Below are positions 1-64,000 of a stretch of 64,000 nucleotides of DNA, piece after piece (positions within the stretch are counted from its first letter, which is position 1; each line of letters opens with the position of its first letter). The stretch lies in the NCBI GenBank assembly GCA_017620205.1, contig JAFZQX010000046.1, forward strand, positions 1 through 64,000. Reading direction: 5' to 3'. The position numbers were made by a program, and so were the translations under genes. The notes under the pieces were generated by a model, which saw only the letters and a program-made list of their open reading frames with translations, had not been told where the DNA came from and did no database searches. The DNA is from Clostridia bacterium (GTDB lineage Bacteria > Bacillota > Clostridia > UMGS1883 > UMGS1540).

Positions 1-513
1 GTTAAAGTATATGTAGACGGCGAACTTAAGCTTACTGAAAACTTAAGCCTCGGCGGACATTCTTTAGCAGACTCATGGATAAGTCTCGGTGCCGATGAAA
101 ACGGCGGATATATCCCCGGTGACATAAGCTTCGCAGACGTTAAAGTATATTCAGGAGCTCTGAGCGAAGAGGGAATAGCAAACCTCTATGACAGCGAAAA
201 AGATGTTTATGACAATATGGCATACAACAAAACAACGGTTAAGAGTGCAGGCTCTTCTTTAAACAAGCTTTCAGATCTTAATGCAGGAGATAAGCTTACA
301 ATTGATTATAATGAAAACGCAGGAGAAAGCACAAGACTCTTTGCGGCTTGCTATGATGCAGAAGGTGCAATGCTTTCCGCAAACACGGTTGAAGCTGACG
401 GTGAAGGCTCGTTTGAGCTTGATATACCGGAAGGATTTGACCATGTTAAAATTTACACATGGAACGGTGCGACACTTGCGCCTATACAGAAGGCAACAAC
501 ACTTTACAAGTAA
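1..513 (+). CDS. C-terminal part of a secreted LamG-type repeat protein (5' truncated by window)
   Basis: The frame is open from base 1 to a TAA at 511-513, so only the last 170 residues are seen. The first about 60 residues are the end of a LamG/concanavalin-like lectin repeat: they match the ends of the repeats in the two downstream genes (VKVYVDG, then a DVKVYSGALSEE-type ending). The remaining about 100 residues form a different beta-rich module with FAACYDAEG and VKIYTWNG. A related module closes the protein at 22556-24829. The family is normally secreted and binds or remodels carbohydrate or other surface ligands; the function here is inferred only. It is the first of three tandem LamG-type genes. 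Confidence 0.8.
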   Translation, partial: VKVYVDGELKLTENLSLGGHSLADSWISLGADENGGYIPGDISFADVKVYSGALSEEGIANLYDSEKDVYDNMAYNKTTVKSAGSSLNKLSDLNAGDKLTIDYNENAGESTRLFAACYDAEGAMLSANTVEADGEGSFELDIPEGFDHVKIYTWNGATLAPIQKATTLYK

Positions 514-550
514 CAATCAATCTTCATATTTATACACTCCACACTTTAGT

Positions 551-585
551 CAAAACGCCCCGCGGCTTTGCCGCAGGGCGTTTTG
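551..585 (+). terminator. Long GC-rich hairpin after the LamG gene
   Basis: CAAAACGCCC and GGGCGTTTTG flank a GCGGC/GCCGC inner stem with a TTT loop. The stem lies 37 bases after the stop codon. The U-tract is short (the TTTTG of the stem itself), so it could act as a bidirectional or weak terminator. Confidence 0.75.
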
Positions 586-640
586 ATTTACTCTGCTTTT
601 TTCTGTTTACAAAATTACATATTTATGTTTCATTTTTATA

Positions 641-669
641 TGTACATGCCTGCGGGTGTATGTTATAAT
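641..669 (+). promoter_or_regulatory. Sigma-A promoter, extended -10
   Basis: The -35 is TGTACA (641-646), followed by a 17-base spacer and a -10 of TATAAT (664-669) preceded by TGT (extended -10). The predicted start is near 676, leaving a short leader with Shine-Dalgarno GGAGG at 690-694 before the ATG at 701. Confidence 0.75.
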
Positions 670-700
670 GCCCAATGGATTTTTATTTTGGAGGTATAGT

Positions 701-3700
701 ATGAACAAACAGATTGGTAAAATTGACAAAAAACTGATGTCGGTTTTGGCCATGTTGCTGTGTGTTTTGATGGTCATGGCATGTATGCCCTCAAATCTTA
801 CAGCAGTATCGGCCGACGAGTATTATTATGATACTCTAAACACATTTTATTTCAGCAAATATAACCACGGTTATTATTTTGCTCCGAAAGCGCCGGGTAA
901 GTACCCGGTAATTATTTATTTTCACGGACAGGGCGGTTTTAAAAATGTTAAACCGCATTTGCTCGCGTTCATGAACGAATGGGTGAAAGCAGGATGGTTT
1001 GAACCGGCTATAGTAGTTATGCCGGAGATCGATCATGAAGACGATTTGTCGGTTCAGAGAAGCAGCATTGACTTTCAGGAATACATAAGACGTGATGAGA
1101 GATTCACCGTGCTTCTTAATAGCCTTTTGGACGGCTCTTTTTCTGACAAGATTGACACGTCAAGAGACATCTGGGTTGCAGGCTCCTCCGCCGGCGGTAT
1201 GACGGCTATTTATGCCGGAACAAAGTATAATGATATATTTAAAAAAGTTGGTTGTTTAAGCCCGTCACAGGCGTATTACCTTGGCGAAGGCAAGTGGGGC
1301 GTATATAACCATGCATCAGACATTTATCTTTCGCAGGATCCCGACGCCAAGCTCTATATGGCATACGGCGAAGCTGAAAGATCGGCCGGAACAAACGTAT
1401 TTAAAGAAGCAATTCTCCGTTATAAAGATGCTGTTGAATCAACAGGCAACAACAAAGAGGACCTTATAACGCTTTTTGCAGCCCCTGAGGAATGGGGCGG
1501 ACACGGCTGGCCGCTTTTTGAAAAAGAAGTTTTTATGTGGCTCTATTTAAACACATACGGAGCGCTCCCCGACAGAGAACTTGTTGAAAGTGTTTGTAAA
1601 TACAGAGTGCCGAGAGAGCCCGAAGTTATTGACGAAGAATTAAACCTTGACGACATAGCTCTTCCCGAAGCTCTCATAGACCTTGATTATTCAGGATACA
1701 AAAAGGATGCAGAAACAAATCCCATGGCAGTGGAGGGCTCAATCGGCGGCGTTGTAAATTGCGGCACACATGGCGAAAACACAAAGGTTGTTATGTCGGA
1801 TTATGACGCTTCTTGCGATCAAAGCCTTGATTTAGAAAGACTCCAAAACGGCGAAGGCGATATAACGCATTGCCTTGAATTTACAAAAAATACAGCTTTT
1901 GTACAGACTTCAAATAACAGCCGTTATATAGAAGACAGTATTTTGGAAACGCAGGATAATACAATCTCTTTCTGGGCAAAGGTAACTCCCGGAAGGGAAA
2001 GAAGAAGCATATTAAACTACCGCGTGACATATGACGGAGCAGGGACAAATGAAATCAGACTTTGTACCGATACCGGTTCTGATTATTATATCTGCGACGG
2101 CTGGGAAGCTTTCAGACAGTACATTAATGAAAACAACGGAAAGTGGGCTCTTTATACCATTAAAAATCCCGCTTATGTTGACGGCAAAAAGACAGTAAGC
2201 GTTTATGTAAACGGTTGGTTTATATATGAAAAAGAAATAACACAGCCGGAAGGCGAACTCGAATCTGCAAGACTTTACTTTGCCGGTGAAGGCGACGGAA
2301 ACCATGCTATATATTATCCGGACTCTTTCGGACTCGGCGGTGTAACCGTATATGACGGTATTCTGGATGACCACCAAATTTACAAGGCGTTTGAAGAGGG
2401 CGAGGGTAAATATAAAAATGCAGAAGTTTTAGAACCCGGTGACGATCCCGAACCGGTTGAAGAGCCCGAGCCGTTTGAAAGCACAGCTTTAATTGACCTT
2501 GATATGTCAACATATATAAAAGATACGTCTTCCGTTGATCCCAAAAATGTTGAAGGTTCAATAGGCTGCATAGTAAACAGCGGAACTTTAAGTGATACAA
2601 CGGTTGTTAAAATGTCTTCACAGTCAGGAAGATGGACTTCACTTGATTTAAGCCTTGAATCGTTTGTAAATATTGAAGGTACAGAGACTTCTTATCTGCA
2701 CAGAACAATCAGTACAAATCTTTGTAACGATAATAACAGATTTAATACAGTAGAAGATATTGCGCTTGAAGAAGGGGCTAATACAATTTCATTCTGGGCT
2801 AAATACGTTCCCGAAAACAGAGCCGATACAGAGTATAACATATTGGATTATAACGTGACATATGACAGCGAAAGCACACATTTATTTACACTTGACCAGG
2901 CTCCGGCTGCAAGCGGCGCTTTTAAAATCAGCGGCAGATGGCAGTCACCTCGCTTCGGTGATATAACAGATGAAGCTGCAGGCAAATGGGCGCAGTATGT
3001 AATAACTAATCCCGAGTATGTAAACGGCAAAAAGACGATGAAAGTTTACGTAAACGGTCAGTATAAAGGTGAGCAGACTGTTACACAGCCTGTTGGCAAT
3101 CTGACAGGGGCAAAGCTTTTATTTGGCGGCGAAGCTTCGCCAACATCTTGGGTCTTTTGGCCTACAGAGTATAATCTCGGCGATATAAAAGTATACGAAG
3201 GCGAACTAAGTGATATCAATATAACTTCGCTATATAATGAAAGCAAAAACAAATATATTGAAGATGAAACCGCACAGAAAACAATAATTGGATATACTTT
3301 TGAAGATGCGGAAGCAGAATTTGACGGTGAAAATCATACAATTGAAATAACAGCTGCTTCAAATGCAACACCGGGCGTTTTTGTGGTTTACACGGTGGAT
3401 GATGAAGAGTTTACCGGCGCCTCTGAAGAGGGAACATACGAAGTAACAGCAAAAATTACAAAGGAAGGCTATAACGATCTTGTACTGACGGCCGTTTTAA
3501 GAATTACTCCCAAACAGGAAGATCCCGAAGAGATTGAAGAATTTGACGGCACTGCGCTTATAGACCTTGATATGTCAACATATGTTAAAGACAGCTCAGC
3601 TGCTGATCCGAAAAATATTGAAGGCTCAATAGGCTCTATTGAAAACAGCGGAACTTTAAGTGATACAACAGTTATTAAGATGTCATCACAGAGTGGCAGA

Positions 3701-4342
3701 TGGACAGACCTTGATTTAAGCATCGAATCGTTTGTAAACGCTGAAGGCACTGAGACTTCCTATCTGCACAGAACGATAAGCTCGAATCTCTGCAACGATA
3801 ATAACAGATTTAATACAATTGAAGATACGGCTCTTGAAGAAGGCGGAAACACAATTTCTTTCTGGGTTAAATATATGCCCGAAAACAGAGTTAATACAGA
3901 ATACGGTATCTTAGATTATAACGTAACGTATGACGGTGTACAGACACACCTGTTTACGCTTGATCAGGCTCCGTCTGCAATCGGTGCATTCAGGCTTTCC
4001 GGCAGATGGCAGTCGCCGGTCTTTGGCGTTGTCACAGACGAAGCGGCAGGCAAATGGGCACATTATGTAATAACAAATCCTGCATACGTTGACGGTATGA
4101 AAGAGATGAAGGTATACGTAAACGGTATATACTTAGGCTCAAAGACGGTTTGCAGACCGAACGGAAACTTAACGAACGTAAAACTTGCATTTGGCGGTGA
4201 AGCTTCTCCGACATCCTGCATTTTCTGGCCGACTGAGTTTAATCTCGGAGAGATAAAAGTTTTTGACGGCGAGCTGAGCGAAAAAGATATTCGTTGCGTT
4301 TATATGCAAAGCAAAAACAAATACACAGAAGTGTTAGATTAA
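701..4342 (+). CDS. Secreted esterase fused to three LamG-like repeats
   Basis: 1,213 residues from ATG 701, chosen because GGAGG sits 6 bases upstream; an in-frame start at 656 would overlap the promoter. Residues 12-38 are a signal peptide. Residues about 60-290 are an alpha/beta hydrolase of the esterase D/feruloyl esterase type: oxyanion motif FHGQGG (74-79), nucleophile elbow GSSAG with Ser163, and likely catalytic His268 in GGHGW. Three LamG-like sandwiches follow (about 320-585, 596-850, 950-1210). A small Ig-like/MBG-type domain (about 860-938, with FTGASEEGTYEV) sits between the last two. No LPXTG, SLH or dockerin is seen, so cell attachment is unclear. It likely removes ester substituents from plant or host glycans; the substrate is not readable. 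Neighbours are further LamG proteins. Confidence 0.85.
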   Translation: MNKQIGKIDKKLMSVLAMLLCVLMVMACMPSNLTAVSADEYYYDTLNTFYFSKYNHGYYFAPKAPGKYPVIIYFHGQGGFKNVKPHLLAFMNEWVKAGWFEPAIVVMPEIDHEDDLSVQRSSIDFQEYIRRDERFTVLLNSLLDGSFSDKIDTSRDIWVAGSSAGGMTAIYAGTKYNDIFKKVGCLSPSQAYYLGEGKWGVYNHASDIYLSQDPDAKLYMAYGEAERSAGTNVFKEAILRYKDAVESTGNNKEDLITLFAAPEEWGGHGWPLFEKEVFMWLYLNTYGALPDRELVESVCKYRVPREPEVIDEELNLDDIALPEALIDLDYSGYKKDAETNPMAVEGSIGGVVNCGTHGENTKVVMSDYDASCDQSLDLERLQNGEGDITHCLEFTKNTAFVQTSNNSRYIEDSILETQDNTISFWAKVTPGRERRSILNYRVTYDGAGTNEIRLCTDTGSDYYICDGWEAFRQYINENNGKWALYTIKNPAYVDGKKTVSVYVNGWFIYEKEITQPEGELESARLYFAGEGDGNHAIYYPDSFGLGGVTVYDGILDDHQIYKAFEEGEGKYKNAEVLEPGDDPEPVEEPEPFESTALIDLDMSTYIKDTSSVDPKNVEGSIGCIVNSGTLSDTTVVKMSSQSGRWTSLDLSLESFVNIEGTETSYLHRTISTNLCNDNNRFNTVEDIALEEGANTISFWAKYVPENRADTEYNILDYNVTYDSESTHLFTLDQAPAASGAFKISGRWQSPRFGDITDEAAGKWAQYVITNPEYVNGKKTMKVYVNGQYKGEQTVTQPVGNLTGAKLLFGGEASPTSWVFWPTEYNLGDIKVYEGELSDINITSLYNESKNKYIEDETAQKTIIGYTFEDAEAEFDGENHTIEITAASNATPGVFVVYTVDDEEFTGASEEGTYEVTAKITKEGYNDLVLTAVLRITPKQEDPEEIEEFDGTALIDLDMSTYVKDSSAADPKNIEGSIGSIENSGTLSDTTVIKMSSQSGRWTDLDLSIESFVNAEGTETSYLHRTISSNLCNDNNRFNTIEDTALEEGGNTISFWVKYMPENRVNTEYGILDYNVTYDGVQTHLFTLDQAPSAIGAFRLSGRWQSPVFGVVTDEAAGKWAHYVITNPAYVDGMKEMKVYVNGIYLGSKTVCRPNGNLTNVKLAFGGEASPTSCIFWPTEFNLGEIKVFDGELSEKDIRCVYMQSKNKYTEVLD
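2485..4325 (+). repeat. Recently duplicated LamG coding repeats
   Basis: Bases about 2485-3255 and about 3545-4325 encode near-identical LamG modules. Shared peptides include LIDLDMSTY, GSIGxIxNSGTLSDTT, SYLHRTIS, NLCNDNNRFNT, GRWQSP and GGEASPTS. DNA identity is also high, which points to a recent internal duplication. The same signature recurs in diverged form in the next gene. Confidence 0.85.
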
Positions 4343-4376
4343 CAGACAACGGTTTAGTTGTATAATAGTCACAAAA

Positions 4377-4414
4377 ACAGGCGTTGGCAATAATTGCTGC
4401 CGTCTGTTTTTTTT
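4377..4414 (+). terminator. Rho-independent terminator of the esterase-LamG gene
   Basis: ACAGGCG pairs with CGTCTGT (one G-U pair), enclosing an inner GGCA/TGCC stem, followed by a run of seven or more T. It starts 34 bases after the stop codon. Confidence 0.85.
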
Positions 4415-4495
4415 GTTGAATTTTAATAAACTTTTTTTGTGGATTTACAAATATAGGTATACTTGGATGAAATTTGAGAATTTATTTTTTGCATG

Positions 4496-4524
4496 TTGAC
4501 ATGTAATATTGTAAATGATATACT
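4496..4524 (+). promoter_or_regulatory. Consensus sigma-A promoter, extended -10
   Basis: TTGACA (4496-4501), 17-base spacer, TATACT (4519-4524) preceded by TGA. This is the strongest-looking promoter of the surface-protein cluster. It leaves a leader of about 150 bases before ATG 4682, containing an inverted repeat (CATATAC 4555-4561 / GTATATG 4578-4584) and the short direct repeats described separately. Confidence 0.85.
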
Positions 4525-4592
4525 TTTTATAACGCGCGTTAGGAAACATTAATACATATACGTGTTGTACAGTTTATGTATATGATTCCCGG

Positions 4593-4647
4593 ATGACATT
4601 ATGATTGACATTATGATTGACATTTTTACAGACATTAGATTGACATT
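4593..4647 (+). repeat. Short direct repeats ATGATTGACATT in the leader
   Basis: ATGACATT, then two perfect adjacent copies of ATGATTGACATT (4601-4612, 4613-4624), then a spaced AGATTGACATT (4637-4647). They lie between the promoter and the Shine-Dalgarno of the four-LamG gene. The repeat contains TTGACA-like words but no matching -10. Role unknown. Confidence 0.8.
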
Positions 4648-4681
4648 TTAAGCAACAACTATTTATTTGAAGGGGTATGTC

Positions 4682-7600
4682 ATGAAAAACAAAATTAAAT
4701 TAACATTGGCAATGCTTTTGACAGCAATTATGATTTTAAGCGCTTTACCCGCAAGTATTGCTTTTGCAGGGGTAGACAACGACAAGCTAATTGATCTTGA
4801 CTTCAGCTCATTTACGTCGAGCCAGTCAACTGTCAACGGTAAAGTACGCACAACATGGAACGGTACAAATAACGGTACATTGAATACTAATGCAAATGTT
4901 ACCATGTATTATGAAAAAAACTCCGGTATGAGTATCGACAAAGATGTGTTTGTAAACGTTGACGGTGAAAGAGTTTATTATATGCGCAAAAATGCCGATA
5001 AGAATGCATCTGCGCAAAACAACAATAATTGTTTTGTTGATAAAAAAGATCTTGATTCGGGCACTTTTGCAATTTCGTTTTGGGCGAAGTTTACTCCTCA
5101 AACCGACGCTGATATGACAAATATATTCGACTACAATGTAAACGGCACACAGCTGTTGTCACTTAATCAAAAGAAAACTGAAAGCGGTAAATACGTACTG
5201 GTTGACCAAAACGGGAATTCTTTGGGTAACAGATGCCCTGAAGTTTCTGCCGGTGAATGGGTGCATTATGCTCTTACATTCCGTGAGTATCAGGATATGG
5301 GAGTTAAGGTAGATGCATCCGGCAAGGAGTATGAGTCTTACAAGAGGATATGCATACTCTATGTTAACGGTACACAGATAAAATACTATCCGTTTGAAAA
5401 ACCGAGACATTATGTAACAACAACAAAACTGGCAATAGGCGGTGAAGCTGTTCGTTCTAACACATCAACATCTTCAATGCCGGCGGAAATATCTTTTGCT
5501 GATTTTACTGTATATGACGGAATAATTGCTTTAGGTGCACCTTCTGAATTATATGCAGCCGAAAAAAGCAGATTTGAATTGATGGATCCACAGCCCGTTA
5601 TTATTGATGACGGAGATTTGATGATAGATCTTGATATGTCTACATATTCCAAAGACAGAGAATCAAACCCTGATTTGGTTTCCGGCTCTATAGGCAAGAT
5701 AAAGAATAACGGTCTTTTTAACAAGACAACAATCGTTAAAATGTCAGCACAGAAAGACAGATGGAACGCTCTTGATCTTACAAGAGAGCGTTTTCAAAAC
5801 TCAACATATACGAATACTTCATATTTGCACAGAACTATAAATACACCTGTCTGCAACGATGCAAACAGATTTAACACAATTGAAGAGCCCGCACTTGAAG
5901 AAATGACGAATACAATTACTTTCTGGGCAAAATATGTTCCGGTAAGCAGATACGGATGCCACTATAATTTGTTTGAATATAGCTTAACTTATGATGATGA
6001 TACTAAACAAGGCGCATTCGCGTTAAATCAGAAATCTACGAATAAAGGTGATTTTCTCCTTACCGGCTATTCGCAGAGCAAAGAAATTGCAAATCTTACC
6101 AACACGGCCGCTTGTGAATGGGCACAGTATACACTTGTAAACTACCCTTCAAACGGTTCAAGTAAGAGTATGGTTATTTATGTGAACGGAAAGCGTATAA
6201 AGAGTTTAACAAACTCAATTGAATCAAAACCGGTTAAATCTGCAACAATTGCTTTTGGCGGATTTGCTGTGAAAGCTGATTGGTTCTTCTGGCCGAAAGA
6301 TTTTTATCTCGGCGATGTAAAAGTATATAAAGGCAAAATGACTGATGATGAAATATTAAATCTATACAACGAGGAACTTCCCAAATATTCAACTAAAGTC
6401 AAAGAGATACACGGTTATTCCATAGCGCCGGAAATTCATGAAGTGTGTGACGGCAAAATACATAAGGTGGCTGTTGATGTGGCCGAGGATTCAACAAAAG
6501 GTGTGCATATCCGCTATGAAAATGCAAAAGGATATGAATTCACTGGCGCATCAAAAGCTGGTTCACACGATGTTAAAATAATAATTACCAAAGAAGATTA
6601 TGAAACACTTGAATTACAAACCAAACTCGTTTTAGAAGGCTCAAATGAGATTGAGCACATTAGCGATACAGAGACTCTCCTTGACCTTGATATGTCAACA
6701 TATGAAAAGGATACATCTTCTACTGACCCTGATAGCGTGATAACATCTATAGGCGGTTTGGTAAATAACGGCACATGGGGAGACGCGCCTGTAATTAAAA
6801 TGTCTTCGCAGAGTGGAAGGTGGACAAATCTTGACCTTTCAAAGTATATGCGTAATATAGGCGCAGACCGCCATGAGGCATATTTGAGAAGAACAATCAA
6901 TACATATGCATGTAACGACGCAAACAGATTCAACACAATTGAATACAAAGAATTTGAAACCGGTTCAAACACAATTACATTTTGGGCTAAATACACACCC
7001 ATATCATCTTCAGGCTGTAAGTATAATCTGTTTGATTACAGTATTGAACCATCTGTCGGTCATGCACAGGGAGTATTTTCTTTAAACCAGAAGACGACGT
7101 ATAACGGAAAATTTATTCTTGTGGATAAAGATGACAGCAGAATCTTTAAAGATATAACAGATATTGCAGCCGGTAAATGGGCACACTATACTGTTGTTAA
7201 TTCCGAAGCAGTTAACGGCAAAAAAGAAATGAAAGTATATGTAAACGGTATATACTTAGGTTCTCAGACTGTTTCTGTTCCAGATGGAAAAGTAAAATCA
7301 GCAAAGATCGCTTTTGGCGGTTATGCAGTTAGGGATGCGTATTGCTTCTGGCCCAGAGATATATCTATCGGTGATATAAAAGTATACGATGGAGAGCTCA
7401 GCAAAGAAGCGATTTTAGAAGATTTCGCAGAAAAAAGCTGTTATTATATAGCTGATGAAGAAGAAATTGTAGGTTATTCGATAGATCAAGAAATTACAAT
7501 TCCGTATGACGGCGAAAACCATATGGTAGCGGTTAGCGTTGACAACGATGCAACCGAAGGCGTTGACATTTCATATATCTGTGACGGATCAGAATTTACA

Positions 7601-8479
7601 GGCGCAACGGAAATCGGAACATACCCGATTACAGTTTATATTTCTAAGGACGGATATAACACACTTGAAATCCCGGTAACGCTTTCGATAATAGCAACAA
7701 AATATATAGATCTTGATATGTCAACATACGAAAAAGACTTGTTATGGTATCCATATAATTATCAGGGGTCTATCGGAAATATCAAAAACAACGGCATGTG
7801 GGCAGATACAACATTGGTAAAAATGTCATCGGAAGAGATGCTTGATTCAGATATTCATATTGACCTTTCGCTCGAAAATGCTCCTGCGCCCTGTTTGCAC
7901 AGAACAGTAGACACTAAAACATGTAACTTGGGAAATCAGTATACTGTTATAGAAGAAAAACAACTTGAGGAACAGGCAAATACAATTACGTACTGGGCAA
8001 AATACGTATCTGACAACAGAGCTATGACAGAGTATAACCTTCTTGACTATAATGTAAAATATGATGGTGAGTCAGAAGAAAAACACCTCTTTACTATCGA
8101 TCAGTCTCCGACAACAGAAAGTGTGTACAGACTTGTTGACAGACTTCAGGCGGCTGTATATGGCAACGCTACGGATAAACTGAATAATAAATGGGCACAG
8201 ATAACAATTACTAACCCCGAATATGATGAAAACGGTCAAAAGACAATGAAAGTCTATATAAACGGTAGATATTCATTTGAAAAAACCGTAACAAAGCCGG
8301 AAGGTGATGTTGAGAACGTAAGACTCGCTTTTGCAGGCGAAGCGCTGGAAAACAGCAGATATATTTTCTGGCCCTCGGATTTCTATCTCGGTAAGGTTAC
8401 TGTCAGCGAAGGCGTTTTAAGCAGCAAAGAAATACTTAGTGAATACAACAGCACCAAAAAAGGTTACATAAATAATTAG
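4682..8479 (+). CDS. Secreted protein with four LamG-like domains
   Basis: 1,265 residues from ATG 4682, with AAGGGG 6 bases upstream; an in-frame TTG at 4667 lies upstream of that site and is rejected. A signal peptide ends near residue 31 (ASIAFAG). LamG-like domains lie at about 32-300, 313-563, 663-916 and 1006-1263. Repeats two to four start with an LDLDMSTYxKD motif and carry FWAKY and VYVNG. MBG/Ig-like modules lie at about 574-653 and 926-1004. There is no catalytic domain and no obvious wall anchor. The architecture fits an extracellular glycan-binding or adhesin-like protein; this is inferred from fold only. It has its own strong promoter and ends at a bidirectional terminator. Confidence 0.85.
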   Translation: MKNKIKLTLAMLLTAIMILSALPASIAFAGVDNDKLIDLDFSSFTSSQSTVNGKVRTTWNGTNNGTLNTNANVTMYYEKNSGMSIDKDVFVNVDGERVYYMRKNADKNASAQNNNNCFVDKKDLDSGTFAISFWAKFTPQTDADMTNIFDYNVNGTQLLSLNQKKTESGKYVLVDQNGNSLGNRCPEVSAGEWVHYALTFREYQDMGVKVDASGKEYESYKRICILYVNGTQIKYYPFEKPRHYVTTTKLAIGGEAVRSNTSTSSMPAEISFADFTVYDGIIALGAPSELYAAEKSRFELMDPQPVIIDDGDLMIDLDMSTYSKDRESNPDLVSGSIGKIKNNGLFNKTTIVKMSAQKDRWNALDLTRERFQNSTYTNTSYLHRTINTPVCNDANRFNTIEEPALEEMTNTITFWAKYVPVSRYGCHYNLFEYSLTYDDDTKQGAFALNQKSTNKGDFLLTGYSQSKEIANLTNTAACEWAQYTLVNYPSNGSSKSMVIYVNGKRIKSLTNSIESKPVKSATIAFGGFAVKADWFFWPKDFYLGDVKVYKGKMTDDEILNLYNEELPKYSTKVKEIHGYSIAPEIHEVCDGKIHKVAVDVAEDSTKGVHIRYENAKGYEFTGASKAGSHDVKIIITKEDYETLELQTKLVLEGSNEIEHISDTETLLDLDMSTYEKDTSSTDPDSVITSIGGLVNNGTWGDAPVIKMSSQSGRWTNLDLSKYMRNIGADRHEAYLRRTINTYACNDANRFNTIEYKEFETGSNTITFWAKYTPISSSGCKYNLFDYSIEPSVGHAQGVFSLNQKTTYNGKFILVDKDDSRIFKDITDIAAGKWAHYTVVNSEAVNGKKEMKVYVNGIYLGSQTVSVPDGKVKSAKIAFGGYAVRDAYCFWPRDISIGDIKVYDGELSKEAILEDFAEKSCYYIADEEEIVGYSIDQEITIPYDGENHMVAVSVDNDATEGVDISYICDGSEFTGATEIGTYPITVYISKDGYNTLEIPVTLSIIATKYIDLDMSTYEKDLLWYPYNYQGSIGNIKNNGMWADTTLVKMSSEEMLDSDIHIDLSLENAPAPCLHRTVDTKTCNLGNQYTVIEEKQLEEQANTITYWAKYVSDNRAMTEYNLLDYNVKYDGESEEKHLFTIDQSPTTESVYRLVDRLQAAVYGNATDKLNNKWAQITITNPEYDENGQKTMKVYINGRYSFEKTVTKPEGDVENVRLAFAGEALENSRYIFWPSDFYLGKVTVSEGVLSSKEILSEYNSTKKGYINN

Positions 8480-8540
8480 TGTGTTATCATAACAATACTG
8501 ATAATATATATATTTAAACTAAGTTAATTAATCAAAAAAA

Positions 8541-8567
8541 CACGGCAGATCAACTGCCGTGTTTTTT
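8541..8567. terminator. Bidirectional terminator between convergent genes
   Basis: CACGGCAG (8541-8548) and CTGCCGTG (8554-8561) form a perfect stem around ATCAA. Seven A precede it and six T follow it, so it can end the LamG gene on + and the lipoprotein gene on -. Confidence 0.9.
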
Positions 8568-8574
8568 GATTAAT

Positions 8575-9027
8575 TTAGTTATTCGGTAAGTTGTTTCTGA
8601 CAAGACTCACATCTGTAGCGGTCTTTGTGTTTCCGTCTTCGGAAAGCTCATAATCTACTACGACTATCGTACCTTCCGTAACAGAGAAATGCGCTATATC
8701 GCTTTTTGCTTTTTCGGAAAGAGCAAACTCTATTTCCTCATCGGTAATATCGGAAACAATTACGATTTTATCTTCTTCAATGCTTTTAACCGGACCGCCG
8801 TAATAAGTAGCCGGTTCTAATTTGTTGTTTGAAACAGCGGGTTCGTTTTCGCCTTCGGGCGCTGCTGTGTCTTCATCACCGTTTTCGGCTTGCGGTTCTG
8901 CTGAAGCATCAGGTGTTTCTGCCGTCTGCGTTGAAGTGCCGGGGTTTTGTGTGTTTTCTGCTTTCTTGCATGATGCAAAGCAAAGCAAAGCTGCGATTAA
9001 GCATAAAATAAGCGTTGTTTTTTTCAT
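8575..9027 (-). CDS. Small lipoprotein of unknown function
   Basis: 150 residues. The N-terminus is a lipoprotein signal: MKK, hydrophobic core, then lipobox FASC with acylated Cys20. Residues 21-70 are an acidic, Pro/Thr/Ala-rich linker, followed by an about 80-residue folded part (TYYGGPVKSIEEDKIVI onward) that resembles a small beta-barrel. I do not recognise a named family for it. It has a GAAAGGA Shine-Dalgarno and lies 29 bases after engB, so it is probably the last gene of the minus-strand group. Confidence 0.75.
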   Translation of the reverse strand: MKKTTLILCLIAALLCFASCKKAENTQNPGTSTQTAETPDASAEPQAENGDEDTAAPEGENEPAVSNNKLEPATYYGGPVKSIEEDKIVIVSDITDEEIEFALSEKAKSDIAHFSVTEGTIVVVDYELSEDGNTKTATDVSLVRNNLPNN

Positions 9028-9056
9028 TATTATTTGTCCTTTCTTTTTTTTTACAT

Positions 9057-9644
9057 TTATTGTGTAACAAGTCCTTCTACCAGCTCCCGCGCCTCTGAAA
9101 CGCCAATACCGCTTTGGGCGGAGAAGGGGAGAAGAACATCGTTTTCACCGAAATTAAGCGTCTTTTTTATAAGCTCGATATTTTCGTCTATTTTGCTTTT
9201 TTTGAGCTTGTCAAGCTTGGTTACGATAATATTTACATAGCCGTGACGTGCTTTTATCCATTCATACATGGCTATATCGTCTTTTGTAGGTTTATGACGC
9301 GCGTCAAGAATTAAAAAGGTTGTGATAAGCTGAGCTCTTGTAGTAAGATATAAATTTATCATCTTAGCCCATTTCTCGCGTTCTGCTTTTGAAACCTCGG
9401 CGTAGCCGTAACCCGGAAGATCAACAAAAAAGAACGAGTTATCTATATTATAGAAATTCAGCGTTGCGGTTTTACCGGGTTTTGAACTTGTTCGCGCTAA
9501 ACTTTTTCTGTTTAAAAATTTATTTATAAATGACGATTTGCCTACATTTGAACGCCCTGCAAGCGCAATCTCGGGAACGGTTGTGGCAGGGTATTGCGCG
9601 GGAGATACTGCGGAAATTGTAATTTCAGCGTTATTATAATTCAT
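9057..9644 (-). CDS. engB: Ribosome biogenesis GTPase EngB/YsxC
   Basis: 195 residues, normal length for the family. GTPase motifs are complete: G1 GRSNVGKSS (about 30-38), G3 DLPGYG, G4 TKLDK, and G5 in FSAQSG. The circularly unpermuted single G domain with the N-terminal EIALAGRSN context is diagnostic of YsxC/YihA. In Bacillus the protein is essential for late assembly of the 50S subunit. The gene starts 9 bases after the DUF1015 stop and is probably co-transcribed with it. Confidence 0.95.
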   Translation of the reverse strand: MNYNNAEITISAVSPAQYPATTVPEIALAGRSNVGKSSFINKFLNRKSLARTSSKPGKTATLNFYNIDNSFFFVDLPGYGYAEVSKAEREKWAKMINLYLTTRAQLITTFLILDARHKPTKDDIAMYEWIKARHGYVNIIVTKLDKLKKSKIDENIELIKKTLNFGENDVLLPFSAQSGIGVSEARELVEGLVTQ

Positions 9645-9653
9645 ATTAATCTC

Positions 9654-10913
9654 CTATTTAATCTTTCTGCATTCAAGATAGAAACGTTTTTCGCACGCTT
9701 CGCCCATGGAGAAAGTCTTTCTCGGCAAAACACCGTCCTGCGCCACGGATTTAAAGAGAGCGCTTTTCGGCATGGCAGGAAGCAAAATGCCTATATTGCC
9801 TTTTTCCGATCCCAAACGTTTTACTACATCATCGCCGTGCACATAATCAATCTTTCCGCCGTTTGCCTTTATATATTCGTCAAGAAAGTGCTGCAGCGTT
9901 CCTGCGGCGAGTGAAAACGGAGGGTTTTCTATTGTCAAAGAAAGCTCGTTTTCTCCGTAGTATATAATAAACGACTGAGCTTCGTTATCGGCAGGATTTT
10001 CTTTGCAGTATTTTTTAAATTCCGATACAAGCTTTTCGGCATCTGTTCCGAATACGACTCTGTGTATTGCTTCAAATTCCAGAGAATCGTCATGCAAATT
10101 TACAAGCTCGCACAAAGCAAAGCGTGCGGGTGATGCAAGAGCTTCTTCTGCAGATACGGCTTTCTTTAAGTTTTCATAGCAAGTTTTTGCCGTTGCCAGG
10201 GAATGGTTTCCGTCGCCCATGGCAAAGAGCAGGGGGCTGCCGCAGTTTGTACCGTGCTCTTTGTTAAAAAGATCGGTATCTGCGAGCTTTTCATATGCTA
10301 AAGTCAGAGTGTCGATTTCTTTTTCAGGGATAAGCCAGCCTTTAATATGTCCGCCGTCTTCCATGAGCTCAAAATCATAAACACATGTAAATGTATCTTT
10401 CTTTGAAGCTATAGGCTCTATAATTGTTTTGCCGGGATCGTCAGCGAGAATCATTATATGCGGCATTTCAAGAGGAGCTTTTTCTCTTACCGCCACACGG
10501 GGAGGGATTCTCTCTAAAACCGTGCCCTCGGTTGCTCTTATAAGAGACACTGAATCCTTTGAAAAGTCATATTCTTCAAGGTCAACAGCGCCTACGATGC
10601 CGCGGCGCACTTTCCCTGTTTTAAATGTTCTCTCAACATATATCATGGAAGACTTATATTCTTTGAAAAGAGGGCCGTATTCTTCCATGGTTCTGTTTAT
10701 CTTTGAAACTCTATCTGCCGTGTCATCCCTGCCTAAATATATTTCGGGGAGAGATATTCTGAGGGCGGACGGAGCGTCTCCTACGTTTTTATCAACATTT
10801 TCCCAGTATTCGGGTTCTGAAGTGTATTGGTCGCATGCGACCACGCTCCATTTTGTCATATCAACTCCTTCGGGTATCAGTATATCCGCAGGTACAAAAC
10901 ATCTTTTGTTCAT
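9654..10913 (-). CDS. DUF1015 family protein
   Basis: 419 residues matching the widespread DUF1015 family. Landmarks include VACDQYTSEPEYW near the N-terminus, the conserved MGDGNHSLATA segment around residue 232 (DGNH resembles the family's DGHHR motif) and a C-terminal DGVLPRKTFSMGEA. The family has no settled biochemical role. It often sits near serine/phosphoglycerate metabolism genes, but not here. Start ATG has GAAAGG upstream. It lies 17 bases downstream of the binding-protein gene and 9 upstream of engB. Confidence 0.85.
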   Translation of the reverse strand: MNKRCFVPADILIPEGVDMTKWSVVACDQYTSEPEYWENVDKNVGDAPSALRISLPEIYLGRDDTADRVSKINRTMEEYGPLFKEYKSSMIYVERTFKTGKVRRGIVGAVDLEEYDFSKDSVSLIRATEGTVLERIPPRVAVREKAPLEMPHIMILADDPGKTIIEPIASKKDTFTCVYDFELMEDGGHIKGWLIPEKEIDTLTLAYEKLADTDLFNKEHGTNCGSPLLFAMGDGNHSLATAKTCYENLKKAVSAEEALASPARFALCELVNLHDDSLEFEAIHRVVFGTDAEKLVSEFKKYCKENPADNEAQSFIIYYGENELSLTIENPPFSLAAGTLQHFLDEYIKANGGKIDYVHGDDVVKRLGSEKGNIGILLPAMPKSALFKSVAQDGVLPRKTFSMGEACEKRFYLECRKIK

Positions 10914-10930
10914 AGTTTTTCAACCTTTCG

Positions 10931-12511
10931 TTATTCTTTGTTAAAACGCCATTTGTTTATACTGCAAAACGGTCTGGAAACACAAGGCGCCTCAACGCCC
11001 AAAATGGCGTTTCTGTATATAATTGCGTTGTTTTCAAAAAGAAGACCCACTACAGGCATATCTCTGGTGAATACATACTGTATCTGCAGGTAAGCTTTTT
11101 TCAAATCCTCCGTAGAAACGGAAGTGTATGTGTCATTAATTGCCGAATCCATATCGGATGATGAATACAACATATAGTTTTGACCGCCTGACGCCGCATT
11201 TGTTGAAAGCAGGAAGCCATAGTCAAGAGCTTGTGAAAAGTTTACGCCGCCGAGAAACATATTAAAGCTTTGGCACTGCAGTCTTGAAATATAATCCTCA
11301 AACGGCAGCTTTTCAACGGTGATATACATTCCGCACTGGTTGAGTTTTGAGGCGATCATATCAGCCGCTTTAACTCTCATCTGGTTATCGCTGTTAACTA
11401 TCATTGTAGTTGCGAGTGAATACGATACGCCGCCGATGTTTTTATCCAGAACACCGTCGTTATCGCCGTCTTCCCAGCCGCCTTCTTTTAATATTTCCGT
11501 GCATGAGTTTTCTGAATAGTCTACTTTGTCCGCGTCTTTATTATATAAATAAGAGGAAGGCGGAACGGGGGAGTTTGCGGGAATGCCGAGTTCGTAATAT
11601 GCTTCTTCAACGATTTTGCTTCTGTCTATAGCTGCCGATATAGCTTTGCGCACCGCAAGGTCGCTCAGCGTAGTGTTGTTAAAATTAAAACCTATAAACT
11701 CATATTTCAGAGTAGGATAATTCAAAACAGTCATTTTATCTAAAAAGCCTATATCCGCAACATCGTTTGCGGTTGCGTTTGCAGCAACAAGCTCTCCCAG
11801 CCTCAGCATGGAAAATGCGGTTGTGTCATTGTCTGTTATTTTAACTTCGATATTTTCTTCAATGGGCATATCCCCGAGAGTCCAAAGTGTGTTTTTTGTA
11901 AGGAACATAGATTTGTTTGAATCTATAGAAACAAATTTATACTGTCCCGTGCCGCAAGGCGTTTCATATATATCTTTTTTGTGCTTGGGAACTATCGGAA
12001 AATCCATAAGGTTTACTATTCTTGTGTACGGATAATCCAGATAAATCACAATGTTTAAATCGTCTTCAACTTTTACATCACTTATTGCGCTGAGCTGGTT
12101 TGTATAAATGGTTGGGTTTTCTTCGTCTTTTATGAGATTTATGGTGTATAAAACATCGTAGGCAGTGAAAGGCGTACCGTCATGCCATGCAATATCGGGC
12201 TTTAAAGTAAATCTTATGCGTTTGCAGTCTTTGGATACCGTACAGCTTTCGGCCAGCTGCGGAACAACGGATGAATCAGCCGCTATATAGACAAGACCGT
12301 CATATATAAGATTGTATATGGGTATGTTAGACGACTGCTTTGTATATAAAGGGTGCAGAGTATCGGGCGACGCCATGTAAAGCGAGATGTTTCCCGAAAG
12401 AACAGGTGCTTCTGTCCCTTGATCGTTATTCTCTTTCTTTTGTCCCTTGCAGCCTGTGAGCAGCAGCAAGAGACAACATAATACGGATATGATTCTTTTG
12501 TTCAAAATCAT
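10931..12511 (-). CDS. Extracellular solute-binding lipoprotein, family 5 (oligopeptide/nickel type)
   Basis: 526 residues. Lipoprotein signal with lipobox LLTGC (Cys21). The mature protein has the SBP_bac_5 layout: DTLHPLYT, LAESCTVSKDCKRIRFTLKPDIAWHDG (split in the family as core and WHDGTPFTAYDV), and AVRKAISAAIDR. Such proteins deliver oligopeptides or metal chelates to ABC permeases. No permease or ATPase genes are adjacent, so this is an orphan binding protein. It could work with permeases elsewhere or have a sensing role. First gene after its own promoter (12542-12571). Confidence 0.88.
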   Translation of the reverse strand: MILNKRIISVLCCLLLLLTGCKGQKKENNDQGTEAPVLSGNISLYMASPDTLHPLYTKQSSNIPIYNLIYDGLVYIAADSSVVPQLAESCTVSKDCKRIRFTLKPDIAWHDGTPFTAYDVLYTINLIKDEENPTIYTNQLSAISDVKVEDDLNIVIYLDYPYTRIVNLMDFPIVPKHKKDIYETPCGTGQYKFVSIDSNKSMFLTKNTLWTLGDMPIEENIEVKITDNDTTAFSMLRLGELVAANATANDVADIGFLDKMTVLNYPTLKYEFIGFNFNNTTLSDLAVRKAISAAIDRSKIVEEAYYELGIPANSPVPPSSYLYNKDADKVDYSENSCTEILKEGGWEDGDNDGVLDKNIGGVSYSLATTMIVNSDNQMRVKAADMIASKLNQCGMYITVEKLPFEDYISRLQCQSFNMFLGGVNFSQALDYGFLLSTNAASGGQNYMLYSSSDMDSAINDTYTSVSTEDLKKAYLQIQYVFTRDMPVVGLLFENNAIIYRNAILGVEAPCVSRPFCSINKWRFNKE

Positions 12512-12541
12512 TGCCTCCCGTAATTTAAATCAATTATTATA

Positions 12542-12571
12542 AGTATATAACAAAGTGTTAAATAATGTCAA
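12542..12571 (-). promoter_or_regulatory. Promoter of the minus-strand binding-protein/DUF1015/engB operon
   Basis: On the minus strand TTGACA (12571-12566) is followed by TATACT (12547-12542) with an 18-base spacer; an overlapping TATATA gives 16. It sits in the short gap after the pseudouridine synthase stop codon. Confidence 0.7.
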
Positions 12572-12572
12572 G

Positions 12573-13469
12573 TTAAAAAGTAAAGCGGGGTGGTACGGTT
12601 ACGGTTTTATCTTTTAAGTAGTTAAGTATTCCTGCGTCAGTTTTGAAAGCAAATACGGTTTTGTGCGAGGTTAAAAACTGACCGCTGCCGCCGTTGCCGT
12701 ATTTCGGATCGCCTTTTATTGGGCATCCTATTGAGGACAGATGAAGGCGGATCTGATGTGTTCTGCCTGATATTATTTCACATTCAACGAGAGCTTCGCC
12801 ACCCTTTTCGTTCAGAACTTTATAATGCGTTTCGGCCGTCTTTCCGCCGGACATAACAATGCGTGATTTGTTTTCCTTTGTATCTTTTGTTACCTGAGTC
12901 TTAATTATGCCTTCAGGTGGGGTTGGGATACCTTCCGTTACGCATATATAAAATCTTTTTATCTCACGCTCTTTAAGCTTTTCATTTATGATTCTCAAAG
13001 ATTCTGCGTTCTTTGCGGCAATGCAAAGCCCGGAGGTGTTAAAGTCAATCCTGTTGCAGAGCGCGGGAGAGAAAGACATTTCTTTTGAAGGATCATATTC
13101 TCCTTTTTCGTATAAATAGCTTTTAACTATCTCCGAAAGAGCATTTTCCCGGTGCTTATCGTCCGGCTGGCATGCCATCTCCGGCGGCTTGTTTACCACT
13201 AAAATGTTTTCGTCTTCAAAGACCACCTCCAGAGGAGCTGCGTGCGGTGTAAACTCCTTGCGGCGCAAAAGAGAGCTGTCTCCAAAGTAAGTTATAACAT
13301 CACCTTCACAAAGCCTTAGATCGTTTTTGGGCTTTTTTTTGTTGACTTTGATTTTATTCGTTCTTATATATTTGTAAATAAGCGATGCGGGAGCTTCGGG
13401 CATAATCTTTCTGAGAAAAGAGTCAAGCCTTTGCCCGGCATCATTCCTTTGGATATTTATAGTTTCCAT
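12573..13469 (-). CDS. RluA-family 23S rRNA pseudouridine synthase
   Basis: 298 residues. An N-terminal S4 RNA-binding domain (about 8-60, RLDSFLRKIMPEAP) is followed by the RluA catalytic core. The catalytic Asp lies in NRIDFNTSGL, where the family has HRLDxxTSG, so the His and Leu are replaced by Asn and Ile. GRTHQIRLHL and GDPKYG are present. It converts uridine to pseudouridine in rRNA (RluC/RluD-like) or possibly tRNA; the target base cannot be read from sequence. It has its own promoter and is divergent from the deoR operon. Confidence 0.9.
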   Translation of the reverse strand: METINIQRNDAGQRLDSFLRKIMPEAPASLIYKYIRTNKIKVNKKKPKNDLRLCEGDVITYFGDSSLLRRKEFTPHAAPLEVVFEDENILVVNKPPEMACQPDDKHRENALSEIVKSYLYEKGEYDPSKEMSFSPALCNRIDFNTSGLCIAAKNAESLRIINEKLKEREIKRFYICVTEGIPTPPEGIIKTQVTKDTKENKSRIVMSGGKTAETHYKVLNEKGGEALVECEIISGRTHQIRLHLSSIGCPIKGDPKYGNGGSGQFLTSHKTVFAFKTDAGILNYLKDKTVTVPPRFTF

Positions 13470-13497
13470 AGCAATTGCCTTTCGAAAAATCTAAGTT

Positions 13498-13526
13498 ATT
13501 TTACCATAAAATCACATCAAAGTCAA
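13498..13526 (-). promoter_or_regulatory. Promoter of the pseudouridine synthase gene
   Basis: Minus strand: TTGACT (13526-13521), 17-base spacer, TAAAAT (13503-13498). It is located 29 bases before the start codon at 13469. Confidence 0.65.
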
Positions 13527-13585
13527 AAAAGATTACTTATATTAAAAATAAATTTACAAATTATCATTATTTTTATGATTTTCCA

Positions 13586-13614
13586 TTGACATGTTAATTT
13601 TTTTCATGTATAAT
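13586..13614 (+). promoter_or_regulatory. Consensus promoter of the DeoR/2-oxoacid dehydrogenase operon
   Basis: TTGACA (13586-13591), exactly 17 bases, TATAAT (13609-13614), both perfect. No other clear promoter was found before 20967, so this may drive all five genes. The DeoR-type regulator is encoded first and probably acts on this promoter. Confidence 0.85.
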
Positions 13615-13677
13615 AAATAAAAATGTGATTTTTTTTCAAAAAGCGGTTTTTTCCAATTCTTTATCCGGGAGGTGAAT

Positions 13678-14436
13678 GTGTTGAAAGACAGACGTGACAA
13701 AATATCAAAATACATAGTGTCAAAAGGCGATGTTACTCTTACAGAGCTTTCAGAACTTTTCCCGGAAGTTTCTACCATGACGCTGAGGCGTGATCTTGAA
13801 TTTCTTGAAAACTTAGGCGAAATCGTCCGCACAAAGGGCGGAGCCAAAAGCATAAAGCATCTTTCAATGCAAATAGAAGAATCTTATAACCGCAGAGAAT
13901 TTATAAACCCCGAACTGAAAGAAGAAATCGGCAAAAAGGTTGCCGCGTTAATAAAAGATAACAGCTGCGTGTTTTTTGACGCGGGCAGCACCGTTATGCA
14001 GGTTGTCAAAGCTCTCGGCGACAAACCGCTTTTCGCGATTACAAGCGGTCCGAATATCGCAATGGAGCTTACAAAGAACAGAAACTGCGATATAAGCGTT
14101 GTCTGCGGCCATTTAAACCATGACAACATTTCGCTCTCCGGCCTTCACGCTGCAGAGTTTTTATCGGGGCTGAATATAGGTATCGCGGTTGTTGCGGCAT
14201 CGGGGTTTACTACCGAAAACGGTTTTACATGCGGCAGCTATGACGAATGCATGTTAAAACAAGCGGCAATTAAAGGCGCTACAACCGTTATTGTCGTTAT
14301 GGACAGCACAAAGCTCGGCAAGGGTCATCCTTTTACTTTTGCACAGCCTTCCGATATTGATTATTTCGTAACCGACGATAACTTTGATAAACGCATAAAA
14401 GCACAGCTTAAAAAATCAGGTTTAAAAGTATTGTAA
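13678..14436 (+). CDS. DeoR-family transcriptional regulator
   Basis: About 252 residues. The start is GTG 13678 or TTG 13681, with GGGAGG at 13667-13672; an upstream in-frame GTG at 13672 overlaps that site. The N-terminal winged helix (residues about 2-58) has the DeoR signature in LSELFPEVSTMTLRRDLEFLE. The C-terminal DeoR sensor domain is of the sugar-phosphate isomerase-like type (DAGSTVMQVVKAL, SGPNIAMEL, FTTENGFTCGSYDE). The family usually represses sugar or polyol catabolic operons and responds to a phosphorylated intermediate. It is the first gene of its operon, 24 bases before the dehydrogenase. Confidence 0.9.
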   Translation: MLKDRRDKISKYIVSKGDVTLTELSELFPEVSTMTLRRDLEFLENLGEIVRTKGGAKSIKHLSMQIEESYNRREFINPELKEEIGKKVAALIKDNSCVFFDAGSTVMQVVKALGDKPLFAITSGPNIAMELTKNRNCDISVVCGHLNHDNISLSGLHAAEFLSGLNIGIAVVAASGFTTENGFTCGSYDECMLKQAAIKGATTVIVVMDSTKLGKGHPFTFAQPSDIDYFVTDDNFDKRIKAQLKKSGLKVL

Positions 14437-14460
14437 ATTAAATTTAAGGAGGATATACAA

Positions 14461-15708
14461 GTGAAAACAAAAGCAGTAAGACTTTACGGCAAAGAAGATT
14501 TAAGACTTGAAGAATTTGACCTGCCGGAAATGAAAGATGATGAAATACTTGCCAGAGTTATTTCAGATTCAATTTGCATGTCGTCTTTTAAGGCGGCAGA
14601 ACAGGGCGCAGACCACAAACGTGTTCCGAACAATGTTGCGGAAAACCCCATCATTATCGGACATGAATTCTGCGGTGAGATTGTAAAAGTAGGCGACAAG
14701 TGGAAAGATGAGTGGAGCGTAGGTCAGCGCTTCTCAATTCAGCCCGCTATGAACTACAAAGGCTCTCTCGAAGCACCCGGTTATTCCTATCAGTACATCG
14801 GCGGTCAGGCTACATATATTGTAATCCCTCAGGAAGTAATGGAAACAAAGAGTCTTTTGCACTATAACGGTGACGCTTTCTTCTACGGCTCTTTGGCAGA
14901 ACCTATGAGCTGTATCGTAGGCGCTTTCCATGCACAGTATCATACAACAAACGGCAGCTATGTTCATAAGATGGGCATAAAAGACGGAGGCTATATGGCA
15001 ATTTTGGCAGGTGCAGGTCCTATGGGTCTCGGCGCTGTTGACTATGCCGTTCACGGCCCCTTAAAGCCGAAAAAACTCGTTGTAACAGATATCGACGACG
15101 CTCGCCTCGAAAGAGCTGCAAGCATCTTCACTGTTGAAGAAGCTGCAAAACACGGCGTTGAGCTTATTTATCTTAATACTAAAGACAAAACAGCAGATGA
15201 TCTCAAAGCTATTGCTGACGGCAACGGCTTTGACGATGTTTTCGTTTATGCTCCCGTACGTCCCGTTGTTGAAATGGGTAACGATATTTTGGGCAGAGAC
15301 GGCTGTCTCAACTTCTTTGCAGGTCCTATTGACCCGCAGTTCAAAGCTGAATTTAACTTCTATAATGTTCACTATGCTTCAACGCATATCGTTGGTACAT
15401 CAGGCGGCAACACGGAAGATATGATTGAATCTCTCCGCATGATGGAAAGCGGCAGCCTCAATCCCGCGGCTATGATTACCCATATCGGCGGTCTTAACGC
15501 AAGCGTTGAAACAACATTAAATCTTCCTAATATAAAGGGCGGTAAAAAGCTTATTTACACAAATATCGAACTTCCCTTAACGGCTATTGCGGATTTTGAA
15601 GAACTCGGAAAAGACAATGAAATGTTTGCAAAACTCGCTGAGATAGTTAAGAGACATAACGGTCTCTGGAATGCAGAAGCAGAGAAATATCTGCTCGAAA
15701 ACGCTTAA
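14461..15708 (+). CDS. Zinc-binding MDR dehydrogenase, sorbose-1-phosphate reductase-like
   Basis: 415 residues from a GTG start with AAGGAGG upstream. Medium-chain dehydrogenase fold: catalytic-zinc Cys in SICMSS (about residue 40), GHEFCGEIVKVGD (about 67-79), and a Rossmann stretch ILAGAGPMGLGAVDYA. The structural-zinc cysteine cluster of classical alcohol dehydrogenases is absent. The long C-terminus (FFAGPID, HIVGTSGGNTEDM) resembles L-sorbose-1-phosphate reductases. A polyol or keto-sugar (phosphate) substrate is plausible and agrees with the DeoR neighbour; the exact substrate is inference. Codon use is strongly biased, like the following genes, suggesting high expression. Confidence 0.8.
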   Translation: MKTKAVRLYGKEDLRLEEFDLPEMKDDEILARVISDSICMSSFKAAEQGADHKRVPNNVAENPIIIGHEFCGEIVKVGDKWKDEWSVGQRFSIQPAMNYKGSLEAPGYSYQYIGGQATYIVIPQEVMETKSLLHYNGDAFFYGSLAEPMSCIVGAFHAQYHTTNGSYVHKMGIKDGGYMAILAGAGPMGLGAVDYAVHGPLKPKKLVVTDIDDARLERAASIFTVEEAAKHGVELIYLNTKDKTADDLKAIADGNGFDDVFVYAPVRPVVEMGNDILGRDGCLNFFAGPIDPQFKAEFNFYNVHYASTHIVGTSGGNTEDMIESLRMMESGSLNPAAMITHIGGLNASVETTLNLPNIKGGKKLIYTNIELPLTAIADFEELGKDNEMFAKLAEIVKRHNGLWNAEAEKYLLENA

Positions 15709-15766
15709 AATTTTTCATCATAGCTCGTGATGAAACTTAAAATATGAGCAAGAAAGGATTTTTTAA

Positions 15767-17074
15767 ATGGCTACACCAATTATCATGCCTAAGCAGGGTC
15801 AGTCGGTTGAAAGCTGTATCATTGCTAAATGGCACAAGCAGAAAGGCGACAGCGTAAATGTTGGAGATATGCTGTTCACCTATGAAACAGATAAAGCTAC
15901 CTTCGATGAGGAAGCTGAAGTTGCAGGTACACTTATTGACGTATTCTTTGAAGAAGGCGACGACGTTCCCTGTCTTACAAACGTTTGCGTTATAGGTAAT
16001 GAGGGAGAGGACACATCTGCTTTCAAACCCGCGTCCGAAGACGATGACGAACCCGCAGCGGCTGCTGCAGCAGAAGAAGCTCCGAAAGCAGAAGCTGCTA
16101 AACCCGCTGCAACAGTAAACACATCCGGCGACACAAAAGCGTCTCCCAGAGCCCGCGCTCTTGCAGATTCAAAAGGTATCGACGTTACAGCAGCAACACC
16201 CACAGGCCCCTACGGAAGAATTATTGAAAGAGACGTTCGCGATGTAATCGACGGCGGTCTCGGCGCTTCCCGCGGTGCAGGTGCAGGAATTGCAGGTACA
16301 GGCATCGGCGGAAAAGTTCGTGCAGAAGATCTCGCAAACGCTCCCGCAGCAGCCTCGGTTGAAGCTCCCGCAGCTATGCCCGAAATCGAAGAAGTTCCGA
16401 TTACAAATATCAGAAAAGTTATTGCGCGCAGCATGCACGCTTCACTTTCCGAGATGGCACAGCTTACATTAAATACTACTTTCGATGCTACCGAAATTAT
16501 GGCTTACCGTGCAAAAGTTAAAGCGGCAGGCGAAAAACTCGGTCTTGAGAATATAACTCTTAATGACATCGTTCTCTACGTAGTTTCAAGAGTTCTCTTA
16601 AACCACAAAGACTTAAACGCTAACTTTACCGGCGACACAATGAAATACTTCTCAAAGGTTAACTTAGGTCTTGCGGTTGATACACCCAGAGGTCTTATGG
16701 TTCCGACAATCTTTGCCGCTTCCGATAAATCACTCAATGAGATCTCCGCAGAAGCTAAAAAGCTCGCGGCTGCAGCTCAGGGCGGTACAATTAACCCCGA
16801 CCTTTTACAAGGCGCTTCATTTACTGTTACAAACCTCGGCTCTATGGGCGTTGAATCCTTCACACCCGTTATCAATCCGCCGCAGACAGGTATCTTGGGC
16901 GTTGATACTCTTACAACAGGTATCCGCGAAGTAAACGGCGAGATTAAAACATACAAGAAAATGGGTCTTTCTCTTACATTTGACCACAGAGCAGTTGACG
17001 GTGCTCCCGCAGCACGTATGCTCCGTGACGTTGCATTCGGCCTTGAAAACTTCAGCCTGATGCTTTCCAAATAA
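15767..17074 (+). CDS. Dihydrolipoamide acyltransferase (E2) of a 2-oxoacid dehydrogenase complex
   Basis: 435 residues. The N-terminal lipoyl domain (1-80) has the lipoylated Lys in YETDKATF (about Lys44). An Ala/Glu-rich linker, an E3/E1-binding domain (about 125-165, SPRARALADSKGIDVT and GPYGRI) and a catalytic domain (about 205-435) follow. The catalytic motif DHRAVDGAPAA is near residue 407. It transfers the acyl group from the E1-bound intermediate to CoA. The single lipoyl domain and short linker are typical of bacterial acetoin or branched-chain/pyruvate complexes. AAAGGA Shine-Dalgarno; the gene lies between the dehydrogenase and E3 genes. Confidence 0.93.
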   Translation: MATPIIMPKQGQSVESCIIAKWHKQKGDSVNVGDMLFTYETDKATFDEEAEVAGTLIDVFFEEGDDVPCLTNVCVIGNEGEDTSAFKPASEDDDEPAAAAAAEEAPKAEAAKPAATVNTSGDTKASPRARALADSKGIDVTAATPTGPYGRIIERDVRDVIDGGLGASRGAGAGIAGTGIGGKVRAEDLANAPAAASVEAPAAMPEIEEVPITNIRKVIARSMHASLSEMAQLTLNTTFDATEIMAYRAKVKAAGEKLGLENITLNDIVLYVVSRVLLNHKDLNANFTGDTMKYFSKVNLGLAVDTPRGLMVPTIFAASDKSLNEISAEAKKLAAAAQGGTINPDLLQGASFTVTNLGSMGVESFTPVINPPQTGILGVDTLTTGIREVNGEIKTYKKMGLSLTFDHRAVDGAPAARMLRDVAFGLENFSLMLSK

Positions 17075-17106
17075 GAATATTAAACATTTGAAAGGAAGGA
17101 TTTCTG

Positions 17107-18471
17107 ATGAAATATGATCTTATAGTTCTCGGCGGCGGCCCTGCAGGTTACCTCGCAGGTGAGCGCGCAGGACATGCAGGTCTTAAAACTCTCGTAATCG
17201 AAGAAAGAAGTTTCGGCGGCGTTTGCCTTAATGAAGGCTGCGTTCCTTCAAAATCACTTCTTTATTGTGCAAAGGCTCTTGACTATGCAAAGCACGGCGC
17301 AGATTACGGTATAACGGTTAAAGACGCAACAATCGACCAGAAAAAGGTAATTGAAAGAAAGAACAAGGTTGTTAAAACTCTTGTTTCCGGTATTGAAATG
17401 CAGCTTAAAGGCAGCAAATGCGATGTTTTAAAAGAACACGCAGTTATAGCCGGCAAAAACGCAGAAGGTTACATAATTGAAGCCGCAGGCAAACAGTACA
17501 CATGCGATAAGCTCCTTATCTCAACAGGCAGCGAAGCAGTTGTTCCGCCGATTCCGGGCGTTCCCGAAGGCGTAAAAAGCGGTCATGTGCTTACAAACCG
17601 CGAAATCTTAGACCTTACCGAAATCCCGAAAACACTCGTTGTTGTAGGCGGCGGCGTTATAGGTCTTGAAATGGCTTCATACTTCAATTCCGTTGGTACT
17701 GAAGTTACTGTTATCGAAATGCTCGACCATATTGCAGGTCCCACAGACAGCGATATCAGCGCTATTCTCCAGAAAGAATACGAAAAGCGTGGAATCAAAT
17801 TCAACCTCGGCGCTAAAGTTACAAAGGTTACGGATAAAAATGTTGAATTTGAAAAAGACGGCAAAACCCAGAAAGCTCCTGCCGAAAAGGTTCTCCTTTC
17901 TATCGGCAGACGCGCAAGAACTAAAGAAATCGGTCTTGAAACTATCGGTGTTATGTGCGAGCGCGGCGCTATCGTTACAGATGAATACATGAAGACAAAT
18001 GTACCCGGCGTATACGCGTCCGGTGACGTAAACGGCAAAATCATGCTTGCGCACACAGCTTACAGAGAAACAGAAGTTGCAATAAACAACATTCTCGGCA
18101 AACGCGACATCATGCGTTATGACGCTATTCCTTCCGTTATCTATACAAACCCCGAAGTAGGCGCTGTAGGTCTTACGGAAAAAGCAGCAAAAGAAGGCGG
18201 TTATGATTTCTCCGTTGTTAAAATCCCGATGGAATTCAGCGGCAGATACGTTGCAGAAGGCGGCAAGGGCGGCATTTGCAAGCTTATCGTTGATAAGAAA
18301 GCAAACAGACTTTTAGGCTGTCACGTAATCGGCAACTACGCTTCAGAATTTATTGTTGCAGCATCAATCCTCGTTGAAACACAGATGAGAATTGACGATA
18401 TTAAAGAACTCGTATTCCCGCATCCGACAGTATGTGAGATTATAAGAGAAGCTATTTTTCAGATTAAATAG
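17107..18471 (+). CDS. lpdA: Dihydrolipoamide dehydrogenase (E3)
   Basis: 454 residues. FAD-binding GGGPAGYLAGERAG at the N-terminus, redox-active disulfide CLNEGC (about Cys41/Cys46), NAD-binding VVGGGVIGLEMA, second FAD motif YASGDV, and active-site HPTVCE near the C-terminus. It reoxidises dihydrolipoyl-E2 and passes electrons to NAD+. No extra lipoyl domain is fused to it, unlike some Clostridia. Gap of 32 bases from E2 and 15 to E1. Confidence 0.95.
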   Translation: MKYDLIVLGGGPAGYLAGERAGHAGLKTLVIEERSFGGVCLNEGCVPSKSLLYCAKALDYAKHGADYGITVKDATIDQKKVIERKNKVVKTLVSGIEMQLKGSKCDVLKEHAVIAGKNAEGYIIEAAGKQYTCDKLLISTGSEAVVPPIPGVPEGVKSGHVLTNREILDLTEIPKTLVVVGGGVIGLEMASYFNSVGTEVTVIEMLDHIAGPTDSDISAILQKEYEKRGIKFNLGAKVTKVTDKNVEFEKDGKTQKAPAEKVLLSIGRRARTKEIGLETIGVMCERGAIVTDEYMKTNVPGVYASGDVNGKIMLAHTAYRETEVAINNILGKRDIMRYDAIPSVIYTNPEVGAVGLTEKAAKEGGYDFSVVKIPMEFSGRYVAEGGKGGICKLIVDKKANRLLGCHVIGNYASEFIVAASILVETQMRIDDIKELVFPHPTVCEIIREAIFQIK

Positions 18472-18486
18472 AAAGGATGATGTAAA

Positions 18487-20967
18487 ATGACAAAGTCACT
18501 GTTCCTGGATCCTAACGAGCTTAGAAAACCGGGCAAAGTGAAGTTTACCGATATTCAGGTAAACCAGTACAAAAAAACAATTGAAGAAGAGAAGAAGAGC
18601 AAAAACTTCAAAAACGAAGACCTCCTCCGTATTTACCGCGATATGCGTATTATCCGTGAATTCGAGGATATGCTCTATTCTATCAAAACAACAGGCGCAT
18701 ACAACGGTATAGAATACAACAACCCGGGCCCTGCCCATCTTTCAATGGGTCAGGAAGCATCTGCCGTTGGTCAGGCTTATCTTTTAACAACCGATGATTA
18801 TATCTTCGGTTCACACAGAAGCCACGGCGAAATCCTCGCTAAAGGTCTTTCCGCTATTCAGAAGCTTGATGAGAAAGAACTCTATTCCGTAATGGAAAAC
18901 TTCCTCGGCGGTAAAACTCTTAAAGTTATCGAAGGCAAACAGAAAGATAAAGGCAACATAAAAGAACTCGCTATGGACTTCTTACTCTATGGTGCTTTGG
19001 CTGAAATCTTTGCAAGAGAAACAGGCTTTAACAAAGGTCTCGGCGGTTCAATGCACGCTTTCTTCACTCCCTTCGGTATTTACCCGAACAACGCTATCGT
19101 TGGCGGCTCCGCTACAATAGCACTCGGTGCTGCTCTCTTTAAGAAAGCTAACCAGAAGAAAGGTATCGTAGTATCAAACGTTGGTGACGCTTCCATGGGC
19201 TGCGGTCCTGTATTTGAAGCTCTCAACATGTCAGCCATGGACCAGATCGCAAAACTCTGGGAGAAAGGCTACAACGAAGGTATGCCGATAATCTTCAACT
19301 TCTTTGATAATATGTACGGCATGGGCGGCCAGACAATGGGCGAAACAATGGCATACGGTATCCTCGCTCGTATCGGCGCAGGTATCACACCCAGCCAGAT
19401 GCACGCAGAACGTGTTGACGGTTACAATCCGCTTGCTGTTATCGACGCTATGCGCCGCAAGATTGACATCATCAAGAAGGGCGAAGGTCCGGTTCTCCTC
19501 GATACACTTACATACCGTATGGCAGGTCACTCACCGTCAGACGCAGACAGCTACAGAACTAAGGAAGAGAAAGACGCTTGGGCTAAGCATGACGTTCTCG
19601 TAAACTACAAGGATAAACTTAAAAAAGCTAAAGTCGGCAAAGAAGCAGACTTTACGAAGATGGATGAAGACATCATCGAACGTATGGAAAAAATCGTTCG
19701 TCTTGCTATTAACGACGAAGTTTCACCGCGTATCAATCTTGATGTTAATCCCGATACAATCGAAAGCATCATGTTCTCAAACGAAAAAGTTGAGAAATTC
19801 GATGACAGAGAGCCCGATGTACTTATGCCTATGGAAGAAAATCCGAGAGTACAGCAGATCGCAAGACGTACACGTTTCGGATTTGACGAAAAAGGCAAGC
19901 CCGTTTCAAAGAACAAAGTATATCAGCTCCGTGACGGTTTGTTCGAAGCTATTATAGACAGATTCTATAAAGATCCTACTCTTATCGCATACGGCGAAGA
20001 TAACAGAGACTGGGGCGGCGCATACGCTGTTTACCGTGGTCTTACTGAAGCACTTCCGTATCACCGTTTCTTCAACTCACCGATATCGGAAGCAGCTATT
20101 GTCGGCAGTGCGGTAGGTTACGCTATGAGTGGCGGTCGTGTTCTTGCTGAAATCATGTACTGTGACTTTATCGGCCGTGCAGGCGACGAAATATTCAACC
20201 AGCTCGCTAAATGGCAGTCAATGAGTGCCGGTATCCTTAAGATGCCTGTTGTTATCCGTGTTTCCGTTGGTAGCAAATACGGCGCACAGCATTCTCAGGA
20301 CTGGACATCAATTGTTGCTCATATCCCGGGTCTTAAAGTTGCGTTCCCCGCAACACCTTATGACGCTAAAGGTCTTATGGCAAGCGCTCTCTCCGGTACT
20401 GACCCCGTTATATTCTTTGAAAGCCAGAGAATTTACGATGTTGGCGAACAGTTCCATGAAGGCGGCGTTCCTGCTGAATACTATGAAATTCCGTTCGGTG
20501 AGCCCGATGTTAAACGCGCGGGCAGCGATGTAACAATCCTCACAATCGGCGCAACACTTTACCGTGCACTTAAAGCTGCTGATATGCTCCAGGAAAAATA
20601 CGGTATCTCCGCTGAAGTTATTGACGCACGTTCAATCGTTCCGTTTAACTACGAAAAGGTTCTCGAAAGCGTTAAGAAGACAGGCAGAATCGTACTCGCA
20701 AGTGACGCTTGCTCACGCGGTTCATATCTCAAAGAAATCGCTCAGAACATCAGCGAAATGGCATTCGATTACCTCGATGCTCCTCCGGTTGTTGTTGGTG
20801 CCCGTAACTGGATCACACCTGCTCACGAGCTTGAAAACTACTTCTTCCCGCAGCCTGAATGGATTCTCGATGCTATAAACGAGAAAATCCTTCCGCTTCC
20901 GGGTTATGTTCCGACATCAAATTGCACAACACTTGAACAGATCAGAAGAAACAAACTCGGTGTTTGA
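18487..20967 (+). CDS. 2-oxoacid dehydrogenase E1, fused alpha and beta subunits
   Basis: 826 residues combining E1 alpha (about 40-440) and E1 beta (about 475-826). The alpha part has the TPP pocket: FGSHRSHGE, then GDASMGCG followed by the NFFDNMYG segment (GDx...N type), and [14 protein letters not shown] near its end. The beta part has [36 protein letters not shown] and [17 protein letters not shown]. The thiamine-dependent reaction decarboxylates a 2-oxoacid and acylates the E2 lipoyl group. The alpha part is longer than usual (insert around [20 protein letters not shown]). The substrate could be pyruvate, a branched-chain oxoacid or acetoin. Last gene of the operon, ending at a bidirectional terminator. 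Confidence 0.9.
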
Positions 20968-20982
20968 TATAATAACATTTTT

Positions 20983-21014
20983 AAAGAGCTGTGCTTAATT
21001 GCGCAGCTCTTTTT
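20983..21014. terminator. Terminator between E1 and dpaB (convergent)
   Basis: AAAGAGCTGTGC (20983-20994) pairs with GCGCAGCTCTTT (21001-21012) with one mismatch, loop TTAATT, followed by TT. The A-run on the other side makes it usable on both strands. Confidence 0.85.
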
Positions 21015-21018
21015 GCTT

Positions 21019-21597
21019 CTAAAGTATTAAAGGTTGTAATTGCCGCCTGTGAAGTGCCAGTGAGCAGGCGGGAACAATTTTTTTCATATCCGCGACGAGC
21101 GACGTCGGTTTCTTTATATAATCGTCCTGACCGAACGGTACAAAGAAAATGTTTTTGGTGTTTAAAAGCGTGCCGAGGTTTTTGCCGCTTGCGGCAAGTC
21201 CGTCGTTTGTTGAAACGGCTATTAAAACGGGCTTTCCGTTTCTTAAATGCGCTTTGGCTGACATTGTCACGGAGCTGTCCGTAATGCCGTTTGCAAGCTT
21301 TGAAATTGTGTTTCCCGTGCACGGTGCTATTATTACTATATCAAGTAAAGATTTAGGACCGATAGGCTCTGCTTCCGTAATTTTTGAAATTATCTTTTTT
21401 CCGGTTATTTCTTCAATCTCGTCTGCAAAACCCTCCGCTTTTCCGAAACGCGTATCTGTGTTTCTTGCCGCTTCACTCATGATAGGCGTTATATCGGCAC
21501 CCGCGTCGGCAAGATTCTTTATCTCAGGCAAAACTGCGCTGAAAGTACAAAATGAGCCGGTCAGCGCAAAACCGACTTTAACACCGGATAAATCCAA
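21019..21597 (-). CDS. dpaB: Dipicolinate synthase subunit B
   Basis: 192 residues, flavoprotein-like fold. Recognised from VGFALTGSFCTF at the N-terminus, IIAPCTGNTISKLANGI and SAKAHLRNGKPVLIAVSTNDGL. It works with DpaA to convert the dihydrodipicolinate-pathway intermediate to dipicolinic acid in the mother cell, supplying the spore core. The start is a TTG, since the in-frame codon four codons upstream (TGA) closes the frame, with GAGAGGA about 10 bases before it. It begins 15 bases after the dpaA stop. This marks the host as a spore former. Confidence 0.93.
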   Translation of the reverse strand: MDLSGVKVGFALTGSFCTFSAVLPEIKNLADAGADITPIMSEAARNTDTRFGKAEGFADEIEEITGKKIISKITEAEPIGPKSLLDIVIIAPCTGNTISKLANGITDSSVTMSAKAHLRNGKPVLIAVSTNDGLAASGKNLGTLLNTKNIFFVPFGQDDYIKKPTSLVADMKKIVPACSLALHRRQLQPLIL

Positions 21598-21612
21598 TAG
21601 TGTTCATTCCTC

Positions 21613-22419
21613 TCAAAAACCGTTTATGATTTTTAAAGCTAAATCGCTTATAATTTCTCCGGCTGTTTTCGGAGCAACCTTTCCCGGTAAGGAAAGTGCG
21701 TGAATTGTTTTAACGCCAAGGCTTTTTGCGGCTTTAAAATCAACTCCGCCGGGAGATGATGCGGTGTCTATTAAAAGAGTATCTTTACTTGCGTTTTTCA
21801 AAACTTCTTCGGTGAATATTAAATACGGTACGGTGTTTATTATAATGTCAAAATCCTTTATATGATTAATTACATCTGCGGTTTGTATCGCCTTAAAACC
21901 CAAAGCCGATGAAAGCGCAAGATCGCTGTCGCGCCTTGCTGTAACTGTTACGCAGGCTCCTACGGCGTTAAATCTGTCTGAAAGAACTTTTCCTATTCTG
22001 CCATAGCCTGTTATAAGGCAATTGGCGCCGCTGAGGCAAAAATCCGTTTCGCGCATAGCAATTTCCAAAACGCCTTCGGCGGTAGGAACGGCATTTAATA
22101 TCGCAAAATCATCGCGCAAAAGCAAATCTTCTGTTTTACAGCCAAATATACCTTTTGGGATTTTGCCTGCGATTAAAAGCTTATTTTTGTCAATTGCTTT
22201 TGTTATATCAGAAAGATACACTTTTTTGTCACTTTGAGGCAAAAAAAGCGTTTTGTTATCCCGCGTTACGGGTACGCCAAAAAGTAATATGTCGGCTTCG
22301 GCAGTATTTTTCTCCGAAGGCTCTTTTTCGTATATGACATCATATCCTTTTTTGAGAATGCTTTGATATGCGTGATAAAGGCGCAAATCTCCGCCCGCAA
22401 CATATATCTTTTTATTCAA
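21613..22419 (-). CDS. dpaA: Dipicolinate synthase subunit A
   Basis: 268 residues. N-terminal VAGGDLRLYHAYQSI is typical of SpoVFA, and a central Rossmann motif CLITGYGRIGKVLSDR is followed by VTVTARRDSDLA and LIDTASSPGGVDF. NAD(P)-dependent subunit of dipicolinate synthase. The family is absent from some Clostridium species that use an alternative route, so it helps place the organism. A GGGGGTG site precedes the ATG. The sporulation promoter was not identified with confidence. Confidence 0.94.
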   Translation of the reverse strand: MNKKIYVAGGDLRLYHAYQSILKKGYDVIYEKEPSEKNTAEADILLFGVPVTRDNKTLFLPQSDKKVYLSDITKAIDKNKLLIAGKIPKGIFGCKTEDLLLRDDFAILNAVPTAEGVLEIAMRETDFCLSGANCLITGYGRIGKVLSDRFNAVGACVTVTARRDSDLALSSALGFKAIQTADVINHIKDFDIIINTVPYLIFTEEVLKNASKDTLLIDTASSPGGVDFKAAKSLGVKTIHALSLPGKVAPKTAGEIISDLALKIINGF

Positions 22420-22498
22420 ACAAACACCCCCGTGGACGTGCAGATTATATTATTCGACACTTAAATAATATGCAAATTCTTTTAAAACTGTGAAAATG

Positions 22499-22527
22499 TT
22501 TACAAATACATGGTTATATGATATAAT
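22499..22527 (+). promoter_or_regulatory. Sigma-A promoter, extended -10
   Basis: TTTACA (22499-22504), 17-base spacer, TATAAT (22522-22527) preceded by TGA. Transcription would start near 22534, just before an AGGAGGG Shine-Dalgarno. Confidence 0.8.
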
Positions 22528-22555
22528 ACTTGCGGATTTAAGGAGGGCATAATAA

Positions 22556-24829
22556 ATGAACAAGAAAATTATAACTTTAATCACGGCTGTGATTATGATA
22601 TTTACTTTGTTGCCGATGTGTTCTGTAAATGCAGATACCGGGATTAAAATCGGTGACTATCTTCAGATGGGCACGTATTACGGAGCGCCCATACTCTGGA
22701 GATGTGTAGATATTGATGAAAACGGACCGCTTATGATGGCTGACAGAATTATTTGCCTTAAGGCGTTTGACGCGGCAGGTGAAAACACAAGCGCATCTCA
22801 TGGGAGAGGTCATTTTTCTGATGAAATGGACTGTTTAAACAGAGTGAAGGAAGGCTCAAACTATTGGGGAGACTCAAATATACGCTGCTGGCTGAATTCA
22901 TCTGCAGATGCAGGAGATGTTATATGGGCTTGCGGCAACGCTCCCTCTGACGATAAAGTAGCTTTAAACGGATATGATAACGAAGCCGGCTTTATGACAA
23001 ACTTTACGGCAAAAGAACTCGGCGCCGTAAAGAGGGTAACGCAGAAGCAGCTGCTTGATTGCTACGAAAACTGTACTGACGGCTCAAATACGCCGGTAGG
23101 AGAATATCATGGTTATAAAAGCGATATCGATAAAGTTGTTCAAAACTACAGATTTGCGTTTTCCGAGCAAGTTACGGACAGCTTTTTCCTCCCCGATGTA
23201 AAGCAGATTAATGCTGTTTATAATAACAGTAATATTCTCGGCGAAGGATACTATATAGGTGCGCCGACCGAAGAATGCGTAAAGAATTTAAAATGCACGG
23301 AAGAAATTTCGTCTTCCGCAAAATGGAACTTCTGGCTTCGCACGCCGCGCGCAAATACGAACGGTGTAAGCGCCAATGTTCGCATAGTAAGGGCTGAGGG
23401 CGGAGTTTATGCGGCTTATGCAGATCAGGGTTATAACGGAGTGCGTCCCGCTTTTTACTTAAATACGGAAGCGTTTGAGGGGATATACGGCCTCGGGACG
23501 GAAACGGAGCCGTTTTATTTGGAAAAAAGAGCAAACCTTTTGAAGGTCGGAGATTATATTGAGATGGGCACATACTATGGCGAGCCCATATTATGGCGCT
23601 GCGTTGCATTTGAAAAGATAACGGCTTACGACAGCGAGACAGGCATACCGTCAACCGACTCAGCAGATACTGTTACGGCTTACGAAAACGGCTATTTGCC
23701 GCTTATGGTTTCAGACAAGATAATATGCTTAAAGCCTTTTGATGCGGGCGTCAGCGCAAACAGCGCGTCGGGTTCGCACAGCATGGACAATTATGACAGA
23801 AGAGCAAGAGGCTCAAACTATTGGGGTGACAGCAATATCCGCTCCTGGCTGAATTCAAACGCCGCAGCAGGCGAAGTTATATGGCTTTGCGGCAACCCTC
23901 CGGACTCAGACCATGTCTGGTACGGCTATAACGATTATGCGGACGAGGCGGGCTTTTTAACAAACTTTAGCCGTCACGAACGCAACGCCATGCAGACAGC
24001 GCAGCAGAAATCAATAGTCGGCGCTTGCGAATGGAGTAAAAACTACTTTACATCAGGCAGCGCAAAGCACGAATATGAAAGCCTTATTGAAGACGTTGTA
24101 AAAAACTATGCAACTGCATATTCCGAAAAAGTAACGGATACTGTGTTTTTGCTTGACGTGAAACAGGTAAACACAATATATAATAATTCCGGTATTTTAG
24201 GCGAGGATTATTTCCGCGCAGAGCTTACCGATAAAGCTGTGGCAAATTCAAATTTTATAGGGCGGGACGGTTTTGCGGGCGGCCAAAAGTGGAATTACTG
24301 GTTAAGAACGCCGGACGCCGGAATAGGTCTATACGGCTTCCTGGATAAATATACCGATTATTACGATGTCGGAACAAGAACCGTAAACAGGTACAGAACA
24401 AGCGGACAGGGCGATGTTTCAGAAAACACTTCAAATTACGGAAGCATCGGAGTGCGCCCCGCGTTTTACTTAAATACAAGTACCATATTCGATGTGGGTG
24501 ACGGCTCTAATAGCAGTCCATATACGGTTTTTGAGGATAAAACGCTTAAAGGGAAAATAGTAGAATGCCGCAAAACGGGCGCAATAGTAAGAGTTAAAGC
24601 GGAGGTTGAAAACCCCACAGAGGACGGCAGACTTATTTTCGCCGCGTTTGATGAGGGTGGTAAAGTCATTCATATTGAAACGGCGGAGATGGTTGATACG
24701 TTAAACGATTATGAGTTTTCGTATGCTTCGGACGACGCCTATATGCAGCATAAATATAAGGTGTTTATCTGGGATAACAGCATGCATCCTTTGGGACGCT
24801 CATTTAAAGCAAAAGCGTCTGATTTTTAA
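22556..24829 (+). CDS. Secreted protein with two DUF6273-like repeats
   Basis: 757 residues with an N-terminal signal peptide (about 1-26). Two long homologous halves (about 30-325 and 328-645) share IxMGTYYGxPILWRCV, DxIICLKxFDA, GSNYWGDSNIRxWLNS, EAGFxTNF, FWLRTP/YWLRTP and GVRPAFYLNT. This pattern matches the DUF6273 domain of surface proteins in gut Firmicutes; its biochemical role is unsettled. The last about 90 residues form a beta-rich module (RLIFAAFDEGGKV, KVFIWDNSMHPLG) related to the C-terminal part of the protein at 1-513. No sortase motif is present. Independent promoter and terminator make it a single-gene unit. Confidence 0.82.
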   Translation: MNKKIITLITAVIMIFTLLPMCSVNADTGIKIGDYLQMGTYYGAPILWRCVDIDENGPLMMADRIICLKAFDAAGENTSASHGRGHFSDEMDCLNRVKEGSNYWGDSNIRCWLNSSADAGDVIWACGNAPSDDKVALNGYDNEAGFMTNFTAKELGAVKRVTQKQLLDCYENCTDGSNTPVGEYHGYKSDIDKVVQNYRFAFSEQVTDSFFLPDVKQINAVYNNSNILGEGYYIGAPTEECVKNLKCTEEISSSAKWNFWLRTPRANTNGVSANVRIVRAEGGVYAAYADQGYNGVRPAFYLNTEAFEGIYGLGTETEPFYLEKRANLLKVGDYIEMGTYYGEPILWRCVAFEKITAYDSETGIPSTDSADTVTAYENGYLPLMVSDKIICLKPFDAGVSANSASGSHSMDNYDRRARGSNYWGDSNIRSWLNSNAAAGEVIWLCGNPPDSDHVWYGYNDYADEAGFLTNFSRHERNAMQTAQQKSIVGACEWSKNYFTSGSAKHEYESLIEDVVKNYATAYSEKVTDTVFLLDVKQVNTIYNNSGILGEDYFRAELTDKAVANSNFIGRDGFAGGQKWNYWLRTPDAGIGLYGFLDKYTDYYDVGTRTVNRYRTSGQGDVSENTSNYGSIGVRPAFYLNTSTIFDVGDGSNSSPYTVFEDKTLKGKIVECRKTGAIVRVKAEVENPTEDGRLIFAAFDEGGKVIHIETAEMVDTLNDYEFSYASDDAYMQHKYKVFIWDNSMHPLGRSFKAKASDF

Positions 24830-24833
24830 TGAT

Positions 24834-24870
24834 AAAGAGGGCAGATATTTTAAATATCCGTCCTCTTTTT
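24834..24870 (+). terminator. Terminator of the DUF6273-like gene
   Basis: AAAGAGG ... CCTCTTT outer stem with GATA/TATC inner stem and TTTTTT at the end. It begins 4 bases after the stop codon. Confidence 0.85.
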
Positions 24871-24873
24871 GTC

Positions 24874-24902
24874 TTGATTTTTTCATTTTTTTGTGTTAAA
24901 AT
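24874..24902 (+). promoter_or_regulatory. Promoter of rho
   Basis: TTGATT (24874-24879), 17-base spacer, TAAAAT (24897-24902) with TGT in front (extended -10). The start codon is at 24961. Confidence 0.65.
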
Positions 24903-24960
24903 AACTTCTGTTAATTCTAAAGATTTTTGATTCTTAAAAAATTCCCATTGGAGTGAGAAC

Positions 24961-26268
24961 ATGAATTATAATGACATGTCTTTGGCACAACTGCGCGATA
25001 TCGCAAAGGAACTTAAGATAAAAAGCGCCTATAAGCTTAAAAAACAGGAGCTTATAGACGAGATAAATAGATTACATGAAGAAAAAGAAGCGGAAAATAC
25101 CTCTCCCGAAAGTATAGAAGAAAAAAACGAAAAGGACGAAGGGGAGAAGAGCAATAAATCAAATGTAAATCAGGTTGAGGGCATTTTAGAGCTTTTGCCT
25201 GACGGCTTCGGATTTTTGCGCACAGACAACTATTTAAGCGGTACGGGCGATATTTATGTTTCACCTACGCAGATAAGAAGATTTAATCTTAAAACGGGCG
25301 ACGAGGTGACGGGTAAAGCACGCTTCCAAAAAGACGAACGCTTTCCCGCGCTTATTTATGTTGACACCGTAAACGGAGACACTCTGGATATTGCCATAAA
25401 CAGAAAGCCGTTTGACGCACTCACGCCTATTTACCCAAACAAAAGAATTAAGCTGCGCGCAAATCAGGTTGATTTTGCAACGAGACTTATAGACCTTATC
25501 GCGCCTATCGGCTACGGTCAGAGGGGCTTGATTGTGGCGCCGCCCAAAGCCGGTAAAACGACTATTCTTAAAAACATAGCAAAAAGCATAACCGAGAGCG
25601 ACAAGAATATAAAGCTTCTCGTTCTGCTTATTGACGAGCGCCCGGAAGAAGTTACGGATATGCAGAGAAGCATAGACGGCGAGGTTATATATTCAACGTT
25701 TGACGAGCCGCCGGAGCATCATATAAAGGTTGCGGAAATAGTAATAGAACGAGCTCAGAGACTTGTTGAACATGGTAAGGATGTAGTAATACTGCTCGAC
25801 TCTATTACAAGGCTTGCGCGCGCTTATAATTTAACCATTCCGCCTACGGGCAGAACTCTTTCCGGCGGTCTCGACCCCGGCGCGCTTCACAAACCGAAAC
25901 GCTTTTTCGGCGCGGCGCGAAATATTGAAAACGGCGGTTCACTGACAATACTCGCCACGGCATTGACTGAAACCGGCTCCAGAATGGACGACATGATTTA
26001 TGAGGAGTTTAAGGGCACGGGCAACATGGAAATACATCTTGACAGAAAGCTTTCCGAAAAGCGCATTTTTCCTGCTGTTGATATATATAAAAGCGGCACG
26101 AGAAAGGAAGAACTGTTGCTTTCTTCGCGCGAGCTTGAGGCTATGTGGACAATCCGCAAGGCGCTTGGAAATGCGCCGCTTACGGAGGTTACGGAAAACA
26201 TACTGAATAAACTTGTTATGACTAAAAATAATGAGGATTTTGTAGAGCTCGTTTTAAAATCACTGTAA
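24961..26268 (+). CDS. rho: Transcription termination factor Rho
   Basis: 435 residues. Rho N-terminal helical domain (1-40, [13 protein letters not shown]), a short acidic Lys/Glu-rich insert (about 38-65), a cold-shock-like RNA-binding domain starting [14 protein letters not shown], and the ATPase/helicase core. The core has Walker [23 protein letters not shown], and the R-loop region LARAYN...[13 protein letters not shown]. It is a hexameric RNA-dependent ATPase that terminates untranslated transcripts. It heads a likely operon with the membrane protein (gap 15) and the methyltransferase. Confidence 0.97.
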
Positions 26269-26283
26269 TTTGAGGATTTTGAT

Positions 26284-26790
26284 ATGATAAAGAATGTTAA
26301 AAAACTTTTACTTGCGAGAGTATTTTGCGCAGTAATTGCGCTTTTTGCGCTTAATCTCTTTTCGTTTGTTTTTTCAAATAAATTCATTTTCGTAATTTTT
26401 ACGGCACTTGTTATGCTTATATATATGTTTTATATTTCAAGCATTGCTTTTGAAAACGGCGCTAAGGATAAAAGATACAACAGAGTAAAGCCTTTTAAGG
26501 CGGTATGTGAGAGTCTTATATCCGAAATACCTGCGGCGCTGCTTTTGGTATGGCTGCTTTTATCCCGCAGCTCTTTCGATGTTGCCGGTTTTTTCTATGA
26601 TTTGTGGCAGGCGCCCTTCTGGCTTCTCCTGTCGGTTGATAATGTTATTTTCAATCTTGAAAAAGTAACGCCGCTGCATTTTTTGGTTTTGTTTTTTATC
26701 CCGGTTTTATACAGTGTTTCATATCTTGTCGGGGTAAAAACGACCAAACTTCTGACTCCGGCTGAAACAAATAAGGAACTGAAAGGATAA
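26284..26790 (+). CDS. Predicted four-helix membrane protein, unknown function
   Basis: 168 residues with about four hydrophobic segments (about 8-28, 31-52, 77-95, 132-152). The loop after the second segment is basic. I do not recognise the family. It starts 15 bases after rho and ends 5 bases before the methyltransferase, so transcription is probably shared. Confidence 0.7.
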   Translation: MIKNVKKLLLARVFCAVIALFALNLFSFVFSNKFIFVIFTALVMLIYMFYISSIAFENGAKDKRYNRVKPFKAVCESLISEIPAALLLVWLLLSRSSFDVAGFFYDLWQAPFWLLLSVDNVIFNLEKVTPLHFLVLFFIPVLYSVSYLVGVKTTKLLTPAETNKELKG

Positions 26791-26795
26791 TATAA

Positions 26796-27644
26796 ATGAA
26801 AACCCGTACAAAAATATTACTTGGACTAAATAATCTTTTCCCGGCGCCCACGCACCCTTTTAACCTTCAGAACGAGGGTAAAAAGAGCTATGCCATGTGG
26901 CAGTATGAGAACGGGGAAACAACTATAGAATTATATCTTCAGGGATATTCGAAAGAGCAGATGTTTAAAGACAAAATTGTTGTTGACGTAGGCTGCGGTG
27001 CAGCGGGCAAGTCACTATACTATGCGTCGCTCGGCGCAGAAAAAGTTTACGGTCTTGAACTGCTTGATAAATACAGAGAGGAAGCGGAGGCACTTGCAGA
27101 GGAGACGGGTCTTTCAGATAAGTTTGAATTTGTAGCAGGCGATTCCGCCAACATGCCGTTTGAAGACAAATTTGCCGATACGATAATAGTAAACGACGCT
27201 ATGGAGCACGTTTCTGAACCGGAAAAAACGATTAAAGAAATGCTGAGAATATTAAAACCCGGCGGCAGAATTTTTATAAACTTCCCTCCGTATTACCATC
27301 CGATGGGAGCACATCTGACAGACGCTATATATATTCCCTGGGTACAGATGTTTTTTCCTGACGATGTGCTGATTGAGGGATATAAAGAGCTTGTTAAAGA
27401 TGTTCCCGACGGGGAAGACAGAGTAAACTTCAGAATATCAAAGGACGAAAACGGAAAAGAGTATTTTTCTTATATTAACAAAATGACTATTAAGAGGTTT
27501 AAAAAAATCCTCAAAGCCATGAACATAGCTCCGGAGTATTACTCCGAGGTTCCGCTTCGGGGATTCTTAAAACCTGCTGCAAAACTGTCTTTTTCTAAAG
27601 AAATGTTTGTAAAAATGGCTGTTTGTGTGATAAAAAAAGACTGA
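26796..27644 (+). CDS. Class I SAM-dependent methyltransferase
   Basis: 282 residues. SAM-binding motif I VVDVGCGAAGKSLYYA (about 60-75), acidic motif II YGLELLDK, VAGDSANMPFEDKFADTIIVND with post-motif MEHVSEPEKTIKEMLRILKPGG. This is the UbiE/Methyltransf_11 type. The substrate is not deducible; C-terminal extension of about 110 residues. AAGGATAA upstream; last gene of the rho group. Confidence 0.85.
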   Translation: MKTRTKILLGLNNLFPAPTHPFNLQNEGKKSYAMWQYENGETTIELYLQGYSKEQMFKDKIVVDVGCGAAGKSLYYASLGAEKVYGLELLDKYREEAEALAEETGLSDKFEFVAGDSANMPFEDKFADTIIVNDAMEHVSEPEKTIKEMLRILKPGGRIFINFPPYYHPMGAHLTDAIYIPWVQMFFPDDVLIEGYKELVKDVPDGEDRVNFRISKDENGKEYFSYINKMTIKRFKKILKAMNIAPEYYSEVPLRGFLKPAAKLSFSKEMFVKMAVCVIKKD

Positions 27645-27660
27645 AAAAAGTATTTTCAAC

Positions 27661-27688
27661 ACGTCAACGCTCCGACGTCCGTTTTTTT
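27661..27688 (+). terminator. Hairpin with T-run after the methyltransferase gene
   Basis: ACGTC (27661-27665) pairs with GACGT (27674-27678), followed by CCG and seven T. The stem is short, but the T-run is strong. Confidence 0.55.
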
Positions 27689-27762
27689 ATGGCTGTCAGG
27701 TGTGCTTTTTGAAACAGGCAAACTACTGCGCACTTTTGCGCGGATTTCCTGTAATATAAGAA

Positions 27763-27793
27763 AATTGCGCACTTTCGCGCGCAATTCCGTTTT
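27763..27793. terminator. Bidirectional terminator between methyltransferase and ireB
   Basis: AATTGCGC (27763-27770) and GCGCAATT (27779-27786) form a perfect stem, followed by CCGTTTTT on + and by TTTTC on -. A related half-copy (GCGCACTTTTGCGCG at 27729-27743) lies just upstream. Confidence 0.7.
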
Positions 27794-27807
27794 TAAAAAT
27801 ATTCAGA

Positions 27808-28077
27808 TTATTCTGAGTCTTTATCCAGCTTGTTCAAACAGTCTTTTACCAAAAGCTCTATGATTTCATCGCGCTCAACACGGCTGATAACACCGCGCGC
27901 GTTGTTGTGGCTTGTGATGTAGGTGGGATCACCCGATATGAGGTAACCTACGAGCTGGCTTGTAGGGTCATATCCCTTTTCCGTTAAAGCGTCATAGACA
28001 GTGGAAATTACATTAAGAATTTGCTGCGACCGGTCAAGCTGAGGCTTAAATTTCATTGTTTTGTTGTTTTCTTCCAT
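27808..28077 (-). CDS. ireB: IreB family regulatory phosphoprotein (UPF0297)
   Basis: 89 residues, the family's normal length. Recognised by [52 protein letters not shown] and [10 protein letters not shown]. In Enterococcus IreB is phosphorylated by the Ser/Thr kinase IreK and tunes cell-envelope stress responses. It is often followed by yqgF and DUF1292 genes, but here it stands alone. A TTGATT-17-TACTAT candidate promoter lies upstream on the minus strand. Confidence 0.92.
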
Positions 28078-28209
28078 TTATATCACTGCCTTTCATAAAC
28101 GTTACATATATATAGTAATATATTTGGATGAATAAATCAAGCATTTTTTATTAATTTTATGTAAATTTTTGTTTTAAACAACTGTTAAGAATAACATTAG
28201 GAGAAAAAT

Positions 28210-30102
28210 ATGGCAATTTTAAGCGTTGGCTCCGTTTCAAAAAGCTTCGGAGAAAACACACTTTTTAAAAATGTTTCTTTTTCCGTAAACGAAAAAGAAA
28301 AAATAGGGTTTATCGGTTCAAACGGAGCAGGCAAAACCACACTTTTCAGAATTATAGCCGGATATGATGAAGCTGACGAGGGCTCTCTGGTACGCGCGTC
28401 CTCGCTTTCAATAGGTTATATGGAACAGTATGCTTTAAAAGACTCAAACACAACGCTTTACGATGAAGTCATATCTGTTTTTAAATATATAAAAGAAGTT
28501 GAAGATGAGCACACAAAGGTCACAAAACAGATAGACATGGGTCTGAGTATTTCCGAGTTTATTGAAAAGCAGCATGAACTTTCACAGAAATTTGAGAATT
28601 TGGGCGGTCTTACTTACGAATCCAGAACGCGAGCCGTATTAATTGGCTTGGGATTTACAGTAAGCGATTTGTCGCTTCCCGTGTCGGCGCTTTCGGGCGG
28701 AGAAAAAACGAGAGCTGCGCTCGCGAAGCTTCTTTTGTCAAACTGCAATCTGCTTCTGTTGGACGAGCCGACTAACCATCTTGATATGGAGGCAATCGCA
28801 TATCTTGAAGATTATTTAAGCTCGTATCAGGGCGCTTTGATTATTATCTCGCATGACAGATATTTTCTTGACAGAGTAACGCAGAAGACTTTTGATCTTG
28901 ATAATAAAAAGCTTACCGTTTTTGACGGCAGTTATTCAATATATAACGAATATAAGAAGAACGCGCAAAATATAATGCAAAAGCATTATGAAACCGATAT
29001 GAAAGAGATACGCCGCATAGAAGGCATTATAAAACAGCAGCGGCAGTGGAACAGGGAGAAAAACATTAAAACTGCCGAGAGCAAGCAGAAAATGCTTGAT
29101 AAAAAGCTTGCGGCACTTGAAAAACCCGAAAGCGCAGCTGATAAAATCTATATGGATTTTAAAACAGCGAGAAGAAGCGGAAACGACTGTCTCTTTGTAT
29201 CAGACCTTTCAAAAGCGTTTGACGGAAAATATCTTTTCAATAACGTATCAATTAATTTGCATCTTGGCGACATGGCTTTTCTTTTGGGAGGCAACGGCAG
29301 CGGAAAGTCTACAATACTTAACATAATAAACGGCAGGGAAGAGGCTGACACGGGCGAAATACGCTTTGGCACAAAGCTTGACATCGCATATTATGAACAG
29401 CACTTTTCAGATCTTCGCGAAGGAAACACGGTTATTGCCGAAATTAGAAGTGAATATCCTCAAATGACAGATACCGAGATAAGAAACCGCCTTGCGGGGT
29501 TTCTGTTTACGGGCGATGATGTTTTTAAAGAAATATCTGCGCTTTCGGGCGGAGAGAGGGCAAGGCTTGCGCTCTTAAAGCTAATGCTTAAAAGGCCTAA
29601 CATGCTTTTTCTCGATGAGCCTACAAACCACTTGGACATAGCATCGCGCGAGGCGCTTGAAGATGCGCTTTTGTCTTATGACGGTACAGCGCTTATTGTG
29701 TCGCACGACAGATATTTTATAAACAAAATCGCGACGAAGATATATTATCTTTCAGAAAGCGGCACAAAGGAATATAACGGCAATTACGATTATTATCTTG
29801 AAAAATCCGCAGAAAAAACGGCTAAAACTCAGGAGAAAACAGTGTCAAAAGGCAGCGCGGATTACGAAAAAGATAAAAGGGAGCGTGCAGAAAAGAGAAA
29901 GCTTTTAAAAGAACTTGAAAAGACAGAAAAAGAAATATCTGAAATAGAAAACGGCATAGAGGAAATGAAGGCGGAGCTATTAAACACCGGCGCGGATTAT
30001 ATAAAAGCTGCAGAGCTTACGGAGAAAATTGAAGCGGAAGAGACAAAACTTGAAAGCTTATACGAAATATGGGAAGAGCTCAGTCTTTTAAATGAAGAAT
30101 AA
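28210..30102 (+). CDS. ABC-F family ATPase (ribosome-associated, YdiF/Uup-like)
   Basis: 630 residues with two ABC domains and no membrane segments. First: Walker A GSNGAGKTTL, signature LSGGEKTRAALAKLLL, Walker B LLLLDEPTNHLDM. Linker helices about 235-320 are basic and coiled (RQWNREKNIKTAESKQK). Second: GGNGSGKSTI, LSGGERARLALLKLML, LFLDEPTNHLDI. A charged C-terminal coiled coil covers about 545-630. ABC-F proteins act at the ribosomal E site to resolve stalled translation; some give antibiotic resistance, but nothing here singles out a resistance type. AGGAG Shine-Dalgarno. Confidence 0.92.
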   Translation: MAILSVGSVSKSFGENTLFKNVSFSVNEKEKIGFIGSNGAGKTTLFRIIAGYDEADEGSLVRASSLSIGYMEQYALKDSNTTLYDEVISVFKYIKEVEDEHTKVTKQIDMGLSISEFIEKQHELSQKFENLGGLTYESRTRAVLIGLGFTVSDLSLPVSALSGGEKTRAALAKLLLSNCNLLLLDEPTNHLDMEAIAYLEDYLSSYQGALIIISHDRYFLDRVTQKTFDLDNKKLTVFDGSYSIYNEYKKNAQNIMQKHYETDMKEIRRIEGIIKQQRQWNREKNIKTAESKQKMLDKKLAALEKPESAADKIYMDFKTARRSGNDCLFVSDLSKAFDGKYLFNNVSINLHLGDMAFLLGGNGSGKSTILNIINGREEADTGEIRFGTKLDIAYYEQHFSDLREGNTVIAEIRSEYPQMTDTEIRNRLAGFLFTGDDVFKEISALSGGERARLALLKLMLKRPNMLFLDEPTNHLDIASREALEDALLSYDGTALIVSHDRYFINKIATKIYYLSESGTKEYNGNYDYYLEKSAEKTAKTQEKTVSKGSADYEKDKRERAEKRKLLKELEKTEKEISEIENGIEEMKAELLNTGADYIKAAELTEKIEAEETKLESLYEIWEELSLLNEE

Positions 30103-30116
30103 ATTTTGAAAAACAC

Positions 30117-30145
30117 TTGACAAACAAAAAGGATTGTGATAATAT
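30117..30145 (+). promoter_or_regulatory. Promoter of the T-box leader
   Basis: TTGACA (30117-30122) followed after 17 bases by TAATAT, or after 16 by GATAAT with a TGT extension. Transcription would start near 30150, at the foot of the T-box Stem I. Confidence 0.7.
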
Positions 30146-30151
30146 TAACTA

Positions 30152-30429
30152 AAATTTGAATATCACAAAGAACGACTGTGACGAAGACGGTCGGATTGCG
30201 AAACCTTGAGAGAGTTGCCGGGTGGTGCGAGGCAATGGCGGAGCTTTCCAATGACTTATCACTTCTGAGTCGGAGGACCGAAAGCGAAAGCGAGTAGACT
30301 CCTTCCGTATTGCTGCGTTAAGGCAAAGGGCTTGTTAGAGCTCGGTAAGTGGTGAAATTACATTTCACAATTTGAGTGGTACCGCGGGTTTAATACTCGT
30401 CTCAAAAGCAATTTTGAGACGGGTTTTTT
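30152..30429 (+). ncRNA. T-box riboswitch leader, predicted isoleucine specifier (AUC)
   Basis: The conserved T-box sequence TGGTACCGCG is at 30377-30386, followed by a terminator whose stem CGTCTCAAAA/TTTTGAGACG (30398-30421) has a GCAA loop and a T6 run. Stem I is built from CGACT (30173-30177)/AGTCG (30268-30272), a kink-turn-like break, then GAAG (30183-30186)/CTTC (30262-30265). The distal loop carries GGGTGGTGCGAGGC. Directly above the GAAG/CTTC helix on the 3' side is ATC (30258-30260) followed by a purine A, the position of the specifier codon. Uncharged tRNA-Ile would stabilise the antiterminator and switch on the downstream gene. The T-box call is strong; the Ile specifier is my structural reading. 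Confidence 0.9.
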
Positions 30430-30470
30430 GTTTTTTGTGATTGTTTCTATATTTGAAAGGAGACAAAAGC

Positions 30471-32771
30471 ATGGAGTACAGTTTAAAAGAGGTTGCACAG
30501 AGAATTAAAAATCTCCGTGAAGCAAAAGGCTTTACGGCTGAGGAGCTTGCGAAGCTTTCGGGCGTTACGCTTGATGAGTATTTAGAGCTTGAAAAAGGCG
30601 AAACGGATTTTAGTTTCACTTTTATTTACAAGTGCGCAAAAGCCTGCGGCGTTGAAGTTGTAGATATTCTTGAAGGCACAAGCACAACGCTTATGTCATA
30701 CGCCGTAACAAGAAAGGGCGAAGGCCTTAAAATTCTTAAAAAACAGGGCGCTGTTTATAACAATCTCGCGCCTAAGTTTAAGGATAAGCTTGCAGAGCCG
30801 TTTCTTGTTAAATTCCCGTATGTTCCGGAAGAACAGAACGCTCCCATGAAACTAAACTCGCACAACGGTCAGGAGCTTGACATTATCATGAAAGGCTCTC
30901 TTAAAGTTCAGATAGGAACGCACGTTGACGTTTTAAACGAGGGTGATTCAATTTTTTATAACAGCATTATTCCTCACGGAATGATAGCCGTATCGGAAGG
31001 CGGATGCGAATTTCACGCGATTGTTTTAAATCCGCAGACGGGAAGTGTTTCGGAAGAATATCCCGAAGCTCCTTTCGGAACGGGTAAAGCAGCAGAAAAA
31101 ACAAAAGACGGCACAACTGTTGCCGATAATTTCATTGAATCTTTCTATGACGAAAACGGCGTTTTTAACGGCATCAAGTTCAAAAACGAAGATAAATTCA
31201 ATTTTGCATATGACTGTGTTGACGCGATAGCGGATAAAAGCCCTGACAAGCTTGCTATGATGTGGGTTGCAAACGATAAATCGGAGCGCAGATTTACTTT
31301 TTCCGATATGAAAAAATATTCAGCTAAAACAGCCAACTACTTTGAGTCGCTCGGCATAAGAAAGGGCGATACGGTAATGCTTGTGTTAAAGCGCCATTAC
31401 CAGTTCTGGTTCTCAATGCTCGCGCTTCACAAAATCGGCGCTATTGCAATACCCGCCACAAACCAGCTTGTTGAACACGACTTTACATACAGATACAAAG
31501 CCGCTAAGGTAAAAGCTATTGTATGTACGGCTGACGGCACGGTGTCCGATGAAGCTGCAAAAGCTGCAGAGGAATTCCCCGGAATGCTTAAAATCCTTGT
31601 AGGCGGCAAGAAAGACGGCTGGCGCGATTTTAATACGGAAATGAAACGTTTCAGCACAAACTATAAACGCACGGAGAAAACGCCCTGCGGAAACGATCCG
31701 ATGCTTATGCTGTTCACGTCCGGTACAACAGGCTATCCGAGAATCGCAACACATTCTTATAAATACGCACTCGGTCATTATCCGACAGCTAAACATTGGC
31801 ATAACGTAAACCCCAACGGTCTGCATTTTACAATTTCCGATACGGGCTGGGGAAAAGCTCTCTGGGGCAAGCTGTACGGACAGTGGCTCTGTGAAGCCGC
31901 AACGTTTACGTATGACTTTGACAGATTCCATTCCGAGGATATTCTGCCGATGTTTAAGAAGTATAACATAACAACGTTCTGCGCACCTCCGACAATGTAT
32001 AGATTTTTCATAAAAGAAGATTTGTCAAAGTATGATTTATCTTCAATAGAATATGCAACAACTGCGGGGGAGGCGCTGAATCCCGAAGTATTCAACCAGT
32101 TTAAAAAGGCCACGGGTCTTACTATAATGGAAGGCTTCGGTCAGACGGAGACAACGCTTTCAATCGCTAACTTTGTGGGTTCAAAACCTAAACTCGGCTC
32201 TATGGGTAAACCGAGTCCGCTTTATAAAGTAGTTGTACTTGATCCCGACGGCAACGAGTGCAAAACGGGCGATACGGGCGAGATTTGTATTGACACGAGA
32301 GACGGCGCGCCCTGCGGCCTCTTTATCGGATATTATCTTGACGAAGAAAAAACAAAAGAAGCGTGGCATGACGGATATTATCATACCGGCGACCAGGCAA
32401 CAATGGACGAAGACGGCTACCTTTGGTATGTCGGCAGAATTGACGATGTTATTAAATCTTCCGGATACCGCATTGGCCCGTTTGAAATTGAAAGCGTTAT
32501 CATGGAGCTTCCGTACGTTCTCGAATGCGCTATAACCCCCGTGCCGGACGAGGTCCGCGGTCAGATAGTAAAAGCTACCATTGTTTTAACAAAGGGCACT
32601 GTGGGTACGGATGAACTCAAAAAGGAAATCCAGGAGTATGTTAAGTCCCACACGGCACCGTATAAGTATCCGAGAATGGTTGAATTTGTTGAAGAGCTTC
32701 CGAAAACAATAAGCGGTAAAATAAGAAGAACGGAAATCCGCAAAAACGATTTTGAAAAACTTAAAAAATAG
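30471..32771 (+). CDS. XRE-cupin-AMP-forming acyl-CoA synthetase fusion
   Basis: 766 residues from ATG 30471 (GAAAGGAGA at 30455-30463). Residues about 5-62 are an XRE helix-turn-helix (VAQRIKNLREAKGFTAEELA). Residues about 115-185 are a cupin (GQELDIIMKGSLKVQIG, IPHGMIAV). Residues about 205-766 are an adenylate-forming synthetase of the medium-chain acyl-CoA type: LFTSGTTGYPR (ATP loop), YHTGDQATMDEDG, GRIDDVIKSSGYRIGP hinge, and catalytic Lys in SGKIRR. The reaction is carboxylate + ATP + CoA to acyl-CoA. T-box control by tRNA-Ile suggests a branched-chain acid such as 2-methylbutyrate, a precursor for isoleucine by reductive carboxylation; that is inference. Confidence 0.88.
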   Translation: MEYSLKEVAQRIKNLREAKGFTAEELAKLSGVTLDEYLELEKGETDFSFTFIYKCAKACGVEVVDILEGTSTTLMSYAVTRKGEGLKILKKQGAVYNNLAPKFKDKLAEPFLVKFPYVPEEQNAPMKLNSHNGQELDIIMKGSLKVQIGTHVDVLNEGDSIFYNSIIPHGMIAVSEGGCEFHAIVLNPQTGSVSEEYPEAPFGTGKAAEKTKDGTTVADNFIESFYDENGVFNGIKFKNEDKFNFAYDCVDAIADKSPDKLAMMWVANDKSERRFTFSDMKKYSAKTANYFESLGIRKGDTVMLVLKRHYQFWFSMLALHKIGAIAIPATNQLVEHDFTYRYKAAKVKAIVCTADGTVSDEAAKAAEEFPGMLKILVGGKKDGWRDFNTEMKRFSTNYKRTEKTPCGNDPMLMLFTSGTTGYPRIATHSYKYALGHYPTAKHWHNVNPNGLHFTISDTGWGKALWGKLYGQWLCEAATFTYDFDRFHSEDILPMFKKYNITTFCAPPTMYRFFIKEDLSKYDLSSIEYATTAGEALNPEVFNQFKKATGLTIMEGFGQTETTLSIANFVGSKPKLGSMGKPSPLYKVVVLDPDGNECKTGDTGEICIDTRDGAPCGLFIGYYLDEEKTKEAWHDGYYHTGDQATMDEDGYLWYVGRIDDVIKSSGYRIGPFEIESVIMELPYVLECAITPVPDEVRGQIVKATIVLTKGTVGTDELKKEIQEYVKSHTAPYKYPRMVEFVEELPKTISGKIRRTEIRKNDFEKLKK

Positions 32772-32783
32772 TTAAAAAAACTG

Positions 32784-32812
32784 TTGACAAATACTTAAAA
32801 TGCGTGTATAAT
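32784..32812 (+). promoter_or_regulatory. Consensus promoter of gdhA
   Basis: TTGACA (32784-32789), 17 bases, TATAAT (32807-32812), all consensus. The predicted transcript start (about 32819) coincides with the left foot of the leader hairpin. Confidence 0.85.
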
Positions 32813-32816
32813 ATAA

Positions 32817-34232
<1,416 letters not shown>

Positions 34233-34252
34233 TACTTAAAACTTTAAATATT

Positions 34253-34300
34253 AAAGGCAAAGGCGTCTTAAATGTAAACATGACATTTAACACGCCTTTT
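34253..34300 (+). promoter_or_regulatory. Hairpin between gdhA and guaA, shares 19 bases with gdhA leader
   Basis: AAAGGCGT pairs with ACGCCTTT and TAAATGT with ACATTTA around a short AAACATG loop, followed by TTG. It starts about 20 bases after the gdhA stop. It may be the gdhA terminator, a guaA leader attenuator, or both. No separate guaA promoter is obvious between 34233 and 34252. Confidence 0.75.
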
Positions 34301-34325
34301 GTCATTTGATTCGGAGTGAGATGTC

Positions 34326-37485
<3,160 letters not shown>

Positions 37486-38271
37486 ATGCAGTTTACAAAA
37501 ATGCAGGGACTCGGAAACGATTATATTTATATATACGGTTCTCCAGAGAACCCCGAAGAGTTATCAATAAAGCTTTCCGAAAGACATTTCGGAATAGGCT
37601 CTGACGGCATTGTGCTTATATCGCCTTCAGATGTCGCCGATTTTAAAATGAGAATATTTAACGCCGACGGCAGCGAAGCAAAAATGTGCGGAAACGGAAT
37701 AAGATGCGTCGGTAAATATGTTTACGATAAAGGTTATACTGATAAACAGTTAATAACCGTTGAAACTCTGTCGGGAATAAAAACGCTTGATATGACGGTT
37801 GAAGACGGCTCAGTAAAAGAAGTTTCCGTTCAGATGGGCAAAGCCGAAGTGTCAAACGATTTGACGCTAACTGTTGACGGCAAAAAAGTTTTGATGACTC
37901 CCGTATCTGTCGGAAACCCTCATGCCGTTATATTTGTTGACGATGCGGAAGCGGCACCTGTAGCGGAGCTTGGCAGAAAAATTGAAACACATGAAAGATT
38001 TCCGGACGGCGTAAACGTTGAATTTGTAGAGGTGCTTTCGGATAACTCTTTGCGCATGCGCGTATGGGAGCGCGGAAGCGGCATTACTATGGCGTGCGGA
38101 ACGGGCGCCTGCGCTTCTGTTGCGGCTGCCGCGGCACAGACTTTCTGCCATAAAAACGAGTTTGTTTCGGTTATGCTTGACGGCGGAACGCTTAAAATAA
38201 AAATAGACGATGAAGGAGAGGTCACAATGGTCGGACCTGCCGAAATTTCGTTTGAGGGGGAAATAATGTGA
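37486..38271 (+). CDS. dapF: Diaminopimelate epimerase
   Basis: 261 residues. Both catalytic cysteines are visible: MCGNGIRC (about Cys66) and ACGTGAC (about Cys205), with MQGLGNDYIYI at the start and GIGSDGIVLI. It interconverts LL- and meso-diaminopimelate for peptidoglycan and lysine. It abuts pyrG and is followed by dapL. The last codon and stop lie inside a perfect 13-bp hairpin. Confidence 0.95.
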   Translation: MQFTKMQGLGNDYIYIYGSPENPEELSIKLSERHFGIGSDGIVLISPSDVADFKMRIFNADGSEAKMCGNGIRCVGKYVYDKGYTDKQLITVETLSGIKTLDMTVEDGSVKEVSVQMGKAEVSNDLTLTVDGKKVLMTPVSVGNPHAVIFVDDAEAAPVAELGRKIETHERFPDGVNVEFVEVLSDNSLRMRVWERGSGITMACGTGACASVAAAAAQTFCHKNEFVSVMLDGGTLKIKIDDEGEVTMVGPAEISFEGEIM

Positions 38272-38396
38272 AAGTTCCTTTCACATTATTAAGCCTCCGG
38301 CGGATTTTATGCGCGTGCAAATTTTTCCTCACATCGTTCGAAAATGCACATGCGCCTTTTAATCTCTTTCATTCCTTTGCTCCGCTTGAAAGAGAT
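38262..38396 (+). repeat. Cluster of inverted repeats between dapF and dapL
   Basis: There are three successive hairpins. A perfect 13-bp stem (38262-38274/38278-38290) spans the dapF stop. A longer imperfect one is GCGCGTGCA (38311-38319)/TGCACATGCGC (38345-38355). A perfect 10-bp stem is ATCTCTTTCA (38362-38371)/TGAAAGAGAT (38387-38396). GCTCCGC and GCGGAGC near 38380 and 38420 can also pair. None has a good T-run. Confidence 0.8.
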
Positions 38397-38446
38397 GAAT
38401 TTTACTATTTTTGTCGGTGCGGAGCGACGGAATGGAGATTAAAGCT

Positions 38447-39631
38447 ATGATAACACCCAACATGAATTACGCAAATTTAAAAGACTCATATCTTTTTTAT
38501 AATATATCTCAGAAAATAAAAGCGTATCTTGAAAAGAATCCCGATAAGCATCTATACCGCATGGGCATAGGAGACGTTTCTCTGCCGCTTTGTGACGCGG
38601 TTATAAAGGCGCTTCACGAGGGCGTAAACGACCAGGCTGAAAAAGAATCTTTTCACGGATATATGCCTGAATGCGGCGCGCCTTTTCTGCGTGAAACAAT
38701 AGCTGATTATTACGGCAGGAGGGGAGTTTTCCTTTCATCCGAAGAGGTATTTGTTTCAAGCGGTGCAAGCGATGAACTCGGCGATATACTCGATTTGTTT
38801 GACAGAAGCGGCACGGCTCTTGTTATAGAGCCCGCATACCCCGCGTATGTTGATGCAAATGTTATGGCGGGCAGAAAAATAGAGTTTTTGGCTTCAAATA
38901 AAGAAAACGGCTTTCTGCCTGAACCCACAGAAGATTTAAAAGCTGATTTACTTTATATCTGCTCACCAAATAATCCTACGGGCGCGGTGTTCAGCCGTGA
39001 AAAGCTCAAAAAATGGGTAGATTACGCAAATAAAAACGGAAGTGTTATTTTATTTGACGCAGCTTATGAAGCGTTTATAGAAGACGATAGTTTGCCGCAC
39101 AGCATATTTGAAATAGAGGACGCGAAAACATGCGCAATAGAAATCTGTTCTCTTTCAAAAACCGCCGGCTTTACAGGTACGCGTCTCGGTTATACCGTTA
39201 TTCCAAAAACACTCGAAAGAAACGGTATGAATTTAAACGCTATGTGGGTTAGAAACAGAACGACCAAAACAAACGGCGTTTCGTATATTATACAAAAAGG
39301 TGCGTCTGCCGTATTTACTCCGGAAGGTCAGGAGCAGATACATAATAATATTAGGATTTATAAAAATAACGCCAAAGTGTTTATGAAAGCTTTGGATGAG
39401 CTCGGCATATGGTACTGCGGCGGTAAAAACGCGCCGTATATCTGGATGAAATGTCCGGAAGGCGTATCAAGCTGGGAAATGTTTGACAAGCTCTTAAACG
39501 AGATTCAGGTTGTAGGCACGCCTGGATCGGGATTCGGCGCATGCGGCGAAGGATATTTCCGCTTTTCTATGTTCGGTGATCCCGAGGATACGAAAGAAGC
39601 CGCAAAAAGAATAACAGAACTTCTTAAATAA
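38447..39631 (+). CDS. dapL: LL-diaminopimelate aminotransferase
   Basis: 394 residues from ATG 38447 (GGAG 9 bases upstream). ATG 38432, also with a GGAG 7 bases upstream, would add five residues. Fold-type I PLP aminotransferase: N-terminal NYANLKDSYLF, MGIGDVSLPL, ICSPNNPTGAVF, FDAAYEAF, and the PLP Lys in SLSKTAGFTGTRLG. It converts tetrahydrodipicolinate directly to LL-diaminopimelate, bypassing the succinyl/acetyl routes. It pairs with dapF just upstream. Ends at a bidirectional terminator. Confidence 0.93.
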   Translation: MITPNMNYANLKDSYLFYNISQKIKAYLEKNPDKHLYRMGIGDVSLPLCDAVIKALHEGVNDQAEKESFHGYMPECGAPFLRETIADYYGRRGVFLSSEEVFVSSGASDELGDILDLFDRSGTALVIEPAYPAYVDANVMAGRKIEFLASNKENGFLPEPTEDLKADLLYICSPNNPTGAVFSREKLKKWVDYANKNGSVILFDAAYEAFIEDDSLPHSIFEIEDAKTCAIEICSLSKTAGFTGTRLGYTVIPKTLERNGMNLNAMWVRNRTTKTNGVSYIIQKGASAVFTPEGQEQIHNNIRIYKNNAKVFMKALDELGIWYCGGKNAPYIWMKCPEGVSSWEMFDKLLNEIQVVGTPGSGFGACGEGYFRFSMFGDPEDTKEAAKRITELLK

Positions 39632-39639
39632 CAAATATA

Positions 39640-39664
39640 AAAGCCCCGAATAAAACGGGGCTTT
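39640..39664. terminator. Bidirectional terminator between dapL and ricT
   Basis: AAAGCCCCG (39640-39648) and CGGGGCTTT (39656-39664) form a perfect 9-bp stem around AATAAAA. Confidence 0.88.
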
Positions 39665-39667
39665 AAA

Positions 39668-40534
39668 TTATTCTAAACCTTTCAGTTCTTCATCGTCTGT
39701 TTTGTCTTCCTTGACTTTTGCGTGTTTTAAAATTTTTAATTCGTCACGATGGTATTCTTTTAAAATGTTTTCATCGTCTTTGTCAAGTTTCACTCTTATT
39801 TTTCCTGTTAAAAGCGTAACTGATTCAACTATACCTTTGTTGCCGTCAGGTGTTTTTACTATGGAACCTTCGCGGGGAGTTATTTTAATAAGTTCATCGT
39901 AAGTATCCTGCTCATATTTAAGGCAGCACATAAGTCTTCCGCAGCAGCCTGATATTTTAGTGGGGTTTAAAGATAAGCACTGTTCTTTTGCCATTTTAAT
40001 TGAAACCGGCTGAAAATCACTTAAATGTGTAGCGCAGCATAGGCTTCTTCCGCAAATCCCCAGACCGCCGAGCATTTTAGCTTCATCGCGCACACCTATC
40101 TGGCGAAGCTCTATTCTCGTTTTAAATACAGCAGCCAAATCTTTTACAAGTTCACGGAAATCTACTCGTCCGCTTGATGTAAAGTAAAAAAGTATTTTGC
40201 TCCCGTCAAACGAATATTTAACGCTTATAAGCTTCATATCAAGACCGTGCTTTGCGATTTTTTCGTTACATATTTTAAAAGCGTCAGCCTCTTTGCTTTT
40301 GTTGATTTCGGCTTGCTTTAAGTCTTTTGGTGTTGCTCTTCTTATAACCGTTTTAAGAGGAGCTACAATTTCATCGTCTTTTTTTTCCGTGTTGGGAATA
40401 ACCGTTTTCCCAATCTGTGTTCCGTGTGCTGTTTCAACTATTACATCGTCGCCTGTTTTCAAAACAAATTCGCCGGGATCAAAGTAATATGTTTTTTCTC
40501 CGTCTCTGAATCTTACTCCAACTATTTTTGCCAT
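39668..40534 (-). CDS. ricT: PSP1-domain iron-sulfur protein RicT/YaaT
   Basis: 288 residues. The PSP1 C-terminal domain is unmistakable: GLGICGRSLCCATHL, MAKEQCLSLNPTKISG, CCGRLMCCLKYE. Its cysteines bind Fe-S clusters in the Bacillus Y-complex (RicA/F/T). That complex affects RNase Y-dependent mRNA maturation and sporulation/competence phosphorelay. The neighbours holB and darA match the conserved Firmicute order. Confidence 0.92.
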   Translation of the reverse strand: MAKIVGVRFRDGEKTYYFDPGEFVLKTGDDVIVETAHGTQIGKTVIPNTEKKDDEIVAPLKTVIRRATPKDLKQAEINKSKEADAFKICNEKIAKHGLDMKLISVKYSFDGSKILFYFTSSGRVDFRELVKDLAAVFKTRIELRQIGVRDEAKMLGGLGICGRSLCCATHLSDFQPVSIKMAKEQCLSLNPTKISGCCGRLMCCLKYEQDTYDELIKITPREGSIVKTPDGNKGIVESVTLLTGKIRVKLDKDDENILKEYHRDELKILKHAKVKEDKTDDEELKGLE

Positions 40535-40558
40535 AATACTTATTACCTTTCAAGTTTA

Positions 40559-41533
40559 TCAAATTAAATTTTTAAGCATGTTTAAGGACCAAAGCTCCAA
40601 ATTGTTTCCCTTTGTAAAGTGCTTTGCCATTTTTTCGGCCTCGTCGGCAGTTTTAATAACTTTTTCTGCTGTAATGCCTGAGGCAAAAACGGAAAGCTTA
40701 TCTTTAAAATCAAAATTAATTATATGTTTTTCATCGGATGTTTTAAGACATATTATGTCGCGAAGCCAAGAAACAATAAGGTTTATTATATCATACACAT
40801 TGTCTTTATTCTTTAAAATAAACGTTAGTGTATTCTCTAAGGCTTTTGTGCCGTTTGACGAAAACTCTGAAAACAAATTATAAAAATCGTCCCGCATAGA
40901 AAAGAAACTGTCTTCCTCAGCCAGAGATTTTGCGCTTCCCAAAACGCCGCCGGAAAACGAAGCTATAAGCTCGGCGCGGTGAGATGAGGAGGGAAAATTA
41001 TCATTTAAATAATTAATTGTTTCGTCATGGGTACAAGGGTCAACTGATATTTTAACTCCTCTTGATAAAACCGTTTCGAGTAATGACGAACTGTTTTTGA
41101 TAAGCATAATGATCAAAACATACGACGGAGGCTCTTCTAAAATCTTTAGAAAAGCGTTTTGACCTTCAGAGGCCAAGGGTTTCTCGTCGTCAAGAAGATA
41201 TATCTTTGTATCCGAAATCAACGGTTTTACAAACATGTCGCGTGAGTAACGTCTTATTGTTTCAACCGATATATTCTTTTTTTCCTTTTCAGAATCATCA
41301 TTCTCAATACGGATATAGTCGGGATGGTTGTGTGTTTGGTGTTTAATACAAGAAGGGCACATGCCGCAGGGCTTTACATCGCTTTCGCAATGAATCATAG
41401 AGGCTAAATAATCCGCGAATGTTTTCTTGCCGACTCCGTCGGGTCCTTCAAAAATATAAAACTGTCCTACCGATTTGCATTTTACAAGGTTTTGAAAATA
41501 TGAATCAATTTTAGTTTTGCCGTAAATATTCAT
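40559..41533 (-). CDS. holB: DNA polymerase III subunit delta'
   Basis: 324 residues. P-loop-like EGPDGVGKKTFADYLA near residue 31, a zinc module CGMCPSCIKHQTHNH (about 58-72), LLDDEKPLASEGQNAFLKILEEPP (sensor/AAA core, quoted in parts LLDDEKPLASEGQN), and a helical C-terminus. It is part of the clamp loader. Its ATG overlaps the last base of darA's stop codon region, indicating translational coupling. Confidence 0.9.
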   Translation of the reverse strand: MNIYGKTKIDSYFQNLVKCKSVGQFYIFEGPDGVGKKTFADYLASMIHCESDVKPCGMCPSCIKHQTHNHPDYIRIENDDSEKEKKNISVETIRRYSRDMFVKPLISDTKIYLLDDEKPLASEGQNAFLKILEEPPSYVLIIMLIKNSSSLLETVLSRGVKISVDPCTHDETINYLNDNFPSSSHRAELIASFSGGVLGSAKSLAEEDSFFSMRDDFYNLFSEFSSNGTKALENTLTFILKNKDNVYDIINLIVSWLRDIICLKTSDEKHIINFDFKDKLSVFASGITAEKVIKTADEAEKMAKHFTKGNNLELWSLNMLKNLI

Positions 41534-41859
41534 CAGATTTTCTCAAACCTGTCAACATCTAAAACAAAAATTGTTGCACCGCCCGCGTCAACCTCAATGG
41601 GGCGGTTTGACATAATTTCAGCCATACCTACAGACATGGGTGAAACCATTATTTTCTTTCTTGTTGAACATGTTTTCTCAAATATTTTAATTGCTTCGTC
41701 AACTTTTTCTTCTTCAACGCCTACAATCAAAGTGACATTTCCTGCGCGGAGAAAACCACCTGTTGTTGCAAGCTTTGTAACAGAAAAGCCCGCTGTGTTT
41801 AAATCCGTTATTGCTTTATTTACATCTTCGTTGTGAATAATTGAAATAATAAGTTTCAT
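41533..41859 (-). CDS. darA: PII-like cyclic-di-AMP receptor DarA/PstA
   Basis: 108 residues, family length. KLIISIIHNEDVNKAI, TKLATTGGFLRAGNVTLIVG and MPTSVG-like SPMSVGMAE, with an EVDAGGATIFVLDVDRFE end, identify DarA. Trimeric c-di-AMP binding protein of Firmicutes with an as yet indirect regulatory role. First gene of darA-holB-ricT, with its own TTGCAT-17-TATAAT promoter. Confidence 0.94.
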   Translation of the reverse strand: MKLIISIIHNEDVNKAITDLNTAGFSVTKLATTGGFLRAGNVTLIVGVEEEKVDEAIKIFEKTCSTRKKIMVSPMSVGMAEIMSNRPIEVDAGGATIFVLDVDRFEKI

Positions 41860-41895
41860 ATAAAATCCTCCTTAAAGACATAAATTTACACATAT

Positions 41896-41924
41896 ATTAT
41901 ATTATATTTATCGTTAAAATGCAA
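41896..41924 (-). promoter_or_regulatory. Promoter of darA-holB-ricT
   Basis: Minus strand TTGCAT (41924-41919), 17 bases, TATAAT (41901-41896). AAGGAGG lies just before the darA start. Confidence 0.65.
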
Positions 41925-42038
41925 TGTTTTTTTCCCTTATATCAAGAAATATTCAATAAATTCCAAAAACTGTTGAAAACACCTTTATATTATGATAAAA
42001 TAATAGAAATTGCATTTTTAATGAATAAGGTGATTAAA

Positions 42039-42107
42039 ATGAAATTAGGTATTGTAAAAAATCGGGTGTTTTCATATATCATCATATATCTCTATAAATC
42101 GCATTAA
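42039..42107 (+). other. 22-codon ORF with full expression signals, possible 5' stub of a disrupted gene
   Basis: A TTGAAA-17-TAAAAT promoter (41973-42001, extended TGA) and AAGGTGAT Shine-Dalgarno precede ATG 42039. The ORF reads MKLGIVKNRVFSYIIIYL and ends at TAA 42105-42107. Intact signals in front of such a short ORF, right next to the mobile element, suggest a native gene whose remainder was displaced by insertion. A genuine small peptide is also possible. Confidence 0.35.
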
Positions 42108-42162
42108 AACGGCGCTTTTCAAGGTTTTTCAAAAATCACAATCCCCATATATTTCTATGTTA

Positions 42163-42204
42163 TGCCATGCTATTCTATGGCAAATTGGCGTAAAAATTGG
42201 CGTA
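42163..42204. repeat. Candidate element end: inverted TGCCAT/ATGGCA plus direct AATTGGCGTA repeats
   Basis: TGCCAT (42163-42168) and ATGGCA (42177-42182) are inverted around 8 bases. Two direct copies of AATTGGCGTA follow at 42183-42192 and 42195-42204. A further ATTGGCGT occurs at 42525-42532. Such clustered short repeats are typical of tyrosine-recombinase arm/core sites, but no integrase is in the window. Confidence 0.45.
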
Positions 42205-42337
42205 GAGAGTCTGACACACAAACTGAATAATCTTTTAATCTTTATATATTAAGATAAGCTTACTGTTAGTTTTAATACTCCTGCTGATAGTGGGCTTATT
42301 TTAGTGTCTTGGTTATATAAGAAAAAACGCTAATCTT

Positions 42338-42366
42338 TTGACCTTTTTCTTTTAAAGTGATATAAT
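42338..42366 (+). promoter_or_regulatory. Promoter before the DUF4238 remnant
   Basis: TTGACC (42338-42343), 17 bases, TATAAT (42361-42366) preceded by TGA. Intact although the gene behind it is truncated. Confidence 0.7.
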
Positions 42367-42385
42367 ATTTTGGGTGATTTAAGTT

Positions 42386-42475
42386 ATGGGAAAAAACCAA
42401 CATTACGTTCCCCGATTTTACTTGAAATTATTTTCAAATGATTCTAAGAGTATTGGGACATGGGTTTCTAAATAG
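42386..42475 (+). pseudogene. N-terminal remnant of a DUF4238-family protein
   Basis: ATG 42386 opens a 29-codon frame, MGKNQHYVPRFYLKLFSND and a short tail, ending at TAG 42473-42475. The KNQHYVPRFYLK motif is the hallmark N-terminus of DUF4238 proteins, which are normally about 250-350 residues. No continuation of the family is visible in any frame downstream. I therefore read it as a decayed or truncated gene with its promoter still intact. It lies between the ATTGGCGT repeats at the left edge of the element. Confidence 0.7.
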
Positions 42476-42541
42476 GTTAGTTATATCAAATGAAAAAGAA
42501 ACGGTGTAGTCGTATTTAATCTTTATTGGCGTGACAATATT

Positions 42542-42573
42542 GACAGTCTATAAAAATATAGGCTGTCTTTTTT
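42542..42573 (+). terminator. Terminator upstream of repA
   Basis: GACAGTCTATA (42542-42552) pairs with TATAGGCTGTC (42557-42567, one G-U pair) around AAAA, followed by six T. It insulates repA from transcription entering from the left or acts as a leader attenuator. Confidence 0.8.
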
Positions 42574-42607
42574 AATATAAAAAAATAAATAAACGGAGGT
42601 ACAAAAC

Positions 42608-43618
42608 ATGGCTGTGGAATTTGATTATTTCTACGGAAGCGAAGCAGAGCAATACGCCTTTTACAGAATACCGAAGCTGCTTATTACTTCGCCTATGTTC
42701 AAGAAAGTGTCCGACGGCGCAAAGCTTTTGTATGGCTTAATGCTTGACCGTATGTGTCTTTCTGTCAAAAACGGTTGGGTTGACGAGGGAAACCGGGCAT
42801 ATATATATTTCACTACAAACGATGTAATGGAGCAGATGAACTGCGGGACGGAAAAAGCAACAAAAATGCTCGCTGAGCTTGACGGCGAAAAGGGAATAGG
42901 TTTAATAGAACGCAGAAAACAGGGACAGGGAAAGCCCGCTTTGGTCTATTTAAAGAAGTTCTATACCGAAGATGAAAGCAATCGAAAAGGCAGACTTTCG
43001 GAAACCGAAAGTCAAGACTTCGGGAAATCGAAAGTCAAGACTTTTGAAAATCGAAATTCAAGAGTTTCGGAAACCGAAATACAAGACTTTCGGAAATCGA
43101 AATCTAATAATACTGATAATAGTTATACTGAATATAATAATACTGAATCTATCAATCATATCATATCATATCCAAACAACAAAGAAGAATATGACGCCGC
43201 CGAAGCCGATACGGTGATTGATACGATAGGATGGATAAACGAGCGCACAAAGTATAAAAAAATCATTAAAGCAAATATTGAGTATGATATTTTGTGTGAA
43301 AGATACGAAAAGGAATGGCTTGATGAAATAGTTGCGCTTATGGTAGATGTCGTGTGCAGAAAAGAGCCGTATATACGCATAAACAAACAAGACTATCCCC
43401 ATGACGCAGTAAAAAGCAGGTTTTTGAGTATAAACAGCAATCATATTGAATACATATATCTCGCTTTGAGAGAAAACAGTTCAAATGTCCGTAATATACG
43501 GGCATTTTTAATTACAACTATTTACAGGTCTTTTGAAACCTCAAATAATTGGTTTTCCGCAAAAGTAAACTACGATTTGAAAAACGGAAACAGAGCGGGG
43601 GTGTCGGCAGATGAGTGA
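42608..43618 (+). CDS. repA: RepA_N-type replication initiator
   Basis: 336 residues; ACGGAGG upstream of the ATG. N-terminal RepA_N winged-helix domain (about 1-120): FYRIPKLLITSPMFKKVSDGAKLLYGLMLDRM, shown in part by FYRIPKLLI and LLYGLMLDRM, then TTNDVMEQMNCGTEKATKML. The middle (about 128-178) is a low-complexity linker encoded by the iteron-like DNA repeats. The C-terminal domain (about 205-325, IGWINERTKYKKI onward) matches the DUF6017-type region of these initiators. Such proteins start theta replication of plasmids and of excised integrative elements. Stop overlaps the next start (ATGA). Confidence 0.9.
   Translation: MAVEFDYFYGSEAEQYAFYRIPKLLITSPMFKKVSDGAKLLYGLMLDRMCLSVKNGWVDEGNRAYIYFTTNDVMEQMNCGTEKATKMLAELDGEKGIGLIERRKQGQGKPALVYLKKFYTEDESNRKGRLSETESQDFGKSKVKTFENRNSRVSETEIQDFRKSKSNNTDNSYTEYNNTESINHIISYPNNKEEYDAAEADTVIDTIGWINERTKYKKIIKANIEYDILCERYEKEWLDEIVALMVDVVCRKEPYIRINKQDYPHDAVKSRFLSINSNHIEYIYLALRENSSNVRNIRAFLITTIYRSFETSNNWFSAKVNYDLKNGNRAGVSADE
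42991..43104 (+). repeat. Five tandem 22/23-bp iteron-like repeats inside repA
   Basis: Units run 42991-43012 (22 bp), 43013-43035, 43036-43058, 43059-43081 and 43082-43104 (23 bp each). Each has a core like CGGAAATCGAAA, and the first contains the palindrome ACTTTCGG-AAA-CCGAAAGT. Because 23 is not a multiple of three, the repeat is conserved as DNA rather than as peptide. RepA_N replicons are known to carry their origin inside the rep gene, so this is the probable oriV. Confidence 0.85.
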
Positions 43619-43817
43619 TTTGCACAAAAATTATCAAATGCTTGCAAGAGCAATAGTGGTTCAGGCAATCAAGGATTACAGATACAGCGGAAATGATGAG
43701 GTAAGAAAATCTATCGAAGAATTCTTCAGATCCGGTTATTTTTCGCTGCTGTGTGACTATGACGGCAACGAACTGATACGAAAATTAAGAAGGGAAAGGC
43801 TGATGAAAATTGGGTAA
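43611..43817 (+). CDS. Small hypothetical protein between repA and parA
   Basis: 68 residues (YQMLARAIVVQAIKDYRYSG, EEFFRSGYFSLLCDYDG). It starts inside the repA stop (overlap 8 bases) and ends 8 bases into parA, so it is translationally coupled on both sides. Mostly helical and charged; no family that I can name. Confidence 0.7.
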   Translation: MSDLHKNYQMLARAIVVQAIKDYRYSGNDEVRKSIEEFFRSGYFSLLCDYDGNELIRKLRRERLMKIG

Positions 43818-44628
43818 AGTAATTGCGGTGGCAAACCAAAAGGGCGGAGTTGGCAAAACCACAACAACCATAAATCTTGGTATAGGACTTGTAAACGAGG
43901 GGAAAAAGGTACTGCTTATAGATTGCGACGCACAGGGCAGTTTGACGCAGAGCTTGGGTTATCAGGAACCTGACAAGCTGAGCGTTACTCTTTCAACCCT
44001 CATGCAAAAGACGATAGAGGAACAGCCTATAAAGCAGGGCGAGGGCATATTGCGCCATAACGAAGGCGTTGATCTTGTACCGGCAAACATAGAGCTTTCG
44101 GGCATGGAAACAGCGCTTGTAAACGTGATGAGCCGTGAAAGAGTGCTTAAAAACTATATCGACTCGGTAAAAGAAAATTACGATTATGTGCTTATTGACT
44201 GCACACCGTCACTCGGTATGCTGACAATAAATTCACTTGCGGCGGCAGATGAGGTGATTATTCCCGTGCAGGCGCACTACCTGCCGCTTAAAGGTTTAGA
44301 GCAGCTCGTTTCAACTGTAACCAAAGTTCAGCGCCAGATAAATCCGGACTTAAAATTCAACGGCATATTGGTTACAATGGTAGACCGCAGAACGCTGTAT
44401 AACAAAGAGGTTTCATCGGTAATAAGGCTGAACTACGGTAAATACCTGAAAATCTTTAAAACGGAGATACCTCATACTGTCAAGGCTGCTGAGGCTTCGG
44501 CTGTAGGAAAAAGCGTTTATGCGTATGACAGCAAGGGACTTGCGGCGGAAGCGTACAGAAATCTGACAAAGGAGGTGCTTGATAATGGCAAACATAGGGA
44601 TAAACATCGGGAAGACTACACTCGATGA
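43810..44628 (+). CDS. parA: ParA/Soj-type partition ATPase
   Basis: 272 residues from a TTG start. Deviant Walker A NQKGGVGKTTTTINLG near the N-terminus, Walker A' LLIDCDAQGSLTQSLG, Walker B YVLIDCTPSLGMLT, and DRRTLYNKEV. It partitions the element when it replicates, with ParB. A TTG start overlapping the upstream ORF suggests coupling. Confidence 0.94.
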   Translation: MGKVIAVANQKGGVGKTTTTINLGIGLVNEGKKVLLIDCDAQGSLTQSLGYQEPDKLSVTLSTLMQKTIEEQPIKQGEGILRHNEGVDLVPANIELSGMETALVNVMSRERVLKNYIDSVKENYDYVLIDCTPSLGMLTINSLAAADEVIIPVQAHYLPLKGLEQLVSTVTKVQRQINPDLKFNGILVTMVDRRTLYNKEVSSVIRLNYGKYLKIFKTEIPHTVKAAEASAVGKSVYAYDSKGLAAEAYRNLTKEVLDNGKHRDKHREDYTR

Positions 44629-45505
44629 CTTGTTTAAAACAGACGAGGGCAGAAAAGCGGAAGAAATAAAGTCTGTTAAAATCGAGGAATTAAAACCGTT
44701 TGTGGACCAGCCGTTTAAAGTTCTTGAAGATGAAAGCATGGACGAGCTTGTCGAAAGTATAAAACAAAACGGTATTTTGTCGCCGATACTTGTAAGGACG
44801 CACCCGGACGGAGGTTATGAAATCATATCTGGACACAGACGTGTTCACGCCTGTAAACTGGCAGGAATACCTGAAATTCCAACGGTCATTAAAGAGCTTG
44901 ACGATGATACGGCAATTATCCGTCTTGTTGACAGCAATTTGCAAAGAGAAAACATATTGCCGAGCGAGAGGGCAAAAGCGTATGAAATGAAGCTTGAAGC
45001 CATGAAAAGGCAAGGCGCGAGAACTGATTTAACTTGTGACCAATTTGGTCACAAGTTGGAAAATAAAAAAAGTGTTGAAATAATGGCTGAAAACTCAGTT
45101 GATAGTCGCAACCAAATACAGCGCTACATACGCCTTACAAACCTTATAGAACCAATACTTGATATGGTTGACAATAAGGAGATTGCTTTAAATGCCGCCG
45201 TTGAATTATCTTATCTCGGCTCAAAGGCTCAAAGCGAGGTTTTGTATGCTATTGAGAGTGAGGCAACAGCACCGTCTATTGAACAAGCAAAGAAGATACG
45301 CAAATTTAGTGACGATGACAGATTAAATCCCGATGTGATTCTTTCTATTATGCAGGAACAAAAACCCGATAAAGTTAAAATAACACTTAATAATGAACAG
45401 CTTAAAAAGTTTTTCCCAAAGAACTATACCAAAAAGCAGATGGAGGATATTATTATAAAACTGCTTGAAAATTGGCATCGTAAAAGAGAAGATAAGGAGA
45501 GATAG
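44585..45505 (+). CDS. parB: ParB/Noc-type partition protein
   Basis: 306 residues from ATG 44585 (AAAGGAGG 8 bases upstream), overlapping the end of parA. ParB/Srx-like CTPase domain: VDQPFKVLEDESMDEL, NGILSPILVRTH, ISGHRRVHACKLAG, DSNLQRENILPSERAKAYE. Central helix-turn-helix region about 160-215 (SRNQIQRYIRLTNLI). It loads at parS and interacts with ParA. A perfect palindrome lies within its coding sequence (45031-45057). Confidence 0.93.
   Translation: MANIGINIGKTTLDDLFKTDEGRKAEEIKSVKIEELKPFVDQPFKVLEDESMDELVESIKQNGILSPILVRTHPDGGYEIISGHRRVHACKLAGIPEIPTVIKELDDDTAIIRLVDSNLQRENILPSERAKAYEMKLEAMKRQGARTDLTCDQFGHKLENKKSVEIMAENSVDSRNQIQRYIRLTNLIEPILDMVDNKEIALNAAVELSYLGSKAQSEVLYAIESEATAPSIEQAKKIRKFSDDDRLNPDVILSIMQEQKPDKVKITLNNEQLKKFFPKNYTKKQMEDIIIKLLENWHRKREDKER
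45031..45057. repeat. Perfect 11-bp inverted repeat inside parB
   Basis: AACTTGTGACC (45031-45041) and GGTCACAAGTT (45047-45057) flank AATTT. Perfect arms of this length in coding DNA are unusual. Candidate parS or operator site; no second copy was noticed in the window. Confidence 0.8.
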
Positions 45506-45507
45506 AA

Positions 45508-45642
45508 ATGAAAACCGTGATATTTTTATTGATTGCTTTCGTACTCGGAGCAATATTTGGCATGGGAACCATGTGCTGCCTTGTTATATCGGGCAGAGAG
45601 GACAGAAAAATTGAAAACGCAAAGAAGGCGGGCACGGAATAA
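45508..45642 (+). CDS. DUF3789-type small membrane protein
   Basis: 44 residues. One transmembrane helix (VIFLLIAFVLGAIFGMGTMC) followed by CLVISGREDRKIENAKK. The short helix-plus-GRxDR tail matches DUF3789 proteins common in Firmicute conjugative elements. AAGGAGAG Shine-Dalgarno overlaps the parB end. Function unknown. Confidence 0.75.
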   Translation: MKTVIFLLIAFVLGAIFGMGTMCCLVISGREDRKIENAKKAGTE

Positions 45643-45675
45643 ATGTGTTCGTCTTTTTTTATGGAGGTTTGACGT

Positions 45676-45933
45676 ATGGATTTCAGAAAAAATGCAGGAT
45701 ATATAATTGTAAATGCGATTACCATAGGCGAATCGGAAATTGTTTTGGGTGTTCACGAAAGTCTCCCAAACAGTTTTGTGACTTGGGAGTGTAATAACAA
45801 GAAGGATTACTATTGGGGACATTATCATACAAGCCTTATTGCGGCTCAAAAGGACTTTTGTAAGCGCGGCTTGGAGAAAGCAAAGTTTTATGAGGTTTTA
45901 AAAAATAATAAAGAACCGGAAAAGGAAAGGTGA
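45676..45933 (+). CDS. Hypothetical conserved element protein A
   Basis: 85 residues; GGAGG 8 bases before ATG. The N-terminus AGYIIVNAITIGESEIVLG is paralogous to that of the next gene product. WGHYHTSLIAAQKDFCKRGL is a likely helical end. Not recognised beyond its recurrence here; probably cytoplasmic. It ends in Lys-Glu-Arg, encoded by GAA-AGG-TGA, which contributes to the next gene's ribosome site. Confidence 0.7.
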   Translation: MDFRKNAGYIIVNAITIGESEIVLGVHESLPNSFVTWECNNKKDYYWGHYHTSLIAAQKDFCKRGLEKAKFYEVLKNNKEPEKER

Positions 45934-45938
45934 TTTTA

Positions 45939-46568
45939 ATGAATGAAACAGAAAATAAAGTGAGAAAAGCCGGCGATTATACGGTTATAAACTCAATGAA
46001 AATAGGCGGGCGCGAGGTTGTGCTCGGCGAGAACATGGACGATACAAACGGGAATTTCTATCTTGTTGCAGACTATGAAAGCAACGAAATCTTTGAAATG
46101 TACCGAAATGTTTATGTTTCGGGAGATTATGTTGAAATGGCGGAAATGTTCGCAAAAAGGATAACGGAAGAAATAGAAAAGCTCAAAAACATGGCTGACA
46201 GGAGTACAAGCGTTATAACAAAAGAAGCCTGCATACCTATCAGTAATGAATCGTTTGAGGGTAAGATTATTGTGTTAAAGCCTGAAAGGATAAGCCCCGA
46301 ATACAGGAACGAGCATTATCAGATAGTACGCTGTACGGGCGGCAACGGCGCAAAAGCAGAAGGTATCGGCACATCGGTATTCTGTGAAGAACTGTTTTCG
46401 GGCGAGAAAATGAAGTACAGACGCGTTGATGTTATGGGGATACTCAAAGAGGAATACTATCCGGAATGGCTTGCTACTAAATCAGATATTGAAACAAATG
46501 ACAGGATAAGCAAAGAATTACATGACGGGCAGAAGCAAAAACGCTCTGAACCGGGGGTTGAGAGGTGA
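45939..46568 (+). CDS. Hypothetical conserved element protein B
   Basis: 209 residues from ATG 45939 (GGAAAGG 8 bases upstream). The N-terminal about 75 residues (AGDYTVINSMKIGGREVVLG) resemble the upstream protein. The C-terminal about 100 residues (RNEHYQIVRCTGGNGAKAEG, VDVMGILKEEYYPEWL) form a second module common on such elements. Function unknown. Ends in Val-Glu-Arg with GAG-AGG-TGA. Confidence 0.7.
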   Translation: MNETENKVRKAGDYTVINSMKIGGREVVLGENMDDTNGNFYLVADYESNEIFEMYRNVYVSGDYVEMAEMFAKRITEEIEKLKNMADRSTSVITKEACIPISNESFEGKIIVLKPERISPEYRNEHYQIVRCTGGNGAKAEGIGTSVFCEELFSGEKMKYRRVDVMGILKEEYYPEWLATKSDIETNDRISKELHDGQKQKRSEPGVER

Positions 46569-46574
46569 TAGGCT

Positions 46575-46763
46575 GTGGCGGGCAGGAGCAAGCATGATTT
46601 AAAGTATAACAGCAGCGGATGCCTTGACATTACGGCATACGAAGCTCTCCGGCGAGTTCAGAAGGAGGAACGCAGACAGATCATTTCAGAGATGTCTGAA
46701 ATTGCAAGACGGCACGGTTATAGAATTGTTAGCCGTATAAAGCTGAAGGAGATGGATACATAA
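46575..46763 (+). CDS. Small basic hypothetical protein
   Basis: 62 residues from GTG 46575 with GAGAGGTGAT 6 bases upstream. Helical and Arg/Glu-rich (ITAYEALRRVQKEERRQII, IARRHGYRIVSRIKLKEMD). Its TAA overlaps the next ATG by one base (TAATG). No named family recognised. Confidence 0.65.
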   Translation: MAGRSKHDLKYNSSGCLDITAYEALRRVQKEERRQIISEMSEIARRHGYRIVSRIKLKEMDT

Positions 46764-47299
46764 TGGCTAATAAGCACATTGTTTGGTCAGATATAAATTT
46801 AGACCTTGATGATTGGCGGGACGACCTTAAAACAGAATACCCAAATGCTTCTGATGACGAGCTTACGGCAAAAATGTATGAGATAAACGGCTATTACTTG
46901 GATGATGAAAGAGTAAACCTCAACATTCAGCTTCCCGAAAAGATAATCGTAATAGCCGACTTGGGACTTTGGAACGGCAGAGTGCAGGGGTATAAGATGA
47001 TTGACAGTGGCAATATAAAAGACTGTCTGTATTCTGATTGTGATATGAACGAATGGTATGTTGATAACCGCGGCGATTTTCGCTGTACTGCAATTCACCA
47101 TGACGGCACAAACCATTATTTATACCGCGTTTTTAAGGATAATGTCACAGAAAGCCAAATAGACAGATTGCAGGAAAAAATATATGAAGGTAAGGCAACA
47201 AGGCAAGATATTTCCCGCGTAACAAGAAGGCTTGGCGATGATATTGGAGATGTATATGGTTGGAAATTTCCGAAAAGGACACAGGAGGTTGAGAGATAA
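46763..47299 (+). CDS. Hypothetical element protein (antirestriction-region type)
   Basis: 178 residues, starting in a TAATG overlap. Contains NLNIQLPEKIIVIADLGLWN, DMNEWYVDNRGDFRCTAIHH and DGTNHYLYR, then a helical tail. Proteins of this look are widespread on Firmicute conjugative elements without a known role. Its own stop overlaps the next start (TAATG). Confidence 0.7.
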   Translation: MANKHIVWSDINLDLDDWRDDLKTEYPNASDDELTAKMYEINGYYLDDERVNLNIQLPEKIIVIADLGLWNGRVQGYKMIDSGNIKDCLYSDCDMNEWYVDNRGDFRCTAIHHDGTNHYLYRVFKDNVTESQIDRLQEKIYEGKATRQDISRVTRRLGDDIGDVYGWKFPKRTQEVER

Positions 47300-47925
47300 T
47301 GGAACAGAAAGAAATACGCTTTATTGACAGCAACTACAATGACCTGTTCAAGATACCTGACGGCGGGTATGTTTCCGTAAAATACCCTAACGGTAATACT
47401 GACAAGTTACAATGTAGATTTATTGATGATTATCATGCCGAAATTGGCGGTGACGTATATCATATCTGTCAATGGGCGGAAATGATGGAGAAAATCGGAA
47501 TTACATATTCTCCCGCAGAGATTGACGAGAATACTGCTATTAAAGCGGAAAATATAAAGTTTGTAGAGCAGAATTACGGAAAAATAAATCAGGACAAGTT
47601 TTTCAAGACAGATTACGGGTTTGAGGAGATATACTATAACCCCGATTCTACTGCCGGAGGTCAGCTTGTATATAACAAATTCGATTACGATCTGATAAGG
47701 GAAGCTGCCAAGTGGAAAAATGACGTGGTGAGCTTTTTTGATTACCTTAACTATGGTTGCAGACAGTATTTAGTTGATATAGACACACCTGAATTCATGG
47801 ATTGCTTAAAAGAGTTTATAAACAGAACTCCAGACTTTTTAAAAGACAGTGAGGAAACGGCAAACGGAATGTTAAAAGCGGCGTTTAACGAAAAGAAAAA
47901 GCAAAAAAATGAACCCGAAAGGTGA
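47299..47925 (+). CDS. Hypothetical protein with a possible LPD28-like domain
   Basis: 208 residues. The N-terminal about 80 residues (IRFIDSNYNDLFKIPDGG, DDYHAEIGGDVYHICQWAEMM) resemble a polyvalent-protein-associated domain of the LPD28 kind; this is from memory and uncertain. The rest (FGFEEIYYNPDS-like YGFEEIYYNPDST, helical end) is unassigned. Ends Pro-Glu-Arg with GAA-AGG-TGA. Confidence 0.65.
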   Translation: MEQKEIRFIDSNYNDLFKIPDGGYVSVKYPNGNTDKLQCRFIDDYHAEIGGDVYHICQWAEMMEKIGITYSPAEIDENTAIKAENIKFVEQNYGKINQDKFFKTDYGFEEIYYNPDSTAGGQLVYNKFDYDLIREAAKWKNDVVSFFDYLNYGCRQYLVDIDTPEFMDCLKEFINRTPDFLKDSEETANGMLKAAFNEKKKQKNEPER

Positions 47926-47946
47926 GAGCGGAAGGAGTGATTAAAA

Positions 47947-48315
47947 ATGGTTATAGCAAGTGTGCGGTTTCTTACAAACAATCTTGTTGCAGATTTAACC
48001 TGCCGCAGCGCCGACCTTCAGAGCAATTTGCAAAGCATAGGCGTTTTAACGCCGCCTGCCTTAATAAAGCTCGACAACGCAAGAACGCTGCAAATTCAGC
48101 TCACTCCCGACGATAATATGGGTGAAAGGATATGCGGAATAGTAAATCCGAAGAGCGACACACTCGGTAATGTGCAAAAGCTGTGCAGATATGCGTACTG
48201 TATGAACGAACAGCATAAGGAGAGCTTTGTGAGAAAACTCAAAAACGGAGATATAAAATCAGTTTCGCAAGGCATAAAGGAAGCTGAAAAAATGCGAAAC
48301 GATAAAAGTAGGTAG
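47947..48315 (+). CDS. Hypothetical conserved element protein C
   Basis: 122 residues, GGAAGGAG upstream. Contains VADLTCRSADLQSNLQSIGV, ICGIVNPKSDTLGNVQKLC and a helical C-terminus (VSQGIKEAEKMRND). It sits directly before the giant helicase gene, as usual for this class of element. No function known to me. Confidence 0.7.
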   Translation: MVIASVRFLTNNLVADLTCRSADLQSNLQSIGVLTPPALIKLDNARTLQIQLTPDDNMGERICGIVNPKSDTLGNVQKLCRYAYCMNEQHKESFVRKLKNGDIKSVSQGIKEAEKMRNDKSR

Positions 48316-48330
48316 AAAGGGGTGATAAAA

Positions 48331-51300
48331 TTGCAAAGTAAGTTAAATTACATAACGGAGCTTTCAAAAGAAGTTTTAAATGAGATGTCATCTGCCGAAA
48401 AGTGGATGGCTTTTTTAGATACGGCGTCTTGGCAATATAAGTATTCATTCCATGACCAAGTCCTGATATTCGCACAGCGCCCGGACGCGCGTGCGTGCGC
48501 CGATTTTGATACATGGAACAAAAAGCTGAACAGGCGAATAAACAAAGGCGCAAAAGGTATAGCACTTCTGCGTGAAAGAGGTTCTGCGTTCTATCTTGAC
48601 CATGTTTTTGACGTTTCCGACACCAATAAAGGCGCAAGGGGAATTGATATAAGACTTTGGGAGTATAACGATAAATACGAAGATTCGATTATAGAAACTC
48701 TTGAAAACACTTTCGGAGAGCTTAAAGTAACAACAACTATAACCGACGCCGTTATATGCGCCGTACATAACGCGGTTGAGGATAATAAACAGGACTATTT
48801 ATCGCAGTTTGAGCATACGGAAGGAGAAAGCTATCTTGCGTACCTTGACAGTTTTAGCGTAGACGCGGAGTTTTGTCAGACGGCAGAAGCGTCTATTGCA
48901 TATCTGGTTCTTAAAAGGCTGGGGCTTAACCCCGAAGATATTATAAACCCTGATGACTTTTCGCATATAATAGACTTTAACACCGCGCCTACGATTTCAA
49001 TATTGGGAAATGCGGTAAGCGAAATATCCGAACAGGCTTTAAGAGAAATATCCGCAACAATTTTTGCGGAAGCGCAAAAAGAGAAGTATAATGCAAATGA
49101 AGAAAACAAAATTAAAGACGAAAGGACGGTTGAACATGGCAGAGATAACGTACAGGAACGAGAACGGGATACTGATACCGAACTTGGAAGCTCCGAAGAA
49201 CGAGAAGCAGATAGGGAAGTACGGGATGATGAGGAAGAAGTTTCTGAAACAGAACCGGAGAGCGATATACTCGGCGATGATGCTGACAGGTACATTGATG
49301 GAACACCTCTCGGAGATAGACAGCATGGCGAGGGAGCAGGTGCAGTCGATGGTGAAGAAAATGGCGGAAGCGGAGGGCGTGACCGAGAAGATGAAAGCGG
49401 AAAACCCGCAGATGTGGACGGGACTTATGAACAACCTCAAACATTCCGCAGAAGAGGTAGTTCTGAAACAGCTAATTCACAGCTAAACCTTTTTGAACTG
49501 TTTGACGAGTCAAACGCATTAGATAATATGCAAAGAGAGGCAGAGCGATTAAACGGTAATCGCCCTGCTTTTTCTATGCCGCAGGAGGTTATAGACATAG
49601 TTCTGTGCGACGGTGACAATTCAGATAACAGCATTATTGAAATATGCGCTGAGTTTAGCAAAAACAAACCTCTTGATGATAAGGCGTTGTTTTTGAAGCG
49701 GTATTTCGGGACTGACGGGAAAGGCTTTGTCATAGACGGCAGGCTTATGGCGGCATGGTGGAACTCGGACGGAATCAGAATAGCATACGAAACTACTGCT
49801 AAAAGGGGTAATGCACATTTGGTTTCGTGGGAAGACGCCGCGAAAAGAATTGACGAGCTGTTGGATATGGGCAGGTTTGCACCTGCCGACACGCTTCTTC
49901 GCTTGGACGAATATATCTATAACAAAACCGCAGAAAACTTTTGGTATATGTACAGGGATATAGACTTTGATGAAGATAAAAGACTTGCCGGCATATTTTT
50001 AAATGACATATTTGAAAGAACGGGCGGGTTTCCCGATGATGTTGAGAGACTTGTAAAAGTTTTGAAAACACAGGAAGGTCTTGACACTATAAAAGAAGCG
50101 GTACAAAAGCTATGCGACATATACGATAAAAATAATGATGTCATCCGTTTTCGGTATATCAATCCCCACAAAACCAATAAAATGCTTGAAGATTTGTATA
50201 TTGTCCGCAAGCAGTACACGGCGCAGGAGCTTTCGTATGTGCCTCCCGAAAGGTATATATCCGAGGACGAAATAACAAAGGCTCTGTTTAAAGGCTCCGA
50301 CTTTCAGCACGGGAAGTACAGAATATATCTTTTTTTTACCGAACATTCAGACAGTCAGGAAAGACAAAAGTTTCTGAAAGAAGAATATGGAACGGGCGGC
50401 AGCTATAACGGATATATCAACGAATCGCACGGCAGCAAAGGCATTGAACTGAGTCACGGCGATCTTTCGCAGCCATACGCAAAGACATTGCTTAAATGGA
50501 ATGAGATTGCGAAAATAATAGATATACAGATAAAGAAAGGCACATATTTCGATAAATCCAATATAGATTTTATGCCCGAATATGAAAAGGAAGAAATAGC
50601 AAGCGCCGTGCATTGGGCGTTCTATAACCTGAAAGAAGATTTTGCATACAGACCTTATCCTAAAGGAGAAACCCTTTTCGATACAGATGTTGATAAGTAT
50701 ATTATCGAAAAGATGGACAGCACGGAGCAGCTTAATGAAATGATAACGGAGCTTCGCAATCTTGTTATGGAAACGCCCAAAGAAGATAGAGAATACGCAT
50801 TTCGGACAAAAGCGCTCAATATGCTTGAAAAGTATGCTGCCGGCACTTTTAATATGTTTCCCGCCCTAATTAAGCCGCTGCCTTCACCCGCTATGCTCGA
50901 TAAAGCTAAAAGCATTATTGATGAGTATATGAAAAATGAACTTGAAGCTGACGGCGGGGATTATACAAATCTTAAAAAGGTAAGTCTTGCGTTTGCGGAA
51001 ACAGAGGACGGGGAACACGAAATACAGGTTGAAGCGAACCTTCTTGATTTCGCTGTCACAAAGTATGTCGATAACACCGTTGTTAAAGAAAACAAGTATA
51101 ACAGCCTTCGGGAGCTTATAGAAGCGGGACTTACCGGAATGACCTTTGACGATTTAGTGTATTTAACCGATGAACAGCTTGCGCCGTTTCTTAAAGAGGA
51201 GCAGAAGGAGAGCTTTGCGGACTTTTATGAAAGAGTGCATAGGGAAAATGACGGAAAGTGCATTGCACTGTTTCAGGTGGGCGATTTCCATGAAGCGCTC

Positions 51301-54300
51301 GGAGCAGATGCGGAACTTATCGCAGAAACATTTGATTTTAAGCTGACACACAGAAGCATAGAAGACATAAACTATCCCATGTGCGGCTTTCCGAGCTTCA
51401 GACTTGAAGAAAACGTAAACGCCCTAACCGAAAAAGGCTTTGACGTAATTTTGGTTGACGGTGACAGGACGCAGCACAGAGTTCTTTCAAGAGATAAGGC
51501 GTTGGGTATTCCGGAGAAAAAGGAAACACCTCTTGCAGAACAGTTGGTGGACTTCATACACGAATATGACTTCTATGAGTATATGGATAATCTGAATCCC
51601 GGTGACACACATGAAGATGCGGTTCGTGAAATGGAACAAGCGCTTGCAAAGCCGGAGAACGTACGGGCGATTATAAATGACCTTAATGAATACGCAGAGC
51701 AAATGGTTGATGACAATGAAGGGATTGCCTTTAAAGACAGCTTGATAATTCAGCTTGAAAAACTGTTGCCAAAACAAACAGCAAGAGAAAATGCGGAAGA
51801 TAAGCCTTGGGATGATGAAACGGTAATGCGCGTTGCGAAAGAAGAATGGGAGAAAGCGACAAAACCGCCGCAAACCGCGCTTACATACGAGCAGCGAAAC
51901 TATAACTTTATAAATGGCTTTGCACCGCGTGTTCTTGAAGGTAATGTCATATATGCTTTGTATGAGTCAAAAAACTTCATGCCTATACATATAAATAAGC
52001 TGTCCGCAAATACAATGTCAATTTCGCACACCTATGAGCAAAACGGCGATTTGATGTACGATCCGGAAATGGTTTTTGAGATTGACTTTGAAAATAAGGC
52101 ATTAAAGCCGCTTGAATACCGACAGGACAATATGGGTATTCATCAGATAGCCGGCGAAAATGCGGCGGCACAGGAGCTTTCGTCTTTTGCAAGACAATGG
52201 TTTGACAATGTCGGAAATCAAGGCTTTCACTTATCGAAAGAAACTCTTGAATATAACGGCGGTGATATAACAGTTTTCTATGACGAAAACGGAAAAATAT
52301 CAGATGTTAAGGGGGAAGAAAATGCTGTAAATTCATACTTGGAAGCAAACGGCATAGAACTGACGGGACGCGAAACCGAAAATCTTATAGGCAAAGAGCT
52401 TGAGATTGAGGACAGAAAGTATGCGGTTGAGAGTGTAAACGATGAGGCGGGAACGGTAAGACTTAAAGATATTACTTTTGAAACGGGAACGGGTTTCCCT
52501 GTTTTTCGCAGAGAAACAGTTGACTTTGTAAAGGCTGCACTTTCACAGGCAGAGCAAACAGAGCGTATTGTCCCGGAGTTTGAAAAGGCAAAACCCTCAA
52601 AAGTTGCAAACACAGTCATATACCCCGAAATCCCAATGACGCAAAGAAACAACTTTGTAATTGATAACGATGAACTTGGGGTAGGCGGTCCGAAAGAGAA
52701 ATTCAGAAGGAATATGGAGGCTATACGGGTTTTAAAAACTTGCGAAGCCGAACACAGACTTGCAACGGAGGACGAGCAGAAAGTGTTATCCGAGTATGTA
52801 GGCTGGGGAGGACTGCCCGACGCTTTCGATGAAACGAAAGAAAATTGGGCAAGCGAATACCAAGTGCTTAAAGCAGCGCTTACAGCCGAAGAATATGACG
52901 CGGCAAGAGCTTCAACGCTTACGGCGCATTTCACGTCTCCCGTAATAATAAAAGCCATGTATAAAGCGATTGAAAACATGGGCTTTTCACAGGGTAACAT
53001 TTTAGAGCCTTCCTGCGGTATAGGCAATTTTATGGGTTTGGTACCCGAAAGCATGAAGGACAGCAAAATATACGGTATAGAGATAGACAGCATTACGGGC
53101 AGGATTGCACAGCAGTTATATCAGAAAAATTCAGTAGCTGTCGAGGGTTTTGAAGATACAATGCTTCCCGACAGCTTTTTTGATGTAGCGGTAGGCAATG
53201 TGCCGTTTGGGGATTTCAAGCTGTCCGATAAGAAATATAACAAGCATAATTTCCTGATACATGACTATTTCTTTGCAAAAACGCTCGATAAGGTACGCCC
53301 CGGCGGTATAGTAGCCTTTATAACATCAAGCGGTACTATGGACAAGCATAATTCCAAAGTGAGAAGGTATATAGCGCAGAGGGCAGACCTTGTAGGCGCG
53401 ATAAGGCTTCCGAACAACGCTTTCCTGAAAAATGCGGGTACAGAAGTGACATCTGATATTCTGTTCCTTCAAAAACGTGACAGAATGACGGATATAATGC
53501 CCGATTGGGTAGAACTCGGAGAACTCGAAAACGGAATTACGGTAAACAACTATTTTGTAAACAATCCCGATATGATACTCGGTGAGATGAAAATGGTAAG
53601 CGGTCCTTTCGGGCCTACGCCTACTTGTGCGCCGTATGACGATGTTCCTTTATCGGAGCAGCTTAATGAGGCGATACAGAATATTCACGCCACCATTACC
53701 GAATACGAAGTTGAGGATATTTCAAATGACGAGGATTTGTCTTTGCCCGCAGATCCGAATGTCAGAAACTTCAGCTATACTTTGGTAAACGGAGAGATAT
53801 ATTTCCGTGAAAACAGCATAATGCGTAAGGTTGATTTAAATACAACAGCGCAGAACCGCATAAAAGGCATGATTGAGATAAGGGACTGCGTGAGAGAGCT
53901 TATGGAGTATCAGACAGAAGGATATGCAGACGCGTCTATTAAAAATCAGCAGGAAAAGCTGAATAAGCTGTATGACGATTTCACGAAAAAGTACGGGATT
54001 ATAAACTCGCGCGGCAACTCAATGGCGTTTTCCGATGACAGCAGTTATTTTCTTCTCTGTTCGCTTGAAGTTCTTGACGAAAACGGAGAGCTTGAAAGAA
54101 AAGCCGATATGTTTTCCAAAAGGACAATCGGCGCAAAAAGGGAGATAACAAAGGTTGATACTGCTTCCGAAGCGCTTGCCGTATCGCTTGGCGAAAAGGC
54201 TAAAATTGACATGGAGTTTATGGCAGAGCTTACGGGCAAGACGGAGGATAAGCTGTATGAGGATTTAAAAAGCGTAATATTTCTGAATCCGCTTTATGAA

Positions 54301-57300
54301 GAAGGCAATATATATCAGCCGAAATATCTTCCGGCAGACGAATACCTTTCGGGTGACGTCAGACATAAGCTGGCAGTTGCAAAACAAGCGGGAGAGAGCA
54401 ATGATGCGTTCAAGGTTAATATAGAAGCGCTGACGGCTGTGCAGCCAAAAGACTTATCTGCAAGCGAGATTACAGTAAAGCTTGGCTCAACATGGATACC
54501 GACGGCGGACATAAAAGAATTTGTATTTGAACTGCTTTCACCCGGTTGGTATGCGAGAGAGAAGATAGACGTCAATTACTCAAACATCACGGGCGAATGG
54601 TCTATTTCTAACAAGAGCTATGATAAGGGCATAAAAGCTACAAACACCTTCGGAACAGACAGAATAAACGCATATAAAATCATTGAAGAATCTCTAAACC
54701 TCAGAGATGTTCGCATATTCGACTATGTTGAAGACGCAGAAGGCAGGAGAAAGCCTGTTTTAAACAAAAAAGCGACAATGATAGCACAACAGAAGCAAGA
54801 CCTTATCAAAGCGGAGTTTGAAAATTGGATTTGGAAAGATCCCGACAGGCGTGAAAGGCTGACAGAACTGTATAACATAAAATTCAATTCAAACAGACCG
54901 CGTGAATATGACGGCAGCCATATCACGTTCAGCGGTATGAACCCCGAAATAGTGCTGCGCAAACATCAGAAGGACGCGGTTGCAAGGGTTATGTACGGCG
55001 GGAATACGCTTCTCGGTCATGTGGTCGGCGCAGGAAAGACATGGACTATGGTAGCTGCGGCAATGGAAATGAAGCGCTTGGGACTCTGCAATAAGTCGCT
55101 TTTCGTAGTGCCTAATCACTTAACGGAGCAATGGGCGGCTGAGTTCTTGCAGCTTTATCCTGCGGCGAATATCCTTGTTGCAACAAAAAAGGACTTTACA
55201 AGCAAAAACCGCAAAAAGTTCTGCGGCAGGATAGCAACGGGGGATTATGATGCAATCATAATAGGCCATTCGCAGTTTGAAAAGATACCGATGTCTTATG
55301 AACGGCAAGTCGCCATCTTGGAAAAGCAAAAAGACGAGATAATGAACGGCATTATAGAAGCGAAAGAGCAGAAGCAGGAGCGCTTCACTATAAAACAGCT
55401 TGAAAAATCAAAAAGAGGAATTGAAACAAAACTTGCAAAACTCAATGATCAGACAAGGAAAGACGATGTTGTAACCTTTGAAGAATTGGGTGTTGACAGG
55501 ATATTCATAGACGAGGCGCATTACTATAAGAACCTGTTTCTTTATACCAAAATGCGCAATGTCGGAGGTATATCGCAGACAGAAGCGCAGAAATCATCAG
55601 ACCTTTTTATGAAAACACAGTATCTTGACGAAATTACAGACAGCAAGGGCGTTATATTTGCGACAGGCACGCCAATATCAAACAGTATGGTAGAGTTATA
55701 CACCATGCAGAGATACTTGCAGTATAAGGTGTTGGAAGAACAAAATCTTCAGCACTTTGACGCATGGGCTTCAACTTTCGGCGAAACGGTAACTGCGATA
55801 GAGCTTGCACCGGAGGGCACGGGATACAGAGCCAAAACGAGATTTGCAAGGTTTTTTAATCTTCCGGAGCTTATGTCAATGTTCAAGAACGTGGCGGATA
55901 TACAGACGGCTGATATGCTAAATCTTCCGACGCCTACACCGCACTATAAGACAATAGCGGTCGAGCCTACCGAGATACAAAAGGATATGGTAAAGGAGCT
56001 TGCGGAAAGAGCCGAAAGGGTACGAAACAGAATGGTAGACCCAACGGTTGATAATATGCTTAAAATAACAAATGACGGACGAAAGCTCGCGCTTGACCAG
56101 CGCCTTATAAACCCTATGCTGCCGGATGAAGAAGGCTCAAAGGTTTCAACGTGCGCAAAGGAAGTATTTGATATTTGGGAGCAGACAAACGATATACGCG
56201 GAACACAGCTTGTCTTTTGCGACTTATCAACCCCGAAAAATGACGATACTTTTAATGTTTACACGGATATAAAGAACAAGCTGATGTCATACGGAGTACC
56301 TGAAAACGAGATAGAGTTTATTCATAATGCCGATACCGAAGTCAAGAAGAAGGAACTCTTTTCAAAAGTCAGGAAAGGCGATATACGAATACTGCTCGGT
56401 TCAACGCCTAAAATGGGCGCGGGAACCAATGTTCAAAGACTTCTTTACGCCTCGCATGATATTGATTGTCCGTGGAGACCTGCCGATTTAGAGCAGCGCG
56501 CAGGTCGAATAATCCGGCAGGGGAACACAAATCCGGACGTACATATAAGGCGGTATGTAACGAAAGATACGTTTGACAGCTATATGTGGCAGCTTGTCGA
56601 GAACAAGCAAAAGTTTATCGGTCAGATAATGACAAGCAAATCCCCTGTCAGAAGCGCAGAGGACGTTGATGAAACGGCTTTGTCATATGCAGAAGTCAAA
56701 GCGCTTGCAACGGGAAATCCGTATATTAAGGAAAAAATGGATTTAGACACGCAGGTTGCGAAGCTAAAACTTATTAAATCAAGCTTTATGAGCCAAAAGT
56801 ACAGCCTTGAGGACAAAATAATAAAACAATACCCGCGTGAAATTGCAAGTCTCACGGAGCGTATAAAAGGGTTTGAAGGCGATATTATAATAGCGCAGAA
56901 GTATCCGAAAAAAGAAGATGTGTTCTACCCGATGACTATTGAAGGTATGCCATATACCGATAAAGAACAAGCGGGTTTGGCGCTTCTTGAACGCTGTAAG
57001 AAGATGACATCACCCGATCCTACGGAAATCGGCAATTACAGAGGCTTTTCTATGGACTTGTCTTTTGATACGGCGAACAAAGTGTTTTATGTAACGCTTA
57101 AAGGCAATCTGAGTCATAAGTTAGAGCTTGGTACTGATGTTTACGGAAACCTGCAAAGGATTGATAATACGATTGAAGGTCTTGTAAAAAAGATTGAGAT
57201 CGTAAAAGAAAACCTTAAAGAAACCAAAAAGCAGTTTGAAACCGCAAAGACAGAAGTACAAAAAGAGTTTCCCCAGGAAGCAGAGCTTCAGGAGAAAATA

Positions 57301-57426
57301 AAGAGGCTTGCAGAGGTTGACGCGCTGCTTGATATGGATAAGAAAGAACATGAGGGCGCAGACCTCGGCGATGACAGCGACACGGAAGAAATACCGCTTA
57401 AAAAGGCAGTGGGGTTGGAAAGATAA
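48331..57426 (+). CDS. Giant ArdC-like / MutS-I-like / N6-methylase / SNF2 helicase polyprotein
   Basis: 3,031 residues from TTG 48331 (AGAAAGGGG 8 bases upstream); GTG 48322 overlaps that site. Residues about 1-130 are an ArdC-like single-strand DNA binding/antirestriction region (FHDQVLIFAQRPDA, FDTWNKKLNRRINKGAKGI). About 268-385 is an acidic low-complexity linker overprinted by tnpV. About 956-1052 resembles MutS domain I (FQVGDFHEALGADAELIAE, MCGFPSFRLEENVNAL). An N6-adenine methylase core has LEPSCGIGNF (about 1557) and motif IV as NVPFG (about 1622) rather than NPPY. The SNF2-type helicase has GHVVGAGKT (about 2228), DEAH (about 2394) and EQRAGRIIRQGN (about 2720). The end is coiled coil. 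Probably protects incoming single- or double-stranded element DNA. Confidence 0.9.
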   Translation: MQSKLNYITELSKEVLNEMSSAEKWMAFLDTASWQYKYSFHDQVLIFAQRPDARACADFDTWNKKLNRRINKGAKGIALLRERGSAFYLDHVFDVSDTNKGARGIDIRLWEYNDKYEDSIIETLENTFGELKVTTTITDAVICAVHNAVEDNKQDYLSQFEHTEGESYLAYLDSFSVDAEFCQTAEASIAYLVLKRLGLNPEDIINPDDFSHIIDFNTAPTISILGNAVSEISEQALREISATIFAEAQKEKYNANEENKIKDERTVEHGRDNVQERERDTDTELGSSEEREADREVRDDEEEVSETEPESDILGDDADRYIDGTPLGDRQHGEGAGAVDGEENGGSGGRDREDESGKPADVDGTYEQPQTFRRRGSSETANSQLNLFELFDESNALDNMQREAERLNGNRPAFSMPQEVIDIVLCDGDNSDNSIIEICAEFSKNKPLDDKALFLKRYFGTDGKGFVIDGRLMAAWWNSDGIRIAYETTAKRGNAHLVSWEDAAKRIDELLDMGRFAPADTLLRLDEYIYNKTAENFWYMYRDIDFDEDKRLAGIFLNDIFERTGGFPDDVERLVKVLKTQEGLDTIKEAVQKLCDIYDKNNDVIRFRYINPHKTNKMLEDLYIVRKQYTAQELSYVPPERYISEDEITKALFKGSDFQHGKYRIYLFFTEHSDSQERQKFLKEEYGTGGSYNGYINESHGSKGIELSHGDLSQPYAKTLLKWNEIAKIIDIQIKKGTYFDKSNIDFMPEYEKEEIASAVHWAFYNLKEDFAYRPYPKGETLFDTDVDKYIIEKMDSTEQLNEMITELRNLVMETPKEDREYAFRTKALNMLEKYAAGTFNMFPALIKPLPSPAMLDKAKSIIDEYMKNELEADGGDYTNLKKVSLAFAETEDGEHEIQVEANLLDFAVTKYVDNTVVKENKYNSLRELIEAGLTGMTFDDLVYLTDEQLAPFLKEEQKESFADFYERVHRENDGKCIALFQVGDFHEALGADAELIAETFDFKLTHRSIEDINYPMCGFPSFRLEENVNALTEKGFDVILVDGDRTQHRVLSRDKALGIPEKKETPLAEQLVDFIHEYDFYEYMDNLNPGDTHEDAVREMEQALAKPENVRAIINDLNEYAEQMVDDNEGIAFKDSLIIQLEKLLPKQTARENAEDKPWDDETVMRVAKEEWEKATKPPQTALTYEQRNYNFINGFAPRVLEGNVIYALYESKNFMPIHINKLSANTMSISHTYEQNGDLMYDPEMVFEIDFENKALKPLEYRQDNMGIHQIAGENAAAQELSSFARQWFDNVGNQGFHLSKETLEYNGGDITVFYDENGKISDVKGEENAVNSYLEANGIELTGRETENLIGKELEIEDRKYAVESVNDEAGTVRLKDITFETGTGFPVFRRETVDFVKAALSQAEQTERIVPEFEKAKPSKVANTVIYPEIPMTQRNNFVIDNDELGVGGPKEKFRRNMEAIRVLKTCEAEHRLATEDEQKVLSEYVGWGGLPDAFDETKENWASEYQVLKAALTAEEYDAARASTLTAHFTSPVIIKAMYKAIENMGFSQGNILEPSCGIGNFMGLVPESMKDSKIYGIEIDSITGRIAQQLYQKNSVAVEGFEDTMLPDSFFDVAVGNVPFGDFKLSDKKYNKHNFLIHDYFFAKTLDKVRPGGIVAFITSSGTMDKHNSKVRRYIAQRADLVGAIRLPNNAFLKNAGTEVTSDILFLQKRDRMTDIMPDWVELGELENGITVNNYFVNNPDMILGEMKMVSGPFGPTPTCAPYDDVPLSEQLNEAIQNIHATITEYEVEDISNDEDLSLPADPNVRNFSYTLVNGEIYFRENSIMRKVDLNTTAQNRIKGMIEIRDCVRELMEYQTEGYADASIKNQQEKLNKLYDDFTKKYGIINSRGNSMAFSDDSSYFLLCSLEVLDENGELERKADMFSKRTIGAKREITKVDTASEALAVSLGEKAKIDMEFMAELTGKTEDKLYEDLKSVIFLNPLYEEGNIYQPKYLPADEYLSGDVRHKLAVAKQAGESNDAFKVNIEALTAVQPKDLSASEITVKLGSTWIPTADIKEFVFELLSPGWYAREKIDVNYSNITGEWSISNKSYDKGIKATNTFGTDRINAYKIIEESLNLRDVRIFDYVEDAEGRRKPVLNKKATMIAQQKQDLIKAEFENWIWKDPDRRERLTELYNIKFNSNRPREYDGSHITFSGMNPEIVLRKHQKDAVARVMYGGNTLLGHVVGAGKTWTMVAAAMEMKRLGLCNKSLFVVPNHLTEQWAAEFLQLYPAANILVATKKDFTSKNRKKFCGRIATGDYDAIIIGHSQFEKIPMSYERQVAILEKQKDEIMNGIIEAKEQKQERFTIKQLEKSKRGIETKLAKLNDQTRKDDVVTFEELGVDRIFIDEAHYYKNLFLYTKMRNVGGISQTEAQKSSDLFMKTQYLDEITDSKGVIFATGTPISNSMVELYTMQRYLQYKVLEEQNLQHFDAWASTFGETVTAIELAPEGTGYRAKTRFARFFNLPELMSMFKNVADIQTADMLNLPTPTPHYKTIAVEPTEIQKDMVKELAERAERVRNRMVDPTVDNMLKITNDGRKLALDQRLINPMLPDEEGSKVSTCAKEVFDIWEQTNDIRGTQLVFCDLSTPKNDDTFNVYTDIKNKLMSYGVPENEIEFIHNADTEVKKKELFSKVRKGDIRILLGSTPKMGAGTNVQRLLYASHDIDCPWRPADLEQRAGRIIRQGNTNPDVHIRRYVTKDTFDSYMWQLVENKQKFIGQIMTSKSPVRSAEDVDETALSYAEVKALATGNPYIKEKMDLDTQVAKLKLIKSSFMSQKYSLEDKIIKQYPREIASLTERIKGFEGDIIIAQKYPKKEDVFYPMTIEGMPYTDKEQAGLALLERCKKMTSPDPTEIGNYRGFSMDLSFDTANKVFYVTLKGNLSHKLELGTDVYGNLQRIDNTIEGLVKKIEIVKENLKETKKQFETAKTEVQKEFPQEAELQEKIKRLAEVDALLDMDKKEHEGADLGDDSDTEEIPLKKAVGLER
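49136..49486 (+). CDS. tnpV: TnpV-family protein encoded in an alternative frame inside the giant gene
   Basis: 116 residues from ATG 49136, with AAAGGA at 49121-49126, ending TAA 49484-49486. It lies entirely inside the 48331-57426 gene in a different frame. The peptide reads ITYRNENGILIPNLE, IGKYGMMRKKFLKQ, GTLMEHLSEIDSMAREQVQ, AEGVTEKMKAENPQMW and LKHSAEEVVLKQLI. This matches the TnpV family first named in Tn4451, at full family length. The host frame here is acidic low-complexity sequence, as expected if the tnpV frame is the constrained one. TnpV function is not established. Confidence 0.82.
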   Translation: MAEITYRNENGILIPNLEAPKNEKQIGKYGMMRKKFLKQNRRAIYSAMMLTGTLMEHLSEIDSMAREQVQSMVKKMAEAEGVTEKMKAENPQMWTGLMNNLKHSAEEVVLKQLIHS

Positions 57427-57527
57427 AAAGATAATCAATACATTTTACACAAAAGAATATAAAAAACCATATGCAGAGCGAGAGAAGCAGCGCTTGGATA
57501 AGATACGGCAAATAATGCAAATAAGCG

Positions 57528-57556
57528 TTGCAAATCAAAGAAATGAATGATATAAT
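57528..57556 (+). promoter_or_regulatory. Promoter of the DUF3990-DUF3791 cassette
   Basis: TTGCAA (57528-57533), 17 bases, TATAAT (57551-57556) preceded by TGA (extended -10). Placed 35 bases before ATG 57591, with AGGGG at 57576-57580 as ribosome site. It gives the cassette a transcription unit separate from the giant gene. Confidence 0.75.
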
Positions 57557-57590
57557 AAGCGTGAAGGTATATGTTAGGGGTTGAGTATAA

Positions 57591-58082
57591 ATGATACTTT
57601 ATCATGGAAGCAATTATGTTGTTGAAAACCCGAAGCTCATTCCGCAGAACAGATTTCTTGATTTTGGATATGGCTTTTATACAACCACAAATAAAGCGCA
57701 GGCAATAAGCTTTGCCGAAAAGGTGTATAAAAGAAAAAAAGTGGGTTCAAAACAGGTTAGCATATATGTTGTTGATGAGGATAAACTATTTTCGGAGTGT
57801 TCTGTTCTGAAATTTGATTCTCCGAGTGAAGCATGGCTTGATTTTGTTTCTGATAATCGTTCAGGCAACTATGACGGCGAGAATTTTGATGTTATTTACG
57901 GTCCCGTTGCCAATGATGATGTTTATGCAACATTTACCCTGTATCAGTCGGGATATTTATCAAAGGAACAAACGCTTGATGCCTTAAAAATCAAGAAACT
58001 GTATAACCAAATGGTTTTTGCAACAGAAAAAGCGTTGTCATTTTTGAAATATTCAGGGACGGTTCCGGAGGATGAGTTTTAA
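57591..58082 (+). CDS. DUF3990 protein, ADP-ribosyltransferase-like
   Basis: 163 residues. N-terminal ILYHGSN (His5) and [11 protein letters not shown] (Tyr30) are the DUF3990 hallmarks and resemble the H and Y elements of H-Y-E ADP-ribosyltransferases. [14 protein letters not shown] and [14 protein letters not shown] complete the family pattern; the third catalytic residue is not certain. Its TAA overlaps the ATG of the next gene. With the two DUF3791 genes it forms a compact cassette resembling a toxin-antitoxin unit; that role is inference. Confidence 0.85.
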
Positions 58083-58321
58083 TGGAAAAAGATAAATTTG
58101 AATCTATGCTTATACTTATAGTACCTAATGTTGTTAAACTTATTGTTGAGAACTATGCTGTCAGCGAAATTGAGGCATCTGATATGTTTTATAATTCAGC
58201 GGTCTATGAGAAATTGGAGCAAGAAGACACAAAGCTATGGCATTTAAGTCCGTTGACACTTTATAATATGTTTGACGAAGAACAGAAATTGGGTAGCTTT
58301 GTTTTTCCGGAGGAGGTATGA
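58082..58321 (+). CDS. DUF3791-like protein 1
   Basis: 79 residues, starting in a TAATG overlap with DUF3990. Small helical protein (MLILIVPNVVKLIVENYAVS, ASDMFYNSAVYEKLEQEDT, WHLSPLTLYNMFDEE). The pattern of a short helical repressor-sized partner next to DUF3990 fits the DUF3791 family. Possible antitoxin or adaptor; not proven. Confidence 0.72.
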   Translation: MEKDKFESMLILIVPNVVKLIVENYAVSEIEASDMFYNSAVYEKLEQEDTKLWHLSPLTLYNMFDEEQKLGSFVFPEEV

Positions 58322-58324
58322 CAT

Positions 58325-58531
58325 ATGAGTAAAGAAGGCAATTTCTTGATATTTTGTATTGAACAGTATAAATCGGCAAAGAATTTAACCGGAAAGCAGG
58401 TTATAGAGCTGTTCCGACGCTATGGGATTTCAGAATACATCGTAAGTTGCTTTGAAGCGCTTCATACAACAGGAACAAACTATATCATTCAAGATATTGA
58501 TTTATTTATTCAGGCACATCAGACCGTATAA
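58325..58531 (+). CDS. DUF3791-like protein 2
   Basis: 68 residues, GGAGG upstream and only 3 bases after the previous stop. LIFCIEQYKSAKNLTGKQVI, ELFRRYGISEYIVSCFEALH and DIDLFIQAH are typical of DUF3791. It is diverged from its neighbour, so the cassette carries two different partners. The predicted transcription unit ends at the terminator 58583-58619. Confidence 0.8.
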   Translation: MSKEGNFLIFCIEQYKSAKNLTGKQVIELFRRYGISEYIVSCFEALHTTGTNYIIQDIDLFIQAHQTV

Positions 58532-58582
58532 TAACGAATAAGCTTATTATAAAATGTATAGGAAATTAAAAAGGCTTAAAAG

Positions 58583-58619
58583 AGTCTGTTGATTCAATAC
58601 GAATCGGCAGACTTTTTTT
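58583..58619 (+). terminator. Terminator of the DUF3990 cassette
   Basis: AGTCTG/CAGACT outer stem and GATTC/GAATC inner stem around AATAC, followed by seven T. Confidence 0.88.
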
Positions 58620-58647
58620 GTGCCCAAAATCAGAAAGGGTGATATTT

Positions 58648-59004
58648 ATGAGTACAGAAAATTTAAGAGGTTTATTATATGAAAAGGCAATAAAAGAACA
58701 GAGTGATTTCATCGAATATCTGAAAACGCTCCCGCCGGAACAGATAATTTCCCATGCCTATGAAAAGGCTTTGCGCGATGATATTCTTATGACTTTTGAG
58801 TGTGATTATTTAACGGACGAGCAGATAATGGAGCTTGTAAAGCTCGACAAGCCTCTTGCCGCTTGTTATAAAGAATGGTTAAACGCAGACTGCTCGTATA
58901 TGGATATGCTGAGAGAAACTATTGAGAGATACGCAAATACACTTGCAGAGGATAATACTAAAGAGCATGGGAAGAACGAAAAGGATAGGGACAGGGAAAG
59001 GTAA
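58648..59004 (+). CDS. DUF3848 protein
   Basis: 118 residues from ATG 58648 (AGAAAGGGTGAT upstream); a GTG at 58618 overlaps the terminator and is rejected. LRGLLYEKAIKEQSDFIEYL, LPPEQIISHAYEKALRDDIL and CSYMDMLRETIERYANTL match DUF3848, a helical protein frequent on Firmicute elements and usually paired with XRE regulators. Charged tail ending in Arg-Glu-Arg. Role unknown. The regulator follows 5 bases later. Confidence 0.8.
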   Translation: MSTENLRGLLYEKAIKEQSDFIEYLKTLPPEQIISHAYEKALRDDILMTFECDYLTDEQIMELVKLDKPLAACYKEWLNADCSYMDMLRETIERYANTLAEDNTKEHGKNEKDRDRER

Positions 59005-59009
59005 CGGAC

Positions 59010-59459
59010 ATGATAAGAGGCAAAAATATCGAAGGCATGACATTGAAACTCTGCCGGAAATATCTCGGATTAAAGCAAAAAGATCTTGGCAAAATGCTTG
59101 GGTTTTCAGATTCAACCGCTGAAATACGGATAGCTCAGTATGAAAGCGGAGAGAGAAAGCCCAAAAAAGAAACACGTTTAAAAATGTGCGACATATTAGG
59201 GATAAGCGAGGGAGCAATAAAAGCGCCTTTGCTTGAAACTGAAAAGGATATTGTGCATATCCTTATGCACATAGACACGCTTTGCGGACTTAAAATGAAA
59301 AAGGAACACGGCAATATATATATCAGGTTTCCCATTGAGTGCAATACCATAAGGTATTACTTGGAACTGCTCTACCGCTTAAAAGAAATGCTTTCTGACG
59401 GGGAGTTGGAATATGACACATACCAATATATAAAAGCCGCTTTCGGCAGGTACGATTAA
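59010..59459 (+). CDS. XRE-family helix-turn-helix regulator
   Basis: 149 residues. HTH_3 fold at about 9-65: LKLCRKYLGLKQKDLGKMLG, RIAQYESGERKPKKETRLKM. The C-terminal about 85 residues (IRFPIECNTIRYYLELLYRL) are of unknown fold. Located just upstream of the candidate oriT and mob genes, so it may control transfer. Confidence 0.82.
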   Translation: MIRGKNIEGMTLKLCRKYLGLKQKDLGKMLGFSDSTAEIRIAQYESGERKPKKETRLKMCDILGISEGAIKAPLLETEKDIVHILMHIDTLCGLKMKKEHGNIYIRFPIECNTIRYYLELLYRLKEMLSDGELEYDTYQYIKAAFGRYD

Positions 59460-59498
59460 AATCGCAAAAAAGTGATAATGCGGAAGCATTTGTTTTAG

Positions 59499-59553
59499 CA
59501 AGCACGGAAATTTGCCGTATCAAATTTCCCGCTTGTTAGTGGCTACGCCCCTA
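59499..59553 (+). other. Candidate origin of transfer (oriT)
   Basis: CAAGC (59499-59503)...GCTTG (59531-59535) encloses GAAATTTG (59507-59514)/CAAATTTC (59521-59528) around CCGTAT. Immediately downstream is GTTAGTGGCTACGCCCCTAA, which resembles the CGCCCTTA-type nic region of RSF1010/pIP501-like origins. The site lies directly before mobC and the relaxase gene, where oriT is normally found. The nick position is inferred. Confidence 0.6.
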
Positions 59554-59588
59554 AAACCCCATTTTTAAACGAAACGAGGTGATTTAAT

Positions 59589-59885
59589 TTGATTAAATTT
59601 ACTGTTTTACTTACGGAAAGAGAGCATAAATGTTTGAAGCAGAAAGCTAAAGCGGCAGGGCTGGCAATGGGACCTTTTTTACGTCAATTCATAGTGGAAT
59701 CAGAAGTGAGGGCAAGACCGCCCGATGAGTATGTTCAGCTTGTGAGAGAAATTAACCATATAGGAAACAATATAAATCAAATAGCACATATAGCCAATGC
59801 AACGCAGAATATAAGTGAGCGGCAAATTGATGATGTCAAGAAACTGCAAAACGATATTGTAAAGCTGATGAGAGGGTTGGGTTAA
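59589..59885 (+). CDS. mobC: MobC-family relaxosome accessory protein
   Basis: 98 residues from a TTG start with GAGGTGAT upstream. LTEREHKCLKQKAKAAGLAM ribbon-helix-helix-like start and the conserved REINHIGNNINQIAHIAN motif identify MobC. It binds oriT and helps the relaxase open the strand. It ends immediately before the relaxase ATG. Confidence 0.88.
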   Translation: MIKFTVLLTEREHKCLKQKAKAAGLAMGPFLRQFIVESEVRARPPDEYVQLVREINHIGNNINQIAHIANATQNISERQIDDVKKLQNDIVKLMRGLG

Positions 59886-61253
59886 ATGGCTATAACAAAA
59901 ATATGGTCGATAAAATCAAGACTCGATACAAGCCTGAACTATATCTCCAATCCCGAAAAGACAAGTGTAAAGCCTGATATTGACGCGGGCGAGGGAGTAA
60001 TAAAATATATAACCAATAAGGACAAGACGGAACAGTGTAAATATGTAAGCGCTTTCAGATGTTCAGAAAAAGCTCCTTTTAAGGATATGGTTGAAACGCA
60101 AAAGCGTTTTGGGAGAGGACGCAGAAGGAACGAAGTGGTTGCATATCATATAGTTCAATCCTTTAAAGCGTTTGAAGCGACGCCCGAACTGGCACATAAA
60201 TGCGGCAAGGAGCTTGTTGAAAGGCTGTTTGCCGATAAATACGAATGTGTGCTTGCTACTCATTTAGACCATTCACATCTGCATAACCACATCATTATAA
60301 ATGCGACATCGTTTTTGGACGGTTCAAAGTATCTTAATAACTATAAAGACTACTTTATTGATATTCGCAAAACTTCTGATGAGATTTGCAGAGAAAACTG
60401 CCTGTCGGTTATAGAAAATCCGAAAAGGCGCGGTATGCACTATGCCGAATGGAAAGCGCTTAAAGAGGGCAGACCGACAATAAGAGGTCAGGTGCGTGAG
60501 GAAATAGACCAAATGATTCTTTCTTCATATACAATGAAAGAGTTTTGGAAGATATTTGAGGAGCGCGGATACAGGATACACAGACAGGGTGAAAATATAA
60601 AGTACACTTCATTTATTCCCGCCTGCGGTAAAAAGCCGATGAGGTTTTACAATCTCGGCAAAGGCTATACGCTTGAGGATATTAAAGAAAGGATTACAAC
60701 ACAGAGAAACGGTATAAGAGCGGCATCGCCTTCAGAGATAAAAAGGCAGAGGGAATATAAATTCAGCGGCAGTTACGGTAATATGAAACCCATAAAGCTG
60801 AAAGGGTTTAAGGCGCTGTATTTTCACTATCTGTATTTTTTAAAAATAATACGCAAAAAGCAGACGCCTCAAAGGGTGTCTTTCTTTATGCGTGACGAGC
60901 TTATAAAGCTTGACCGCTATCAAAAGCAGTTTAAATTCCTTTTCAAAAACAATATTGAAACCGGTTTTGAGCTATCAGACTATCAGAAAGCGAAAGAGGG
61001 TGAGATAAATGCGTTAGTGGAAGAAAGAAACCGGCTTTACGCTTCGAGGACAGAAGAAAATGAGACGGAAATTAAAGAAAAAGCAGAAAAGATAAATGAA
61101 AAGCTCATAAAACTTCGTGTTGATGTACGAATGTGTAAAGCAATATTTAAGGATTCATACAGAATTTCGGAAAAGTATAGCAGCGCCAATGCTTTAAAAG
61201 AGCAGGCGGAGAAGGAGATGAAAGAGAATGAATACAAGCGGAGAGGTCGCTGA
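59886..61253 (+). CDS. Relaxase, MobA/VirD2 type
   Basis: 455 residues. Relaxase domain (about 1-250): N-terminal YISNPEKT region with catalytic Tyr candidates, VAYHIVQSF, and the metal-binding histidines in THLDHSHLHNHIIINATSF. The C-terminal part is basic and coiled-coil rich. It nicks oriT and pilots the strand. The last 26 bases overlap the start of the next gene. Confidence 0.9.
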   Translation: MAITKIWSIKSRLDTSLNYISNPEKTSVKPDIDAGEGVIKYITNKDKTEQCKYVSAFRCSEKAPFKDMVETQKRFGRGRRRNEVVAYHIVQSFKAFEATPELAHKCGKELVERLFADKYECVLATHLDHSHLHNHIIINATSFLDGSKYLNNYKDYFIDIRKTSDEICRENCLSVIENPKRRGMHYAEWKALKEGRPTIRGQVREEIDQMILSSYTMKEFWKIFEERGYRIHRQGENIKYTSFIPACGKKPMRFYNLGKGYTLEDIKERITTQRNGIRAASPSEIKRQREYKFSGSYGNMKPIKLKGFKALYFHYLYFLKIIRKKQTPQRVSFFMRDELIKLDRYQKQFKFLFKNNIETGFELSDYQKAKEGEINALVEERNRLYASRTEENETEIKEKAEKINEKLIKLRVDVRMCKAIFKDSYRISEKYSSANALKEQAEKEMKENEYKRRGR

Positions 61254-61923
61254 TTTAATGGTAAAGGAAGGCTTGCAGGTTACAGAAGAAGTCGCAAAGC
61301 TTACGGGACTTGGTGCAAAAAACCTTGCGGCCATAATTATCGCTCTTTTGAAAGAGGATAATAAGCTGCAAGGCAAAACAAACCTTAAAAAGCTTCTTAA
61401 ATCTGATAAGCCGCTTTGTATATTGCAGATTAAAGAAAGCGATATAAACAAATTCAACTCGGAAGCGAAGAAATACGGCGTTTTGTTTACGGCTGTAAAG
61501 GACGCTACAAACAACACGGGACTTTGTGATATTATCGCAAAGCAGGAGGACGTGACAAAGCTCAATTACATAATGGAGAAGATGGGATATGCGGCTCCCG
61601 AAAAGGAAATTGAGCCGGAGCCTGAACCCGAAAACTCTTCGGAAGGAAAAGACAAAGACTTGAAAGAAAAAGAAGAAAAAGCAAAAAAAGCACCGCCCCG
61701 TGCAAAAGGAAATCCGCCAGAGAACGAATATACGAAGCACGGGGGTTCAGACAACACGGACAGCCGTACTAATAAGAAACCTTCTGTTAAGAAAAAAATT
61801 GAAGATATTAAAAAGCATCAGGCGAAGAAGGACGGCAAGAGCATTGAGAAAACAAAAGTTCACGAAACGCCTGCAAAGGGCAAGAAAAAGAAAAAGTCAA
61901 AGAAGAAAGGTAAGAGCAGATAA
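61228..61923 (+). CDS. PcfB-like protein (DUF3801)
   Basis: 231 residues, overlapping the relaxase by 26 bases. N-terminal about 125 residues match DUF3801 (ITEEVAKLTGLGAKN-like VTEEVAKLTGLGAKN, LKKLLKSDKPLCILQIKESD, FTAVKDATNNTGLCDI). The C-terminal 100 residues are extremely Lys-rich with low complexity. PcfB of pCF10 and relatives help the coupling protein or relaxosome. A coupling protein gene usually follows, but here a terminator and a surface protein do. Confidence 0.85.
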   Translation: MNTSGEVADLMVKEGLQVTEEVAKLTGLGAKNLAAIIIALLKEDNKLQGKTNLKKLLKSDKPLCILQIKESDINKFNSEAKKYGVLFTAVKDATNNTGLCDIIAKQEDVTKLNYIMEKMGYAAPEKEIEPEPEPENSSEGKDKDLKEKEEKAKKAPPRAKGNPPENEYTKHGGSDNTDSRTNKKPSVKKKIEDIKKHQAKKDGKSIEKTKVHETPAKGKKKKKSKKKGKSR

Positions 61924-61952
61924 TGATATATAAGCCGAACAGGTACAGAGTG

Positions 61953-61978
61953 CCGCCGTAGAAATACGGCGGTTTTTT
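61953..61978 (+). terminator. Terminator after the mob operon
   Basis: CCGCCGTA and TACGGCGG with a GAAA tetraloop, followed by TTTTTT. A textbook intrinsic terminator. Confidence 0.93.
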
Positions 61979-62020
61979 CATGCAAAAATATAATTTCAGT
62001 TTAAATTGGAGGAGTTTAAA

Positions 62021-64000
62021 ATGTCTATAAAGAAAGCTATTAAATCTATTATATCAATCATATTATCAGTACACATGGTAATTTCCGTAACACCAAGCGT
62101 ATCTGCAGCACAGCATAATGAGTATATTGATCCTGCGGACGTATGGATGACAGTAAACAACAGAACGAATGAATTGGACATGAACGCTACAGTCACATAC
62201 GAAACACAGTATTGTCCCGTGTGCGATAAAGAAACGGCTTGTATGACATACAGAGTTCCGGAATACACAAAATCGGGCGAAACAGCGCTCAATCGCAACG
62301 TAAGATATTCGGACGGCACTTGTGTTGACGGAACATCAAAAGGAAACCTTGACAGCGGTATACCGGGTCAGGACGCATATTACACCGGGTATCATTGGAC
62401 AAAATCTGTTTGCCAGAGCTGCGGTACAATAAACGCAATAGACGGGCCGGGAGCTTATGATTTTAACAGAAATGTATATTGTCTTAACCCGTGTGATTAT
62501 AATTTCTTTTTGGATTTTGATAATACAACATACGAGCCTTATGACGAAGATTATCATACAGTAACGCTCAAAGCCGGAAAGTATTGTCAGTTTTGCAAAG
62601 GTACAAAAGAGCGCGGCACAAACAAAAAAGAAGCACATGATTTTACAGAAGTAGTTGATGCACAGCTTGGAAATAACCGCTTCTGTATTCATCAGCATTG
62701 TGATGACTGCGGCTATGAAACGAGCGAGTATGTAACTGCAAAATCCGTAATTACATCATACTATGGCGAAGTTGACGGAGACGCTCATACTCTGACAGTT
62801 TCGGATTTGTCGGACAGAGGCGTAAAAACATCAATCCGCTACGGTAAAACGGCTGAAAAGTGTAACCTTACATCAGCTCCGAATTTTACGGAAGCCGGAT
62901 ATAACACGGTTTACTATGAAATAACATATATGTATGACGGCGAGAGCATGACGGAAAACGGCGTAAGCTACGTTTGGCTTCTTGACGAGCCTGAAATCAG
63001 TGTAACAATTATCATGCCGGAAACAAGAAACGAAACACACGAACATGATTTCAGATATATCGAAACTGTACCGCCGACCTGTAATACACTCGGCTACGAA
63101 AGATGGCAGTGTAAAGATTGCGGAGCACTTGAAAAGAAGAATTATGTTCAGATGACAGGACATGACTATGAAACGGTAACGATAAAAGACGCTACTTGCA
63201 AAGAAAACGGCTTGATACTTAACCTTTGCAAAAACTGTGGTGATTTCAATACAGTAACCACAACAACAGGAGCGCATAAATACAATGTAAAGACAATAAA
63301 TCCGACTTGTCAGATGGTGGGATATACCGAGCATAAATGCGAATTGTGCGGAGATACATATTTAACAGATATTCAGCCCATAGTATCTCATGCGTTTGAG
63401 AGTATAGTAAAAGAGCCTACCTGCACAGACAAAGGCTACACAACATCAACGTGTTCAATGTGCGGCTTAACCAATGTAACGGATTATACAGAACCTTTGG
63501 GACATGACTATGACGAAGGCAAGACGGTGACAAACTCCACCTGTGAAGGCGAGGGCGTTATAGAATACACTTGCAGCAGATGTGGCGATAAGATGATAAA
63601 ATCAACATCCGCAAACGGTCATAAACCCGGTGCGCCTGCAAACTGCACAGAACCTCAAATATGTGAGGACTGCGGAACAATTTTACAGCTTCCGAAAGGT
63701 CATACCTACGAAAGCAGGGTAATTGCCCCGACCTGTACCGAAATGGGATATACAGTATATAAGTGCAAAGACTGCGGTGATGAATATACAGGCGATTACA
63801 CAGATAAAGCGGAACATAAATATACAAAAACAGTTACAGAGCCTACCTGCACAGAACACGGCTTTTCAACTTATGTATGCAGCGAGTGCGGAGCAAGCTA
63901 TATTTCAGACTTTGTAAAACAGCTCGGTCATACTCCTTCCGAATGGATTATTGATACGCCTGCAACTATTGAAAACAGCGGTGAAAAACATATTGAGTGT
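62021..64000 (+). CDS. Secreted Cys/His-rich repeat protein (3' end beyond the window)
   Basis: At least 660 residues, open to the window edge. ATG 62021 with TTGGAGGAG upstream. Signal peptide about 1-28 (SVTPSVSAA). After an N-terminal part with two CxxC pairs (YCPVCDK, VCQSCG), at least seven modules of 30-45 residues follow. Each has the pattern PTCTExGYTxYxCxxCGxxY...GHxY, with three Cys and one His. The pattern is found in large surface proteins of gut Clostridia and could bind zinc or form disulfides; the function is unknown. Being element cargo, it may be an adhesin or conjugation-related surface factor. Confidence 0.82.
   Translation, partial: MSIKKAIKSIISIILSVHMVISVTPSVSAAQHNEYIDPADVWMTVNNRTNELDMNATVTYETQYCPVCDKETACMTYRVPEYTKSGETALNRNVRYSDGTCVDGTSKGNLDSGIPGQDAYYTGYHWTKSVCQSCGTINAIDGPGAYDFNRNVYCLNPCDYNFFLDFDNTTYEPYDEDYHTVTLKAGKYCQFCKGTKERGTNKKEAHDFTEVVDAQLGNNRFCIHQHCDDCGYETSEYVTAKSVITSYYGEVDGDAHTLTVSDLSDRGVKTSIRYGKTAEKCNLTSAPNFTEAGYNTVYYEITYMYDGESMTENGVSYVWLLDEPEISVTIIMPETRNETHEHDFRYIETVPPTCNTLGYERWQCKDCGALEKKNYVQMTGHDYETVTIKDATCKENGLILNLCKNCGDFNTVTTTTGAHKYNVKTINPTCQMVGYTEHKCELCGDTYLTDIQPIVSHAFESIVKEPTCTDKGYTTSTCSMCGLTNVTDYTEPLGHDYDEGKTVTNSTCEGEGVIEYTCSRCGDKMIKSTSANGHKPGAPANCTEPQICEDCGTILQLPKGHTYESRVIAPTCTEMGYTVYKCKDCGDEYTGDYTDKAEHKYTKTVTEPTCTEHGFSTYVCSECGASYISDFVKQLGHTPSEWIIDTPATIENSGEKHIEC

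Follow-up and report, generated by a model that had tools for sequence, protein, structure and literature searches.

A 23-bp iteron array inside repA as the probable replication origin of an ICE-like conjugative element of Clostridia

The window analysed here is a stretch of 64,000 nucleotides from the gut-type genome of a Clostridia bacterium (contig JAFZQX010000046.1), and its repA gene carries a tandem repeat centrally in the coding sequence, between the parts encoding RepA_N and DUF6017. What such repeats do inside a gene is the question raised by this locus. We consider it highly probable (about 0.9) from sequence comparison that they are RepA-binding iterons of a RepA_N-type theta origin inside repA, where RepA would bind, the DNA would unwind and replication would start once the element is circular. 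The array is very probably of a known kind, the iteron origin of pSK41-type RepA_N replicons, here on an ICE-like conjugative element (PMC5703833, PMC7145576). An origin-type array in repA had been proposed by the sequence-only reading, and the family-wide 23-bp period and this published precedent support it. We report the array, selection on its DNA, the covariation of its arms with the recognition helix, and the unstable and patterned DNA that adjoins it.

The array and its initiator

TRF places the array at 42992–43103 with a period of 23, 4.9 copies and 84% matches, the best-scoring tandem repeat of the window. Five full units, which keep the consensus, and a partial sixth are present, starting at 42980 and ending at about 43104–43117. 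The unit spacings in a repeat search are 23, 23, 23 and 23. Thus the five tandem units between the RepA domains described earlier stand, and their period, given as 22/23 bp, is exactly 23. The maximal lag-23 segment score of repA is 63. Shuffled versions of the gene score 10 on average and 16 at most in 200 first-order Markov shuffles, and at most 15 in 200 codon shuffles. A chance origin of the repeats is excluded.

The unit consensus is GA-n1n2-T-n3n4-G(A/G)-AAA-T-C-n4'n3'-A-n2'n1'-TCAA, which in this repA reads GACTTTCGGAAATCGAAAnTCAA. The dyad ACTTTCGG-AAA-CCGAAAGT pointed out in the sequence-only reading is indeed perfect, and it is the best predicted site for a RepA dimer. The dyad layout around AAA is found family-wide, not only in this repA. 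The features of the locus are listed in Table 1.

Table 1. Features in and around repA, with positions in the window
Feature	Position	Strand	Description
Promoter-like site TTGACC-17-TATAAT	42338–42366	+	TG before second hexamer; 11/12 consensus; upstream of leader
Terminator-like hairpin	42542–42567	+	11 bp, U6; 40 nt before repA ATG; candidate attenuator
repA	42608–43618	+	336 aa; RepA_N, disordered linker, DUF6017
Iteron array	42980–43117	+	23-bp units, 5 full and a partial sixth
Perfect dyad ACTTTCGG-AAA-CCGAAAGT	42994–43012		Arms converge on AAA
AT-rich block, 15-bp period (AATAATACTGA...)	43105–43146	+	Most codon third positions are T (TnnTnnT)
ATC chain, 4–5 nt spacing (ATCTATCAATCATATCATATCATATC)	43147–43172	+	Mainly DUF6017 lineage
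68-aa ORF	43611–43817	+	Between repA and parA; without Pfam family; phrog_7024 match (function unknown)
parA-type ATPase	43810–44628	+	AAA_31, E=1.4e-59
parB	44585–45505	+	ParB_N, E=6e-24

In Pfam, the RepA_N domain (PF06970) covers residues 17–91 of RepA (E=1.2e-27; 96.1 bits, cut-off 30) and DUF6017 covers residues 213–327 (E=2.1e-31). The linker, at about 123–203, is disordered in the predicted model (pLDDT below 50), with the two folded domains on either side. The N-terminal domain matches 4pql, 4pt7, 5kbj and 4pta by both sequence and fold, and 5kbj is a Rep–DNA complex. This similarity, together with the helix and wing covariation presented below, supports the earlier suggestion that the array is suited to binding by the RepA_N winged helix. 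The C-terminal domain is DUF6017, not Bac_RepA_C; among RepA_N proteins this domain reportedly differs between host genera (PMC5703833). In a fold search, DUF6017 matched none of the known RepA or DnaD C-terminal domains clearly, and no mention of DUF6017 was found in the literature searched. Over its full length RepA matches PHROG 7882, which carries the label DnaD-like helicase loader.

The rep gene of pSK41 has four centrally placed Rep boxes, which constitute the ori, and its linker is dispensable when an origin is provided (PMC5703833). The present repA resembles those of pSK41 and pTZ2162 (PMC5703833; PDB 4pt7, 4pta, 5kbj) in its RepA_N winged-helix domain, its origin-encoded linker, its tandem semi-palindromic iterons, which sit in the middle of the gene and converge on an A tract, and the terminator-like hairpin of its leader. 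The two Staphylococcus plasmids that were checked share the 23-bp period and the unit skeleton. Unlike pSK41 and pTZ2162, the window RepA has DUF6017 in place of Bac_RepA_C, and its gene belongs to a conjugative element integrated in a Clostridia genome. The Vibrio phage satellite PLE (PMC7145576, PMC8263062) also has a RepA_N initiator and semi-palindromic iterons, but these are about 30 bp long and occupy a non-coding region outside repA.

In the preferred reading, N-terminal winged-helix dimers of RepA would bind each 23-bp unit, in which two arms, each about 8 bp long, meet at the AAA tract. The recognition helix (residues 81, 82 and 85) and the wing (residue 104) would determine specificity. 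RepA bound at the phased array would open the adjacent AT-rich stretch 43105–43172, and host replication proteins would load there, presumably in contact with the RepA C-terminal domain. The array would set incompatibility too.

A profile search of genome contigs with an alignment as the query yielded 80 loci; the same contigs gave no matches to the single RepA protein. To these 80 loci the family set adds 13 loci on viral contigs and a small number in whole genomes. The best lag is 23 in 77 of the 87 relatives with linkers long enough to test, a count to be read with the kinship of the relatives in mind, which inflates the statistics. Comparison of repeat numbers between related elements, as had been suggested, gives about 2 to 10 iteron copies per relative, mostly 3–7. 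The 23-bp period also occurs inside rep of Staphylococcus equorum, S. epidermidis, Aerococcus, Anaerococcus, Latilactobacillus and Monoglobus plasmids, and in Streptococcus phage SW2. Across the relatives the unit keeps a fixed skeleton, GA..T..G(A/G)AAA(T/A)C..A..TCAA, and the arm positions vary yet remain complementary pairs. RepA_N genes of the window type are also present in L117 and other MT83xxxx entries, which are unverified 'Bacteriophage sp.' faecal records; 23-bp iterons were seen in L117, the single one of these records that was read. Rather than phages, the MT83xxxx records may represent fragments of plasmids or conjugative elements.

The element around repA

The gene order is repA, the 68-aa ORF, parA, parB, a 3034-aa ORF, MobC and a relaxase. 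The adjacent parAB of the sequence-only reading is confirmed by Pfam. The 3034-aa ORF looks like a helicase/methylase fusion, judging from its sequence, and the relaxase (PF03432) is still within the window. Beyond it, at about 66.3–72.8 kb of the 96-kb contig (C8), a T4SS-DNA_transf coupling protein and a VirB4-type ATPase (TraG P-loop match) score above cut-off and a TrbL/VirB6 match slightly below; NlpC/P60 protein is also encoded on this remainder of the contig. To the left of repA are ordinary chromosomal genes (RicT, DNA polymerase III delta', cyclic-di-AMP receptor). An IS200-type transposase gene (L106:13521–13964, C8:75521–75964) adjoins the probable right end of the element, with no integrase nearby. 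Near the left end, two 12-bp direct repeats AAATTGGCGTAA lie at 42182–42204; these may be arm sites for an integrase, or a coincidence.

A search of contig C8 limited to the tyrosine and serine recombinase families PF00589 and PF00239 found neither. Comparison of the left and right flanks for att direct repeats gave matches of chance length only, the longest of 13 bp. An intact ICE would carry its own integrase at one end; because no PF00589 or PF00239 recombinase was found on the contig, the element is called ICE-like, and the window copy may never be circular. The sequence-only reading had the element replicating autonomously after excision. The par, relaxase and T4SS genes agree with autonomous replication; excision finds no such agreement, there being neither a recombinase of these two families nor an att pair. 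Replication after excision is nevertheless plausible by analogy with the family (PMC4701971). The Tn5252- and Tn1549-family ICEs and TnGBS have, as here, a RepA_N initiator and ParA, and their extrachromosomal replication has been proposed (PMC4701971). A term search of that paper found no mention of iterons; here a probable in-gene origin is described and compared across about 80 relatives.

The missing recombinase and att pair would also fit a relic, that is, a once functional origin on an element now trapped in the chromosome, with the array kept only by recent descent. This concerns the window copy alone and is compatible with an origin in the family at large. We consider it rather unlikely, since the reading frames of repA, parA and parB are all open and intact, the array units hold their consensus, and the relaxase, coupling protein and VirB4-like genes are open as well.

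DNA beside the array and the repA leader

Two further DNA blocks, absent from the sequence-only reading, follow the array. The AT-rich block adjoins it directly, and the least stable 60 bp of repA, rank 4 in the window, begin at 43105. In 82 relatives, T occupies the third codon position of this block 909 times, against 519 expected from pooled codon use in the rest of the same genes (z value 24, inflated by the kinship of the genes). The excess is seen in 81 of the 82. Among threonine codons, ACT makes up 82% in the block versus 17% elsewhere. The other three bases all fall short of expectation at third positions, so the bias is for T on the coding strand and not merely for A+T. The T-biased block is kept in RepA_N genes of both Clostridia and Bacilli.

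The block is a candidate unwinding element and, by its pattern, a candidate DnaD-type recognition element. Like the DnaD recognition element of Bacillus subtilis oriC (PMC10201434), it has 5'-TnnT-3' pairs on one strand beside an initiator array. At oriC, DnaD binds the TnnT element, which is located opposite the DnaA-trios (PMC10201434); for the block beside the array the likeness is one of sequence. DnaA-trios were considered for the block and rejected, as its triplets misfit 3'-GAT-5' and TnnT fits better. No exact DnaA box is found near the array, only two sites with one mismatch, both within the part encoding the C-terminal domain.

The ATC chain follows the AT-rich block, and its triplets occur in all three codon phases. 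A chain of at least three ATC is present in 69 of 82 relatives and in none of 502 control stretches taken from these genes. The chain distinguishes the window repA from the Staphylococcus replicons, which have none; it is also absent from the Aerococcus and Anaerococcus plasmids and phage SW2, and the L. curvatus plasmid has at most 2 ATC. Where the RepA_N gene carries another C-terminal domain the chain is absent or short, and two DUF6017-type genes, L002 and L055, also lack it.

These blocks allow a tentative reading, possible rather than probable, in which RepA_N origins are three-part cassettes in the linker of their own gene, made of iterons with arm letters readable from four RepA residues, a third-position TnnT run that recruits DnaD, and a lineage-specific ATC chain linked to DUF6017. 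If so, the TnnT run would recruit DnaD onto one strand as at oriC, and the recruited DnaD would be either that of the host or a DnaD-like part of RepA. The TnnT block offers a handle on whether plasmid-type origins share the single-strand signal of the chromosome.

Upstream of repA, a terminator-like hairpin occurs within 180 nt in 45 of 87 relatives, compared with 1 of 60 shuffled controls. In staphylococcal RepA_N plasmids the leader is used for control, its OFF form being a putative terminator (PMC8129170). Attenuation in the repA leader is plausible on this sequence pattern; alternatively the hairpin could be the end of a short ORF at 42387. The promoter-like site in Table 1 may likewise serve that ORF, and promoter matches overall are no commoner than in shuffles. 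An antisense RNA check of the leader region found only a weak minus-strand promoter match, and an Rfam search of the leader gave no match. The short ORF itself (42387–42476, MGKNQHYVPRFYLKLFSNDSKSIGTWVSK) lies behind a good promoter match and presumably resembles a truncated DUF4238-type N-terminus.

The leader hairpin suggests control of repA expression, and RepA_N rep genes are controlled for copy number. The array might then bind RepA for autoregulation or incompatibility only, with replication starting elsewhere on the element, which is integrated and has no visible integrase. We hold this to be improbable. The central Rep boxes of pSK41, the best-studied family member, serve as its ori (PMC5703833), and the AT-rich, third-position-biased block stands beside the array family-wide, as expected for an opening site.

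Selection on the DNA and the arm–helix correspondence

The non-triplet period had been taken as showing that the DNA, not the peptide, is selected. Since 23 is not a multiple of three, the units are read in all three phases (codon phases of successive unit starts 0, 2, 1, 0, 2, 1), but the period alone is no proof, as it could also arise in a neutral minisatellite. The selection on DNA is upheld instead by synonymous sites and by the comparison across the family. In the five closest relatives of the window repA, the third codon base is identical in 92–97% of array codons where the amino acid agrees. The corresponding identity is 48–55% in the N-terminal domain and 58–63% in the C-terminal domain, the latter for four of the five relatives, with L039 left out because it is truncated there. 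Nucleotide identity of the array (85–92%) exceeds its amino-acid identity (69–86%). By these sequence comparisons the array is selected as DNA, not as peptide.

Covariation between arms and protein was measured by corrected mutual information across 48 representatives. The arm letters are linked best to columns 104 and 111 in the wing and to columns 81, 82 and 85 in the recognition helix. Helices and arms pair as GTEKAT with CTTTC, GHNKAV with CTTCC, GNDKAV with CTTCG, ARQKA with AGTAT, and TQKAV with ATTGT. The first arm position is mostly C with lysine 104 and mostly A or G with arginine 104.

Relatives were clustered by their C-terminal domain, and arm letters were then predicted with whole clusters left out. 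Helix and wing together predict 74.5% of the letters, and residues 81, 82, 85 and 104 alone, picked on the same data, predict 74.2%. The C-terminal domain predicts 46%. The rest of the N-terminal domain predicts 66%, and 200 random sets of four other columns of this domain predict 51% on average and 71% at most. Shared ancestry thus supplies part of the covariation signal. In a literature search for RepA_N with DnaA-trios or the recognition helix no prior report was found; as far as that search reached, the covariation and the two adjoining blocks may be new. For the PLE satellites it has been reported before that the RepA_N domain and the origin covary and are swapped as a module (PMC7145576, PMC8263062).

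A neutral minisatellite in a disordered linker tolerant of any peptide, with a pattern due to repeat expansion alone, would fit the predicted disorder and a non-triplet period that leaves the peptide unconstrained, yet it is scarcely credible when array synonymous sites are almost fixed among relatives widely different elsewhere, when Clostridia and Bacilli share the period, the AAA centre and the GA/TC frame with arms that change in complementary pairs, and when the arms track the recognition helix.

With the iteron origin as the preferred reading, a probable origin is identified for widespread, little-studied Clostridia elements with RepA_N-DUF6017 initiators. The arm–helix code also gives a sequence-readable guess at whether two origins have shared or different specificity, and hence whether they can coexist in one cell. 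Three replicons outside the training set fit it by eye, though not blind: the S. equorum plasmid (T81, Q82, R104) has ATTTT arms, the L. curvatus plasmid (H81, N82, R104) has ATTCC arms, and Monoglobus (D81) has ATCGT arms, the same as L009. An example lies in the window genome itself, where a second RepA_N-DUF6017-type gene (L002, contig C5:38773–39630) has about three iterons, and some 8 kb upstream of it lies a tyrosine integrase. Its arms GAAATGTGAAAATCACACATC and helix CQNQKAN are both unlike those of the window element, and from these sequences the two elements are predicted to be compatible.

Follow-up and report, generated by a model that had tools for sequence, protein, structure and literature searches.

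A TnpV reading frame nested on the same strand within the giant polyvalent gene of a conjugative element from a Clostridia bacterium

Introduction

Can one stretch of bacterial DNA be kept open, and under selection, for two proteins at the same time? The question is raised by a giant gene in a 64,000-nucleotide stretch of DNA from a Clostridia bacterium (hereafter the window), within which a preliminary description, made from the sequence alone, had noticed a complete second reading frame for a TnpV-like protein. Long overlaps between bacterial genes on one strand are considered rare, and one of the two frames tends to be dropped by gene callers. A bacterial case of overprinting is comS, which lies inside srfA of Bacillus subtilis; pop/ompA and laoB are narrow in distribution. 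The latter two, from Escherichia coli O157:H7, are antisense overlapping genes according to the accessible parts of the reports (PMC7103648, PMC5810103).

The published TnpV is a separate gene, for example in Tn6104–Tn6106, and its role in excision is postulated from its likeness to lambda Xis, as far as the available portion of that source goes (PMC3158075). Polyvalent proteins of conjugative elements are the subject of Iyer et al. (2017), where Tn1549-like elements are among the carriers, again in the sections available (PMC5512222). Here, we analyse the two frames of the locus, their relatives, and the constraints that act on them.

Results

A full-length TnpV frame lies inside a giant gene

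The nested frame translates into 116 residues followed by a stop codon and sits entirely within the 3034-codon open reading frame of the giant gene (Table 1). It occupies the +1 frame relative to this gene, so that codon position 1 of tnpV is position 2 of the host codon, and position 3 of tnpV is position 1 of the host codon. The preliminary description had called its product a full-length TnpV-family protein and had named a Pfam search as a check; the search bore this out, with PF14198 (TnpV) matching at E = 2e-37 and 128 bits (cut-off 27) over profile positions 1–111 of 111. In ncbifam, TnpV had no match near the cut-off; in PHROGs it matched phrog_24764, whose function is unknown; and a scan of viral contigs found no relative of the window TnpV. 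The open run that holds tnpV extends over 147 codons, far more than the 62 and 60 codons of the runs that follow it in length on this strand outside the giant frame. However, run length is insufficient as the sole argument for tnpV, because the antisense frames of the giant gene contain open runs of up to 280 codons. When the window TnpV was recoded synonymously, the giant frame acquired a mean of 8.4 stops, compared to none in the actual gene. On the minus strand, opposite the giant gene, window 52278–53093 holds an open frame of 271 codons, which may be due to chance.

Table 1. Features of the window at and around the nested frame
Feature	Position	Strand	Basis
RepA_N / DUF6017 replication protein	42608..43618	+	Pfam
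ParA and ParB genes	43810..45505	+	Pfam AAA_31/CbiA, ParB_N
Giant polyvalent gene, 3034 codons	48322..57426	+	Open frame; Pfam domain matches
N-terminal domain of giant protein	48331..49101	+	Profile A1 match
GAAAGGA, Shine-Dalgarno-like site, nine bases before tnpV ATG	49120..49126	+	Sequence
Giant-protein linker read from the overlap (acidic; disorder predicted)	49135..49485	+	AlphaFold2, composition
tnpV, 116 aa	49136..49486	+	Translation; PF14198 full profile; AlphaFold2 pLDDT 89.2
DUF3990 gene, downstream of giant gene	57591..58082	+	Pfam
Relaxase (MobA/VirD2-like)	59886..61253	+	Pfam PF03432, E = 1.7e-31
DUF3801 gene, transfer region	61228..61923	+	Pfam

The giant gene starts at GTG 48322 or possibly at TTG 48331, the latter having the better spacing from AGAAAGGGG. 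It had been labelled an ArdC/methylase/helicase gene; MutS_I, DUF6908, ResIII, SNF2-rel_dom, and Helicase_C matched above the Pfam cut-off. The methylase part is marginal (Eco57I methylase, 25.0 bits, cut-off 25.3), and the ArdC part is weak, as PF08401 (ArdC-N) was reached by only one of 17 N-terminal relatives (E = 0.099). The N-terminal domain presumably resembles ArdC-N, judged by its motif alone.

The nested pair recurs across relatives

With the window TnpV as the query, the genome contigs yielded 13 loci. The giant frame is stop-free across tnpV in 12 of them, with the host flanks matching in the same frame; one of the 12 (L015) is counted by its downstream part only, its locus being cut by a contig edge. 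The third frame contains 10 to 17 stops across those loci. The sole exception of the 13 is L014, a stand-alone tnpV copy. A Pfam search detected TnpV in 58 of 148 genomes from the class, and the 14 control genomes gave no match. The locus set consisted of the regions around most of the longer TnpV matches and of giant genes without an obvious TnpV, and was extended with loci from the phylum (398 genomes, 27 with a match) and from the family (6 genomes).

A sample blind to TnpV was obtained by searching the N-region of a tnpV-less giant gene in 391 genomes of the class, 88 of which matched. It comprises 69 loci (29 returned by the search and 40 fetched, with the query's own gene excluded); the remaining places matched by this search, mostly already known or short, are outside the 69. 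In 67 of the 69 loci, the +1 frame is open for at least 120 codons and matches TnpV (E 1e-50 to 3e-6), with the weakest matches coming from the most diverged nested frames; the −1 frame is never open for more than 88 codons. The two loci without a TnpV-matching frame are L222 and L229, and removal of four repeat loci leaves 63 of 65 with the frame. Across the whole locus set, distinct giant genes with a near-complete N-domain number 106, and 102 of these carry TnpV in the +1 frame. The other four are L128, L222, L229, and L125, the last being undecided, as only 174 bases follow its N-domain.

According to the preliminary description, a relative that kept the linker while the nested frame was broken would refute the overlap. 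No such case was seen among the 69 loci. The three measurable giant genes without the frame have linkers of 50 (L183 = L128), 54 (L229), and 76 aa (L222), whereas linkers with tnpV measure at least 129 aa, with a median of 153 aa (87 labelled rows). A further 30 unlabelled rows have a median of 148.5 aa, L128 at 50 being among them.

Nested pairs also occur on a Virgibacillus plasmid and a Cohnella plasmid (both Bacilli) and in further families of the phylum. The annotation of three nested plasmid records is split: those of Monoglobus and Cohnella list TnpV without the giant gene, and that of Virgibacillus lists the giant gene and no TnpV. This split is suggestive only, because the plasmid gene table is incomplete. 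The genome from which the window comes has a second nested pair (contig C5, tnpV 61679–62023; L002, L069, and L140), and its giant gene is about 36% identical to that of the window in the N-region and 41% identical in TnpV.

Both frames are open beyond chance and constrained in different ways

In all, 176 distinct TnpV genes (repeats removed, match of at least 86 residues) were classed by the presence of the giant N-domain in frame upstream. Among the 104 genes with the N-domain, the giant frame is stop-free in 102 and closed in 2; among the 72 without it, the frame is open in 2 and closed in 70, with a median of 8 stops. In clusters at 80% identity, the corresponding counts are 67, 1, 2, and 58 (Fisher p = 7e-33). 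The two closed cases are broken giant genes (L094 with one stop, and L038 = L072 with ten stops), and tnpV is intact in both. The two open cases without an N-domain are L015, at the contig edge, and L063, a 162-codon open run without a host, which we take as chance.

The giant frame gains a stop if, and only if, a T-ending tnpV codon is followed by one starting with AA, AG, or GA. Among codons for which a T-ending synonym exists, copies with the N-domain use it at 11 of 2464 stop-making sites, the 11 all belonging to the two broken hosts, and at 1139 of 5234 harmless sites. In copies without the N-domain, the counts are 558 of 1955 and 1560 of 3887, respectively. An earlier count of stop-making codons (0 of 986 in nested copies vs. 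477 of 1575 in the others) has some circularity, since an open giant frame was the criterion by which its copies were called nested. When 39 nested TnpV were recoded synonymously with host codon usage, a mean of 8.0 stops appeared in the giant frame. Collectively, these results indicate that both frames are open across relatives beyond chance.

A comparison of synonymous and nonsynonymous change had been proposed as a check as well, and was made for the tnpV frame: nested pairs that are 65–99% identical have a mean pN of 0.03–0.17 and a mean pS of 0.16–0.60 (pN/pS about 0.19–0.29), and substitutions concentrate at third positions of tnpV. Of six identity bands, five show a lower pS for nested tnpV than for stand-alone pairs; in the sixth, the two are about equal (0.602 vs. 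0.595). TnpV identity exceeds linker identity in every host-identity bin shown, from 0.30 up, and tnpV is the more conserved frame, as had been suggested.

The preliminary description had also noted that the host frame over the overlap is rich in E, D, G, and R, which holds, and had read the linker as tolerating whatever tnpV imposes. The asymmetry behind this reading stands, but the linker does not merely accept what it is given. Its hydrophobic content is 13.0%, compared to 20.8% expected from stop-free synonymous recoding, and its acidic content is 21.3%, compared to 12.4%; the former is lower and the latter higher in all 59 copies. Because its composition departs from the recoded expectation in every copy, the linker is not a passive by-product; judged by this comparison of sequences, its acidic, low-hydrophobic composition is itself selected. 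The constraint on the linker is compositional rather than residue by residue, and tnpV is constrained at its amino acids.

The two products are predicted to differ in fold

AlphaFold2 modelled TnpV (57 sequences) as a hairpin and five helices with a mean pLDDT of 89.2. For the linker (30 sequences), the block mean pLDDT was 43–60 across the overlap, with a pTM of 0.18. The models thus present TnpV as a confident helical fold and the linker as disordered. The composition of 59 copies was recorded as well, with a hydrophobic content of 35.6% for tnpV, 13.5% for the linker, and 32.6% for the rest of the host. Foldseek found no match for the TnpV model in the PDB at E ≤ 0.001. A further structure comparison gave a best Z of 5.5, which for a helical model may reflect only a common arrangement of helices, and a TnpV sequence profile run against PDB chains returned a single match, to a designed protein (E = 0.031). 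In these fold and PDB profile searches, the model thus has no structural support for or against an Xis-like role in excision.

A conserved ribosome site precedes tnpV

The ribosome site that had been attributed to the nested frame is present as GAAAGGA in the window and recurs in its relatives. An ATG lies in the start window of 55 of 60 nested copies, and 54 of these 55 have a strong ribosome site, compared to 6.4% of matched background windows and 13.3% of the background windows with an ATG. Each of the GAAAGGA bases, at −16 to −10, is retained in 44 to 50 of the 55 copies. The five copies without an ATG in the start window are the diverged L126, L127, L131, L132, and L137. A promoter and terminator scan around the overlap showed no clear tnpV signal; over both strands it returned five promoter-like and four terminator-like sites, with 1.4 and 1.0 expected. 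We infer that TnpV is made from an internal start, for which the conserved ribosome site gives only indirect support and there are no expression data.

The nested frame could also be entered by a +1 programmed frameshift from the giant gene, which would yield a fusion of the N-domain to TnpV without a fresh start at the ATG. In most copies, the open tnpV frame reaches upstream beyond the ATG (by a median of 18 codons ahead of the profile start; in the window, from position 49043), which would allow such a fusion, but the upstream open length is highly variable (0–62 codons), and the conservation of both GAAAGGA and the ATG speaks against it. In L145 and L135, moreover, tnpV is closed off a single codon upstream of its ATG, leaving only that codon for read-in. 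Because of this closure, frameshift read-in is not the general route, and frameshift fusion was ruled out as a general mechanism; we consider it very unlikely overall and retain the internal start.

TnpV is most likely the older frame

The identities of TnpV and of the N-domain correlate with r = 0.888 (0 of 2000 permutations), and the pair has therefore largely been inherited together. The three giant genes that lack tnpV occupy three places on the host tree. They are most simply read as losses of tnpV, a reading that depends on a midpoint-rooted tree with long branches and uncertain rooting.

In the tree of TnpV, a grade of nested copies encloses a stand-alone clade (L003, L004, L104, L109, and L112), and the stand-alone L014 is sister to the nested L011, both with good support; a separate stand-alone clade holds 34 members. 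The first two placements suggest that tnpV has at times moved out of the giant gene and, after that, lost the open giant frame. However, the direction is uncertain at each step, because there are few columns (116) and 11 label changes. Two of the stand-alone copies, L003 (C7:21289–21633) and L004 (C29:566–910), come from the window's own genome and are close relatives of its second nested pair, and a 19-pair terminator-like hairpin directly follows the stop of L003. Another genome, G094 (1.7 Mb; L044, L087, L092, L100, and L114–L116), has nine TnpV matches, most of them stand-alone; as a stand-alone gene, tnpV may thus be able to multiply inside one genome.

In overprinted pairs, the disordered frame is usually the younger one. 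From the contrast of fold and disorder, and from the short linkers of tnpV-less hosts, we infer that TnpV is most likely the older frame. The order may also be reversed, with the linker older and tnpV born by overprinting, to escape later as a stand-alone family. The stand-alone clade within the nested grade and the position of L014 indicate that escape probably does occur, and codon usage does not tell the frames apart, being undecided as a test of age (tnpV better in 28 of 59). Since the separate clade of 34, the folded TnpV beside a disordered linker, and the short tnpV-less linkers all count against a reversed order, we regard it as unlikely, if still worth keeping in mind.

Discussion

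We conclude, with a probability of roughly 0.87, that the locus holds two real genes overlapping on one strand, with tnpV fully nested in the giant gene and translated on its own; neither product has been demonstrated. On the messenger of the giant gene, an internal start at GAAAGGA-N9-ATG would yield a separate, folded, helical TnpV of 116 residues, and ribosomes from the giant gene's own start would read the same 351 bases in the other frame as a disordered acidic linker that joins two domains of the giant protein. The linker would exist because the giant frame runs through tnpV. Selection acts on tnpV for its amino acids and on the linker for staying open, hydrophilic, and acidic, and the pair has been co-inherited over a long time across the sampled Bacillota hosts.

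Two simpler accounts would leave only one real gene in the overlap. If the giant frame alone were real, the tnpV frame would be a relic, held open by chance or by the host codons. Overlapping frames can indeed stay passively open, and expression evidence is lacking; yet a relic would hardly match PF14198 over its full length, concentrate its substitutions at tnpV third positions, be better conserved than the linker around it, remain intact in broken giant genes, and have stand-alone family members. Moreover, an intact full-length linker with a broken tnpV occurs in none of the 69 loci sampled without regard to TnpV. We find this account hardly credible. Conversely, the overlap might be translated only as tnpV, the giant gene being in reality two genes or a pseudogene. 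The plasmid annotation leans this way, in that two of three nested records list tnpV and no giant gene, but the giant frame runs without a stop through tnpV in 102 of 104 copies with the N-domain, the N- and C-flanks lie in one frame, and the linker composition bears the mark of selection in 59 of 59 copies. We judge this account extremely improbable and hold to the nested pair.

The nested frame belongs at full length to the family of PF14198 and of TnpV of Tn4451 and, like the published members, is carried by a mobile element. It differs from them in lying nested in a giant gene, where published TnpV is a separate gene, and its model has no clear structural relative. In Streptococcus suis elements, TnpV-carrying cargoes are inserted into snf2 genes, a different arrangement from the nested tnpV as far as the available part of that report tells (PMC9815147). 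Like pop/ompA, laoB, and comS/srfA, the locus encodes a second protein in another frame of a longer gene; unlike the E. coli pairs, which are antisense, it is a same-strand pair that involves a named protein family and is found in 102 of 106 giant genes. No title or abstract opening on TnpV nested in another gene was found in the CC-licensed PubMed Central literature. Each of the three components (TnpV, polyvalent proteins, and overlapping genes) is known singly, and their combination was not found in the searches of this literature.

What TnpV does can be inferred only broadly. Around stand-alone TnpV, 93 same-strand ORFs fell into 63 families, the best 25 of which included recombinases (5), NikA-like proteins (5), Mob_Pre (3), and RepA_N (3), and no fixed neighbour was found among these 25. 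We favour the inference that TnpV is an accessory factor of DNA transfer, excision, or regulation in a mobile element, made together with the polyvalent protein. A more speculative idea, which we put forward tentatively and think possible rather than probable, is that the overlap is a functional lock: TnpV would act with or on the polyvalent protein or the travelling DNA, and sharing one stretch of sequence would force joint expression and inheritance. Were this true, a protein of a mobile element would have given a giant protein delivered by conjugation its flexible linker, and few nested gene pairs known from bacteria would be older or more widespread. With its recurrence in many relatives, the pair is documented unusually well for a case of DNA shared by two bacterial genes, the translation of tnpV being inferred. 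The pair also comes with natural controls that are usually missing, namely stand-alone copies, broken hosts, and insert-free hosts, and can serve as a testable model of how one DNA sequence accommodates two frames.

The element that carries the pair is conjugative and encodes a relaxase and type IV secretion proteins. Outside the window, the same element has genes for a type IV coupling protein, a TraG P-loop protein, and an NlpC/P60 protein, and it has one mark of a Tn1549-like integrative conjugative element, namely the presence of relaxase and type IV secretion genes. The giant protein likewise has one mark of a polyvalent protein, with several conflict-related domains in one polypeptide and genes of a conjugative element around it; an ArdC-N header and an N6-methylase domain rest only on the weak and marginal matches given above. 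It resembles the published polyvalent proteins in being giant and multidomain, with MutS-I, helicase, and a marginal methylase, in the company of a relaxase and type IV secretion. TnpV, 'overlap', and 'alternative frame' gave no hits when the main text on those proteins, in so far as it was available, was searched for these terms (PMC5512222). As to an integrase and the element ends, no recombinase was found among the element ORFs scanned, which are a partial set. An aminotransferase gene lies at 38411, and two unidentified genes separate it from the RepA_N gene at 42608; the left end of the element is probably somewhere between these two positions. Just past the transfer genes is an IS200-like transposase gene (L179:11524–11964; contig C8:75524–75964).

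What the first reader, a model, noticed from the sequence alone, without database searches (positions are those of the whole stretch)
57528..58619. DUF3990 ADP-ribosyltransferase-like gene with two DUF3791-like partners as a self-contained cassette
The three genes overlap or nearly touch (TAATG at 58082, 3-base gap at 58322). They have their own consensus promoter and terminator and sit as cargo between the helicase and mob modules. His5/Tyr30 motifs suggest ADP-ribosyl transfer. The organisation resembles toxin-antitoxin or element-maintenance systems, but with two distinct small partners. This is a candidate for an undescribed addiction or defence module.
Basis: partly seen in the sequence, partly recalled or inferred. 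Interest (0 to 1): 0.72.

Follow-up and report, generated by a model that had tools for sequence, protein, structure and literature searches.

The report
ADP-ribosylating toxin with split antitoxin
Three small overlapping genes carried by a mobile element look like a self-poisoning toxin and an antidote split into two related proteins; the trio is already in a catalogue of candidate anti-phage systems, but its parts and logic had not been worked out in anything I could find.

Summary
In detail: three adjacent genes (A 57591-58082, B 58082-58321, C 58325-58531) lie between a promoter and a strong terminator, as a roughly 1.2-kb insertion between the helicase and DUF3848 genes of a mobile element. 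Nine related elements lack the insertion; another carries a Phd-Doc toxin-antitoxin pair there.

A is DUF3990. Its predicted fold is ADP-ribosyltransferase (closest: RES-Xre and ParT toxins), with an invariant His5-Tyr30-Gln140 triad. C is DUF3791. B matches no Pfam family but is a distant homologue of C. B and C match, in order, the two halves of one HTH-bearing partner found beside longer DUF3990 proteins, including one elsewhere in this genome, and they are fused in Bacteroides and Fibrobacter. The best reading is a toxin with a two-lobed antitoxin, split into two genes here.

Broken cassettes lose A while keeping B and C, and A has the weakest ribosome-binding site.

It is not undescribed: PADLOC-DB lists this trio as candidate PDC-M13, and relatives as PDC-M10 and PDC-M42. 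Linking them as one family with a modular antitoxin is the added value. Toxicity, neutralisation, target, and addiction versus phage defence remain untested.

The parts
57427..58647 (+). inserted cargo segment between the helicase gene (stop 57426) and the DUF3848 gene (ATG 58648)
   Evidence: nine related elements have these two genes -77 to +13 bp apart; one (L158) has Phd-Doc in the same slot
57528..57556 (+). sigma-70-type promoter TTGCAA-17-TATAAT with extended -10
   Evidence: 10 of 12 matches; number of sites in the region not above shuffles
57591..58082 (+). A: DUF3990 toxin, 163 aa, H-Y-Q ADP-ribosyltransferase fold (His5, Tyr30, Gln140)
   Evidence: Pfam PF13151 1.4e-47; AlphaFold2 pLDDT 91.6; PDB matches RES-Xre, ParT; triad invariant in 113 sequences
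58082..58321 (+). B: antitoxin lobe 1, 79 aa, helical, start overlaps A's stop
   Evidence: PADLOC PDC-M13B/M13C; homologous to C and to the N-terminal part of the HTH-bearing partner
58325..58531 (+). C: antitoxin lobe 2, DUF3791, 68 aa, strong ribosome-binding site GAGGAGGT at 58310-58317
   Evidence: Pfam PF12668 5e-23; PADLOC PDC-M13C 6.9e-36; Shine-Dalgarno energy -13.4 against -5.9 for A
58578..58618 (+). intrinsic terminator, 18-pair hairpin with T tract
   Evidence: -27.5 kcal/mol, z -7.1

Best explanation
The cassette is a toxin-antitoxin module carried as cargo by an integrative conjugative or mobilisable element. A is an intracellular NAD+-dependent toxin of the H-Y-[EDQ] class of ADP-ribosyltransferases. 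B and C are two homologous four-helix units that together make one antitoxin, encoded as two genes here and as one protein elsewhere. In the uninfected cell B and C, translated from stronger ribosome-binding sites, bind A and block it. Loss of the element, or a disturbance such as phage infection that depletes or diverts B or C, frees A, which uses NAD+ to ADP-ribosylate a cellular target (or, less likely, destroys NAD+) and stops growth. This stabilises the element and may abort phage infection. Shown here: fold, invariant active-site residues, operon structure, homology of B and C, fusion, co-occurrence, asymmetric decay. Inferred: toxicity, neutralisation by binding, trigger, target.
For: Fold and active site: confident model whose leading matches are ART-superfamily proteins, led by the toxins of RES-Xre and ParST toxin-antitoxin systems; His5, Tyr30, Trp82, Arg90 in 113/113 and Gln140 in 112/112; H-Y-[EDQ] is a recognised ART clade (PMC9503650). 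Linkage: in 249 genomes 11 have DUF3990, 10 have DUF3791, 9 have both (P = 6e-14); about 100 loci carry intact A with B and C. One antitoxin in two pieces: B and C homologous (profile score 28.0, best of 60 shuffled or reversed controls 15.8), B matches residues 16-71 and C residues 88-148 of the partner that ends in an HTH domain (28.8 against 16.2; 38.1 against 17.6); single-ORF B-C fusions in L119, L123, L129, L131 and apparently on pBF9343; two similar four-helix repeats in the fusion model. Asymmetry: six distinct cassettes have A broken or missing with B and C intact, including a transposase-like gene inside A in a one-contig genome; no clear case away from a contig end of intact A without a partner. 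Expression: A has weaker Shine-Dalgarno than B in 44/59 and C in 48/59 loci. Setting: a Phd-Doc pair fills the same slot in a sister element; on conjugative pBF9343 the genes sit beside a zeta toxin gene. Purifying selection on all three.
Against: No toxicity or binding data. B and C have no DNA-binding domain, so the autoregulation typical of type II antitoxins is missing in this form. The third catalytic position is Gln rather than Glu, so the reaction (transfer or NAD+ hydrolysis) is open. Six against none decay events is modest (P about 0.016 under equal odds), and some broken copies may be assembly errors in MAGs; L040 has an intact A with a small downstream ORF that matches neither B nor C. 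The B match to the HTH partner is the weakest link (E about 1e-4).
Confidence: 0.75

Rival explanations
1. A dedicated anti-phage abortive-infection system: one small protein inhibits A, the other is the infection sensor (as the chaperone is in CmdTAC), and addiction is incidental.
For: PADLOC lists the trio as phage-defence candidate PDC-M13; a three-gene ART defence system with a sensor exists (CmdTAC, PMC11618068); some nearest neighbours are restriction, Cas1 and MADS-like genes.
Against: B and C are homologous and sometimes fused, which favours one antitoxin over inhibitor plus sensor; the nearest large neighbours are mostly unrelated families; presence on conjugative plasmids and in a slot that also holds Phd-Doc fits element maintenance.
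Confidence: 0.3
2. A is a NAD+ glycohydrolase toxin that depletes NAD+ rather than modifying a target, like the RES toxin NatT.
For: Closest Foldseek matches are RES-Xre toxins; NatT of a RES system is reported to deplete NAD and NADP (PMC11535050).
Against: The active-site signature is H-Y-Q, not that of RES, and the ParT and exotoxin folds that match equally well are transferases.
Confidence: 0.3
3. A non-toxic regulatory ADP-ribosylation unit of the mobile element: A modifies an element or host protein and B and C are its subunits or targets.
For: No toxicity data exist; the cassette sits inside a conjugation region.
Against: The window's transfer genes do not accompany the cassette in the 80 other loci apart from one relaxase match; nine related elements lack it; decay hits A, not B or C.
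Confidence: 0.1

Closest known systems
PDC-M13 (PADLOC-DB phage-defence candidate)
   Same: all three proteins hit its models over full length (3.6e-71, 6.8e-30, 6.9e-36); three adjacent genes
   Different: PADLOC gives no mechanism; its A, B, C labels mix DUF3990 and small proteins, which fits labelling by position and the different gene orders seen here
PDC-M42 and PDC-M10 (PADLOC-DB candidates)
   Same: same DUF3990 toxin fold; partner contains B-like and (M42) C-like parts in one protein
   Different: two genes; M42-like toxins are longer (about 222 aa) and many partners end in an Xre-type HTH
RES-Xre (ParST, NatRT, Xre-RES) toxin-antitoxin systems
   Same: ART-fold toxin encoded beside its antitoxin; best structural matches
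   Different: different active-site signature, no sequence match to RES, no Xre protein in this cassette
CmdTAC
   Same: three genes with an ART toxin
   Different: third component is a SecB-like chaperone; B and C are homologous helical units with no SecB match
Rhs5-CT DUF3990 of Serratia
   Same: DUF3990 domain used as the C-terminal domain of a secreted Rhs protein (PMC4524185)
   Different: delivered polymorphic toxin with its own immunity gene; A here has no delivery domain

Membership tests
PDC-M13 | three adjacent genes matching the PDC-M13A, B and C models | tested here: met
PDC-M13 | protection against phage | not testable with these tools
   needs an infection assay
DUF3990 (PF13151) | score above gathering cut-off | tested here: met
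   161.7 against 32.2 bits
DUF3791 (PF12668) | C above gathering cut-off | tested here: met
   81.2 against 25 bits
DUF3791 (PF12668) | B above gathering cut-off | tested here: not met
   no Pfam match; remote homology only
ART superfamily, H-Y-[EDQ] clade | ART fold | tested here: met
   predicted model; top PDB matches ART toxins, Z up to 9.1
ART superfamily, H-Y-[EDQ] clade | conserved His, Tyr and Glu/Asp/Gln | tested here: met
   H5, Y30, Q140 invariant; clade definition from PMC9503650; that these three meet in the pocket was not measured on the model
ART superfamily, H-Y-[EDQ] clade | NAD+-dependent activity | not testable with these tools
   needs biochemistry
type II toxin-antitoxin | small adjacent genes in one apparent operon, toxin nearly always with partner | tested here: met
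type II toxin-antitoxin | DNA-binding, autoregulating antitoxin | tested here: not met
   no HTH or other DNA-binding family in A, B or C, no inverted repeat found by the promoter; present in the PDC-M42-like form
type II toxin-antitoxin | toxin stops growth and antitoxin protein neutralises it by binding | not testable with these tools
   needs expression tests
RES-Xre | RES domain and Xre antitoxin in the operon | tested here: not met
   no such Pfam matches in A, B or C
CmdTAC | SecB-like chaperone | tested here: not met
   no such Pfam match in B or C
DarTG | macrodomain antitoxin | tested here: not met
   no such Pfam match in B or C

The most novel reading that the evidence does not exclude
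PDC-M13, PDC-M10 and PDC-M42 are one toxin-antitoxin superfamily whose antitoxin is a duplicated helical unit that can be split, fused, reordered or given a DNA-binding domain. In the split form one lobe inhibits the toxin while the other is free to act as an infection sensor, giving a new way to trigger an ADP-ribosylating toxin with a target not yet known.
Probability: 0.25. Interest if true: 0.72.

Novelty: new member of a known kind. Interest (0 to 1): 0.5.

Why it matters
PDC-M13 is among the commonest defence candidates in rumen genomes (PMC13356809), yet I found no paper that explains how it works. Naming the toxin, its likely catalytic residues, and a split antitoxin turns a catalogue entry into a set of direct tests, and it merges candidates that were listed apart.

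Tried and rejected
No sequence relative of A in the PDB. No PDB fold match for the B-C fusion model: best Foldseek E 3.4 and best Z 5.2 over 62 residues; this does not show that the fold is new. Initial small alignments gave only weak B and C matches to the HTH partner; larger ones with controls resolved this. A search for PDC-M10B in 248 phylum genomes found only fragments in one genome, so the M10 layout was not studied. Nearest neighbours of 80 loci gave no dominant family, defence or mobile; only the nearest ORF of 150-700 aa on each side was looked at. Genes of the window's own element do not accompany the cassette elsewhere. H-Y-E was rejected as the signature: the residue at position 146 varies, and Gln140 is the invariant one. 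DarTG, CmdTAC and RES-Xre membership rejected. Five phage records hold a relative, unannotated, not followed.

Full report
What is there. Three ORFs on the + strand: A 57591-58082 (163 aa), B 58082-58321 (79 aa), C 58325-58531 (68 aa); A and B overlap by one base (TAATG), and B and C are separated by CAT. A TTGCAA-17-TATAAT promoter with extended -10 lies at 57528-57556, and an 18-pair terminator hairpin at 58578-58618. A is DUF3990 (1.4e-47), C is DUF3791 (5e-23), and B matches no Pfam family. All three match PADLOC-DB models of the candidate system PDC-M13.

Cargo in a mobile element. The cassette fills a 1,221-bp gap between a 3,034-aa helicase-type protein and a DUF3848 gene, followed by an HTH protein, a MobC/NikA-like protein and a MobA/VirD2-type relaxase. 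In nine relatives of the element the helicase and DUF3848 genes are -77 to +13 bp apart (L145, L146, L148, L149, L163, L164, L165, L166, L168). In L158 the same junction holds 754 bp with a Phd/YefM antitoxin and a Fic/Doc toxin, and in L162 it holds 956 bp with a 256-aa protein that I did not identify. The junction thus accepts different cargo, and in one sister that cargo is a known kind of toxin-antitoxin pair.

Recurrence. A single scan of genome contigs returned 80 loci from Bacillota, Spirochaetes, Bacteroidetes, Fibrobacter, Verrucomicrobia and others. Apart from three that run into a contig end, these carry B and C next to A, most as A-B-C. Counting all loci, the layouts are A-B-C 78, C-A-B 17, A plus an HTH-type partner 14, B-C-A 5 and fused BC-A 5 (this count includes some loci fetched twice). 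Layout follows the tree of A with 7 changes against 32.5 in shuffles (quick tree, many weak forks). In 249 genomes of the phylum, 11 have DUF3990, 10 have DUF3791 and 9 have both (hypergeometric P 6e-14). Only one of 80 loci shares any of the window's transfer genes, a relaxase match. Seventy-one plasmid records carry a relative, mainly Bacteroides, 28 of them typed conjugative.

The toxin. AlphaFold2 on 18 sequences gave pLDDT 91.6. Foldseek ranks the RES toxin of Xre-RES first (2e-4), then ParT-type toxins, PARP-1, diphtheria toxin and exotoxin A. VIA-align gives ParT Z 9.1 over 131 residues, and the 50 rows shown are overwhelmingly ADP-ribosyltransferases. Z near 9 alone is only middling; the uniform family of the matches is what counts. 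Among 113 distinct sequences His5, Gly6, Gly26, Tyr30, Trp82, Arg90, Gly104 and Ala107 never vary, and Gln140 is present in all 112 that cover it. H-Y-[EDQ] is a named clade of ARTs (PMC9503650), and DUF3990 is listed in Pfam's ART clan (PMC7955679). DUF3990 also occurs as the C-terminal domain of a Serratia Rhs protein (PMC4524185).

The partners. The profiles of B and C match each other (score 28.0; best of 60 reversed or shuffled controls 15.8). B matches residues 16-71, and C residues 88-148, of the partner of the longer DUF3990 proteins (28.8 against 16.2; 38.1 against 17.6). That partner ends in an Xre-type HTH. One copy of this two-gene form lies on contig C39 of the same genome. L119, L123, L129 and L131 have B and C as one protein, and the plasmid pBF9343 of B. 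fragilis carries a 149-aa DUF3791 protein directly before DUF3990, with a zeta toxin gene nearby. The model of the L119 fusion (pLDDT 92.7, pTM 0.62) shows the same four-helix pattern twice. So the two partners are best seen as two lobes of one antitoxin. In L105 an A-B fusion is read as one ORF next to C.

Which is toxin and which antitoxin. Six distinct cassettes keep B and C with A broken or gone: G009 (two stops), G065 (frame broken), G174 (a 536-aa transposase-like ORF inside A, one-contig genome), two in G264 (no A found), and L076. Intact A without B and C is seen only at contig ends or in L040, which has another small downstream ORF. Most loci were fetched by A, so the search favoured finding the opposite. 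Under equal odds six to none has P about 0.016. In the window the Shine-Dalgarno energies are -5.9 (A), -9.5 (B) and -13.4 (C); in 59 loci B beats A in 44 and C beats A in 48 (Wilcoxon 4e-4 and 2e-5; start codons were chosen by a like rule for all three). All three genes show low non-synonymous and near-saturated synonymous divergence.

Known or not. PDC-M13 is catalogued, and a 2026 survey counts 3,324 in rumen genomes (PMC13356809). PADLOC also lists PDC-M10 and PDC-M42, whose toxin models match the same proteins. In the held library no paper that I found describes a mechanism for DUF3990 with DUF3791. That library has no preprints. From memory, the PDC names come from a preprint on defence genes embedded in immune loci; I could not check whether PDC-M13 was tested there. 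What I add is the link between the candidates through a modular antitoxin (tested for M13 and the M42-like form; for M10 only the shared toxin models and one weak partner match), the triad, the decay asymmetry and the empty and Phd-Doc-filled sites.

What stays open. Toxicity, binding, the reaction, the target, the trigger, and whether the benefit is element maintenance, phage defence or both.

Noticed in passing
G000 contig C39:416-1700 (L002): A second DUF3990 cassette in the same genome: 222-aa toxin and a 211-aa HTH-bearing partner, PDC-M42-like.
   Followed up: yes
L158:1871-2499: A Phd/YefM-Doc toxin-antitoxin pair sits at the junction that holds the DUF3990 cassette in the window.
   Followed up: partly
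L090:4826-8108: Three different DUF3990 cassettes in tandem: a two-gene form, an A-B-C form and a C-A-B form.
   Followed up: no
L019:1947-3194: The DUF3791 lobe is read in one 415-aa ORF with a WYL/WCX regulator domain, a possible link to signal sensing; could be an ORF-calling or assembly effect.
   Followed up: no
L105:1871-2602: One ORF with toxin A fused to antitoxin lobe B, next to a separate C.
   Followed up: partly
L018 and L024 (G014 contig C23): A 2,580-aa open frame with two partial DUF3990 matches below the family cut-off.
   Followed up: no
L167:325-1212 and L150:440-1402: HipA-like-looking proteins upstream of DUF3848 in other elements; judged by eye only.
   Followed up: no
window:57520-57528 and 57554-57562: Direct repeat AATAAGCGT that touches the -35 and overlaps the end of the -10 of the cassette promoter.
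   Followed up: no
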